From: a virus
Strand: one strand, 5' to 3'
Length of the DNA stretch: 40,497 nt
IMG/VR virus record: IMGVR_UViG_3300005577_000016
Coordinates: 1-40,497 of that record
In this document: positions 1 to 40,497 of the stretch, in pieces
How positions within the stretch are numbered: position 1 is the first letter of the stretch
Layout of the letters: each line of letters opens with the position of its first letter
Translations under genes and position numbers: made by a program
The notes under the pieces: model-generated
Seen by the model: the letters and a program-made list of their open reading frames with translations, nothing else
What the model was told of the DNA's origin: nothing
Databases searched by the model: none

Positions 1-253
1 TGGCGGTATCGATATCGAGCCGATCTTTCTTTGTGGGCAGGGTGCTATGGCTTACGTCATGGGCCAGATGCCGCGCCCGACGCAGCTTGAAGACGGCGAC
101 TACGAATTCGTTACCGGTATGGGTATTGAAGCGCAATACGGCGTCGGTAAGATTGCTAAGGCGCCGCTCGCTATTGGCGCTGCCGCTACCGCAGGTGATC
201 TTGTCGATTGGGGCATGGTTACGGGCTTTGTCGCTGGCGTTGCTAACGCCTAA
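1..253 (+). CDS. Major capsid protein, C-terminal part (continues from 39451..40497)
   Basis: This is the end of the capsid gene that starts at 39451. Because bases 1-100 repeat the last 100 bases of the window, the first full codon here (position 2, Gly) corresponds to the one at 40399. Joined across the circle, the gene encodes 399 residues. The last stretch is Gly/Ala-rich and ends in VANA. It is followed within 10 bases by a strong hairpin with a T-rich tail, which should end or reduce transcription after this heavily used gene. An ATG at 47 is internal and not a start. Confidence 0.93.
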   Translation, partial: GGIDIEPIFLCGQGAMAYVMGQMPRPTQLEDGDYEFVTGMGIEAQYGVGKIAKAPLAIGAAATAGDLVDWGMVTGFVAGVANA

Positions 254-260
254 TTGTAAC

Positions 261-292
261 GGAGCCGTTAATAGCGGCTCCGCTTTTCTTTC
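261..292 (+). terminator. Rho-independent terminator after the capsid gene
   Basis: A perfect 7-bp stem, GGAGCCG (261-267) with CGGCTCC (275-281), has a 7-base loop and is followed by GCTTTTCTTT. It lies 8 bases after the capsid stop. Late genes continue on the same strand, so it probably acts as a partial terminator that sets capsid mRNA above the downstream head-tail genes. Confidence 0.8.
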
Positions 293-315
293 AATCTAAT
301 TAGGAGAGTTAGCAA

Positions 316-735
316 ATGGCAACTCGTATTGGTTATCGTCAGCCGCAGGTTGGCGCTCAGGGTTTCGCTCGTACTCGAAAGACTATTGGCGGTGTTGTTG
401 CACTGCTTACTACGGATGAAGTAACAGGTAATGCTGTTGCTCTTGTTCGTACACCGAAGGGCTTTACTGTTGAAAGCCTCTATCTTGCTCTTGATGATAT
501 CGATAGCAACGGTACCTCTACTGTTGCTGTTACTGTAGGTGACGCAGCTTCAGCGAACCGTCTGATTGCATCAACTAATATCGGTCAAGCAGGTGGTAGC
601 ACAACCACTCTCGCTTCAACTGGTTTGTATTATAAATACACGGTTGAGACCGATATTCTTTTGACATTCGTTACCGGCTCTGCAACTCCTGCTATCGGTA
701 ATGCTACGTTCTATCTTAGCGGCTTTACCGAATAA
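316..735 (+). CDS. Putative head decoration or minor structural protein (139 aa)
   Basis: This gene encodes a Thr/Ala/Gly-rich protein with alternating polar and hydrophobic residues that suggest an all-beta fold. It has no signal peptide or membrane segment. A good ribosome site (TAGGAGAG) sits 8 bases before the ATG. It lies directly after the capsid gene, the usual place for decoration or cement proteins, and is rich in GCT/GTT codons like the capsid gene, which fits high expression. I do not recognise the family; the structural role is inferred from position only. Confidence 0.6.
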   Translation: MATRIGYRQPQVGAQGFARTRKTIGGVVALLTTDEVTGNAVALVRTPKGFTVESLYLALDDIDSNGTSTVAVTVGDAASANRLIASTNIGQAGGSTTTLASTGLYYKYTVETDILLTFVTGSATPAIGNATFYLSGFTE

Positions 736-742
736 CATATAG

Positions 743-776
743 ATGGCACCTCTGCATTCGTGTACGTGCCATTCTT
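743..776 (+). terminator. Intergenic hairpin with short T-rich tail
   Basis: ATGGCAC (743-749) can pair with GTGCCAT (766-772), followed by TCTT. The 16-base loop and short tail make it weak. It lies between two late genes and may only slow or process the transcript. Confidence 0.4.
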
Positions 777-799
777 CGTTACATATAATGGAGTGATAA

Positions 800-1021
800 A
801 TGGCAAAGGTTAATGTAACATATAATGCCCCGGAAGATGATAGTCCGGTTGTGATTACAGGCGGTAAACGTTTCTTTGACGGTCAATCGCTCGAACTTGA
901 TACCGATACGCATGGCGAGCTTATCGAGCGTTTGCGCGGTAATCAACATTTCATGGTTGAAGACGTTGCTGTTGACGCAGTGCAGCTTACGTCAGGTACT
1001 GGCGACGGATGGAATAGTTAA
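800..1021 (+). CDS. Small hypothetical virion-region protein (73 aa)
   Basis: This is a small acidic protein beginning MAKVNVTYNAPEDD, with mixed beta character and no membrane segment. The ribosome site is GGAG, 7 bases before the ATG. It lies between the possible decoration gene and the gp4-like head completion gene, so a head or neck role is likely. The family is not recognised. Confidence 0.65.
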   Translation: MAKVNVTYNAPEDDSPVVITGGKRFFDGQSLELDTDTHGELIERLRGNQHFMVEDVAVDAVQLTSGTGDGWNS

Positions 1022-1034
1022 TAGGAGTTGAGCA

Positions 1035-1370
1035 ATGCCCACAAGGAACGATCTAATAAATGCTTCGTTGGTATTGCTCAATGCTATTGCAGCGGGGCAG
1101 ACGCCAGCGCTCGAAGATGTTCAGACTATCGACAGTACACTTGACGGGCTGCTTGATGAGGCTGGAATTGTTGTCGAGAATTATTTCAACGCCGACGATA
1201 CGATTGATGAAAAATATCTGAACCCTCTCGCAATTATCATTGCTAATGAGAACGCGCCGGGGTTTGGTCAACCGCAAAATGATGCTTCTCGCGCTAGAGC
1301 TATTGCACGGTTGCGGTATATGAACCAATCGAATTATGAAGGTCAACCGCAGAACGTGAGTTACTATTAA
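1035..1370 (+). CDS. Head-tail completion protein, P22 gp4-like (111 aa)
   Basis: This small, mainly helical protein (MPTRNDLINASLVLLN...) has the make-up of the P22 gp4 tail accessory family, which binds the portal after packaging and builds the neck. The start has GGAG 8 bases upstream. The stop overlaps the next start (TAATG), so the two genes are translationally coupled, in the same order as P22 genes 4 and 10. One copy of the dispersed motif (TGCCCACA, 1036-1043) overlaps the start codon. The family call is from overall look and gene order. Confidence 0.6.
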   Translation: MPTRNDLINASLVLLNAIAAGQTPALEDVQTIDSTLDGLLDEAGIVVENYFNADDTIDEKYLNPLAIIIANENAPGFGQPQNDASRARAIARLRYMNQSNYEGQPQNVSYY

Positions 1371-2803
1371 TGGTTGATATCGTATTCCCAAATAGCACTA
1401 GCCCCGGAAACCGCCCCGCCGAAAGTTCGGGGCGTTTGATTAATTGCTTTGCTGCAAAGCTTGATGATGGCGCTCGAAATTCGTATGCACGCCGCCGTTC
1501 CCCTGGGCTTGCGCTTATTGTGGACACAACTATCCAGATTGGGCGCGGTGCACATTTCTATAATGGTGTTCTATACGTTGCGCAAAAGGATGAATTATCG
1601 AAAGTCTACATTGACGGTATTACGGGTAATTTCGTAACGTCTATTTTAGGTTCGCTTCCGGGCGAAAAGCGCGTAACATTCGCTCGAAATAATAAGGCCC
1701 CTATTCCTGATATCCTTTGCGTTACCGAGAATGATGTTTACATTATAACGGACAGCGCACCTCCTACAACTCTTGGTGCTGGAGATTTGCCGCAGCCATT
1801 GTCTGTTACATTCATTGATGGGTATTTCGTATTTCCTATCCGTGATGGGCGTTTCTTCTTTTCTGGTATTAACGATACGACGATTAATGCACTGGATTTC
1901 GGTAAAGCCGAAAGCCGCCCAGGCGGCTTGTTTAATGCCGTTACATATGGTGAGCAATTACTACTAGGTGGCCCATCTACTATTGAGGTGTGGAGCAACG
2001 CGGGTAATGCTACCGGTTCGCCGTTCTCGCGCACGACTGTTATCCAAAAGGGTCTTGCATCGACATTTGCTGTTGCCGGATTTGAGGAAGGTTTTTCGAC
2101 CATTGTATTTGTTGGTGATGATAACGCGGTTTATCGTCTAGACGGCGGCTACCAGCCAACACGCATTAGTAACGACGATCTAGACCAATTGATTGCTGAG
2201 ACAGCGGATAAAACGCAGCTCGACGTAAATGTTCACGTCACCCTTGGTCGTATGTGGGCAACAATCACCGGCCCGAAGTTCTCGTGGACCTATGACATTG
2301 GCGCGGGCCTCTGGCATGAGCGCAAGAGCTATCTATGGCCGAATTGGCGAGCCATAGTGTCGATCAAGGCATTCAATGGGGATTGGATAGCCCTAGACCG
2401 CGAAAACGGCTCCGTGTGGCGCATAGACGGCTCCGTGCTGAAGGAAGGGACCGCGCCCCTGGTTATGGTCGCGCAATCTCTGCCGATGGCACAATTCCCC
2501 AATCGAGCGCTCTTTCCGCGTGCCGATTTCGATATCATTGTAGGGCAGGCTAAAGTAGCGGGTGAGCAGCCTATAGACACAGACCCGGTTTGTCTTATAA
2601 GGTGGTCGGATGATGGAGGCGTTTCGTGGAGTGAGCCTTTGCGGAGAAGCTTAGGTAAAACTGGTTTCTACAGTACGCCAATTTCGATTAATCGCACTGG
2701 AATGGCAGGGCGTTACGGTAGAGTTTGGGAAGTGTCTATTTCCGACCCTATTTACGCTTCAATTTTAGGCGGTAGTGTAACAACGCAGGGGCTTGCCCGC
2801 TAA
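1370..2803 (+). CDS. Packaged-DNA stabilization / tail protein, P22 gp10-like (477 aa)
   Basis: The length (477 aa) is close to P22 gp10 (472 aa). The sequence has the gp10 pattern: an N-terminal Asn-Cys-Phe stretch (LINCFAAKL), then repeated beta-rich modules with aromatic pairs such as GYFVFPIRDGRFFFSGI, IVFVGDDNAVYRLDGGY and SWTYDIGAGLWHERKSY. In P22 this protein plugs the portal channel and anchors the tailspikes. It overlaps both neighbours by the TAATG arrangement. No frameshift or truncation is seen. Confidence 0.8.
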   Translation: MVDIVFPNSTSPGNRPAESSGRLINCFAAKLDDGARNSYARRRSPGLALIVDTTIQIGRGAHFYNGVLYVAQKDELSKVYIDGITGNFVTSILGSLPGEKRVTFARNNKAPIPDILCVTENDVYIITDSAPPTTLGAGDLPQPLSVTFIDGYFVFPIRDGRFFFSGINDTTINALDFGKAESRPGGLFNAVTYGEQLLLGGPSTIEVWSNAGNATGSPFSRTTVIQKGLASTFAVAGFEEGFSTIVFVGDDNAVYRLDGGYQPTRISNDDLDQLIAETADKTQLDVNVHVTLGRMWATITGPKFSWTYDIGAGLWHERKSYLWPNWRAIVSIKAFNGDWIALDRENGSVWRIDGSVLKEGTAPLVMVAQSLPMAQFPNRALFPRADFDIIVGQAKVAGEQPIDTDPVCLIRWSDDGGVSWSEPLRRSLGKTGFYSTPISINRTGMAGRYGRVWEVSISDPIYASILGGSVTTQGLAR

Positions 2804-2964
2804 TGGCTTCGCAACTTCAACCGTTAACGCCGTTGCCGCAACCACAAGCGCCTATTGTTGATAGCAATACCGGTCTTGTTAGTAAATCTTGGTATGAATA
2901 TTTAAAACGTTTAGATCAACACATACGCGAAATTGAAGCGCGTCTTACCGCAGGCGGTCTATAA
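2803..2964 (+). CDS. Small conserved neck/tail-region protein (53 aa)
   Basis: The protein reads MASQLQPLTPLPQPQAP..., with a Pro/Gln-rich N-terminus and an amphipathic C-terminal helix (SWYEYLKRLDQHIREIEARL). Start and stop overlap the neighbouring genes by TAATG on each side, which supports it being translated. Short proteins with a Pro-rich start and a W-YxYL helix are common at this place in podoviruses of alphaproteobacteria. The function is not known; a neck or ejection-protein adaptor is possible. Confidence 0.75.
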   Translation: MASQLQPLTPLPQPQAPIVDSNTGLVSKSWYEYLKRLDQHIREIEARLTAGGL

Positions 2965-3653
2965 TGGGCTTTTTCGATTTTCTTACTGGTAGTAATATCG
3001 GTAAAGCGTCAATGAACGCTTTGAATAATAATAGTCAAATTCTCACTAACCTGCAAAACGCAGGTAATTCTATTATTAATACTGGCGAGCAACAGTCGTC
3101 GGGCGCGCTTAATCAGGCGTCGAATAACTACAACCCGTATCTTGCAACGGGTAGCGCAGCGACCACGATGTACGGCAACGCTCTAGGGTTGAACGGGGCG
3201 GATGGTACGCAAGCAGCGCAGAACGCGTTTCAAGCGGGTCCTGGTTATCAATTTGCATTAGATCAAGGAACACAAGCAGCGTTGCGCGGTTCATCAGCGG
3301 CTGGTATGTTGAATTCCGGTAATACACTAACAGCTCTCCAAAAATACGGAACGGGCTTAGCTAACCAAGAATATAATAATTGGTTATCTAATCTGTCTGG
3401 CGCTTCCGGTCAAGGACTAAGTGCAGCAAGCGGTCAAGGTGGAGCGCTTAGCGGGCTTGCAAACTTGTATCAAGGAACTGCGAATGATCGTCTTGGTCTG
3501 GAAAGCGCAATCGCGCAAGGCAGGCAAGGCATTAATACAGACGCCGCAAAGGTTAAGGAACAGCAAGCGCAAAATAGTAACTCGTTCTTTAGCAATCTGC
3601 TTGGCGGCGGGTTGAGCCTTGGTACTAAAGCGTTGACTGGAGGGCTGTTTTAG
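2964..3653 (+). CDS. Putative DNA ejection (injection) protein (229 aa)
   Basis: The protein is rich in Gly, Asn, Ala, Ser and Gln, starts with a short hydrophobic helix (MGFFDFLTGSNIG), and ends with a Gly/Leu-rich hydrophobic stretch (FFSNLLGGGLSLGTKALTGG) that may insert into membrane. This composition and the position match the first of the three P22-type ejection proteins (gp7/gp20/gp16 class), which leave the virion and help DNA cross the envelope. The stop overlaps the next start (TAGTG). Confidence 0.65.
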   Translation: MGFFDFLTGSNIGKASMNALNNNSQILTNLQNAGNSIINTGEQQSSGALNQASNNYNPYLATGSAATTMYGNALGLNGADGTQAAQNAFQAGPGYQFALDQGTQAALRGSSAAGMLNSGNTLTALQKYGTGLANQEYNNWLSNLSGASGQGLSAASGQGGALSGLANLYQGTANDRLGLESAIAQGRQGINTDAAKVKEQQAQNSNSFFSNLLGGGLSLGTKALTGGLF

Positions 3654-5692
3654 TGGCTATTTTCAGTCAACGCGTTCCGATTGATGCATTGCCTACAGTT
3701 GATAACACTTCGTTCTTCAAGAACCTTGTGGGAACTGTTGGCGACGCAATCGATAATAAAGTTGCAGGTAATCTCGTTAAGCAGAGCTTGACTAATGCAC
3801 AGCAACAACAGCCGCAAGCGTTGGGGCAACCCGCAACCTCAAATGCTATTATTGCGCCTAACGCACCCGCTGCTGTGCAAGGTAATGTTGCTATAGGTAA
3901 TCCTAACGATATCCAAAATCAGTTTATCAACACTGTTCGTCAAGGCGGTGTAACGAACCCGAACGCGCTTGCTGCTATTGCTGCGACTGGCCGCGCCGAA
4001 AGCGGTTGGGACCCATCAAAGGTTAATGCGGCTTGGCCCGATCCATCACAAAGTGGGCAAGCTGGTACAGCGGGCGGTATTCTCTCGTGGCGCAATGAAC
4101 GCTTGGCTAATTTGCGCAACTTCGCAGCATCGCAGGGCGAAGACCCGTCGAATATTTCGCCCGCAACGCAGGCTAAGTTCTTCCTTCAGGAAGACCCGGC
4201 ACTCGTGCAACGGTTGAATGCTGCGAAAAGCCCACAAGAAGCTGCTGATATTATGGCAGGTGCTTGGAAGTTCGCTGGTTACGATCAACAGGGCGGTGAA
4301 GCCGCTCGGCGTCGTGCGCTTGCACAGAACTATTATTCGCAGCAGTTCGCCAATGCGCAGCCGGTTCAGGTTGCCAGCAATGACCCTTCTGTGGGCATTC
4401 CTGCGCCGTCTCTGGTCACAAGCACACCCACCCCGGCTCCGCAAGCGGCACCTAGCGCCGCGCCGACGCCTACGGGGCAATCTGCTGCGAATTTCGACCC
4501 GGCAACGGTTACGCCTTCGCAGATGAATGCGCTGCTTGGCGGCGCGCAGCAGCCTTATGTTGATCCTACTGTGACGACTGCGTATCGAGATGGCTCGACA
4601 ACGCAATCTCCCGCGCCTGCACAGCAAGCTATTGCGGCCCAAACACAAGCAACACCCGGTACTGTTACGCCGCCAACGCGGCAACCGCAACAGCCTGGAG
4701 TTATTGCAAACGGTATTACGCCGCTGAACCGTCAAAATATCGATCCTGATCTTATTCGCCGCATGGTGCAGAACCCGATTACGCGACAGACTGGTCTTGC
4801 GATTGCGCAACAAGTGCTTGGCGGTAAGCCCAATAATAGTTGGGATTTCGTCAAACTTGATGACGGAACGCTTGCGCGTGCGAATAAGCAGACTGGTGCT
4901 GTTGAAACGCTTGGTCAGTTCCAGAGCGGTAAGAAAGAACTACAAAAAGTCGGTAATGCTCTTTACGACGCAAGTACAGGGCAATGGATTGTTGCGCCTG
5001 AAGGGGCAGGGGCAAATAAACTTGGCCTTGCGCCAATCTATGGTACGGATGAAAACGGTAATACTGTGCTTGGTCAGATCGGCCAAGACGGTTCATTCCA
5101 TCGCGTTGATACGGGTGGCTTTAAACCTGTGGGTAATGTTACGAATACCAATCTCGGTACAACAATTGTCACGCGTGACAAAGCAGGTAATATCATTAAT
5201 ACGTCGCCAATTGATGTTGCAGGCAAAGAACAGCAAACTCAACAGGGCAAAAACCTTGCTGCTAATCAGCAAGCGTTGCCCGCCGTTGAAGCAGCATCTA
5301 ATCAATTGCTCACGACAATTGATAGTCTAGCAAATGATCCGTATCTCGATAAAACGCTTGGCCCGGTCAATAGCAGACTTCCTAATGTTACTGGCGATAG
5401 CGAACGAGTGCAAGCGAAAAAGGATCAAATTACTGGTCAAACGTTCTTGCAAGCGTATAACACATTGCGCGGTGGTGGTGCTATTACCGATATCGAAGGA
5501 CAGAAGGCAACTCAATCGCTCGCACGCCTCAATTCTGCGCAGAATGCAAAAGATTATCGTGATGCGCTCAATGAATTCCGATCCATTGTCGTAAATGCCG
5601 CGCAGCGCGCTCGTACACAAGCCGGTCAATCGGTAGCACCCACAAGTAGCAATAAGACATCTACGGGTGTAACGTGGAGTGTTGAACAATGA
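3653..5692 (+). CDS. Ejection protein with phage tail lysozyme domain (679 aa)
   Basis: Translation starts at GTG, which overlaps the preceding TAG; no better ATG exists near the beginning. Residues about 85-230 look like a phage tail lysozyme (Phage_lysozyme2) domain, with the likely catalytic Glu116 in ATGRAESGWDP and later GGILSW and FAGYDQQGGEAAR segments. A long Pro/Ala/Gln-rich linker (about 235-370) follows, then a Gly/Asn-rich second half with helical C-terminus. Such proteins are carried in the virion and cut peptidoglycan locally during DNA entry. The ATGA overlap with the next gene indicates coupling. Confidence 0.75.
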   Translation: MAIFSQRVPIDALPTVDNTSFFKNLVGTVGDAIDNKVAGNLVKQSLTNAQQQQPQALGQPATSNAIIAPNAPAAVQGNVAIGNPNDIQNQFINTVRQGGVTNPNALAAIAATGRAESGWDPSKVNAAWPDPSQSGQAGTAGGILSWRNERLANLRNFAASQGEDPSNISPATQAKFFLQEDPALVQRLNAAKSPQEAADIMAGAWKFAGYDQQGGEAARRRALAQNYYSQQFANAQPVQVASNDPSVGIPAPSLVTSTPTPAPQAAPSAAPTPTGQSAANFDPATVTPSQMNALLGGAQQPYVDPTVTTAYRDGSTTQSPAPAQQAIAAQTQATPGTVTPPTRQPQQPGVIANGITPLNRQNIDPDLIRRMVQNPITRQTGLAIAQQVLGGKPNNSWDFVKLDDGTLARANKQTGAVETLGQFQSGKKELQKVGNALYDASTGQWIVAPEGAGANKLGLAPIYGTDENGNTVLGQIGQDGSFHRVDTGGFKPVGNVTNTNLGTTIVTRDKAGNIINTSPIDVAGKEQQTQQGKNLAANQQALPAVEAASNQLLTTIDSLANDPYLDKTLGPVNSRLPNVTGDSERVQAKKDQITGQTFLQAYNTLRGGGAITDIEGQKATQSLARLNSAQNAKDYRDALNEFRSIVVNAAQRARTQAGQSVAPTSSNKTSTGVTWSVEQ

Positions 5693-7677
5693 CAACACTT
5701 AATATTGGTGGGAAGCGCGTTACGGTTGACGATAGCTTTATGCAGCTCTCGCCTGAACAACAGAATGCAACTGTTGACGAGATTTCTAAATCGCTTGGTG
5801 GAACGCAATCGGCAGCATCTGCACCCCAACAACAGCCTGAAGCAGCACCGCAAGCTGCCCCTGAAACTTCAGGATCTCCAGTAACGGCTACTGATGTCAA
5901 TCAAGCGAGCGCGAACTTGCCCACATATGATGTATCAGCAGTTCCAGGGAACGTAGCGCAGGCGCAACAGCAACGTGAGTGGGATGCGAAACACCCAAAT
6001 CAAGCGTTCGTTAAAGGTAATTTCTTGCCCTTGCGGCGTGATCCTAGCGGGTTGCATTTCGATCCGAGTGCGGGTGTTCTCGGCGCGGCTATCAATGCGT
6101 TCAATGCCCCAGGCGACGCGTATTCAGGCAATTTGCAGCTCACAGATGAGAGCGGTAATATTACGCCTGATGCAATCGGTAGATCGCTCGAATTCGCTTC
6201 CACCTTCAGCCCTGTTAATCCGGCTGTTCGCGCCGGGGGCGGCATTGTGCCCGGTGCTGTGGGCGCTGCCGCTGAACGCCCAGGCATGGAAGCTGCAGCC
6301 GCCGCGCAACGTCTAGGTGTCGATCTGCCGCGCGCTATCGCGAGTGACGCGACGACTATTCAACAGGGCGGTAAAATCCTCTCGAATGTTCCTATTGCCG
6401 GAACGCCTTTGCGTAATGCATCTCGCACGGCAATCGATCAATTAGGACAAGCCGCTGATAGGGTGCAGCAAGGTTACGGTACTGGCGACGTGCCTACAGC
6501 GGGTGCGGCGCTTCGTGCGGGTATTACTGATTTCTCCAAAAATACGCTAGATGAGCAAGTAGGTAAAAATTATGCCTTGGTGGATCAGCTTGTTAATAAC
6601 AATGTCAAGCAGCCTCTTACGTCTACGCAAGAAATGGTTGCTAACCTACAAAGCGCAAGAGCGAACGCTGGTTTGCCTACGGATGGAACCGCAACGTCAA
6701 TCGTTTCTGATGCAGTTAACCGACCCGAAGGACTTAACTACGACGGGGTTAAGCGTCTACGCTCCACAATCGGCGGATATATCCAAAATCCGCAGCTTGC
6801 CCCGGCTGGCGCTGACCAAGGTGAGTTGAAAGCTATCTACGGCTCATTGTCTAACGATCTTGCGAATATTGTAAAGGCTTCGGATCATCCGACTGTTGCC
6901 GCTAAGCTTGCGGGTCAGCCCGCACCCGAAACTAATGCAGCCTACGAAGCATTTCAGACTGCCAATTCGTTTGCGAAAGCAACAGCGGCAGAGCAAAAAC
7001 AGCTTGATAAGATTATTGCGCCACAAAGCGATGAAGGCTTGTTTTCGAAAGTCCAAGCGATGGCCGGAAGCAACGCGAGTGCTGATCTTGCGCAGCTCGC
7101 GCGCGCCCGCAACGCCGTTAGCCCCGACGCTTGGGGCGAAGTATCGAGCGCGGTTATTTCCAAGATGGGCCGCGATGCTGATGGCAATTTCTCGCCGGAT
7201 CGATTTATAACAGCGTACGGAAAGCTTTCGCAAAATGGTAAGAACATACTATTCCGTTCCAACGGCAATGACGATCTCGCAAATAGTCTTAACGATATCG
7301 CTGCCGTATCGCGTAAGTTCAAAGAGCTAAACCAATACGCCAATCCGTCAGGAACCGGCCAGACCCTGAGCGGTGTTGGCATGGCTCAAGGGGCTATAAC
7401 CGCCCCTGTCTCGACGGTCGGCGGTATTGTTGGTGGTCGTGTGCTCGCCACATTGCTTTCCAGGCCAGTTTCGGCTAGAGCTTTAGCAGCATACTCGCGT
7501 GCTGTGGATGGCGTCGTCTCGAAACCCTCCGTAGCGACTACGAGAACGCTCGAAAACGCGTCCAAGGGGCTTGCTGCCATTGTGGGCAACACTACCGGCA
7601 ACAGGCAGCTTTCTCTTACGCTAGCGCCTCAGTTTTCCGCAGTCGGCGGCGTGCCAGCACAACAACGGAACGAATAA
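5689..7677 (+). CDS. Large internal virion / ejection protein (662 aa)
   Basis: This is a long, mostly helical Ala/Gln/Asn-rich protein. It begins with a short beta module (TLNIGGKRVTVDDSF), then a Gln/Pro/Ala linker (about residues 45-80), Gly-rich hydrophobic stretches and a C-terminal Ala-rich helix region. It overlaps the lysozyme-bearing ejection gene by ATGA and is the last of the three ejection genes. No enzymatic motif is recognised. A role in DNA ejection is inferred from order, size and composition. Confidence 0.65.
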   Translation: MTTLNIGGKRVTVDDSFMQLSPEQQNATVDEISKSLGGTQSAASAPQQQPEAAPQAAPETSGSPVTATDVNQASANLPTYDVSAVPGNVAQAQQQREWDAKHPNQAFVKGNFLPLRRDPSGLHFDPSAGVLGAAINAFNAPGDAYSGNLQLTDESGNITPDAIGRSLEFASTFSPVNPAVRAGGGIVPGAVGAAAERPGMEAAAAAQRLGVDLPRAIASDATTIQQGGKILSNVPIAGTPLRNASRTAIDQLGQAADRVQQGYGTGDVPTAGAALRAGITDFSKNTLDEQVGKNYALVDQLVNNNVKQPLTSTQEMVANLQSARANAGLPTDGTATSIVSDAVNRPEGLNYDGVKRLRSTIGGYIQNPQLAPAGADQGELKAIYGSLSNDLANIVKASDHPTVAAKLAGQPAPETNAAYEAFQTANSFAKATAAEQKQLDKIIAPQSDEGLFSKVQAMAGSNASADLAQLARARNAVSPDAWGEVSSAVISKMGRDADGNFSPDRFITAYGKLSQNGKNILFRSNGNDDLANSLNDIAAVSRKFKELNQYANPSGTGQTLSGVGMAQGAITAPVSTVGGIVGGRVLATLLSRPVSARALAAYSRAVDGVVSKPSVATTRTLENASKGLAAIVGNTTGNRQLSLTLAPQFSAVGGVPAQQRNE

Positions 7678-7739
7678 TTTTACGTTGAAGAATATTAAAA
7701 TAATTGTGAATGCTATTAGTTTAAACATGGATACCTCAC

Positions 7740-8675
7740 ATGGCTGGTTACTGGTCGCAATCTCGATCACAAATTCACGATCTTAACGGAAGGCCGCTTA
7801 TTGGTGCGAAAGCGCTATTCACTAAAGGCGGTACTACCACACCAATAACAGTTTATCAAGACAGCGGTTTGACAACGCCGCTATCAAATCCTGTTGTTTC
7901 TGATGGACAGGGGTTTTTCCCAGCAACATTTCTTGATGAAGCTGATGGCTTTTTCAACGTAGCAGTTTCGACAGCGCAAGGTGTTGCTCTCTACACAGAT
8001 ACTAGCATTCCTATTATCGGTCCTACGGGTGGTGGAGGAGGAGGTGGCGGAACACCTGTTGATCCTAATGCACTATTGCAGACAGGTGATTGCGTTATTC
8101 GCTATGGTGCAGAATTCAGAGCAGGGCTTGTTCGGCTCAATGGCCGCTCTATCGGCTCTGCTACATCAGGTGCAACAGAACGCGCCAATTCTGATACGCA
8201 AAACCTTTATTCCTACCTCTGGAATATCGACCCTAACATTGTTATTTCGGGCGGTCGCGGCGGTAACGCTGCCTCGGATTTCGCCGCTAACAAACCCCTC
8301 GTGTTACCTGATTATCGTTCTCGCGCACTTGTTGGTAACGACGCTATGGGTAATACAGCGGCGGGTATCATTGCATCATTTAATGCTCTAGGTGCAATTA
8401 TCGGTGAAGTTAATCATATACTGACAATCGCGGAAATGCCTAGTCATGCTCATGGGCTTAGTGATCCGGGTCATGTGCATAATTGGGGGAATACAGCGCG
8501 TGCCCAATCCTTGGGGGCTGGTAATGTTGGATCATTTTCGCAAGGCGGTGCACTACCAGGTGAACTTAATACAACTTTATCCTACACAGGAATTACCATG
8601 TCACCAACAGGTGGAGGTGGTGCCCACAATAACTTGCAGCCATCTAAAGTTATCTCTATTTATATGAAGTTGTGA
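7740..8675 (+). CDS. Tail collar fibre protein (311 aa)
   Basis: The N-terminal ~95 residues form a beta-rich virion-binding module (GRPLIGAKALFTKGGTTTPI). A run of eight glycines follows (residues about 98-106), then a phage tail collar domain containing LVLPDYRSRALVGND and the His-rich segment EMPSHAHGLSDPGHVHNW (about 231-248), which binds metal in related short fibres. The chain ends in LQPSKVISIYMKL, the usual collar-domain ending. It is preceded by 62 AT-rich non-coding bases and only a weak ribosome site. It probably forms a trimeric receptor-binding or collar fibre. Confidence 0.8.
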   Translation: MAGYWSQSRSQIHDLNGRPLIGAKALFTKGGTTTPITVYQDSGLTTPLSNPVVSDGQGFFPATFLDEADGFFNVAVSTAQGVALYTDTSIPIIGPTGGGGGGGGTPVDPNALLQTGDCVIRYGAEFRAGLVRLNGRSIGSATSGATERANSDTQNLYSYLWNIDPNIVISGGRGGNAASDFAANKPLVLPDYRSRALVGNDAMGNTAAGIIASFNALGAIIGEVNHILTIAEMPSHAHGLSDPGHVHNWGNTARAQSLGAGNVGSFSQGGALPGELNTTLSYTGITMSPTGGGGAHNNLQPSKVISIYMKL

Positions 8676-8676
8676 T

Positions 8677-9084
8677 ATGTACACAGGAACGCTAGAAGCA
8701 GTATCAAATAGAGCTGACTGGTTTATAACACTTGAATTGGTTGACGACGATACCAATCAAGTTATAACCGATCTTACCGATATTACATTTAATTTGCAAG
8801 TACGAACTATCCCGCGTCAAGGGGCATTGGGATGGCAGCGCTCGCCCTTGAATGATTATTATGGCGTTCAAGGTTACAATTGTGGGCAGATCGTACTCAA
8901 GGCTATTAGCGGTGATGAGCATGTAACGGTTGTTGCAGGTGCAGTTGAATTTCATTTTAGTGCGCTTGAAATGTCTCGGCTTGTTCAAGGTTCTTACGAA
9001 ATAGGCCTGACGGCTACGCGCAATAATATTGTTGACCAAGAAATGATTGCTATTTTGCCTGTTATTGATGGAGTTGTTAGATGA
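8677..9084 (+). CDS. Hypothetical tail-associated protein (135 aa)
   Basis: This protein appears all-beta (for example WFITLELVDDDTN, GQIVLKAISGDEHV, GSYEIGLTATRNN), similar in style to the N-terminal immunoglobulin-like parts of baseplate or fibre proteins. It is placed between the collar fibre and the tailspike and overlaps the tailspike start by ATGA, so it may be an adaptor or chaperone for one of them. I do not recognise the family with certainty. Confidence 0.6.
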   Translation: MYTGTLEAVSNRADWFITLELVDDDTNQVITDLTDITFNLQVRTIPRQGALGWQRSPLNDYYGVQGYNCGQIVLKAISGDEHVTVVAGAVEFHFSALEMSRLVQGSYEIGLTATRNNIVDQEMIAILPVIDGVVR

Positions 9085-11360
9085 GCAATAGAACTGCGCT
9101 TAGATTTAGAACCGTTTCGCGCCTACCTGCTAAACTTACTGGTACGGATGGTGTAAAAGTTACTGCGTCTAACAATGATTACGCATACATTGTTTCTTCC
9201 GATACCCCTTCGTTGGTGAGAACGCCAGCTATTGTTGATTTGGATACAACGTTCTTTCAAGCATATAATGCTTCAGAGAATAGCTATGGCAAAATTAGTG
9301 GTACAGACTTTGTTAATGCTCTTCAATCTGTTGTTATCGGTCCTAATCTAACGGGTATTGCAGCGCTCACAGTTAGCGCTAACCAAGTTCCGTATTATTT
9401 GGATAATGCAGGAAACGCGGCAACGTACACCGTGTCGTCATTCATGCGAAGCGTATCTAATTCGGCAGATGGTCCAACATTGCTTAGTAATGTTGGTGGT
9501 GTTAGCAAATTTAATATTGGTACTAGCTCGTTGCTGGTATCTAGCGCCAATAAAGTAGCTGTGCAGGCTGCTATTAATAATTCTGTTGGTGCACGGCTTA
9601 TATTCCCGGCTGGCGAATACGATATGACGGGATTGACTGGCGTTAATAACATTGAAATGGTGGCGCGAGGCGAAGTTATTTTCAAACGCCCCGCATCTGA
9701 CGTATCCAGCAATCCGATAATTAGCTTTAACGGAAAGACCGGTTTTATCATTGAAGGTAAGTTTTATTTCGATGGTAATAAAGCATCACAAACCGTAGGT
9801 GCTAACAATATTGAAATAGTTGGATGCAGCGATTATACTATTGCTGGTATTAACTCATCGTCAGCTAAAGCCACAGCAGGATATGGCTCTGGTATAGTTA
9901 TTGTTGCTGGAGCTAATCAATCGGTAAACCGAAAAGGTATTGTGCAGGATTGCACAGTTAGTCGGACTGATGGGCCTGGAATTTACGTAAGCAAGGAATA
10001 CTATCTAGACATTATTGGTAACGTCTGCGAAGGCAGTGGCGTCGATGGAATTCAGTTAGCTAATATTGTTTTCCCTCCTGTTGCTGACGTATTCCAAAGC
10101 ATTGCAATTAGGGATAATAGATGCCTGGATAATGCAGAGAATGGCATAAACTGCATTGGTTTCTATACTGGACAAGGAACAACTGGCGTTATTTTGGGTA
10201 ATGGTGTGCCAGCAGAACGCCTAGTTGATATCGACGGTAATTTTACTTTTAGAAATGCGAAATACGGTATTGCTTGGCAAGGTGCAGGTGGTCTTGTTCG
10301 CGGTAACGTTATTGAAGGTAACGGCTCTAGTGGCGGAATTGGTGGTGGTCTTGTTTGCAATTGCGCAGACTCGATAATTAGCGAGAATGTTTTCCAAAGC
10401 AACGTTAATTTTCAACTAGATGCTGGAGGCGCGCAAGGACTTATTATCGCTAATAATAAATTTATCGGCTCGCCTAGCGTACCCACAATTGATATTAACG
10501 TAGGCGGTACGCAGAATAGTATGGTGATAGGCAATAACATAACGCAGGGCGGTTCACAGAATTGCACTGGTATTAAGGCTATTGGTATCGAAGCAACAGA
10601 ACCTACAAATCCGATAAATCTTACGGGTATCGGCTTGACTGTTGCTGATAACCGTATTGCGTCTAATGGTGCTGCGTTGTCTATAGGTATTCACATTACT
10701 GAAGGCTACGAATGGGCTATTGTAAGAAATAATGATGTAGCTGGAGCGCCAACGGGTCGCGGCTATTTCCTCGAAGTTGAGCGCCTCATTCAGGAAGGGA
10801 ACACCTCTTCGGATATTTATGCTAATGGTTTGCCTGTACAAACTATTGCTGCTAATGATCCTTTGATTATCCCCGATGTTGGTGAAAAGTTCTATATTTC
10901 AGGTAATACTAACTTCTCGTCAATTTACACGACTTCTTACAATACCTTTAGGGGACGCGTTCGTAATGTGGTCATGCTGGCGCAAGGAACGGGTTATAAC
11001 TACGCAAATCCTCCAACTGTTGCATTCTCCGGGGGAGGTGGCAGCGGAGCGGCAGGTACTGCACAAATCGATACAAGTGGCCACATTGTAGACATCATAA
11101 TAACAAATTTCGGTTCTGGTTATACTAGCGCACCTACTGTTACTATTTCTGGAGGTTCTGGTTCGGGCGCGTCAGCTCTCGCACAAATCGGTTGCAATAA
11201 CTTTGATGGCAGACAGATTTCGCTTATGTTCCAAGGAACTCCAACTATTGGAACTAGCGGTAATTTGGGGCTATCGAGTGCGCACAGCGTTAGTGTTAAT
11301 TCGATACTGCGTCTAGAGGGTCATTATGGAAGTTGGTTTGAAGCCTCGTACAGACAATGA
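9081..11360 (+). CDS. Tailspike / receptor-binding protein with parallel beta-helix (759 aa)
   Basis: After a head-binding N-terminus (about 1-130), residues about 150-600 show the repeating short strands of a right-handed beta-helix, rich in N, G and hydrophobics (IIGNVCEGSGVDGIQLANI, IRDNRCLDNAENGINCIG, IIANNKFIGS). Residues about 636-710 hold two copies of a Gly-rich module (GTGYNYANPPTVAFSGG and GSGYTSAPTVTISGG). Such spikes usually bind and often cleave surface polysaccharide; no specific catalytic residues can be assigned. It ends at 11360, directly against the convergent polymerase gene. Confidence 0.8.
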   Translation: MSNRTALRFRTVSRLPAKLTGTDGVKVTASNNDYAYIVSSDTPSLVRTPAIVDLDTTFFQAYNASENSYGKISGTDFVNALQSVVIGPNLTGIAALTVSANQVPYYLDNAGNAATYTVSSFMRSVSNSADGPTLLSNVGGVSKFNIGTSSLLVSSANKVAVQAAINNSVGARLIFPAGEYDMTGLTGVNNIEMVARGEVIFKRPASDVSSNPIISFNGKTGFIIEGKFYFDGNKASQTVGANNIEIVGCSDYTIAGINSSSAKATAGYGSGIVIVAGANQSVNRKGIVQDCTVSRTDGPGIYVSKEYYLDIIGNVCEGSGVDGIQLANIVFPPVADVFQSIAIRDNRCLDNAENGINCIGFYTGQGTTGVILGNGVPAERLVDIDGNFTFRNAKYGIAWQGAGGLVRGNVIEGNGSSGGIGGGLVCNCADSIISENVFQSNVNFQLDAGGAQGLIIANNKFIGSPSVPTIDINVGGTQNSMVIGNNITQGGSQNCTGIKAIGIEATEPTNPINLTGIGLTVADNRIASNGAALSIGIHITEGYEWAIVRNNDVAGAPTGRGYFLEVERLIQEGNTSSDIYANGLPVQTIAANDPLIIPDVGEKFYISGNTNFSSIYTTSYNTFRGRVRNVVMLAQGTGYNYANPPTVAFSGGGGSGAAGTAQIDTSGHIVDIIITNFGSGYTSAPTVTISGGSGSGASALAQIGCNNFDGRQISLMFQGTPTIGTSGNLGLSSAHSVSVNSILRLEGHYGSWFEASYRQ

Positions 11361-14216
11361 TTAATCAGACTTACCCCAATTAGGACCGTTATTTTCATCT
11401 GCGAAAATAGGAATACGCAATTTAATTGTGTTTTCCATCGTGTGTTTGATAAAATCATACGCCTCTCTCATGCGGGGCGTATCGTCTATTACGGAATGGT
11501 CCGTTTCGTCATGCACGGTAATCGACGGAACTCCCGTAACATCGTAAACGCCTGATTGCCAGCAAGCACGCATAGCCGATTTCATGATATCCGGCTCGCT
11601 ACCTTGGAACTTATAGTTCACGCCTCGATACTCGTATGCGCGGCGAATTCCAGCCCCCCATTTGCGTATTGCTAACTCATATGGAAGTGGCATTTCAGGG
11701 TTATCGAAATCGCGGCGTATCGGTTCCCAATAATTAAAACGAATGCGCCTCCCTAGTAAGGTTGTAACGTATCCGTACTGTTGCACCTCCTTGCCGATCT
11801 CCTCCATGGTCGCTTTAACGTATGGAGCGCCCGCGTGATAGCTCTTAAAGAAGTCTTTAGCTTGCGCTTCACTCATACCCGATTTATACGCGAGCGACTT
11901 CTCAGATTGGCCATAAAGCAACCCGAAATTAACGTTTTTAATTGGACGACGCTTTAGCTTAATTTCTTCCTCATCCGTGAGTGACCAGCCCATGAGCGGA
12001 GCGACGTTTCTGTAAACGTCCATATGATAATCGGTCGTCTTATCGTTACGGTAACGTTCACGAAGCGCTTCAGCAGAGCCATCACCTCTATCGACTGCAT
12101 AATGTGCGAGCAACCGGTAATGGATTTGCGAGAAATCGAACTTACGCCATTTAATGTGTCCTACATCGGGAACGAAGCATTCGCGCACTTTCTTGCCGAG
12201 CTTAGATCGCGAGGGAATGTTCTGCAGGTTTGGCGTTGATGAATTATGCGAATAAATTCCACAAGCAGAATAACTTTCATCTTCTTCGACTGTTATGTCA
12301 TAGACAAGAAAGCATCCCGCAAAGTTAATTTCTTCAACTGTAACGATTTGCTGTCCTGAACTTGCAGTAAATGAATAGTTTTGTGCCCCGCTGGGGTTAC
12401 CAGCGCAAGATTGTCTAGTTCGTTGTTCATCGGATCGCCATCTATATGATGCACGTGAAAGTATTCCGGTAGCTTTGCTAGCCACAATGCTTGTGCCATT
12501 TTCACTCTGTGAACAAATTGACGTTCCCCATTGTGCATTATTGTCAAGTAGCCTTTTTGGTCGCCAACCTCTCCAATCCAATTGTGATGTTGTGAACCCG
12601 TCTTCCCCGTCATTGGATTGTTGTCGCCCATTTTCGAATACGAGTAACGAAGCGCTGCTAAAGCTTTCTTCTCCTGTTCCGGCATATTCATTTTCACGAC
12701 ATGCGATACATTGTGAAAGGTCGTTTGCAGGGTAATCGCTATTTCCTGTAATGTCATCAGTCCTCGATCTCGATATAATTCCAGCACGCGCGCAATATTC
12801 TCGGGCTGAGACACCCATGTCTTTGAAATACTCATCCGCAATTTTCTCCACAGTTAGCCATTCGCCAGACGATGCTAGCACTCTATGGGATATTGTGCAA
12901 GTGAGAATATACCCATTGCTGAATTTTATCGAAAGCATGGGCTCTGCGCCCTTTACCCATGTTTTTAGTACACGCCTAAACCGACCTTTATGTGTTTTAA
13001 CTTTGTCTCCTGCGTTAATTTCATCAATACGTTTAGGACCATTAGATGTATCGATCTCAGTATGAGCAGCTACGCACGCAAATCGCCCCACCATTGTTCC
13101 GTTTTCATCGCCCTTCAATTGATGAAATTGTGGGTAAAGGTATCCGTTAATATGCTGCCCGAAGATGTAGCTATCGAAGAATGTGCCCACAATCTTCTCA
13201 TGCTCGCGGATTTCGTTGATTAACTCTGCCGCAGGATGATCCAGACCAGCGAGCCATTCCTTACGAATAATGTAATTACCGGTATCATTATTCTTGAGCA
13301 TTGGTATTCCAATGCGTTCTAAAACTGGGCCGATTTGCTGTGTTGCAGTTGAATGAATTCGTTCATATTGATAAGCGAATTTCTCGTATAGTTCCGCCGT
13401 TTCAATTATCAGCTCTTGCCGTATCTGTGCAGCTTTATCTAAGTCAACGCGCACGCCACGGAAGCGCATAGCAACTATCAGCGGTATAAGATCGCATTCT
13501 AAGCGAAAGACGTTGTGCAATCCTTCATGCCACAATATATGTTCTTGCTGTGCATAGATATCGAGCGGTTGAAGTGCATCGCCTTCACCATAAAAACCTA
13601 CGAGTTTAGGCGACGTACGATAGATTTCACGGCGCAAAAACTTCTCTGGCGTATTAGGATACGCTTCACGTATCCACTTGTACATCGCATCTGTTTCTTT
13701 ACCGCGATTGAGATACTTGTTCGCCATTGCGTCTAGGCCGACGAGAGCGTCACTATCTATCAATGCTTCGGCAAATGAGCAGTCAAACAATCTACCGCCG
13801 ACGCGCACGCCTTCAGCTTTAAAAGTACCGTAATCGTATGTGAGATTTACACCAATCTTGTCGGTTAGTGTATTAAGCGCATAATCCGCGAACGCAAGAC
13901 AATTGCGCGCGTCCATATTCAAATGAGGATCAACCTCATGTCGAATAGGGAAATACCACGCTTTTCGCTCGCCATTGAATGCTTCAGCACCGATAGAGAA
14001 GCCCACAATATGGCTATCGTTACGCGCCCATCCTGGGCCGTTATCGGTGAGGCGTAAGTCTTTCGTTTCGGTGTCGAATGAAATACGCTTTGCTGCCGAT
14101 AGGTTCGGGAATTCGGTCGGCGGGTGCCAGCCGGTCCCTGGTATTGTGGGTAATGGACGCAGGCGCGCGTCTTTACGCTTAACTAGCGGTTCATCAAAGA
14201 ATAGACCTGCTTGCAT
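11361..14216 (-). CDS. DNA polymerase, family A, interrupted by an intein (951 aa precursor)
   Basis: Removing the intein (codons 381-658, 12243..13076) leaves about 673 residues. The N-terminal part is a 3'-5' exonuclease domain (SFDTETKDLRL). The polymerase domain has the TPNLQNIPSRS motif, motif A (KFDFSQIHYRLLAHYA), motif B (KRRPIKNVNFGLLYGQS, with the R-K-F-Y spacing intact) and motif C (TVHDETDHSV). Motif A has His where most family A enzymes have the Glu steric gate. The start chosen is ATG 14216, seven bases after the upstream gene's stop codon begins; a longer TTG start at 14267 would overlap that gene. This is the phage replicative polymerase and the last gene of the leftward operon. 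Confidence 0.9.
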   Translation of the reverse strand: MQAGLFFDEPLVKRKDARLRPLPTIPGTGWHPPTEFPNLSAAKRISFDTETKDLRLTDNGPGWARNDSHIVGFSIGAEAFNGERKAWYFPIRHEVDPHLNMDARNCLAFADYALNTLTDKIGVNLTYDYGTFKAEGVRVGGRLFDCSFAEALIDSDALVGLDAMANKYLNRGKETDAMYKWIREAYPNTPEKFLRREIYRTSPKLVGFYGEGDALQPLDIYAQQEHILWHEGLHNVFRLECDLIPLIVAMRFRGVRVDLDKAAQIRQELIIETAELYEKFAYQYERIHSTATQQIGPVLERIGIPMLKNNDTGNYIIRKEWLAGLDHPAAELINEIREHEKIVGTFFDSYIFGQHINGYLYPQFHQLKGDENGTMVGRFACVAAHTEIDTSNGPKRIDEINAGDKVKTHKGRFRRVLKTWVKGAEPMLSIKFSNGYILTCTISHRVLASSGEWLTVEKIADEYFKDMGVSAREYCARAGIISRSRTDDITGNSDYPANDLSQCIACRENEYAGTGEESFSSASLLVFENGRQQSNDGEDGFTTSQLDWRGWRPKRLLDNNAQWGTSICSQSENGTSIVASKATGILSRASYRWRSDEQRTRQSCAGNPSGAQNYSFTASSGQQIVTVEEINFAGCFLVYDITVEEDESYSACGIYSHNSSTPNLQNIPSRSKLGKKVRECFVPDVGHIKWRKFDFSQIHYRLLAHYAVDRGDGSAEALRERYRNDKTTDYHMDVYRNVAPLMGWSLTDEEEIKLKRRPIKNVNFGLLYGQSEKSLAYKSGMSEAQAKDFFKSYHAGAPYVKATMEEIGKEVQQYGYVTTLLGRRIRFNYWEPIRRDFDNPEMPLPYELAIRKWGAGIRRAYEYRGVNYKFQGSEPDIMKSAMRACWQSGVYDVTGVPSITVHDETDHSVIDDTPRMREAYDFIKHTMENTIKLRIPIFADENNGPNWGKSD
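12243..13076 (-). other. Intein in the DNA polymerase (278 aa)
   Basis: The inserted block begins with Cys (codon at 13076) in CVAAHTEIDTSNGPKRI, a typical intein block A. It has the block B motif TCTISHRVLASSGEW, and ends with VYDITVEEDESYSACGIYSHN followed by extein Ser. These are the nucleophile, TxxH and His-Asn/Ser residues needed for splicing. It splits the polymerase between GRFA and SSTPNLQNIP, a conserved substrate-binding motif. The middle ~180 codons have no recognisable endonuclease in this frame, because the same DNA encodes an HNH protein in the +1 frame. Confidence 0.85.
12293..12835 (-). CDS. HNH homing endonuclease nested out of frame inside the intein (180 aa)
   Basis: This gene lies wholly within the intein and is read one base forward of the polymerase frame. 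The ATG at 12835 has a GGAG ten bases upstream; a TTG six bases earlier is a less likely start. The protein has an N-terminal helix-turn-helix-like part (LMTLQEIAITLQTTFHNVSH), a NUMOD3-like motif (YSKMGDNNPMTGKTG, about 66-80), and an HNH_3 core (HVHHIDGDPMNNELDNLALV, then H151). It should cut intein-free polymerase alleles and so spread the intein. It is the only convincing protein in this stretch, yet the polymerase frame stays open across it. Confidence 0.85.
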   Translation of the reverse strand: MSISKTWVSQPENIARVLELYRDRGLMTLQEIAITLQTTFHNVSHVVKMNMPEQEKKALAALRYSYSKMGDNNPMTGKTGSQHHNWIGEVGDQKGYLTIMHNGERQFVHRVKMAQALWLAKLPEYFHVHHIDGDPMNNELDNLALVTPAGHKTIHLLQVQDSKSLQLKKLTLRDAFLSMT

Positions 14217-14220
14217 TATC

Positions 14221-14385
14221 TCACTGCTCAACTTTGCGCGGTTTACCGGCAGCTTTCCACGATGCAACAGCTTCTAGCCAGCTTTCAGCTTCATCTAGAG
14301 CGTCTTCTGATATTCTCACCTCACGCTCAATTTGTTCGTCAGTCATAGCGTTAAAATCCGCTTCATACTCTTTCCACGCTTCCAT
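14221..14385 (-). CDS. Small hypothetical protein upstream of the polymerase (54 aa)
   Basis: This is an acidic, helical protein (MEAWKEYEADFNAMTDEQIE...). It has a good ribosome site (AGGGG, 7 bases before ATG) and lies between the clamp-like gene and the polymerase, four bases from the polymerase ATG, so the two are probably translationally coupled. The function is not recognised. Confidence 0.7.
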   Translation of the reverse strand: MEAWKEYEADFNAMTDEQIEREVRISEDALDEAESWLEAVASWKAAGKPRKVEQ

Positions 14386-14394
14386 CGTTTACCC

Positions 14395-15408
14395 CTATTT
14401 CATAGCCATAATTACGACGCGAACTTTGTCACCTAAGAAAACAGCTTTGTCTTCATTGGTAGTGAAATCAGCTTTACTCACAAACGCGCGTATTTTGCTC
14501 AACCATTGATGATTGAACGTACGTGCAAACGGTAGCCCATCAACAATATAGGATGCTCCTTTGTCCGCACTGTCATGCGAACGGATCGAATTGGTTGTGA
14601 TATGTATTGCGCTTGTTTCGCAGAATGGTGATACTGCGTCAATCGCTGCGTAAAAGTCTGCCGGGATTTGCGTGCAAGCAGACATGTTAAGCCCATTAAG
14701 AACCCTTCCGACATTTGGTACCCCTTCTTGATATAATTGCGTTCTTAGCCATGCGCCATTTTCAAAATAGAACGTCAGCGACTGATTTTCTGTGAAACCG
14801 AACTTCGCGAGCTTTAGCGGTATCTTAGCGATCGCATCGACAAAGGCCATAGGAATGAGCAGTCCTTCGGGCATACCGAAGCCGTGCCATGCCTCTATAA
14901 GGGCTGAACCGTTTGTACCTACCAGAGAGTGCGACGAGCTCATCAGCGAAGCCCCTAGCACGGTTTGCTCGCCATCTGCGCAGAAGGTTCCAGCCTCCAC
15001 AGCCGCGCGCCGCCATTCATCCCCCATATCCCATAGACCGGGATCGGCCTGGACGCGTTCGAGCGCACCTAGCGGAATGCAGGGTACGAATGCCTTGAAG
15101 ACGCTCGATGCTACGGAAAGCTGCGCGTTGTTGAGCAGGGTAAGCGAGTATGCACCACGCACCTTCTCCAGAGCTTTGATAAAAAGCATCGTATTCGGGC
15201 ACGCTGGCATTTCTTCGCTGCAAGGGTATCCAGCCGCAAGAATACCGTTGAAGCCCACAACTTGACCGTCTGCAAACCAACAATGCGATTGATAGGCAGC
15301 TTGTGCTTTTACATCGTCGCTTGCGTATTGAGCTATTTTGATGAAGCGAAGCGCTGTTAGCAGTTCGCTCTCTTCTTTTGGTTTTCCGGTACGCGGTTTT
15401 GGTGCCAT
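14395..15408 (-). CDS. Replication protein, possibly sliding-clamp-like (337 aa)
   Basis: The protein is a mix of strands and short helices with segments that recall the beta-clamp fold: EGLLIPMAFVDAIAKIPLKLAKFG followed by a strand pair (LTFYFENGAWLRTQLYQEG) resembles clamp domain 2. The length is slightly below bacterial DnaN (about 366 aa). It sits in the operon between the helicase and the polymerase, where a processivity factor would fit. This is an inference from local pattern only; no definitive motif exists. Confidence 0.4.
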   Translation of the reverse strand: MAPKPRTGKPKEESELLTALRFIKIAQYASDDVKAQAAYQSHCWFADGQVVGFNGILAAGYPCSEEMPACPNTMLFIKALEKVRGAYSLTLLNNAQLSVASSVFKAFVPCIPLGALERVQADPGLWDMGDEWRRAAVEAGTFCADGEQTVLGASLMSSSHSLVGTNGSALIEAWHGFGMPEGLLIPMAFVDAIAKIPLKLAKFGFTENQSLTFYFENGAWLRTQLYQEGVPNVGRVLNGLNMSACTQIPADFYAAIDAVSPFCETSAIHITTNSIRSHDSADKGASYIVDGLPFARTFNHQWLSKIRAFVSKADFTTNEDKAVFLGDKVRVVIMAMK

Positions 15409-15418
15409 CAGTTATTTC

Positions 15419-15646
15419 CTAAAATGGAGGCTCTTCCATATATCGATTGCAGCCGAACGCTATAATACGTGCTGGCGGTCTGGCGGGGTATTCAGGGCAA
15501 TTTATACGATCTGTACATAATTCATTCTTTGTGTCAAATGATATGCAATTTACGCAGCATTTAATATTTGCGTGCAAAGTTTGTTCTAGTGCTCTCCACA
15601 ATCGTTCTGATAAATCCCCTAAATCTTTGAGACGATCATCATTCAT
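15419..15646 (-). CDS. Small Cys-rich, probable zinc-binding protein (75 aa)
   Basis: It has a CVNCISF pair, then CTDRINCPEY and a C-terminal RPPARIIAFGCNRYMEEPPF. The spaced cysteines suggest a zinc or metal site. Similar Cys patterns are seen at the C-termini of phage nucleases, including the one in this operon. GAGG precedes the ATG by 7 bases, and the gene overlaps the helicase stop by 8 bases. The role is unknown; probably an accessory protein in replication or recombination. Confidence 0.7.
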   Translation of the reverse strand: MNDDRLKDLGDLSERLWRALEQTLHANIKCCVNCISFDTKNELCTDRINCPEYPARPPARIIAFGCNRYMEEPPF

Positions 15647-17297
15647 ACTCGCACCTCATAACCTTCGGAAATTTCGTATTCGTGTGTACAAGAATTTTCG
15701 TCGGAACTCGCAAGCTTGATTGAACACGTAACGCTTCATCGATAGATTGTGGGCACGGTTCAGAGCTGCGTTGCATCCACCATTGTTCAGCCTCAAACCT
15801 TGCGCGACCGCCGCTTTCTATATGAACCCATTCCGTAATGGGTAATGTTCGGTCTTCAACGCTATACGAAATACATAAACTGTCAAGCTTGTTTCTGCTA
15901 GTGTGTCTGCGATAGAAAACGCGCCACACATTAAATTCTTCATATATCGGCGTGACATCGCGTAAAGGTTCGTGCGCTTTGTCGGCTTCTTGCTTGATCT
16001 TTACTGCGAATTCGAATTCTTCGTTGCACATAACGCAATAGCGTGCGCTTATGTGGTTATACCCGCCACAATGATCGCAAATCTTTACGGGTGCGTCTCC
16101 GTTACCTTCACCCTTCTTGCGAGGTATGACAGGATCATTGATAGGACCAAGCGTTTCAATATTGCGCGCGTAATCGAGCACAAGGCAATTCTGCTTAGGA
16201 GGAAGATAGTAATTACCCTCGAACGGTCTTGTACCGCGCCCTAACATCTGTACCCACAAAATGGTTGATTTCGTGAGGCGCAACATCATAATCAAGTCAA
16301 TTTGTGGGTGGTCAAATCCAGTAGTGAGTTTTCCGTAATTAACGCATGCTTGGTATTTTCCGGCTTTAAAGTCCAATAATCGTTGGTCGCTTTCGGCTGT
16401 TGACATTGGATATTCCTTATTACCGGAATGAACAGCCGTTGCGGTAACACCGACTTCTCGAAGCATGGCAGCCGTTTTTTCAGCATGTTCGATACCTCCG
16501 GCGAACACAAGCCAGACGTGTCTATTTTCTTTGTATCTGGCAGCGTCTTGCACCGCCTCCCAAGTTACACGTAATGAAGCCTTTTCAGCTTCTTTCTGAA
16601 CGAAATCGCCGTTGCTCGCGGTCTTAATACCATTGCGGGAAATACCAATTACCGTTTTTGGGCTAATAAGAGGGGAAAGCCATCCTTCCGCTAGCAGTTT
16701 ATTGAATGCCTGAAGGCTCGTTAAGTCGTAACATATATCGGTAAAGATTGGCCCGTTGGTGAGCCATCCAAGCCCCATCCGATATCCGGTTGCGGTTAAG
16801 CCAATGACTTTCATTTTTGGATTAATTGACCGCAGCGCCTCAATGAACATGAGCCATTGTGTTTCATCATGCGTGCTAATCATATGCGCTTCGTCAACGA
16901 ATAGAATATCTCGCCATCCGAACGCGAGCGGATTGGCAATCATAGATTGAATGCCACCATAGATAATTGGCTGTTGTGTATCTCGCTTCTTTAGACCGTC
17001 GCTATGAATACCTAACGGCGCTCCAGGCCATAGCTCTTCGAGTTTCTTACCGTTTTGCCGTACAAGCTCTTTCGAATGCGTGCCCATGATAAGGCGCTGA
17101 CCGGGCCAGCGCTGCATAATCAAATAGATCAACAGCGCAAGTACGATTGACTTACCCGTACCCGTAGGCATAAGTATTAATGGATTACCGCGCTTTTGTT
17201 GTTCATTATAGTAATCAAATACGGAGTTAACCGCGTCCCATTGGTAATAACGCGGATCAACCAAAAATGAAGTTGATGATTGCAGCGCTAAATTCAT
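15639..17297 (-). CDS. SF2 DNA helicase (DEAH box) with zinc ribbon (552 aa)
   Basis: A RecA-like N-terminal core has Walker A PTGTGKS (44-50), motif Ia around GTHSKELVRQ, DEAH (135-138) and motif III GLTATGYR. The C-terminal core has VNYGKLTTGFDHPQIDLIMM and the motif VI segment QMLGRGTRP. A zinc ribbon follows (CDHCGGYNHISARYCVMC, about 405-422). The family unwinds or remodels DNA. In this operon it may serve replication or recombination. The start overlaps the upstream stop by ATGA. Confidence 0.88.
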   Translation of the reverse strand: MNLALQSSTSFLVDPRYYQWDAVNSVFDYYNEQQKRGNPLILMPTGTGKSIVLALLIYLIMQRWPGQRLIMGTHSKELVRQNGKKLEELWPGAPLGIHSDGLKKRDTQQPIIYGGIQSMIANPLAFGWRDILFVDEAHMISTHDETQWLMFIEALRSINPKMKVIGLTATGYRMGLGWLTNGPIFTDICYDLTSLQAFNKLLAEGWLSPLISPKTVIGISRNGIKTASNGDFVQKEAEKASLRVTWEAVQDAARYKENRHVWLVFAGGIEHAEKTAAMLREVGVTATAVHSGNKEYPMSTAESDQRLLDFKAGKYQACVNYGKLTTGFDHPQIDLIMMLRLTKSTILWVQMLGRGTRPFEGNYYLPPKQNCLVLDYARNIETLGPINDPVIPRKKGEGNGDAPVKICDHCGGYNHISARYCVMCNEEFEFAVKIKQEADKAHEPLRDVTPIYEEFNVWRVFYRRHTSRNKLDSLCISYSVEDRTLPITEWVHIESGGRARFEAEQWWMQRSSEPCPQSIDEALRVQSSLRVPTKILVHTNTKFPKVMRCEYE

Positions 17298-17608
17298 TGT
17301 ACCGGCAGCATCCGATAATCACAAGTATAGTTATAGCCGCAAGCTTCTGCGTCTTCAGGGTCTAATTCTTGCCGGTCTACTTCAGTAGCTCGATAGATTA
17401 TTTTGCACCCTCCAAACCCATCCTCATCAATTTCAGGATCGCGTTCCCCGCTAAGTACATAAATTTCAGTTACACCTAACGGCCATTCAGGATCGCACAT
17501 TTCCCGACAATATTCTATATTCGCTTGCGCCTCAGCTAATGCTTCGTCAAGCGTATCGTATTCCGTCCACTCCCAATTTTCGTTATCAAGTGCGTAATAT
17601 TTTGTCAT
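17294..17608 (-). CDS. Hypothetical acidic protein (104 aa)
   Basis: This is a strongly acidic protein (MTKYYALDNENWEWTEYDTL...) with several Cys residues (EYCREMCDP, ACGYNYTCDYR). It overlaps the helicase start by four bases and the nuclease stop by four, so it belongs to the same coupled operon. The family is not recognised. Confidence 0.7.
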   Translation of the reverse strand: MTKYYALDNENWEWTEYDTLDEALAEAQANIEYCREMCDPEWPLGVTEIYVLSGERDPEIDEDGFGGCKIIYRATEVDRQELDPEDAEACGYNYTCDYRMLPVQ

Positions 17609-18471
17609 TTTATAGCCTCATATTGTGGGCACGCTTGCATAATTTCTTTCTCACCTGGAATAGCGAGTTGCCAATAAGAGCAACCGAATTTACCGTTATC
17701 AGTAGGCGTAACATGAATGCATGAACGGCAATTGCGATCAGGTTGTTCACCTAAATGACATATGCCCACAAAATCGCAACGCTTGCAAACGTGAAACGCG
17801 GGGCTTTCTGCAATCTTAGCTGGGCGAACGCGGCTTGTCTTTACAGTTTCCGCCAAACGCATTGCACGATTAGCCGTATCATCGTCGCGAGGAATGATTT
17901 CCACATAAATATCGCTGTCATCCTTGCAAACCGCGATAAGCAGTGTGAACGGTAGATTGAACGCTTGCATATAGATACACGCTTGAACATAATATTCGTA
18001 CTCAGTGATTTTGACGCTCTGCTTATTAACGAGCGCGCCAAATCGTCGCTTATTGTAGCTCTTCGCTTCAACGTTCCCCCATGCGCCGTTGCAATAATCA
18101 GGGTGCCGCCCTACAGCGTCGAGATAAGCACTAATATGCCCGTCAAGCGCTTTGAAATTCCATTGCTCAAATTTCGTTCCAATTTTCGAAGGGTCTTTGT
18201 CTAGAATTTCCCATCCCGCTTTACGCAACCAATCCATAGTTGGCGCTTCGAATGCCGAACCGCTTCCGAAAATGCGGCCTATGCGCCCATCGATAGGATT
18301 GCGCTTAACCCAACGGTAAGCGTACCAAAGTGCAGCAACGCATTCACTGCCGAGATTTGAGGGCTTAATCCGCCACGAATATTTTGCAGGCTGTTCTGTA
18401 ACAGTATCGATTTGCGCCTTGATCTTGTCGGCAATGAGCCGTGTAGCGCCTGGAATAGATAAATCGTGCAT
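17605..18471 (-). CDS. PD-(D/E)XK exonuclease, RecB/Cas4-like (288 aa)
   Basis: The nuclease core has the Asp in DGHISAYLDAV and the E-x-K of NVEAKSYNK, with an upstream FGSGSAFEAPTMDWL helix, the layout of phage RecB/Cas4-type exonucleases. The C-terminus is Cys-rich (VCKRCDFVGIC, NCRSCIHVTPTDNGKFGC), so a zinc or Fe-S site is likely. It probably makes single strands for annealing or recombination with the Sak4-like and SSB proteins upstream. ATG 18471 is chosen because GAGGG lies five bases before it; a TTG 39 bases earlier lacks such a site. Confidence 0.8.
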   Translation of the reverse strand: MHDLSIPGATRLIADKIKAQIDTVTEQPAKYSWRIKPSNLGSECVAALWYAYRWVKRNPIDGRIGRIFGSGSAFEAPTMDWLRKAGWEILDKDPSKIGTKFEQWNFKALDGHISAYLDAVGRHPDYCNGAWGNVEAKSYNKRRFGALVNKQSVKITEYEYYVQACIYMQAFNLPFTLLIAVCKDDSDIYVEIIPRDDDTANRAMRLAETVKTSRVRPAKIAESPAFHVCKRCDFVGICHLGEQPDRNCRSCIHVTPTDNGKFGCSYWQLAIPGEKEIMQACPQYEAIK

Positions 18472-18480
18472 AGTAACCCT

Positions 18481-18527
18481 CAAAATAAAAGAGGGGCGAC
18501 AGTTGAGCAAGGAAACCGCCGCCCCTC
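18481..18527 (-). terminator. Rho-independent terminator after the SSB gene (leftward)
   Basis: On the minus strand, GAGGGGCG (complement of 18520-18527) pairs with CGCCCCTC (18491-18498), followed by TTTTATTTTG. It lies between the SSB gene and the nuclease gene. Since essential replication genes lie beyond, it is probably partial and raises SSB and Sak4 levels relative to the polymerase. Confidence 0.75.
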
Positions 18528-18568
18528 AGCGCTCTAGCTTGGATGGTCCCTACTACAAGCGAGCGCTA

Positions 18569-19363
18569 TTACTGGTTCCAGCCGGGGCCGTTACCGTTGT
18601 TCTGCTGGAAATTATTCCCACCCTGGAACTGTTGACCTTGTGGCTGCTGTCCCTGTTGGAAATTTCCAGAATTACCTTGAATACCCTGACTTTGCGGATC
18701 AAACCCAGCGCCGTTGTTCTGTGCTGGCTGAAAGTTTCCGTTGTTGCCAGCGTTCGAGAAGCTGCCGTTTCCTTGCGCGCCTTGTGAGCCATTGCCACCA
18801 TTCTGTTGAGAGAAATTCTGGCCTTGGGGCTGCTGTTGCTGCTGGTTTCCCCATCCGGCGTTACCACCTGCTTGCACACCTTGTTGGCCTTGAGTCTGGT
18901 TGCCGCCCATAACGCCCTTGCCAGCTTCCTTAGCGCTGTTACCGTTAACGTCAAGGATTTTCGCAATACGCGTGGAATTCGGATACTTTTCAAGGTCGGC
19001 CTTCTGGTCAACTTCAACAACAACACGAAAAGGCTTGTTATGCCATTCAACGCTATTGCCCACACGAATATGACCGGTGACATGAGCGATAGCGCTCATT
19101 TGACCTTGGCCGATCTCAACGGCTTTTTGCGAAGGATTGGTAACATTAATAGTCCAGTCTGCAAATTTACCCTGTACTGGACCCTCAAGGCCCTGCAATA
19201 CGGTTGCAAGGATAATGCCGCTTTTGCTGCTGTTTTCTTTACCGTCGCTTTCGACCATTTGAACAAGCCATCCGCGACTATCGGAAGGTGGAAAGTAGCG
19301 AATTGAATTAGTGCCTTCATCAGGCGCAACGGTTGAGAAGTCTTGATTTAGCTGATAACCCAT
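18569..19363 (-). CDS. ssDNA-binding protein, DUF669-like, with long Gln/Gly/Asn tail (264 aa)
   Basis: The N-terminal ~140 residues (MGYQLNQDFSTVAPDEGTNS..., then GWLVQMVESDG and GHIRVGNSVEWHNKPFRVVV) match the DUF669 phage family, thought to bind ssDNA. The last ~120 residues are almost only G, N, Q, S, P, F and A (for example NQQQQQPQGQNFSQQNGG), a disordered tail like that of bacterial SSB and prone to phase separation. ATG 19363 has AAGGA 8 bases upstream. It lies between the Sak4-like and nuclease genes, a usual recombination trio. Confidence 0.75.
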   Translation of the reverse strand: MGYQLNQDFSTVAPDEGTNSIRYFPPSDSRGWLVQMVESDGKENSSKSGIILATVLQGLEGPVQGKFADWTINVTNPSQKAVEIGQGQMSAIAHVTGHIRVGNSVEWHNKPFRVVVEVDQKADLEKYPNSTRIAKILDVNGNSAKEAGKGVMGGNQTQGQQGVQAGGNAGWGNQQQQQPQGQNFSQQNGGNGSQGAQGNGSFSNAGNNGNFQPAQNNGAGFDPQSQGIQGNSGNFQQGQQPQGQQFQGGNNFQQNNGNGPGWNQ

Positions 19364-19377
19364 AGCTGTTTTCCTTG

Positions 19378-20064
19378 TTAGCTGTTGGACATGCACTTAG
19401 CGAACAGCGCCGAAAGATCGGGCGGTTCGAATTGGTTTAGCTTGCCGGTTCGGTCACGGCAATAACTATCAAAAGATGAATGGCATTGAAAAGAGCGCGT
19501 CAGCCCTACGCTTGGGACTGAATGAATACCAATGTCAATAATTTCGTCGTAAAGATGAGGAACCTTGACGTTAAGGTCATTACCGGGGAAATACGGCTTG
19601 CGCTTTCCACCGTCGCCTTCCGTGCGCTCAATCGTCTGCTTACAGATAAGGTAAGTATGCTTATTCTGCAAATAATAAAGCTTATGGAGAATATCGCCTA
19701 CCTCTTCCGCCATTAACCCGTAAAGCTTCAAACCATGTTGAACCTTTTTAGGGTTGTCGCGAAGATAGATTTCGCACATTTGAGAAACACTGTCTACGCC
19801 CGCTGTATCATAATTTCGCGTTTCAGCGGAATTGAATAACCACTTAAACCAATCGTCAATTTTCGCCCATGTCGGTGCCTGATATGTGGGCACCGTAGAT
19901 GTTGCCATAGAAAGCAATCCAGGCTCAACCGCAAGCAAGCATGGGCGCGGGGCTGTATTCATGATTGGCGTTTTGCCGGAACCGGGAGGACCGTAACCGA
20001 GTGCTTTAACGCCGTAATTCTTCGCGAATTCACGCGCTTCTTTGAAATCAGCTTGCGTTACCAT
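19378..20064 (-). CDS. Sak4-like ATPase / single-strand annealing recombinase (228 aa)
   Basis: This is an AAA_24/RecA-fold protein: Walker A is GPPGSGKT (25-32), the Walker B region is TAGVDSVSQM, and the C-terminal half has the typical LICKQTIERTEGDGGK and PYFPGNDLN segments. Phage Sak4 proteins are minimal Rad51/RecA relatives that promote annealing with a partner SSB, which is encoded next door here. The gene overlaps the upstream 67-aa gene by 7 bases. Confidence 0.78.
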   Translation of the reverse strand: MVTQADFKEAREFAKNYGVKALGYGPPGSGKTPIMNTAPRPCLLAVEPGLLSMATSTVPTYQAPTWAKIDDWFKWLFNSAETRNYDTAGVDSVSQMCEIYLRDNPKKVQHGLKLYGLMAEEVGDILHKLYYLQNKHTYLICKQTIERTEGDGGKRKPYFPGNDLNVKVPHLYDEIIDIGIHSVPSVGLTRSFQCHSSFDSYCRDRTGKLNQFEPPDLSALFAKCMSNS

Positions 20065-20261
20065 ATAATTAAATTTCCGTCTTTGCCACGAGATTGAGGC
20101 TTGCGTACATCGCCCTTCATTGGAAGACGATTTCGCGGGTTAGTCTCACAACGTCGTTTAATGTAATCAATTGCTGCTACCTTATCACCAGATAGCGGCA
20201 TTGTAATGATGGCAAAGGGCTTGCCATCATATTCTATAACGTCACCAACGATTGTTAGCAT
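20058..20261 (-). CDS. Small hypothetical basic protein (67 aa)
   Basis: It starts MLTIVGDVIEYDGKPFAII, probably a beta-hairpin, and ends in a basic tail (RLPMKGDVRKPQSRGKDG). It is the second gene of the leftward operon and overlaps the Sak4-like gene. A nucleic-acid-binding accessory role is possible but not shown. Confidence 0.65.
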   Translation of the reverse strand: MLTIVGDVIEYDGKPFAIITMPLSGDKVAAIDYIKRRCETNPRNRLPMKGDVRKPQSRGKDGNLIIW

Positions 20262-20264
20262 GTT

Positions 20265-20732
20265 TTATGCCTTAACCGGCTTGAATTCAAGCGTCTTCGT
20301 TGCGGGCTTAATCGTCAGCACTTCGTTAATCATGGCCTTCTGACGATCAGTAAGCAGCTTGTAATTGCTAAGCGAAAGTTCAGGCTTCCAATTGACAAGA
20401 CGTTTAGCAATGACGTTACCGCCTTCCTGAGACGCTTCGATACGGTCCAAAGCCTTTTCAACAAGATCGGCGTTACCAAGCGAATACGAAAGCTTGTGAA
20501 CGATCTTTAGTTGACCAATCGGCGTTTCGACGTTCTCAGTACCTGCGTAATCAGGGTCTTTGATATCGCTGAACAATTCGACAAGTTCATTGCGCAATAG
20601 CAGTTCATTAGCCTTAGCAAGTTCAAGAGCTGCTTTCGCGTTGTTCCAGTCCGCAATCTTTTGAAGCTTTGCATTCTGAAGTGTAGTTTGCGCTGCCGTT
20701 GCACCGCCCCATGCTCCAAAATTCGCATTCAT
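20265..20732 (-). CDS. First leftward early gene, helical hypothetical protein (155 aa)
   Basis: This is a helical, Ala/Lys/Glu-rich protein (NAKAALELAKANELLLRNEL...), with a later segment LSLSNYKLLTDRQKAMINEV. A strong ribosome site (AAGGGG, 8 bases before ATG) and a strong promoter about 40-70 bases upstream point to high early expression. Proteins of this look often stand at the head of Sak4/SSB modules in phages. The function is not known. Confidence 0.65.
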   Translation of the reverse strand: MNANFGAWGGATAAQTTLQNAKLQKIADWNNAKAALELAKANELLLRNELVELFSDIKDPDYAGTENVETPIGQLKIVHKLSYSLGNADLVEKALDRIEASQEGGNVIAKRLVNWKPELSLSNYKLLTDRQKAMINEVLTIKPATKTLEFKPVKA

Positions 20733-20773
20733 ATTCGTAACCCCTTGTTGCTCGTTACGTTGTTAATGATTTG

Positions 20774-20802
20774 GTTCTATCGAGGTGAAATAGGGTTGTC
20801 AA
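20774..20802 (-). promoter_or_regulatory. Leftward early promoter (sigma70-like)
   Basis: Minus-strand TTGACA (20797-20802), a 17-base spacer, then TAGAAC (20774-20779). The predicted start is about 40 bases before the first leftward gene. The -35 box lies one base from the 21-bp palindrome. Confidence 0.75.
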
Positions 20803-20803
20803 C

Positions 20804-20824
20804 TTGAATTTTGGCAAAATTCAA
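20804..20824. promoter_or_regulatory. Perfect 21-bp palindrome, candidate operator
   Basis: TTGAATTTT-GGC-AAAATTCAA is a perfect inverted repeat with 9-base arms. It lies between the two divergent -35 boxes and so could control both. The adjacent rightward gene encodes a small HTH protein that could bind it. Confidence 0.65.
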
Positions 20825-20832
20825 TAAAATCC

Positions 20833-20862
20833 TTGACCATTCATAACCGGCGCAGATAGAAC
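20833..20862 (+). promoter_or_regulatory. Rightward early promoter
   Basis: TTGACC (20833-20838), an 18-base spacer, then TAGAAC (20857-20862). The -10 context GATAGAAC is identical to that of the leftward promoter. It should drive the HTH and primase genes. Confidence 0.6.
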
Positions 20863-20901
20863 GAAAAGCATACCTACAATGGCATTTTAGGGCAACACTA
20901 T

Positions 20902-21108
20902 ATGCGCACAACTTTAAAAGACGCCACACTATTACTAGTAAAGCGCCATGCCGAGACACGCGGCGCTCTCGAAAAATTAGCGGAAGAAACGAAGATACCA
21001 TACTTCACTCTATGGCGCTTGGCTTCAGGTGGCACAAAGAAAATCGATGCCGGAGTTTGCCAGCATCTGTACGAACACCTCACCGGCAACGCCCTGGATA
21101 TCCGCTAA
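20902..21108 (+). CDS. Small helix-turn-helix DNA-binding protein (68 aa)
   Basis: Residues about 20-45 fit an HTH (GALEKLAEETKIPYFTLWRL, then ASGGTKKID), as in short phage regulators of the Cro/C1 type. It is the first rightward gene from the divergent promoter region, two bases before the primase ATG. The likely role is control of the divergent early promoters, with the 20804-20824 palindrome as a candidate site. AGGG lies 11 bases before the ATG, so translation may be modest. Confidence 0.65.
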   Translation: MRTTLKDATLLLVKRHAETRGALEKLAEETKIPYFTLWRLASGGTKKIDAGVCQHLYEHLTGNALDIR

Positions 21109-21110
21109 TC

Positions 21111-23408
21111 ATGTCATACGAAAACATTCCCGATGAACTAAAGCGCATTCCAAATTGGCTTGTTTGGCGCGCTGAATATCTCTCAAATGGTAAGACGACG
21201 AAAATCCCGATGCAACCGCGCAACGGCTGGGGCGCGGACGTAACGAATAGCGCGCATCTGTCATCATTTGAGGAAGCCGTTAACGCAACTCGAAACGAAG
21301 GCGTGGCCGGTATTGGTTTCGCGTTTACCGAACACGATGAATATGGAGGCATTGACTATGACAATTGCGCCGATCCTGAAAAATGGCCGCGTTACGAGAA
21401 AATCCTTAATGCATTCGACAGCTACACTGAATATTCGCCTAGTGGAAATGGATTGCATACAATCATTCGAGCATGCACGCCGAACGGTCGGCGGCGTGAT
21501 GGTGTTGAGCTATACACAAGCGGTCGGTTCTTCACGTTCACGGGTCGCGTGTACGGTATGCCAAAGACAATTGCCGAACGGCAAACGCTTGCCATGCAAC
21601 TTTACAATGAAATGGGCAACGGTTCCGATATTTCCGAACACTATCTAGGCGATGCTTCTCCCAAACATTGGGATGAGGAAATCATTTCGATGGCTGCGAA
21701 AGCATCTAATGGTGCGTTATTTCAAGCACTCATGAATGGCGATTGGCAATCTTGTGGGTATCCTTCGCAATCCGAAGCGGATCAAGCGCTTATGAACATT
21801 ATCGTGTTCTATACGAAAAATAGAGCGCAAGCGGCACGCATATTTAAGTCAAGCGGACTTGGACAACGTGAAAAAGCACAACGATACAAATACCTCGAAT
21901 ATACAATGGATAAGGCATTCGATCAAACGCTGCCGCCAATTAATTTCGATAGCATCATAAATCAGATAAACGAAACAATTGCAGCGAATAAAAAATCATT
22001 ACCCATTCAGCAGCAACAAACCAAAGCGGGCAACCATTTCGAGGTTGATACGAACTTATGGCGCAAGATTGACCCACCCGGCGTGCTTGGTGGCGTTATG
22101 CATTATTTTATGGAGCAAGCACCGCGCCCGCTTCGCGAGGCGGCATTAACTGCGTCTATCGGGCTGTTTGCTGGTATTTGTGGGCGCTGTTACAACGTAT
22201 CGAATACCGGCCTTAATCTTTACCTTATGGTTATTGCATCAACGGGTATGGGCAAGGAAGCGATACGAACGGGTATCAACTCGCTCATGCATTCGGTCGC
22301 GTATCAAGTCATGCCCGCCGCGCTCGACTTCCTGGGACCGTCTGACATGGCTTCGGGCGCTGGTCTGCTCAAACACCTAGCTGACCGTCCAATGCCGTCC
22401 TACGTGTCCCTGACGGGCGAAGTGGGGCTTCGTATGCAGCAACTATCGTCCTCGAACGCAAATCAGGCTGATATCACGCTCCGCAAGGTCTTGCTTGATC
22501 TATATCCCGCTTCGAAAAAAGGTGGTATGATCCGCCCAACAGTCTACAGCGACAAGAAGAACAATATCGAGATGATCTATTCGCCTAATTTTACATGGTT
22601 AGGGGAAAGCACCGGTTCTGAATTCTATAAGGCGCTTTCGGAAGAACATATTGCTTCCGGATTGCTACCGCGTTTCACAATTGTTGAATATACAGGACCG
22701 CGCCCACAAGAGAATGAAAATCACGCTTATGCTATACCGTCTCAACAATTGATTGAAGCAATGCGTAAGCTATGCGAAATGTCAATTCAGCTTAATCAGA
22801 ACGGCAATGTTATCGATGTTGCATTTACGCCAGAAGCTAAGAACCTTCGCAAGATATACAATAATCATTGCGATAATCAAATGGACGCAACGAATAGTGA
22901 GCCATTGAAGCAGCTATGGAACCGCGCCGATTTGAAATCAATGAAGATCGCAGCTCTTCTCGCTATCTCAGTTAATCCTCAGCAGCCCACAATTGATGTA
23001 AACATGATGCAATGGGCGATATCGTTCGTGCATTGTGATGTTGAGCAAATGGTTAAACGCTTCGAAAACGGAGAGATAGGCGTATCTGCATTTCAGGAAG
23101 GAACGCGTCGTTTAGCTTCTGCAATCATTTCTCATTTTGAAGGAACGCGTAAGCCATCCAATCATACTGAAATCGCATTTAAGAATGAAGGATGCGTATC
23201 GCGCTCTTTGCTAGTTCAAATGACGAGTAATGTAAAATCGTTTAAGGAGAACTTTAGACTGCTAAATGAAATTCTTATCGAATTGGAAAAACAGGGGGTA
23301 ATGATAAAACTAAACAAGCAAGAAGCCGTAACGCGGTTCAATAGCAGAGCTGAGTTGTATCAAGTCGCTAACTCACAATGGTTCTACGACCTCACGCAAC
23401 CAAGTTGA
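21111..23408 (+). CDS. Primase-polymerase / helicase fusion, NrS-1-like (765 aa)
   Basis: Residues 1-190 form a PrimPol domain: WLVWRAE, the catalytic pair D82/D84 in GIDYDNC, SPSGNGLHTIIR and TSGRFFTFTG. Residues about 210-310 resemble the helix-bundle domain of the NrS-1 phage polymerase (GDWQSCGYPSQSEADQALMN). The C-terminal half is a DUF3987-like ATPase with an unusual P-loop, ASTGMGKEAI, where Glu replaces the usual Ser/Thr. It should prime and unwind DNA at the fork. The start at 21111 is chosen for homology; an in-frame start 99 bases earlier would overlap the HTH gene. Confidence 0.82.
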   Translation: MSYENIPDELKRIPNWLVWRAEYLSNGKTTKIPMQPRNGWGADVTNSAHLSSFEEAVNATRNEGVAGIGFAFTEHDEYGGIDYDNCADPEKWPRYEKILNAFDSYTEYSPSGNGLHTIIRACTPNGRRRDGVELYTSGRFFTFTGRVYGMPKTIAERQTLAMQLYNEMGNGSDISEHYLGDASPKHWDEEIISMAAKASNGALFQALMNGDWQSCGYPSQSEADQALMNIIVFYTKNRAQAARIFKSSGLGQREKAQRYKYLEYTMDKAFDQTLPPINFDSIINQINETIAANKKSLPIQQQQTKAGNHFEVDTNLWRKIDPPGVLGGVMHYFMEQAPRPLREAALTASIGLFAGICGRCYNVSNTGLNLYLMVIASTGMGKEAIRTGINSLMHSVAYQVMPAALDFLGPSDMASGAGLLKHLADRPMPSYVSLTGEVGLRMQQLSSSNANQADITLRKVLLDLYPASKKGGMIRPTVYSDKKNNIEMIYSPNFTWLGESTGSEFYKALSEEHIASGLLPRFTIVEYTGPRPQENENHAYAIPSQQLIEAMRKLCEMSIQLNQNGNVIDVAFTPEAKNLRKIYNNHCDNQMDATNSEPLKQLWNRADLKSMKIAALLAISVNPQQPTIDVNMMQWAISFVHCDVEQMVKRFENGEIGVSAFQEGTRRLASAIISHFEGTRKPSNHTEIAFKNEGCVSRSLLVQMTSNVKSFKENFRLLNEILIELEKQGVMIKLNKQEAVTRFNSRAELYQVANSQWFYDLTQPS

Positions 23409-23452
23409 AATATTTTAGGTTTATTTTAGGCTGGATCGTTGATTTTCCACAA

Positions 23453-23516
23453 TATTTTAGGTTTTAGGGGGGGACCCCCACCTCCCCCACCCCCGCCGGC
23501 CCTTAAACCTTAAAAT
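23453..23516 (+). repeat. Long inverted repeat around a poly-G/poly-C core
   Basis: The left arm TATTTTAGGTTTTAGGG and the right arm CCCTTAAACCTTAAAATA are near-perfect complements with a one-base bulge and one or two mismatches. The loop holds G7-A-C5 and further C5 runs, so the minus strand carries three G5 tracts and could form a G-quadruplex. The G7/C5 pairing can close a second, smaller hairpin. Confidence 0.65.
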
Positions 23517-23582
23517 ACTTAAAATAATAAAATAATCTATATATATCAATAGTATAAGGTAGTACCTATTTTATGTAGTTTA

Positions 23583-23654
23583 TTACGTTTCTAATCATTA
23601 CGTTTTCGCATCATTACGTATTGACATTACGAGAATTAAAGCGTAATCATTACA
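23583..23654 (+). repeat. Cluster of ATTACG / TCATTACG direct repeats
   Basis: TCATTACG or close forms occur at 23595-23602, 23611-23618, 23625-23631 and 23647-23654, with another ATTACG at about 23583. Spacing is 13-23 bases. The cluster overlaps a TTGACA at 23621. It could be an iteron array or an operator for the early genes. Confidence 0.5.
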
Positions 23655-23679
23655 CATCGAAAACGAGAGGATTACGGAT

Positions 23680-23838
23680 ATGCATTCTTACCTTATTGTC
23701 CTTAATGACATTAAGACTGGCAAGCCGATAACAACTCTCGTTATTGAGGCTGAAACGGACTTGCAAGCGTGCATAATCGGCGCTGCTTATGCAGACGCAA
23801 ATGGTTACGAATTGGGCGATATTGTTCGCCGTGATTAA
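23680..23838 (+). CDS. Small early protein (52 aa)
   Basis: It begins MHSYLIVLNDIKTGKPITTL, and a mixed alpha/beta fold is likely. GAGAGG lies 9 bases before the ATG. It is the first gene after the candidate origin. The function is unknown, as for most of the tiny early genes that follow; such genes often alter host functions. Confidence 0.7.
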   Translation: MHSYLIVLNDIKTGKPITTLVIEAETDLQACIIGAAYADANGYELGDIVRRD

Positions 23839-23862
23839 TTGTGGGTAACAGGAAATTATGCG

Positions 23863-24066
23863 ATGAACATTCAAGCAACTATGCATATTAGAAACACAGA
23901 GGCATACGAAGGCTACGTAATTCACATTTACGAAGATGGAAATGTGCTATTCGTTCCAAACTCAGGCTATTATTGCGGGAACCCTAAAATTGTACATGCC
24001 TCGCTAATTAGGTTCTCGGTTAGCGATATTAGTATGCAGAACAGTGAGTTAAAGAAATTGTCCTGA
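23863..24066 (+). CDS. Small early protein (67 aa)
   Basis: It starts MNIQATMHIRNTEAYEGYVI, probably a beta-rich fold. The start at 23863 is preceded by AGGA with nine bases between. A copy of the dispersed motif (TGTGGGTA, 23840-23847) lies directly upstream. The function is unknown. Confidence 0.65.
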   Translation: MNIQATMHIRNTEAYEGYVIHIYEDGNVLFVPNSGYYCGNPKIVHASLIRFSVSDISMQNSELKKLS

Positions 24067-24106
24067 GTTGTCTATCATTGTGGGCATTACGTTATAGGAG
24101 AGTGAG

Positions 24107-24311
24107 ATGAGCGATTTCGATTACTCAATATGGATTGTGATGGGAACGCTCAATCTTGGGGATACAGTTCCTGTTCGTGCGTTTTAGGACAAAACGTAAG
24201 GCTGAGCAATATGCTGTGCGTATGAATGCCACAGTTGACGAAGGAAAGCTTTGTTATTATCATACAGCGTTTGCGTATCTCGAAAGGAAAACAAATGACA
24301 ACGATGGTTGA
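24107..24311 (+). CDS. Small early gene split by a UUU-UAG stop, possible +1 frameshift or broken gene (26 aa, or 67 aa if shifted)
   Basis: After a GGAG ribosome site, frame 1 reads MSDFDYSIWIVMGTLNLGDT and stops at TAG 24185. Moving one base forward at GCG-TTT-TAG-G restores an open frame giving RTKRKAEQYAVRMNATVDEG and on to TGA 24309. The two halves together read like a single small phage protein, the second half having a basic -TKRKAEQYA- helix. The sequence allows perfect +1 re-pairing of tRNA-Phe on UUU, as in RF2 shifting. An indel in the phage or an assembly error is equally possible. The second half overlaps the promoter at 24235 and the next gene. Confidence 0.5.
24235..24263 (+). 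promoter_or_regulatory. Early promoter
   Basis: TTGACG (24235-24240), a 17-base spacer, then TATCAT (24258-24263). It lies about 25 bases upstream of the 24295 gene's ribosome site. Confidence 0.65.
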
Positions 24312-24534
24312 ACGAGTTGCTAGGGCGATTTGTTGGAGTAATGGCGAAACGTTTGACGATATAAAGCAGCCTAAGCACGACTATTACGTGTTGTTAGCGC
24401 GTGCCGCTATTGAAGCGATGCGTTATATCGATGAACAAATGGCTGAAGCTGGGTTTGCTCATGAGCATGTGCTCGATAATGGCTATCAGCAAATTTATGA
24501 GGCGATGATTGATGCTGCCTTGAAGGAAGAGTGA
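24295..24534 (+). CDS. Conserved small phage protein (79 aa)
   Basis: It begins MTTMVERVARAICWSNGETF, with YYVLLARAAIEAMRYIDEQM in the middle. This arrangement (VERVARAIC ... ARAAIEAM) is widespread in small early proteins of proteobacterial phages with no known function. The chosen ATG has AAAGGA 7 bases upstream; an upstream in-frame start lacks one. Confidence 0.75.
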   Translation: MTTMVERVARAICWSNGETFDDIKQPKHDYYVLLARAAIEAMRYIDEQMAEAGFAHEHVLDNGYQQIYEAMIDAALKEE

Positions 24535-24535
24535 T

Positions 24536-24739
24536 ATGGGCAATATGTGGTTCGCTTATTATCTAAGCGCTGGAATGTATCAATCCAGTGAACAGCGCGA
24601 GGTTGATATTTTCGCTAAATCGCGATTTGTTATATCTGACAAAGTAGGGTTAATGTCATATCGCGAAGTGTTTTACGTTTGGAAAGATAACCGCGTTTAT
24701 TGCAAAATGTCTGTTGACAACAATCAAAAGCGAGATTAG
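24536..24739 (+). CDS. Small early protein (67 aa)
   Basis: This is an aromatic-rich soluble protein (MGNMWFAYYLSAGMYQSS...) starting two bases after the previous stop codon begins. AAGGA overlaps the end of the upstream gene. The family is not recognised. Confidence 0.6.
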   Translation: MGNMWFAYYLSAGMYQSSEQREVDIFAKSRFVISDKVGLMSYREVFYVWKDNRVYCKMSVDNNQKRD

Positions 24740-24742
24740 ATT
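24714..24742 (+). promoter_or_regulatory. Early promoter
   Basis: TTGACA (24714-24719), a 17-base spacer, then TAGATT (24737-24742). It overlaps the end of the 24536 gene and is well placed for the gene at 24775. Confidence 0.6.
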
Positions 24743-24774
24743 ACTAATATCAACAACGCAATGGAGTTACGAAA

Positions 24775-24972
24775 ATGTTTAATCCAAAACAAATGTCTGA
24801 TAGCGAAATCAAGCAGCGCATTGGTGTTCTACTAGCTGTAAAGGCATCACTGGAATTCTCTGGCCGTGTTTTGCCGGAAGAGGATAAGACTAAGTTTGAC
24901 GCATTGCGTGAAGAGCTTCGCATCCGTGATGAACGCGTTGCTGCTGCAATGAAGATAATTCATGCGAGCTAA
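24775..24972 (+). CDS. Small helical early protein (65 aa)
   Basis: This is a charged protein with a predicted helical hairpin (SEIKQRIGVLLAVKASLEFS, then KFDALREELRIRDERVAAAM), probably a coiled coil. It is a single-gene unit between its own promoter and a terminator, which suggests a separately tuned product. The function is unknown. Confidence 0.7.
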   Translation: MFNPKQMSDSEIKQRIGVLLAVKASLEFSGRVLPEEDKTKFDALREELRIRDERVAAAMKIIHAS

Positions 24973-24976
24973 GGTG

Positions 24977-24998
24977 AGCGCCTTCGGGCGCTTTTCTT
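24977..24998 (+). terminator. Rho-independent terminator
   Basis: AGCGCC (24977-24982), a TTCG tetraloop, GGCGCT (24987-24992), then TTTCTT. It begins five bases after the stop codon of the preceding gene. The UUCG loop makes the hairpin very stable. Confidence 0.85.
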
Positions 24999-25017
24999 AA
25001 CTAACGGAGATATGACT

Positions 25018-25125
25018 ATGGTTTATCGTTATGTTGTTCGTCGTGCTGCTGATGGCGCTATTTATTTTTCCATAAGCTACGGCGCATTTATTTACGATGA
25101 TTTCTTAGAAACTATCGGAATGTGA
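25018..25125 (+). CDS. Very small early protein (35 aa)
   Basis: It encodes MVYRYVVRRAADGAIYFSIS plus 15 residues. GGAG lies 8 bases before this ATG; an ATG six bases earlier is too close to it. The stop codon abuts the next promoter's -35 box. Translation is plausible but unproven. Confidence 0.5.
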   Translation: MVYRYVVRRAADGAIYFSISYGAFIYDDFLETIGM

Positions 25126-25154
25126 TTGACAGCACAACTCAACTGCGCTATAAC
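25126..25154 (+). promoter_or_regulatory. Strong early promoter
   Basis: TTGACA (25126-25131), a 17-base spacer, then TATAAC (25149-25154). This is the best sigma70-type match in the window, and it lies 28 bases before the next ATG. Confidence 0.8.
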
Positions 25155-25182
25155 AAAGCTACATTCAATTGAGGGAACGAAA

Positions 25183-25392
25183 ATGGCTTGGGAAATTCAG
25201 AACGTCAACGGTCTTGTGCTTGCTGATATTCATTTCGACCGCAATGGCAACGTTGGCGAAATTGAATGGCAGGAAACGGGCGTTGTTTACACCGACGAAG
25301 AAGAGCTTGAGATTGATCTTGCGCTTGCTCAAGGCGCAGGTTATGATTGCGAAGTTATTTTCGTCAATGGTGCGAATAGGAGGACGGCGTGA
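25183..25392 (+). CDS. Small acidic early protein (69 aa)
   Basis: It starts MAWEIQNVNGLVLADIHFDR and has an acidic helix (YTDEEELEIDLALAQGAG). It is a mainly beta N-terminus plus helix. The ATG is preceded by GAGGG. The stop codon TGA overlaps the next ATG. The function is unknown; acidic early proteins may be DNA mimics, but nothing here proves it. Confidence 0.7.
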   Translation: MAWEIQNVNGLVLADIHFDRNGNVGEIEWQETGVVYTDEEELEIDLALAQGAGYDCEVIFVNGANRRTA

Positions 25393-25592
25393 TGCGTCCA
25401 CATCTCGGTAAGATGGAAGAAATGTTGAGCAAGCGTCAATATCAGACCAAGGACGAACGTGACGCTTATCGCGATGGGTTTACTGATGGCGTAATGCTAG
25501 AACCACACGATGCAGACTATGTTGATTATCCTAACGCCTATAGAGCTGGCTATTGGGACGGATTTCATTATATTGCAGGAGACAACCCATGA
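25392..25592 (+). CDS. Small early protein (66 aa)
   Basis: MRPHLGKMEEMLSKRQYQTK is followed by a tandem pattern of RDAYRDGFTDGV and PNAYRAGYWDGFHY. The Ala-Tyr-Arg-x-Gly-[FY]-x-Asp-Gly repeat is a known small phage protein pattern of unknown role. AGGAGG precedes the ATG, and the start overlaps the upstream stop. Confidence 0.7.
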   Translation: MRPHLGKMEEMLSKRQYQTKDERDAYRDGFTDGVMLEPHDADYVDYPNAYRAGYWDGFHYIAGDNP

Positions 25593-25726
25593 AACCTCTC
25601 ATGTTCTTTTACGTTGCAGTTGCTGCGGCTTCGATTTATTATTTTGCTAGCTTGCAAGCCGACGCGATGACAGAGTGCAACAAGACACACTCATGGGAAG
25701 TGTGCTTTCAGGAGTTGAATAGATGA
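25589..25726 (+). CDS. Small membrane protein (45 aa)
   Basis: A single N-terminal hydrophobic segment (LMFFYVAVAAASIYYFASL) is followed by a short tail with two Cys (ECNKTHSWEVC) that could pair by a disulphide in the periplasm. Both ends overlap neighbours by ATG/TGA. It may act on the host envelope, for example in superinfection exclusion. Confidence 0.65.
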   Translation: MKPLMFFYVAVAAASIYYFASLQADAMTECNKTHSWEVCFQELNR

Positions 25727-25875
25727 CGAAACTTTCTATTATCGTTAAGAACTTCTATGAAATTTGGCGGCATGGAAACTATGTCGCTTTCCGCAGAGAA
25801 TATACACATGCGAATGGACGTAAAAGCGGTTACACATGGATGGAACAGACGCTAGGATTGGATGGTGTGGAATGA
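25723..25875 (+). CDS. Small basic early protein (50 aa)
   Basis: It begins MTKLSIIVKNFYEIWRHGNY, with a basic middle (FRREYTHANGRKSGYTW). Starts and stops overlap neighbours by ATGA. The function is unknown. Confidence 0.6.
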   Translation: MTKLSIIVKNFYEIWRHGNYVAFRREYTHANGRKSGYTWMEQTLGLDGVE

Positions 25876-26039
25876 GTTTACAACCAAACGATGATAAATT
25901 GACTAGGTGCCGCTGCGAGCGGATTTTATGGTCAAGTATAGAACGAGAACTCCATATATGTAATTATTGCGCTGATAGGCAATACGAACAATATCAAGAA
26001 CGACGCGAATTTGAGTATTATCATCGAGACGACGAATGA
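25872..26039 (+). CDS. Small zinc-ribbon-like early protein (55 aa)
   Basis: It has a RCRCERILW pair and a later ICNYCADRQ pair, spaced like a zinc ribbon, followed by a charged helix (YEQYQERREFEYYHRDDE). Such mini-proteins often bind RNA polymerase or nucleic acid. ATGA overlaps mark it as coupled to its neighbours. Confidence 0.65.
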   Translation: MSLQPNDDKLTRCRCERILWSSIERELHICNYCADRQYEQYQERREFEYYHRDDE

Positions 26040-26260
26040 ACCGCTACGACACAGACGCAGCTTGGACGGGTTACGTTATCTTCAAAGATGGCGTTCCTTT
26101 CCAGGCTGCTTATCGCGTGTTTGGTCCTAAGCGGCGTGACGGTCTCGATAATTTGCGCTGTTGGTTATCGACCGTTGACGGACCAATGCCGATTGACATT
26201 GCTAGGTTTGTTATGATAGCGTTTGCGAAAGAAGTAGCAACGGAGTGGTTTGGAAGATGA
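26036..26260 (+). CDS. Small early protein (74 aa)
   Basis: It starts MNRYDTDAAWTGYVIFKDGV with PFQAAYRVFGPKRRDGLDNL. It appears to be a soluble alpha/beta protein. It overlaps both neighbours by four bases. The function is unknown. Confidence 0.65.
   Translation: MNRYDTDAAWTGYVIFKDGVPFQAAYRVFGPKRRDGLDNLRCWLSTVDGPMPIDIARFVMIAFAKEVATEWFGR
26193..26220 (+). promoter_or_regulatory. Possible weak early promoter
   Basis: TTGACA at 26193-26198 with GATAGC at 26215-26220 (16-base spacer). The -10 box is poor and the site lies in a coding region, so it may be chance. Confidence 0.3.
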
Positions 26261-26445
26261 ACCCTAACACGAAATGGATGCTTATAGAAGCGTCGAAACC
26301 TTCAGGGCTTATACTACACGCTGCGAGTGCAGCATCATACGCAAGCCAACTCGTAAATGAAGGATTACTGCATAAATCTGCAGTTTACTCCATTTGGTTT
26401 ATTACTAAAGCTGGAAAGCGCGAATTGGAAAAAGAAGATGAATAA
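26257..26445 (+). CDS. Small early protein, possibly winged-helix (62 aa)
   Basis: MNPNTKWMLIEASKPSGLIL is followed by ASQLVNEGLLHKS and FITKAGKRELEKE, a pattern seen at the end of small winged-helix proteins (recognition helix, then Thr-x-x-Gly-x-x-x-Leu). It could bind DNA. It overlaps the preceding gene by ATGA. Confidence 0.55.
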   Translation: MNPNTKWMLIEASKPSGLILHAASAASYASQLVNEGLLHKSAVYSIWFITKAGKRELEKEDE

Positions 26446-26611
26446 ACTTACGAAATTCAAAGTTCATTATAAGCGCGAAACGCTCGAAGGCGAGTCTGTA
26501 CGCGGTTTCATTCGCGTTGATGCGAAGTCGCCTGAAGAGGCAGATGCTAAAGTGCGTGCTGAAATTCCGCGTGTAATTATTCTCAAGACGAAGGTGGATA
26601 AAGAGAAATGA
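26438..26611 (+). CDS. Small basic early protein (57 aa)
   Basis: MNKLTKFKVHYKRETLEGES is followed by SPEEADAKVRAEIPRVIILK, a compact beta-alpha-beta shape. It overlaps both neighbours. The function is unknown. Confidence 0.6.
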   Translation: MNKLTKFKVHYKRETLEGESVRGFIRVDAKSPEEADAKVRAEIPRVIILKTKVDKEK

Positions 26612-26832
26612 AAAATAAGAAAAAGACTAAAGAGACGCTTTTGTCTTATGGTTTAGCACAAATGGATAAATCGTTTGAAAAAGCATACGGGTTAAAAGTT
26701 GTTACCGAATGGGATATAATTGAAGAACGCTACGTTACACGTTGCGAAAGCGAACTTTCGTCAGAACACAATGCTTTTCTTTCTGGATATAGTAAAGCAT
26801 TAGTTGATATGTTTATTGCTGCGAGGTTGTGA
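26608..26832 (+). CDS. Small early protein (74 aa)
   Basis: It has a Lys-rich start (MKNKKKTKETLLSYG) and a helical C-terminus (HNAFLSGYSKALVDMFIAARL). The family is not recognised. It overlaps neighbouring genes by the ATGA type of coupling. Confidence 0.6.
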   Translation: MKNKKKTKETLLSYGLAQMDKSFEKAYGLKVVTEWDIIEERYVTRCESELSSEHNAFLSGYSKALVDMFIAARL

Positions 26833-27080
26833 TGTATAATCCTTATGGAGTATATCGTGAAATTCTTCGTCTGCTTCAGAACGATAGCGGCATGACTGGT
26901 CATGAAATGATTAAAGCGTCAACAAAACTCAGTCGATGGACCATTTACACGCATCTAGCGATGATGGAAGATAAGGGCTGGTTACGACATGAAGCCTTTG
27001 TGGTAACTGGACTAGGATTAACGAAGCGGCGTTATTTCATAACAAATGAAGGGAAACGGGAATATGATAAAGCGAATTAG
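26832..27080 (+). CDS. Winged-helix DNA-binding protein (82 aa)
   Basis: The sequence fits a winged helix: helix 1 EILRLLQNDSGMTGHEMIKA, recognition-like SRWTIYTHLAMMEDKGWLRH, then a wing ending LTKRRYFITNEGKREYDKA. These are shared by PadR/MarR-type small regulators. It may regulate phage early genes or act on host promoters. The start at 26832 overlaps the previous TGA. Confidence 0.65.
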   Translation: MYNPYGVYREILRLLQNDSGMTGHEMIKASTKLSRWTIYTHLAMMEDKGWLRHEAFVVTGLGLTKRRYFITNEGKREYDKAN

Positions 27081-27240
27081 CGTTACATTGACTGAGAAAG
27101 ACGTAGACGCAGCTTTAATTGCGTACGTTGCGCAGAAGTATGGCGCGCTGCGGAATGTTAAAGTGACGATGAGAATAGTAGTTGTTGGTCCACAAGACTA
27201 TAAGTTCGTTGAAGCTGAAGTTTCGGGCGACGTATCATGA
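27064..27240 (+). CDS. Small early protein (58 aa)
   Basis: It starts MIKRISVTLTEKDVDAALIA, with VTMRIVVVGPQDYKFVEAEV. It is beta-rich after one helix. The ATG lies inside the end of the preceding gene. The function is unknown. Confidence 0.6.
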   Translation: MIKRISVTLTEKDVDAALIAYVAQKYGALRNVKVTMRIVVVGPQDYKFVEAEVSGDVS

Positions 27241-27419
27241 CAGATGAAGATAGGATTAATTGGCTCGAACAGCATCACACGTTGCATTTTACTGTTGAAG
27301 TGCTTTATGTTGTGATTGGTTATCAAGCGCAACTTCTTTACGACGACGAACCAATAACGGTTGCATCAGGCGAAACTTACAGAGAAGCGCTTGACGCTTT
27401 AATAGCCAAGTGCGATTAA
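27237..27419 (+). CDS. Small conserved phage protein (60 aa)
   Basis: MTDEDRINWLEQHHTLHFTV and later SGETYREALDALIAKC match a very common small early protein of proteobacterial phages (DRIDWLE... and R-A-ALD-A), whose role is unknown. ATGA overlap with the gene before. The dispersed motif at 27421 starts two bases after its stop. Confidence 0.7.
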   Translation: MTDEDRINWLEQHHTLHFTVEVLYVVIGYQAQLLYDDEPITVASGETYREALDALIAKCD

Positions 27420-27442
27420 TTGTGGGCATAGGAGAAATTGTT

Positions 27443-27697
27443 ATGACTAAAGATACAGGCAGTTTTGCTTATTCACGCACTAGCGAGTATTCTCATTGTA
27501 ATTCACAAGAAGGAATGACATTGCGTGATGCATTTGCTATTGCTGCATTACCTACTGTGTATAAAGATGTAGATGATTTAGCCATTTCTGACTATAAGGC
27601 GATGGCATCTAGAATGAACGCAGAAAATTCTAGGCAATTGATTGCGAGAATGAGTTATGCTATTGCGGATGCGATGCTAGAAGCTCGAAAGGAATAA
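27443..27697 (+). CDS. Conserved small phage protein (84 aa)
   Basis: It contains GMTLRDAFAIAALP and the C-terminal ARMSYAIADAMLEARKE, the two hallmarks of a small phage family with the pattern GMTLRDYFA ... AYAxADAMLxAR. The role is unknown. ATG 27443 has AGGAGA upstream; the copy of TGTGGGCA at 27421-27428 lies just before it. Confidence 0.75.
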   Translation: MTKDTGSFAYSRTSEYSHCNSQEGMTLRDAFAIAALPTVYKDVDDLAISDYKAMASRMNAENSRQLIARMSYAIADAMLEARKE

Positions 27698-27699
27698 TC

Positions 27700-28413
27700 A
27701 TGTCTTGGACCAATAAACCGCCAGTGCCCACAGATGGATGGAGCGCAGTGGTGCCAGCGAAACAAATGCTAACTCAATCGATCAATGCGCAAGCTGAAAT
27801 GGTCTCGATTGAGAATACGCTACGTAACGACGGATGGGTGCAAACCGCGCATGATGAATGGCAGAGAGATATTCCCGCTGGCACAACTGTAACCGAAGAC
27901 GCTGTTAGGGGATGGGGAACGCCGTGGACGAGTAACGTTGATAGATTGCCTTCTGTTAGTGATCCAGGCTATAGTGATGCTTATTATCCGTCACGTGATA
28001 ACGACCGCGTTGAGCAACTTCGCGAAGCTATTTGGACCGCAAATGCGCTCGATAGCGCGAACACAAAAGCAGGTGTCGTTAACGCCCTCAGCGGTAACAA
28101 AGATCATTTCAATATCGATCAGGATGGCGAACTTACGCGGCTTCAAGAGATTACGAAATCCGTATCTCCTGGACCGCATGGCTATTATATTGCGTATCAT
28201 AATGGTCGATGGTTGCACGCTATCTTGAGCGGTCCTTACGAAAACAAAGATACTGCTATGTTGCAAGCTTCGAAAGCTTATGATATGATGACAGAAGACG
28301 CAGCATTCAAGCTCGCGTTCGAGAATAGATTTGATCGCAACGGAATTTATTGCGCCGAAATTCCATTGTCCGCGAAACGTCATGGTGCGTATGGAGTATT
28401 GAGCGATGGATAA
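27700..28413 (+). CDS. Hypothetical early protein (237 aa)
   Basis: This is one of the largest of the early accessory genes. It is Trp/Tyr/Asp-rich, begins MSWTNKPPVPTDGWSAVVPA, and has a middle part HGYYIAYHNGRWLHAILSGP. No motif or membrane segment is recognised. It overlaps the next gene by 8 bases. Confidence 0.6.
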   Translation: MSWTNKPPVPTDGWSAVVPAKQMLTQSINAQAEMVSIENTLRNDGWVQTAHDEWQRDIPAGTTVTEDAVRGWGTPWTSNVDRLPSVSDPGYSDAYYPSRDNDRVEQLREAIWTANALDSANTKAGVVNALSGNKDHFNIDQDGELTRLQEITKSVSPGPHGYYIAYHNGRWLHAILSGPYENKDTAMLQASKAYDMMTEDAAFKLAFENRFDRNGIYCAEIPLSAKRHGAYGVLSDG

Positions 28414-28663
28414 ACAGCAAGAGCGAGAATTGCATAAAGCTATCGATAGCGTGTTAAGTGATAATCTAAGCCCGGTAGTCAGTAAACCGGGGATTATCGG
28501 ATTGCGCGAGCTTATCCTCGATGCGATTGAAGGCGCGGGGTTTGGTGTAGTTGGTCCGCCAACCACGCCTGTGACTAGCAGCATTAAAACTGATTACAAC
28601 AAAACTGCTGATGCATGTGATTGGGATGATACGCAAGATTTAATGGATCGAGACAGAGAATAA
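28406..28663 (+). CDS. Small early protein (85 aa)
   Basis: It starts MDKQQERELHKAIDSVLSDN, with an amphipathic helix LRELILDAIEGAGFGVVG and an acidic tail (DWDDTQDLMDRDRE). The function is unknown. Confidence 0.6.
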   Translation: MDKQQERELHKAIDSVLSDNLSPVVSKPGIIGLRELILDAIEGAGFGVVGPPTTPVTSSIKTDYNKTADACDWDDTQDLMDRDRE

Positions 28664-28700
28664 TATATTGCACAATGCATGGTTCTAGGTTAATTCCAAT

Positions 28701-28730
28701 AGCGCGTCGATTGTGGCGCGCTTTTCTTTT
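28701..28730 (+). terminator. Rho-independent terminator upstream of the Acb2-like gene
   Basis: AGCGCG (28701-28706) pairs with CGCGCT (28717-28722) across a ten-base loop, followed by TTTCTTTT. It lies just before the ribosome site of the next gene, so translation of that gene may depend on read-through. Confidence 0.65.
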
Positions 28731-28740
28731 GGAGAAAATT

Positions 28741-29013
28741 ATGACCGAACATAAAGGCTTGCCAGTCTCGGGCTACAAGGCTACGCAGCCAGACGAATTT
28801 ATTCAGTTGGTGAATGAGAATAAGCAACTTGAAGAACGGATTTTGCGCCAGATTGAGAAACATTACAATATGGGCGCTGCAATCGATCAGCGCGCGATTG
28901 CTATCGCTAAGACAGGTATTCAAGAAGCATTCATGTGGCTCAATCGCGGTGTATTTCAGCCGCAACGAATTTCCTTGCCAGAAGATGGGGCAACGCTTCC
29001 ACTTAGCGATTGA
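28741..29013 (+). CDS. Acb2/Tad1-like cyclic-nucleotide sponge, anti-CBASS candidate (90 aa)
   Basis: The C-terminal half, DQRAIAIAKTGIQEAFMWLN followed by RGVFQPQRISLPED, has the layout of the Acb2/Tad1 hairpin domain (D-x-R-x-hAIh-T-xhQ-xhFM-hh-RhhhxP). The N-terminal half is a helix with NENKQLEERILRQIE. Acb2 proteins are small helical hexamers that bind cyclic di- and trinucleotide signals and so block CBASS and related defences. ATG 28741 is chosen for its GGAG; an ATG 66 bases upstream has none and precedes the terminator. The call is from pattern memory. Confidence 0.6.
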   Translation: MTEHKGLPVSGYKATQPDEFIQLVNENKQLEERILRQIEKHYNMGAAIDQRAIAIAKTGIQEAFMWLNRGVFQPQRISLPEDGATLPLSD

Positions 29014-29038
29014 CAAACGTTAAACAGCGCAATAAACA
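29010..29038 (+). promoter_or_regulatory. Early promoter
   Basis: TTGACA (29010-29015), a 17-base spacer, then TAAACA (29033-29038). It lies 28 bases before the next ATG; the -10 box is weak but the -35 is consensus. Confidence 0.5.
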
Positions 29039-29066
29039 TTGGCAGTCAACAACGAAAGGATTGCCA

Positions 29067-29510
29067 ATGTTTGGAATGAACAAGCTCTTCGGAGCGGATG
29101 AAATTAAGGTTACGAGCGCGCAAGACGAAGCGCGCAAAGCGCAAATGCTTAACACAACCCCATCTGTTGGGGCTAATCCTATTACACAAACCCTTGCGGA
29201 TGGAATGTACGCCGGAGGGGCTAAACTCGCATCAGGCGAGACATCTGCGCCTAAGCCTGCGCGCCCCGGCGACACGCCACCTCGCGCTTTTGTGGGTAAG
29301 ACACTCGATCAGCTCAACAAGACGTTGGAAAGCTACAGCACCGAGCGCGATCTCCTAGCCAAAGACATTCAGAAGCTCACAGAAGAGCATTCGCAGGTTG
29401 TTCGGTCTCTGGCCGCGATCTCTGCTGCTATCTCGTCTCTTGAGGCTCCTGAAGCCCAGGTGGATATGCAGAAGCTTGAAGACGAGCTATCCAATGTCGG
29501 AACCGTCTAA
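29067..29510 (+). CDS. Hypothetical protein with coiled coil (147 aa)
   Basis: A short N-terminal segment (MFGMNKLFGADEIKVTSAQD) and a Pro/Ala linker are followed by a long coiled coil at about 75-140 (LDQLNKTLESYSTERDLLAK and onward). It has its own promoter. It might scaffold or bind a host target, but there is no direct clue. Confidence 0.65.
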   Translation: MFGMNKLFGADEIKVTSAQDEARKAQMLNTTPSVGANPITQTLADGMYAGGAKLASGETSAPKPARPGDTPPRAFVGKTLDQLNKTLESYSTERDLLAKDIQKLTEEHSQVVRSLAAISAAISSLEAPEAQVDMQKLEDELSNVGTV

Positions 29511-29700
29511 CCGCGAGATATGCGCGGCGTTTCGGGAACTGCTGACGACTGGTTTCTACGCCGATCCATCAGTTAACCCCGATGAAGCGTTGCGCATTAC
29601 GAAACCGTGGCGCGGCGAAGTGTGGAAAGCTTTTCGCGAACTTGAAGACAGATTATGTCCTCTTGAGGCTCTAGACAGGGAGCGTAAGAAGAATGCGTAA
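29494..29700 (+). CDS. Small early protein (68 aa)
   Basis: MSEPSNREICAAFRELLTTG with EALRITKPWRGEVWKAFREL suggests two related helical segments. The ATG at 29494 lies inside the end of the previous gene. The function is unknown. Confidence 0.6.
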   Translation: MSEPSNREICAAFRELLTTGFYADPSVNPDEALRITKPWRGEVWKAFRELEDRLCPLEALDRERKKNA

Positions 29701-29803
29701 ACTTTGGTGCAAACTATTTCATCGTAAATGGTGGATTTATCATTGGGGCGCTTACATTCGCGTTCGTCATTGTTCAAAGTGTGAGATAACGCATTATGAT
29801 TAA
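29693..29803 (+). CDS. Very small His/Cys/Trp-rich protein (36 aa)
   Basis: It encodes MRKLWCKLFHRKWWIYHWGA plus 16 residues ending in a CSKC pair, so a small metal-binding finger is possible. Both ends overlap neighbours (ATG inside the previous gene, stop inside the next). Its translation is supported only by this packing. Confidence 0.5.
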   Translation: MRKLWCKLFHRKWWIYHWGAYIRVRHCSKCEITHYD

Positions 29804-30122
29804 TTGCCCACATTGTGGCGGAGAATTAGCGAGCGATCCTGAAGGTTTCGAAAAGCTATCTCCGCAACAAGCTAGAATATTTAGGCTGTTTCTTAACCGG
29901 CCTACACGAATATGGACCAACGAAGATATTGTGAATGCGATTTACGCTAATCGGCGCAACGGCGGTCCAACGTATGCATCGGATAATATAGCAGTGCAGA
30001 TATATCGAATACGTAAGCATATCGGTAACGTTATTGAGACAACGAAATCAGGATACCGCTTGCGTTTATCGGAATTATCGCGTATTAGTGGCAAATCAAC
30101 AACGGAGAGTGAAGCGAAATGA
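29796..30122 (+). CDS. Winged-helix transcription regulator with zinc ribbon (108 aa)
   Basis: It starts MINCPHCGGELASDPEGFEK, with a CPHC knuckle, then an OmpR/PhoB-type winged helix (LSPQQARIFRLFLNRPTRIW, then SDNIAVQIYRIRKHIGNVIE and TTKSGYRLRLSE). The pattern matches Trans_reg_C DNA-binding domains without a receiver domain. It may control phage middle or late genes and is a candidate binder of one of the repeated motifs. ATGA-type overlap with the next gene. Confidence 0.72.
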   Translation: MINCPHCGGELASDPEGFEKLSPQQARIFRLFLNRPTRIWTNEDIVNAIYANRRNGGPTYASDNIAVQIYRIRKHIGNVIETTKSGYRLRLSELSRISGKSTTESEAK

Positions 30123-30724
30123 GAAATGTAATTATTCAAATGCTCGGTGGTGCAACTCCTGATGAGCACGCTGCAATTATTGCGGCACACGGAAATGCAA
30201 CTATGCTCAAAAATCAGTATCAAGAGCGTGCATTGAAATACGAACGCACACTTGAAGAGATGGAAAATAAATATATTCAAGCAGCGATGCAGGCAGAGCA
30301 GTTGCTTGAGCGTTTGCGTAGAGCTGAAGAACAGCTTGAGAATAAAGAACAAGAGCGTGCGAATGCTTCGGCAGGATGGAATAAAACTCTTGAAGAGCAA
30401 GTTGCTACTAAGAGGCAATTGAGTATTGCTAATGAAGTATCGGAGAAGCGGCGCATTAGCTTAATCGAAGCTGAACGCCACATTGCAGAACTGAATACGC
30501 TTATTGCGAAAGAAAGCGACGGTAGCGATATTGAATTCTTTATCCAGGGTGGAAATCCCGCCGAAGGGCGTGCCGGTTCTCGCACTCCGTTGCGTCTATT
30601 TATGACAGGCGTTCAAGATGGTGTTGAGCGTCATGTTGAATTGCGTTCACTTAGCTACTCGAAAGCCAATCGCGAAATCCTTGAGGAAATCATGAAGCTT
30701 GCGAATAAGGTTGTTCGCGGTTAA
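30119..30724 (+). CDS. Hypothetical coiled-coil protein (201 aa)
   Basis: Residues about 30-130 form one long, highly charged coiled coil (KYERTLEEMENKYIQAAMQA and onward), and the last ~60 residues form a separate mixed domain (SDIEFFIQGGNPAEG...). No enzymatic motif is seen. Followed by a terminator hairpin. Confidence 0.65.
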   Translation: MRNVIIQMLGGATPDEHAAIIAAHGNATMLKNQYQERALKYERTLEEMENKYIQAAMQAEQLLERLRRAEEQLENKEQERANASAGWNKTLEEQVATKRQLSIANEVSEKRRISLIEAERHIAELNTLIAKESDGSDIEFFIQGGNPAEGRAGSRTPLRLFMTGVQDGVERHVELRSLSYSKANREILEEIMKLANKVVRG

Positions 30725-30731
30725 TTTCAAC

Positions 30732-30763
30732 AGTGCCTGCTTAATTGTGGGCACTCTTTTCTT
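30732..30763 (+). terminator. Rho-independent terminator containing the dispersed motif
   Basis: AGTGCC (30732-30737) pairs with GGCACT (30750-30755) around a 12-base loop, followed by CTTTTCTT. The dispersed motif ATTGTGGGCA (30744-30753) forms the end of the loop and part of the 3' stem, so a protein bound there could not act at the same time as the folded RNA. Confidence 0.65.
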
Positions 30764-30774
30764 GTGAGGGTGAG

Positions 30775-30993
30775 ATGGCTATTGTTAGATTTGTAGAGCA
30801 TGATTACAAAGAAGTTACAACGCAAGAGGTAGTACGCGCAGCTAGTCTTGAAGCTGACTATCGAAATAAAGATACCAAGGTTATTGAACTTATTGGAGTG
30901 CTTAAAGATAAAGGAATTATAACAGAAGACGAGTTTCTTGATCTGCTAGATACGGGTGATGTAACTTTTATGGTGAAAAACGATGACACCTGA
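30775..30993 (+). CDS. Small early protein (72 aa)
   Basis: MAIVRFVEHDYKEVTTQEVV is followed by IELIGVLKDKGIITEDEFLD. The C-terminal part is similar to short helical modules (GIIT-x-EF) that close many phage early proteins. It overlaps the nuclease start by 11 bases. The function is unknown. Confidence 0.62.
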   Translation: MAIVRFVEHDYKEVTTQEVVRAASLEADYRNKDTKVIELIGVLKDKGIITEDEFLDLLDTGDVTFMVKNDDT

Positions 30994-31435
30994 TGAACTT
31001 GCGAAAGCTGGTACGGAGCACGCGCATCAGAAGGCGCTTTTTGCGTACGCTAATTGTGCATACACATATGGTTTCGATGCAGCAGACGATGACAGATTTT
31101 ACAACGTCAAGACGCGTCCTAATGTTCCCACGCTTGGTGTTCATTATATGTGCAGGCTGTTTGCAATCCATAATCAAGGTCACGGTGACGCTATTCGGGG
31201 TGGTCGCGCTCGCGCTGAGGGCGTAAAGGCTGGCGTTCCTGATGTTATGTTGCCGGTGTCGAATGGTTTTCATCATGGTCTGTTTATTGAGTTGAAGAAA
31301 TCCAAAAAGGGGGTTATTAGCGACGATCAGCATGATTGGATTGCATATCTCCGCAATGAAATGTACGCGGTTGCTGTTTGCTATGGATGGCATGAAGCTG
31401 CCGAAGCAATAAAATGGTATGTGAATTATAAATAG
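30983..31435 (+). CDS. VRR-NUC family nuclease (150 aa)
   Basis: The core matches VRR-NUC: LFAIHNQGH, GGRARAEGVKAGVPDVMLPV (Asp87) and LFIELKKSKKG (Glu103, Lys105), then a C-terminal helix. Small phage VRR-NUC proteins resolve Holliday junctions or branched DNA before packaging. Placed at the end of the early region, it may prepare replicated concatemers for the terminase. Confidence 0.8.
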   Translation: MTPDELAKAGTEHAHQKALFAYANCAYTYGFDAADDDRFYNVKTRPNVPTLGVHYMCRLFAIHNQGHGDAIRGGRARAEGVKAGVPDVMLPVSNGFHHGLFIELKKSKKGVISDDQHDWIAYLRNEMYAVAVCYGWHEAAEAIKWYVNYK

Positions 31436-31438
31436 TTG

Positions 31439-31466
31439 TTGACACTTGTTTTGATTGCTCTATAAC
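31439..31466 (+). promoter_or_regulatory. Strong promoter before the 218-aa gene
   Basis: TTGACA (31439-31444), a 16-base spacer, then TATAAC (31461-31466). It lies directly after the nuclease stop codon, 47 bases before the next ATG with an AAGGAAGGAA ribosome site. Confidence 0.8.
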
Positions 31467-31513
31467 TAAATACAGCGACAGACGCTAACGAAATTAAAAG
31501 GAAGGAAATAGAA

Positions 31514-32170
31514 ATGACTGTACTTAACGATCTTGTTGCCGCTACCCTCGATCCGGCTCGCGGCTATATGTGGCTAGGCGAAGCTGATTACGCGCCGCTC
31601 GTTGAAGCTGGCTACGCTGAAGTGAATGCTACTGTTCCGAATGCGCCGGTTGAGGGTCAGATTGCAACCCGCGCTACCCCATCCGGTGTTGCTGCCGTTC
31701 AGACTGCTCCTGTTTCGTCTGGCTTCGGTGCAGCTCCGGTTACGCAGCCGTCCGCACCTACCGAGAAAAAGCCGGTCTTTACGTTCGTCAGCGACTTTCA
31801 GCCGCCCGCACGTAAGCCGCGTGGTGCAGTTGCAGGTGCTGGCGCTTCGGAGAAGTATCCCTTCGGCGATTTGAAGGCTCCTACGCAGCGCGAAGACGGT
31901 TCGCTGGATTACACTGGCGCTGTTATCTTCGTTCCGTCCAATACGCATACCAAGGGCGATAAGAAGGGCCAGCTTCGCACTGCCGAAGAAATGGCATTCT
32001 CGCTTGTATCGGCCTGCTCCGCTGCGAACCGCCGTTACGCAACGGTTGTTGGTGAAGAGACCGGTAAGGATGGTAAGCAGCGCAAGAAGTACGAATATTC
32101 TCGTGACTTTAAGACTGCTCCGGGCGAGCAGAACGGTCAACCGGGTGCGTATATCTACCGCGCCAAGTAA
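31514..32170 (+). CDS. Hypothetical, probably abundant protein (218 aa)
   Basis: The N-terminal module (YMWLGEADYAPLVEAGYAEV) is followed by an Ala/Pro/Val linker and a basic C-terminal domain (KGDKKGQLRTAEEMAFSLVS and KQRKKYEYSRDFK). Codon use shifts to C/G-ending preferred codons compared with its neighbours, and the gene has a strong promoter and its own terminators, so it is probably made in large amounts. The basic C-terminal half may bind nucleic acid. The family is not certain. Confidence 0.6.
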   Translation: MTVLNDLVAATLDPARGYMWLGEADYAPLVEAGYAEVNATVPNAPVEGQIATRATPSGVAAVQTAPVSSGFGAAPVTQPSAPTEKKPVFTFVSDFQPPARKPRGAVAGAGASEKYPFGDLKAPTQREDGSLDYTGAVIFVPSNTHTKGDKKGQLRTAEEMAFSLVSACSAANRRYATVVGEETGKDGKQRKKYEYSRDFKTAPGEQNGQPGAYIYRAK

Positions 32171-32178
32171 TTTGTGAA

Positions 32179-32213
32179 GCGGCTTGGTTTTCCCCCACGC
32201 CCTCCCAAGCCGC
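32179..32213 (+). terminator. Hairpin after the 218-aa gene
   Basis: GCGGCTTGG (32179-32187) pairs perfectly with CCAAGCCGC (32205-32213). There is no T-tract after it, so it may be an RNA stability element or a partner of the terminator that follows. Confidence 0.5.
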
Positions 32214-32221
32214 CAACAAAG

Positions 32222-32254
32222 AAGGCCTGATACCCGCTCGTGTCAGGCCTTTTC
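32222..32254 (+). terminator. Rho-independent terminator at the early/late boundary
   Basis: AAGGCCTGA (32222-32230) pairs perfectly with TCAGGCCTT (32243-32251), with a T-tract (32250-32253). Together with the preceding hairpin it separates the early block from the late lysis-packaging block, and late transcription must start after it or read through. Confidence 0.82.
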
Positions 32255-32323
32255 TGCGTCTAGGGATTGCCCAAATCGCGCACGCACGGTATATCTGAAT
32301 TCCCATCAAATAAGGGTCTACTA

Positions 32324-32764
32324 ATGGTCCGTGTATTCAGCGCCAAATCTCTAAGCAATCTCAAGGATATCCATCCGTTGTTGCTCGAAATCGCAACCGC
32401 TGCGCTCCAAAGCAGTCCGCAGGATTTCAGCGTCATTTGTGGGAACCGCTCGCGCGCCGATCAAGAGAAAGCCTTCGCTGAGGGCCACTCCAAGGTGCAT
32501 TATGGCGACAGTGCCCACACTGCGCAATCGCCCGATGGCAAGCCCCGCGCTTGCGGAATTGACGTTCTTCCTTATCCATTTACAAATTACGATGATCCAA
32601 CAATGAGACCAGAATGGAAAGCTATTTTCCTTGCGTTTCAGGCTGAAGCAGAGAAGCGCGGCGTTAAGCTTCGTTGGGGCGGCGGAATTCCTGATAAGTC
32701 TTTCGCTTGGGATTTACCACATATTGAATTGCATCCGTGGCGTGATTACGCAAAGCGCCCATAA
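32324..32764 (+). CDS. Endolysin: M15 peptidase (L-Ala-D-Glu or D-Ala peptidase type) (146 aa)
   Basis: The catalytic zinc ligands can be seen: His65 in GDSAHTAQSP, Asp80 in ACGIDVLPYP, and His133 in WDLPHIELHPW, with LRWGG preceding it. This is the layout of peptidase_M15_4 endolysins such as that of T5. There is no signal peptide, so export depends on holin-like proteins encoded next. ATG 32324 is chosen for AAGGG and because the upstream extension is not part of the family. Confidence 0.83.
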   Translation: MVRVFSAKSLSNLKDIHPLLLEIATAALQSSPQDFSVICGNRSRADQEKAFAEGHSKVHYGDSAHTAQSPDGKPRACGIDVLPYPFTNYDDPTMRPEWKAIFLAFQAEAEKRGVKLRWGGGIPDKSFAWDLPHIELHPWRDYAKRP

Positions 32765-32776
32765 CAGGGGTTATTC

Positions 32777-33130
32777 ATGAAACATGCTATTACAATGCTG
32801 GCAATTGGGCTAGCTATTTCTTCCTGCACAACCACAAGCGATATTGATGCTGGCATCCAAAAAGCTCTTCCGCAAGTGTGCGCGGGTGCATCTGCTTCAT
32901 ACGCAATTGTCAAGCCATTTATCGATGCTGATAAGCTGAAACCGAAAACTGTTGTAGCGGTTAACGCGGCTCACGATAACCTTTTCGGGGTCGATGATGA
33001 TCCTCAATCACAAGCGCTAGCGTTGTGCAATAATACAAAGACAGCATCATTGACCACTGTTCTTATCGCGGCCTCTTCGGCTGCGTTGACTATTTCAACT
33101 GCCGTTAGCGAAGCTAAAAAGGCACAATAA
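32777..33130 (+). CDS. Phage lipoprotein, possible o-spanin-like (117 aa)
   Basis: The N-terminal signal (MKHAITMLAIGLAISSC) contains a lipobox with Cys17 as the acylated residue. The rest is a short Ala-rich domain with two Cys, ending in a hydrophobic helix. It is placed right after the endolysin, which suggests a role in outer-membrane disruption. It does not show a clear spanin partner arrangement, so the role is inferred. Confidence 0.6.
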   Translation: MKHAITMLAIGLAISSCTTTSDIDAGIQKALPQVCAGASASYAIVKPFIDADKLKPKTVVAVNAAHDNLFGVDDDPQSQALALCNNTKTASLTTVLIAASSAALTISTAVSEAKKAQ

Positions 33131-33141
33131 GGAATATTGAT

Positions 33142-33318
33142 ATGGGTGAATACTCTAAAGCTATTGCCGCCGCCGTTGGCGGTGCCGTCGCGGGCGGCGG
33201 AACTAGCGCCGTCGCTCTGCCCGATGGCTCGCCGTGGTACGCTTACGTCATCATGACCGCGATCACGACGCTTATTCCAGCGCTGTTGACTTATTTCGCT
33301 CCCAAGAACGCAGCGTAA
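33142..33318 (+). CDS. Small holin-like membrane protein (58 aa)
   Basis: There are two hydrophobic segments: an Ala/Gly-rich one at about 6-27 and YVIMTAITTLIPALLTYFA at about 34-53, with a charged end. The size and place after the endolysin match class II holins. A GGAAT ribosome site lies 7 bases before the ATG. Confidence 0.65.
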   Translation: MGEYSKAIAAAVGGAVAGGGTSAVALPDGSPWYAYVIMTAITTLIPALLTYFAPKNAA

Positions 33319-33334
33319 TTTAACGGATACATTT

Positions 33335-33649
33335 ATGGAAAAGATCGTAGCAGCGGGCGTTAAAGCCCAATCCGAAATCGATTATCATCTGACCAAGGCG
33401 TACAAGGCCGCTCTTCGGCTCGTAAAGGTCACAGAGGACGGCGTAGGGGCTGGCATGGTGCCGAAGGCCATCTCAGCCAAGCTCATCATTGCAGAAGCAC
33501 GTGAGCTGCCTGGATTGATCGCTGGAGCTGCCGCATCTGCCGCGAAGCTTCATGCGAAACAGACGATTATTTGTCAGGAAAACGGCGTCGATACGCCAAC
33601 ACCGGCCAATGTCGGCGGCGTCACTATCCAGGGTGGAGGCGGTCGCTAA
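33335..33649 (+). CDS. Hypothetical lysis-region protein (104 aa)
   Basis: MEKIVAAGVKAQSEIDYHLT followed by Ala-rich helices and a Gly-rich end. There is no clear transmembrane segment. Its stop overlaps the next start (TAATG). The role is unknown. Confidence 0.62.
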   Translation: MEKIVAAGVKAQSEIDYHLTKAYKAALRLVKVTEDGVGAGMVPKAISAKLIIAEARELPGLIAGAAASAAKLHAKQTIICQENGVDTPTPANVGGVTIQGGGGR

Positions 33650-34134
33650 TGAATGTGTTTGACGCAGCGCTACTATTGGGGTTTGTGTCTGTGTGGGCAC
33701 TTTCGGGCAATCTGCCACGCGCGCGGCTATGGCTTCTGTCAGGTGCTGCGTCTTACGCTCTATCCGCCGCGTGGTGGAAGCTCGGAATACCCCACCACCC
33801 GGCGTTTACGCTATTTTGTGATGCGAGCGTTTGCCTGTTAATTTATTTCTTGGGACTAGAAAATTGGGAGTTGAAAGTGTATAAAATCTTTCAATTCTCA
33901 GTTTTGGTGAGCCTAGTACGCATGCTTAACTTCGAAGCGTCTGCCGATCTTTATCCTATCTTGCTTGAAGGGTGTAATTGGGCCGTGTTGCTGCTTATTA
34001 CTTTCACCGCTCTGCTAAGTGGAGCTGCGCATGGAAATCGCGCTTTTCATCGCTGGATTGGCGGTTTTCATAGGTCTAGTGTTGCTTTACGAGAAGCTCG
34101 CGCAACGAAACCATTCCATCAAGTACCGCGATAA
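33649..34134 (+). CDS. Membrane protein (161 aa)
   Basis: It begins MNVFDAALLLGFVSVWALSG and has about four hydrophobic segments (about 4-22, 28-46, 50-68, 108-126). The C-terminal tail is basic (HRWIGGFHRSSVALREARAT). It lies in the lysis block and may be an extra holin or an inner membrane regulator of lysis. It overlaps the next small gene. Confidence 0.6.
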   Translation: MNVFDAALLLGFVSVWALSGNLPRARLWLLSGAASYALSAAWWKLGIPHHPAFTLFCDASVCLLIYFLGLENWELKVYKIFQFSVLVSLVRMLNFEASADLYPILLEGCNWAVLLLITFTALLSGAAHGNRAFHRWIGGFHRSSVALREARATKPFHQVPR

Positions 34135-34153
34135 TGGAGACAATAGCGGCTAA
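34031..34153 (+). CDS. Small one-TM protein nested in the next frame (40 aa)
   Basis: It encodes MEIALFIAGLAVFIGLVLLY followed by a basic tail. It overlaps the end of the 161-aa gene and the start of the 98-aa gene in another frame. GGAG lies six bases before the ATG. The arrangement resembles overlapping lysis genes and may give a holin partner or antiholin. Confidence 0.55.
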   Translation: MEIALFIAGLAVFIGLVLLYEKLAQRNHSIKYRDNGDNSG

Positions 34154-34430
34154 GGTGGCGGGCACATTGGCGGGTGCCTTTCTTGCTCTTGTTCTGATAC
34201 CGCCTCGCACAAAAGCTGGATTTTTCCGAAGACTAACAGCCGCTATCGTATCCGGCCCGGTATTCGGGCCGCTCATCCTCCGATATATGCAATGGGAAGG
34301 CATTGAAGAGAACATTATTGCTTCAACATGCTTAGCTGCATTGATTTCGTGGTGGGGCTTGGGGGTGCTGATTAACGGCGCTGTCAAGGTGATGGAAAAG
34401 TGGTTTGCAGTCCAATCTAAGGCCGATTGA
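34134..34430 (+). CDS. Membrane protein, holin-like (98 aa)
   Basis: It has hydrophobic segments at about 5-22 and 60-85 and basic clusters (PPRTKAGFFRR), with an N-out or N-in topology not decided. It may be a second holin. Its start overlaps the previous gene's TAA. A Gly/Ala-rich first segment (METIAAKVAGTLAGAFLALV) is typical of phage holins. Confidence 0.6.
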   Translation: METIAAKVAGTLAGAFLALVLIPPRTKAGFFRRLTAAIVSGPVFGPLILRYMQWEGIEENIIASTCLAALISWWGLGVLINGAVKVMEKWFAVQSKAD

Positions 34431-34478
34431 AGTTTAGCTCTTGCCCGATGTTCAATTGTTCCTTATCCTGTGGGCATT

Positions 34479-34943
34479 ATGGCATGGAACGAATATCAAT
34501 CTCCGGAAATGTATCCCCCTGATGTAGCGAAGCCGCTCAAGAGGCTTTTCGCACATACATGGGTGCGTTTCCCCGATAACCCTTATGCCGCAGCGCGGGA
34601 AATTGAACAGCATCCAGGCAAGGCGCATTGGATTGCAACGAATTGGGTTGAAGATGAAGACGTGTTACAAGAGCGATCTAAGCTTATTGCAGAGCGCGGC
34701 CCGATTGCAAAAGTGCCCACAAAAGAAGAATTCGCTGCTGAGATTTATCTGAAGGCAACGAAGATTAAAGACGGCACTAAAGAACAATTGCAGTATTACG
34801 AAACATTCGCAAAGATTATGAGTTATCTTGATACAAGCGTTAAGGTCAAAGGTGACGCTGAAAATCCAATTAAACATGAACATACTGCTAGATGGTTGAG
34901 CGACGATGAACTTGCACGTATCGCCACAAATGGCAGCAAATGA
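34479..34943 (+). CDS. Terminase small subunit (154 aa)
   Basis: A helical protein starting MAWNEYQSPEMYPPDVAKPL, lying directly before and overlapping the terminase large gene, which is the standard place for the DNA-recognition subunit. The ATG at 34479 is chosen; a GTG nine bases earlier is possible. No usual ribosome site precedes it: a copy of TGTGGGCA (34469-34476) stands in its place. Confidence 0.7.
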   Translation: MAWNEYQSPEMYPPDVAKPLKRLFAHTWVRFPDNPYAAAREIEQHPGKAHWIATNWVEDEDVLQERSKLIAERGPIAKVPTKEEFAAEIYLKATKIKDGTKEQLQYYETFAKIMSYLDTSVKVKGDAENPIKHEHTARWLSDDELARIATNGSK

Positions 34944-36462
34944 GTTGTTGCGCAGACGCGCAGCACGCTCTTCGCTTATCGGTTACGCAAAATATATTGA
35001 AGTTCCAGGCGCTCCAATCGATGAAACCGACGAAGACGCAGAAGACTTTTTGCCTGTTGAGACGACGCTTGCGGCGCATCATGAATTGATCCTTGCGGCG
35101 GCAGATCGTTGCATATCGAGACCGTACGGTCGTACAATGTTGTTTCTTCCGCCCGGTTCAGCCAAGAGCACTTACGGTTCTATTGTTGTGCCTAGTTACG
35201 CTATGGGCAAAAAACCTAACTACCGCGTTATCGCAGCTAGCTACGGTTCTGATCTTGCGCGCAAAATGGGCAGACGTACACGTTCGATTGTCAAGCAACG
35301 CGCGTATCAAACGTTGTTCAATACGTCGCTTGCGTCCGACAGTAGCGCCGCCGATGAATGGGCATTGACGAACGGTAGTGAATACATGTCAGGCGGTATT
35401 TTGTCCGGCATGACCGGCAACCGTGCGCATTTCCTCGTCATTGATGATCCGATCAAGGGTAGACAGCAAGCCGATAGCGAGCAGACACGCAAAACAACGT
35501 ACGACGCTTACGAAGACGACTTGAAGACGCGCCTTGTTCCAGGCGGTTCGATCATGCTTATTCAAACCCGCTGGCATGAGATGGACATTGCGGGGCAGAT
35601 ACTGCCGGAGAATTATAACGGCGAAAGCGGTGTTATTGCTTGTCGCGATGGTATGGATTGGGAAGTCATTTGTATTCCGGCTCGCGCCGAACGTCATGAT
35701 GATCCATTAGGGCGCAAAGTTGGTGAATACCTCTGGACAGAATGGTTTGATGCGAAGCATTGGGCACAATTTGAACGCAATCCGCGCACATGGGCGGCGC
35801 TTTACCAGCAGCGCCCCGCACCTGACGAAGGTGATTATTTCAAGCGCGAATGGATCAAGATTATTGATGAATTACCGCCACTCAAGACATTGAACGTTTA
35901 CGGCGGTTCGGATTACGCAGTTACGGCAGACGGCGGCGACTACACAGTTCATGCTGTTGTGGGTATTGGATACGACGATAAGCTCTATCTGCTTGATCTA
36001 TGGCGCAAGCAATCTGCGTCGGATGAGTGGATAGAGGCGTTCTGCGATCTAGTCATCAAGTGGAAGCCCATCGGATGGGCGGAAGAAACCGGGCAGATCA
36101 AGTCAGCTCTAGGACCACAAATCGACACCAGACAGCGCGCTAGGAAGGCGTATGTGCATCGGGAGGTGTTTCCCACAAGGGGAGGCAACAAAGCCGTCAG
36201 AGCGCAGTCTATACGCGGTCGCATGGCCCTGGACGGCCTCTATGTCGCGCGGTCGGCACCATTTCTTGCAGACTTCATTCGGGAATTGCTAACTTTCCCG
36301 GTCGGTGTTAATGATGACCAAGTAGACGCATTAGGTCTAATTGGTCAGCTCCTGAATAAGATGTTCGCTAAGACCGAACCGAAGCAGCCTGACCCGCAAA
36401 AGACAAACGATTATAAATATTCTGCTGCCACCGAAAATACTGGCGATTGGATGACATACTAA
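34906..36462 (+). CDS. Terminase large subunit (518 aa)
   Basis: The ATPase has Walker A LPPGSAKST (81-89, the form common in Terminase_6 enzymes) and Walker B VIDD (178-181). The C-terminal nuclease has GGSDYAVTADGGDYTVHAVV, an acidic WAEETGQIK and VNDDQVDAL. It pumps DNA into the head through the portal and cuts the concatemer, probably by headful cutting, in keeping with the circular map. The first ATG overlaps the small subunit by 38 bases; an ATG at 34930 is an alternative start. Confidence 0.9.
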   Translation: MNLHVSPQMAANELLRRRAARSSLIGYAKYIEVPGAPIDETDEDAEDFLPVETTLAAHHELILAAADRCISRPYGRTMLFLPPGSAKSTYGSIVVPSYAMGKKPNYRVIAASYGSDLARKMGRRTRSIVKQRAYQTLFNTSLASDSSAADEWALTNGSEYMSGGILSGMTGNRAHFLVIDDPIKGRQQADSEQTRKTTYDAYEDDLKTRLVPGGSIMLIQTRWHEMDIAGQILPENYNGESGVIACRDGMDWEVICIPARAERHDDPLGRKVGEYLWTEWFDAKHWAQFERNPRTWAALYQQRPAPDEGDYFKREWIKIIDELPPLKTLNVYGGSDYAVTADGGDYTVHAVVGIGYDDKLYLLDLWRKQSASDEWIEAFCDLVIKWKPIGWAEETGQIKSALGPQIDTRQRARKAYVHREVFPTRGGNKAVRAQSIRGRMALDGLYVARSAPFLADFIRELLTFPVGVNDDQVDALGLIGQLLNKMFAKTEPKQPDPQKTNDYKYSAATENTGDWMTY

Positions 36463-38477
36463 TGGCAAGCGAAGATAGCGATTACGTTGACCATAACAAG
36501 CGCAAGCGCGAATATCTTGGTTATCTCGATACGAAACAGAACGAAATCCTTGAACAGCAGACAGCGCGCCGGTACTACCATGGTTCGCAATATACTGCTG
36601 AACAAATTCGTGTGCTGAATAGGCGTCGTCAGCCTATTGTTACCTATAACAGAGTTGGCAGAAAAATCAACGCTGTTGTTGGATTGCTTGAACGAAATAA
36701 GCAAGACCCCAAAGGCTTTCCGCGAACACCACAACACGAAGAGGGCGCAGAAGTTGCGACTGCTGTGTTGCGTTATGTGTGCGACGAACAGCATTGGCAG
36801 GCTAAAGCTCTCACAGCGGGGTTGAACAGCTCCATTGATGGTATTGGCGGGGTAGAACTTACGCTTATTAGTGGCGACGTTGGTGATACTGAAATCGGTA
36901 TTGAGGAAGTTGATCCTAGCTCATTCTTCTATGATCCGCGTTCACTGAAATCTGATTTCTCTGATGCGCGTTACATGGGAACGGGTAAGTGGGCTGACGT
37001 GGATGCGACTATTGCGCTATTCCCCGATAAGAAAGAAGAAATTCTAAACTCTATCGATACCGGAGGCGAGCTTACGAGTTATCCCGACAGCGATAGACGC
37101 TGGTTTCGTGATGTTGGTGATCGCAGACAAGTGCGCGTTGTTGATCATTGGTATATGAAGGGTAACGATTGGTATTGGTGCATTTACACCGGCGCAACTA
37201 TTCTTGCTGAAGGTAAAACACCATTTCTTGACGAAAAGAAGCGCGATATTTGCAAGTACGTTATGTATTCTGCGAATATTGACCAAGACGGCGATAGATA
37301 CGGCTTTATCCGTAACATGAAATCATCTCAAGATGAAATCAATCAACGCCGTTCTAAGGGCTTGCATCAGCTTAATTCGCGCCGCATGATTATCCCGAAG
37401 GGTAGCGGTAACGATCTTGAAAGCGTTCGTACGGAAGCGGCTCGACCGGACGGCGTTATTGAGTTTGTGGGCGAAATTCCTCCCTCATTTGACGATGCTG
37501 CTAAAGCACAAGAGCTGCAAGGGCAACTAGCTTTCCTCGAAGACGCTAAAAACGAAATCGAGAATTACGGCTTTAATCCTGCTTTGATTGGTCAAGGCGT
37601 AGACCAGTTATCAGGTCGCGCTATTCAATTGCAACAACAAGCAGGTGTTGCGGAACTCGGTCCATACCTTGTTAATAATAAGAATTGGAAGCTTCGCGTT
37701 TATCGCGCTATTTGGTGTGCTGTTCAAGAACATTGGACAGGTGAACGCTGGGTGCGCGTTACGGATAATGACGGACTTGCACAGTTCTTTGCGGTTAACC
37801 AGTTGCAACTAGACCCCGCTACGATGCAAATGGTTATGACAAATCAACTTGGTGCGCTTGATGTTGATATTATTCTTGATGAAGGTCCGGACGTCATCAA
37901 TATGCAGCAAGATGCTTACGATACGATATCCATCATGGCGCAAAAGGGCCAGCAAGTACCGCCGCAACTCGTTATCGAGCTATCGCCCTTGGCAGGTAGC
38001 GTCAAGAAAAAGGCGCTTGACATCATCGAGCAAGCACAGCAACAGGCAGCGCAGCCGAACCCGGTTGCTATCGCTGGGGCACAAGCGGAATTGGAGAAGA
38101 CCCGGAGCGAGACGGCGAAAAACATGGCTTCGGCGCAAAAGCTCCTAGCCGACGCCGGTCAAGCTGGAAATAATACTGGCGAAACCGGTCCATCAGAGAT
38201 TGACATCGCCACGGCTCTAGCTGATATTCGCGCTAAGAATGCTTCGGCAGAGAAGACTAAGGCAGATACGCTCGTATCGATCGCAACAGCGGACCAAATA
38301 CGAACAACCACAGGTCTTGCCCCTGTAGAGATGTCTTATCAGATGGCCGAAGATCAGCTTAACCGCAAAGAGCGGCTAGTTATTCATCAAGATACGATGG
38401 CTAATAATGCTGTCTCTCATGCGCTTAAAGCAAAACAATTAAGTGACGCCAACTCAAGGGCGAATACGCAGAAATAG
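36462..38477 (+). CDS. Portal protein, P22-type (671 aa)
   Basis: The N-terminal half follows P22 gp1-like portals: RRYYHGSQYTAEQIRVLNRR, YNRVGRKINAVVGLLERNK, VDPSSFFYDPRSLKSDFSDA and QRRSKGLHQLNSRRMII. The C-terminus is helical and Gln/Ala-rich, a possible barrel-like extension. Start and terminase stop overlap (TAATG). It forms the dodecameric ring through which DNA moves. Confidence 0.9.
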   Translation: MASEDSDYVDHNKRKREYLGYLDTKQNEILEQQTARRYYHGSQYTAEQIRVLNRRRQPIVTYNRVGRKINAVVGLLERNKQDPKGFPRTPQHEEGAEVATAVLRYVCDEQHWQAKALTAGLNSSIDGIGGVELTLISGDVGDTEIGIEEVDPSSFFYDPRSLKSDFSDARYMGTGKWADVDATIALFPDKKEEILNSIDTGGELTSYPDSDRRWFRDVGDRRQVRVVDHWYMKGNDWYWCIYTGATILAEGKTPFLDEKKRDICKYVMYSANIDQDGDRYGFIRNMKSSQDEINQRRSKGLHQLNSRRMIIPKGSGNDLESVRTEAARPDGVIEFVGEIPPSFDDAAKAQELQGQLAFLEDAKNEIENYGFNPALIGQGVDQLSGRAIQLQQQAGVAELGPYLVNNKNWKLRVYRAIWCAVQEHWTGERWVRVTDNDGLAQFFAVNQLQLDPATMQMVMTNQLGALDVDIILDEGPDVINMQQDAYDTISIMAQKGQQVPPQLVIELSPLAGSVKKKALDIIEQAQQQAAQPNPVAIAGAQAELEKTRSETAKNMASAQKLLADAGQAGNNTGETGPSEIDIATALADIRAKNASAEKTKADTLVSIATADQIRTTTGLAPVEMSYQMAEDQLNRKERLVIHQDTMANNAVSHALKAKQLSDANSRANTQK

Positions 38478-38531
38478 AGACGCCATCTTTAAGGGCGATT
38501 ATTGTCAGTGCCGCCAACTATAAGGGCGAAT
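38445..38531 (+). repeat. Three imperfect repeats with CGCC...GGCG stems between portal and scaffold
   Basis: Units of about 21-22 bases recur at 38445-38465, 38479-38500 and 38511-38531: CGCCAACT-CAAGGGCGAAT, CGCCATCTTTAAGGGCGATT and CGCCAACTATAAGGGCGAAT. Each can form a small CGCC/GGCG hairpin. The first lies in the end of the portal gene, the others in the gap. Confidence 0.7.
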
Positions 38532-38542
38532 GAGGAAATAAA

Positions 38543-39418
38543 ATGGCCGATATTGCAGAAGACATGAATTTGTTTGACAACATTATTTCAGGTGACAAGA
38601 ACGCTCCTATTGAGCCTACGGTTACTGAAGTAACGCAGCCACAAGAACCGGTTCGTGATGATAAAGGTAAGTTTGCAAAAGCAGATGAGCCCACAACTGA
38701 AGCGCCGGTAGATTCGACAACGCAGCAGCCAAATGCAGAACCTGAACGGGTACCTGTTGCGGCTGTGCAAGATGAACGCAGGAAGCGACAGGAAGCGGAA
38801 CGCCGCGCCCAGGCTCTTGAGGAACAGCTTGCAACGTTGACGAAGACGACGAACGTACAACAGCCTGTAGTACAAACGCCGCAGCAACAGTCTCAGCCCG
38901 TTACGATTTGGGATGATCCGGATGCTTGGCAACATCAGCAGCTTGCGCCTATTCAGTCTTCCGTAGCTGAAGTGCGCGAAATGATGATGGAAATGCAGGC
39001 AATGCAGCGCCACGGCGCTGATGTCTTGGGGGCTGCAAAAGAAGCAGCGCAAGCATTGGCAGGAAAGCCGGAAGGTGTTGCGCTCTATCAAGAGATAATG
39101 TCTCGTGGTGGAAATCCGTTCGATAGTCTTGTGGCTTGGCATAAGCAACAGCAGGTACTTGCGCGTGTAGGGCCAGACCCTGAAGCGTTTATAGCTGCTG
39201 AACGCGAAAAGATGTTGACAGACCCGGCATTCCTTGCACAAGCGCTGGAACGGGCAAAAGCAAGTGCAGCGTCTAATGTAAATACTCGGTCGAGCGCCCC
39301 GCGTGTAAGCCTACCGTCACTTTCGAATATCCCCGCAACAGGTGGTGGAAACGCCACAGCGGAGCCAGCAAGCGACGAGGCTTTATTTAATTCAATCGCA
39401 TCAGCCCGACGAAAATAA
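38543..39418 (+). CDS. Scaffolding protein (291 aa)
   Basis: This Gln/Glu/Ala-rich, mostly helical protein has an acidic N-terminus and the central coiled coil (AVQDERRKRQEAERRAQALE and EVREMMMEMQAMQRHG). It lies between portal and capsid, the usual place for a scaffold. It has GAGGAAATAAA before the ATG. Its C-terminus (SDEALFNSIASARRK) is the end that commonly binds the capsid. Confidence 0.8.
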   Translation: MADIAEDMNLFDNIISGDKNAPIEPTVTEVTQPQEPVRDDKGKFAKADEPTTEAPVDSTTQQPNAEPERVPVAAVQDERRKRQEAERRAQALEEQLATLTKTTNVQQPVVQTPQQQSQPVTIWDDPDAWQHQQLAPIQSSVAEVREMMMEMQAMQRHGADVLGAAKEAAQALAGKPEGVALYQEIMSRGGNPFDSLVAWHKQQQVLARVGPDPEAFIAAEREKMLTDPAFLAQALERAKASAASNVNTRSSAPRVSLPSLSNIPATGGGNATAEPASDEALFNSIASARRK

Positions 39419-39422
39419 TCAT

Positions 39423-39437
39423 CGGGCTAATAACCCG
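39423..39437 (+). other. Short hairpin before the capsid ribosome site
   Basis: CGGG (39423-39426) can pair with CCCG (39434-39437) in the short gap before the capsid gene. It lacks a T-tract, so any role is in translation or RNA stability. It may be chance. Confidence 0.3.
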
Positions 39438-39450
39438 GAGACCTAAGTAA

Positions 39451-40497
39451 ATGGCACTGACAGTTAATCACCCAAATAATGAACTTATTAAATTTCGAAC
39501 TGATGTTGCGCTAGACTTCCTTCGCCGTTCGCGTTTCGACCCCTATATGGGCAATGATAGCACCTCTATTATCGTCCGCATGGCCGATCTTGAGGCAGAC
39601 GGTAAGGAAATTCGTATTCCGCTCGTTACGCAGCTTTCCGGCGACGGCGTTGGCGCTGGTACCCTTCGCGGTAACGAAGAGCAGATTGACAGCTACGGTA
39701 TGCCTATGTGGGCAGATTGGGCACGTAATGCCGTCGCTAACAACCGCGCCGTCAATAAGGAAAGCTCTTTCTCGATCCGTTCTACGGCTCGTCAGCTTCT
39801 TCGCAATTGGGCAAAGCGCATTGTGCGTGATGACCTTACCGACGCTCTGCTTTCTATCCCCACATCGACTATCCAGGCAAATCGCTTTCAAGCACCGGGC
39901 AACCGTGTTAACGGCGTCAAGTGGTCGCTTGCCACGACTGCGCAGAAGAACGCTTGGACAACTGCGAATTATGACCGCGTTGTGTTCGGTAGCTTGATTT
40001 CCAACTATTCGACCACTTTCGCTACCGCTGTTGCCAACGTCAATAACACGACTGGTAAAATGACGGCTGCTGTTGGCTCGCTCCTGAAAGCGCAGGCAAA
40101 ACAGTCCGGTGTTGATCCGAACAACCCCGGCGTTTACAACGGTCGTCCGAAGATTACGCCTTGGCAGCTCGAAGATGACGATCAAGAATGGTACGTCTGC
40201 TTCCTTGGCTCTCGCGCCTTCCGCGATCTTCAAGCGGACCCGGTTATGTATCAGGCTAACCGTGATGCTCGCGAACGTGAAAGCAACCCGACCAGCAACA
40301 ACCCGATCTTTACGGGCGGCGAGCTGATCTTTGACGGTATCATCTACAAGGAAATTCCGGAAATTACGCAGCGTCTTCTCCTGAAGGGTGTAGGTTCTGG
40401 CGGTATCGATATCGAGCCGATCTTTCTTTGTGGGCAGGGTGCTATGGCTTACGTCATGGGCCAGATGCCGCGCCCGACGCAGCTTGAAGACGGCGAC
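39451..40497 (+). CDS. Major capsid protein, N4 gp56/DUF4043-like (window-end part; joins 1..253)
   Basis: The protein starts MALTVNHPNNELIKFRTDVA. The conserved stretch KEIRIPLVTQLSGDGVGAGT, LRGNEEQIDSYGMPMWADW, RNAVANNRAVNKESSFSIRS and RQLLRNWAKRIVRDDLTD is the pattern of N4 gp56/DUF4043-type capsids (HK97 fold). Total length with the part at 1..253 is 399 residues. It follows the scaffold gene and has GGAG 11 bases before the ATG. The last 100 bases of the window are the same as bases 1-100. Confidence 0.92.
   Translation, partial: MALTVNHPNNELIKFRTDVALDFLRRSRFDPYMGNDSTSIIVRMADLEADGKEIRIPLVTQLSGDGVGAGTLRGNEEQIDSYGMPMWADWARNAVANNRAVNKESSFSIRSTARQLLRNWAKRIVRDDLTDALLSIPTSTIQANRFQAPGNRVNGVKWSLATTAQKNAWTTANYDRVVFGSLISNYSTTFATAVANVNNTTGKMTAAVGSLLKAQAKQSGVDPNNPGVYNGRPKITPWQLEDDDQEWYVCFLGSRAFRDLQADPVMYQANRDARERESNPTSNNPIFTGGELIFDGIIYKEIPEITQRLLLKGVGSGGIDIEPIFLCGQGAMAYVMGQMPRPTQLEDGD
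40398..40497 (+). repeat. Terminal redundancy: same 100 bases as 1-100
   Basis: Bases 40398-40497 match 1-100 exactly, inside the capsid gene and in the same reading frame. This is most simply the overlap of a circular assembly. It is not a biological terminal repeat, because the repeat cuts a gene at a random codon. Confidence 0.95.

Follow-up and report, generated by a model that had tools for sequence, protein, structure and literature searches.

An HNH endonuclease gene nested out of frame in a phage DNA polymerase intein, with relatives in other inteins and in group I introns

In the usual description, an intein is a single protein whose splicing and nuclease domains share one reading frame. 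The DNA polymerase gene of the stretch analyzed here (the window, 40,497 nucleotides, a 40.5-kb phage contig) raises the question of whether the nuclease of an intein can instead be a separate gene, read one base forward of the polymerase frame between the two splicing halves, or whether this appearance arises from an error, a relic or an intron. By translation, the first ~100 nt of the window (1-100) are repeated at about 40398-40497, and because its ends repeat the contig is probably complete, and either circularly permuted or terminally redundant.

The polymerase intein and the gene inside it

The polymerase frame (14267-11361, minus strand) is unbroken across the 278 intein codons (13076-12243). 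A sequence-only reading of this locus had described the open frame with its Cys1, block B His and C-terminal His-Asn/Ser residues, and its coordinates were right. The parts of the precursor are as follows.

11361-14267, minus strand: precursor of the phage family-A DNA polymerase, which includes a 3'-5' exonuclease domain and into which the intein is inserted (matches to DNA_pol_A at E 2.2e-53 and to DNA_pol_A_exo1 at E 2.1e-5)
13077-14267, minus strand: N-extein, C-terminal end MVGRFA, placed by alignment to the intein-free relative L016
12243-13076, minus strand: intein of 278 codons, C1...H277-N278 and then Ser+1, defined by splicing motifs, the absence of 834 bp in L016 and a mini-intein fold
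12837-13076, minus strand: N-terminal splicing half, intein residues 1-80 (pLDDT about 80-90; the nested start of the family lies 78-87 codons into the intein)
12354-12836, minus strand: host-frame linker, residues 81-241, a by-product translation of the nuclease gene (residues 85-241 at pLDDT 30-40; host-frame identity equal to third-frame identity)
12243-12353, minus strand: C-terminal splicing half, residues 242-278 (confident model; TIGR01443 over cutoff)
11361-12242, minus strand: C-extein, first residues SSTPNLQNIPS, placed by alignment

The polymerase exteins also match DpoZ, a model of aminoadenine-incorporating polymerases, with E 1.8e-59 but far under its cutoff. In the IMG/VR relative L016 the polymerase, at 86-91% DNA identity, is without exactly the 834 bp of the intein, and its empty-site junction reads GGGCGCTTTGCG joined directly to TCATCAACTCCAAAC. 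Because precisely those bases are missing, the insert is a clean mobile unit.

The window carries the landmarks of a class 1 intein (Cys1, block B TCTISH and C-terminal SHN, then Ser+1), and the nucleophile Cys1, the block B TxxH and a C-terminal His-Asn followed by Ser, Cys or Thr are invariant in seven homologues. Its score to TIGR01443, which represents the C-terminal splicing motif, is over cutoff; the matches to Intein_splicing, Hint_2 and TIGR01445 are significant, yet under their own cutoffs. An AlphaFold model of the intein is confident at residues 1-84 and 242-278, with pLDDT 30-40 at residues 85-241, and matches mini-inteins, the best being the gp41-1 intein (TM 0.84 by target length, E 1.8e-6). 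Judged by this model, a Hint splicing fold is present and the host-frame linker is predicted to be disordered. The nested gene, listed below with its landmarks, occupies this disordered stretch of the model almost exactly.

12293-12835, minus strand: nested HNH_3 homing-endonuclease gene in the +1 frame, 180 codons from ATG plus stop (HNH_3, E 1.4e-8; phrog_7545, E 6.9e-18; 12 invariant family residues; model pLDDT 86.9)
12386-12475, minus strand: HNH_3 core of the nested protein, by Pfam match (residues 123-152 of the 182-aa form)
12846-12849, minus strand: GGAG Shine-Dalgarno sequence inside N-intein codons, ending 10 nt before the nested ATG

The nested ORF (12835-12293) is offset one base forward of the polymerase frame and lies between the splicing halves. 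Its HNH_3 match exceeds the Pfam cutoff, which bears out the description of a 180-codon gene with its own GGAG and ATG and an HNH_3 core, and the 10-nt distance from GGAG to ATG is slightly long. The NUMOD3-like motif also claimed for this protein stands as a conserved NPMxGK core in relatives, but the domain match itself is weak (E 0.017, under cutoff). All of the 12 residues that are invariant across 19 homologues are retained. The model of the nested protein comprises a helical, HTH-like N-terminal part as well as an HNH domain, and its nearest solved fold is I-HmuI (1u3e), with modest scores (probability 0.98, E 0.075, Z 6.6 over 74 residues); PDB sequences searched with the HNH profile gave no match at E 0.01. 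As the endonuclease is not fused in the polymerase frame, the criterion for a canonical bifunctional intein is not met.

Conservation of the arrangement and the reading of both frames

Relatives were obtained by a profile search of IMG/VR with the nested HNH. A single-sequence search with the same protein gave only one weak jumbo-phage match, a scan of genome contigs found no relative, and direct searches of IMG/VR with the whole intein and for a Rhodobacteraceae terminase intein returned nothing, the back-translated patterns being too strict for inteins. Seven relatives from the profile search all lie out of frame inside a family-A polymerase intein, with the same offset as the window (HNH identity to the window 57% in L029, 55% in L032, 52% in L030, 49% in L031, 45% in L033, 37% in L034 and 35% in L038; L032 is partial, a contig end cutting the locus). 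All share with the window the insertion motif GRxx[C...HN][S/C]xxPNLQ, with a shift of about one residue in L034 and L038. The search for related inteins with +1 HNH genes that the sequence-only reading had called for was thus answered by seven polymerase relatives at one motif, together with L047 (162-1124), where a second polymerase intein site (PNLQQ/C...HN/CPSKT, slashes marking the intein ends) also has a nested HNH in the +1 frame. Equal frame offsets in independent contigs also exclude, in practice, the indel error that would have refuted the arrangement.

The nested start has the form M/V-S-I/V-S/N and lies at a homologous position, 78-87 codons into the intein. A Shine-Dalgarno sequence (GGAG, GAGG or AGGA) is found upstream of it in all seven polymerase members with sequence there, the window included, against a background of 8% of ATG and GTG codons in host ORFs. 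Separate production of the endonuclease, inferred earlier from the window alone, is well supported by this conserved start and Shine-Dalgarno sequence and by the catalytic residues, and remains an inference without product data. Between the window and L029-L033 the HNH proteins are 45-57%, the splicing domains 35-50% and the polymerases 20-27% identical; for the window against all the other polymerase members the corresponding figures are 36-56%, 30-49% and 20-32%. Splicing domains and HNH are therefore more alike than their host polymerases, which fits horizontal movement as a unit.

The two frames of the overlap are conserved in different ways. Of the two, it is the HNH frame that is conserved (45-57% for the nearer members), with codon position 2 more conserved than 1 and position 1 more than 3, whereas host-frame amino acids are no more similar than those of the unused third frame. 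It is therefore the nuclease protein that is conserved; the intein loop has only to lack stops. When the HNH protein was recoded with the phage's codons, the polymerase frame held 15.2 stops on average and was open in none of 200,000 recodings; permuting the nested gene's own synonymous codons gave a mean of 9.4 stops and none open in 5,000. The other off-frame of the nested gene contains 19 real stops. A T at the third position of an HNH codon creates a polymerase-frame stop where the next codon starts AA, AG or GA, and in the window such a T occurs at 0 of 43 of these sites versus 41 of 137 others (P 4.1e-6); with eight loci pooled the counts are 0 of 377 versus 251 of 1035 (P 1.5e-38). The proposal that selection keeps both frames thus holds insofar as third positions avoid polymerase-frame stops, but no particular linker sequence is kept in the host frame, and the substitution comparison that had been suggested returned a conserved HNH frame and a host frame that is merely open. 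Intron-borne HNH homologues (L005-L019), being free of the host-frame constraint, have 10-26 stops in the frame corresponding to the open polymerase frame. That the polymerase frame of the window has been purged of stops argues that its mRNA is translated through and not RNA-spliced.

Relatives in introns and in other phage genes

Among annotated phages, 13 of the 13 best-ranked HNH relatives examined (L005-L015, L017, L019) split a DNA polymerase gene, and several of the polymerase-splitting relatives have a recognizable group I intron (RF00028). The intron sites, SNP/NLQN or SNPNL/QN, are 12 or 18 nt downstream of the intein site. A more distant HNH relative, L018, likewise splits a DNA polymerase gene; it is phage Pf-WMP3, which encodes I-PfoP3I. 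That enzyme nicks 4 nt upstream of its intron site and requires a 14-bp stretch downstream of the cut (PMC3428280). Transferred to the window, this specificity, together with the Pf-WMP3 intron site, would place recognition as follows.

12220-12233, minus strand: inferred nuclease recognition stretch, codons for TPNLQNIP (assuming I-PfoP3I specificity, PMC3428280, and the Pf-WMP3 intron site)

Recognition of this kind would lie wholly in the C-extein, so that the intein would not destroy its target and the intein-plus allele could itself be nicked. I-HmuI and I-HmuII cut intron-plus and intron-minus genes alike (PMC3428280).

A tree of 40 HNH proteins places the intron-borne copies in one group (95/97; the group includes one free-standing long-branch row), beside the intein-borne L034 and L038. 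This tree replaced a first one built without IMG/VR members, in which the window HNH had stood on a long unsupported branch. As far as these sequences can tell, it suggests few switches of carrier; the direction of switching hangs on a root that is itself weak, and no clade test gave a rejection. With intron-borne and intein-borne copies at one polymerase motif, one nuclease lineage has therefore used two self-removing carriers. The reading from the window alone had missed both this presence of the same HNH family in group I introns at the same polymerase motif and the fact that the arrangement is widespread.

Beyond the polymerase inteins, 48 of 80 IMG/VR loci have the HNH within a longer ORF in a different frame on the same strand, and 42 of these 48 match Intein_splicing. 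Hosts of the 48 are mainly terminase large subunits (Terminase_6N, 18; Terminase_3, 14) and seven polymerases. Most loci among L050-L108 are terminase large-subunit inteins whose HNH gene is read in the -1 frame (host offset 1), an offset opposite to that of the polymerase class; the terminase locus L068 has the polymerase-type offset. Across 39 non-polymerase loci with the other offset (L054 left out) there are 0 stops versus 70 expected after synonymous permutation, a result that is merely supportive and partly ascertained because the loci were chosen for an open overlapping frame. In the published phages LS06-2018-MD07, TJE1 and Highwayman, all three of the GenBank cases examined, the out-of-frame nested gene in the terminase is unannotated. 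The nested arrangement of the window is neither an artefact nor unique.

Some further overlaps of other kinds were seen. Gordonia phage Barsten gp15, a head morphogenesis protein, has a 206-codon LAGLIDADG-like ORF, unannotated and antisense to the intein (L003, 1594-2214, minus strand), the motif having been recognized by eye. A 966-codon ORF in L107 (983-3880, minus strand) lies over an HNH ORF of the opposite strand (2482-3396, plus strand), possibly another antisense arrangement.

Competing explanations and known systems

Our preferred explanation, in which we place strong though not complete confidence, is a mobile, class-1-type polymerase intein that consists of a mini-intein and, in its loop, an independently initiated gene for an I-HmuI-type HNH homing nuclease in the +1 frame. 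The splicing domain would be a mini-intein of about 80 + 37 residues with the complete HNH gene in its loop. Ribosomes coming from the polymerase start would read straight across the nuclease gene, which in their frame yields about 157 residues of disordered loop, and splicing of the precursor would give active polymerase; other ribosomes would initiate internally on the same mRNA, at the GGAG-ATG, and make the nuclease. The nuclease would then nick or cut polymerase genes that lack the intein, close to the conserved SSxPNLQNIP codons, and repair of the cut gene would copy the intein in. The anatomy, empty allele, conserved architecture, stop avoidance, intact catalytic residues and intron-encoded kin are established by computation; protein splicing, nuclease synthesis by internal initiation, cleavage near SSxPNLQNIP and homing are inferred, without experimental support. 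Besides this lack of experiments, three points count against the explanation: with I-PfoP3I specificity the target would survive the intein, the GGAG-ATG distance is slightly long, and the path from 10-26 off-frame stops to zero without killing the polymerase is unexplained.

The nested protein could be made and yet serve another role, for example as a regulator or DNA-packaging helper, in an intein that no longer homes. HNH proteins do have further roles in phages and cutting of the target lacks experimental data, but the association with mobile introns and inteins at one polymerase motif across unrelated phages, and the existence of the intein-minus sister phage L016, make such a role unlikely. 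Programmed frameshifting, giving a fusion of polymerase, N-intein and HNH in place of internal initiation, is physically possible, the HNH frame being open 12-81 nt upstream of the ATG in the family. Against it, the start codon is at a homologous position with a Shine-Dalgarno sequence in every member that has sequence there, and in four of seven members the upstream opening is merely 12-21 nt; we regard it as unlikely too, and slightly the more so.

Two further possibilities carry very little weight. The nested gene might be the dying remnant of an in-frame fusion, shifted by two compensating indels, or a product of sequencing error, and in-frame HNH nucleases do exist in other inteins, being fused in those of a ribonucleotide reductase-like and a RecA-like protein (L098 and L106). 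A displaced in-frame gene would, however, expose the polymerase to about 10-15 stops; the catalytic residues are all intact, the start and Shine-Dalgarno sequence are conserved, and the offset is identical in independent, diverged contigs, which makes this very improbable. That the insert is a group I RNA intron with an HNH gene, its intein motifs incidental, is hardly credible. The closest HNH relatives, other intein-nested copies aside, are indeed in polymerase group I introns, but an Rfam search of 11800-13500 gave no match even at E 1 and hence no detectable group I intron, the insert starts with Cys and ends with His-Asn, the modeled fold is Hint, and the polymerase frame is without the stops that intron-borne homologues carry. 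Sequencing error, RNA intron and decayed fusion were rejected on these grounds.

The nearest described elements are the ShiLan domain and the Pacc40 gp60 insertion (Arsenault, Gosselin & Gogarten 2025, PMC11855218). Like the window insert, ShiLan is open in the host frame of a phage gene, has an HNH endonuclease in another frame and shows a disjunct, homing-like distribution. It differs in that no splicing domain was found and the insert is thought to stay in the methylase, whereas the window insert has the full set of splicing motifs of an intein; ShiLan sits in a methylase and no Shine-Dalgarno sequence was found for it (PMC11855218), whereas in the window one is present and the host is a DNA polymerase. 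At L054 (1790-3703) we observed a DNA methylase ORF that contains an HNH in another frame; no intein end motif is visible, and the locus resembles the ShiLan element.

The same paper states that overlapping reading frames are frequent in actinobacteriophages, citing Gosselin, Arsenault & Gogarten (bioRxiv 2025, doi 10.1101/2025.01.02.630785). By its title, that preprint concerns actinobacteriophage inteins of 'non-canonical architecture', which may follow the same principle; the window family is from other phages and is in DNA polymerase. Priority for the principle of an out-of-frame intein nuclease may therefore belong to the preprint. Its content aside, text searches of the literature turned up no account of an intein that contains a nuclease in another frame.

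The intron enzymes I-HmuI, I-BasI and I-PfoP3I, the last a biochemically proven nicking enzyme, belong to the same HNH family as the window nuclease (30-40% identity to phage intron copies) and to the same polymerase motif, and like it are encoded with their own start inside a self-removing element; their carrier, however, is an RNA intron 12 or 18 nt downstream, and no open host frame is overlapped (PMC3428280). Large inteins of the PI-SceI type share with the window a nuclease between the splicing halves that drives homing (in the window an inference), but theirs is fused in frame, whereas the window nuclease is a separate protein of another frame and the loop its shadow translation.

We consider it probable, with appreciable doubt remaining, that nesting of a nuclease out of frame is common and conserved among the inteins of uncultivated phages, goes largely unannotated and has arisen at least twice (polymerase, +1; terminase, -1), that one polymerase-targeting HNH lineage resides in two unrelated self-removing carriers, group I intron and intein, at nearly the same site, and that the overlap is held by anti-stop selection in the host frame. 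Because the nested gene is unannotated in the three GenBank terminase cases examined, 'inteins without endonuclease' may be miscounted. With the nuclease as a separate overlapping gene, its production and that of the polymerase can be uncoupled, and two selfish strategies share the same DNA. In the polymerase family one nuclease lineage is both intron-borne and intein-borne at one motif, which makes the change of carrier directly testable.
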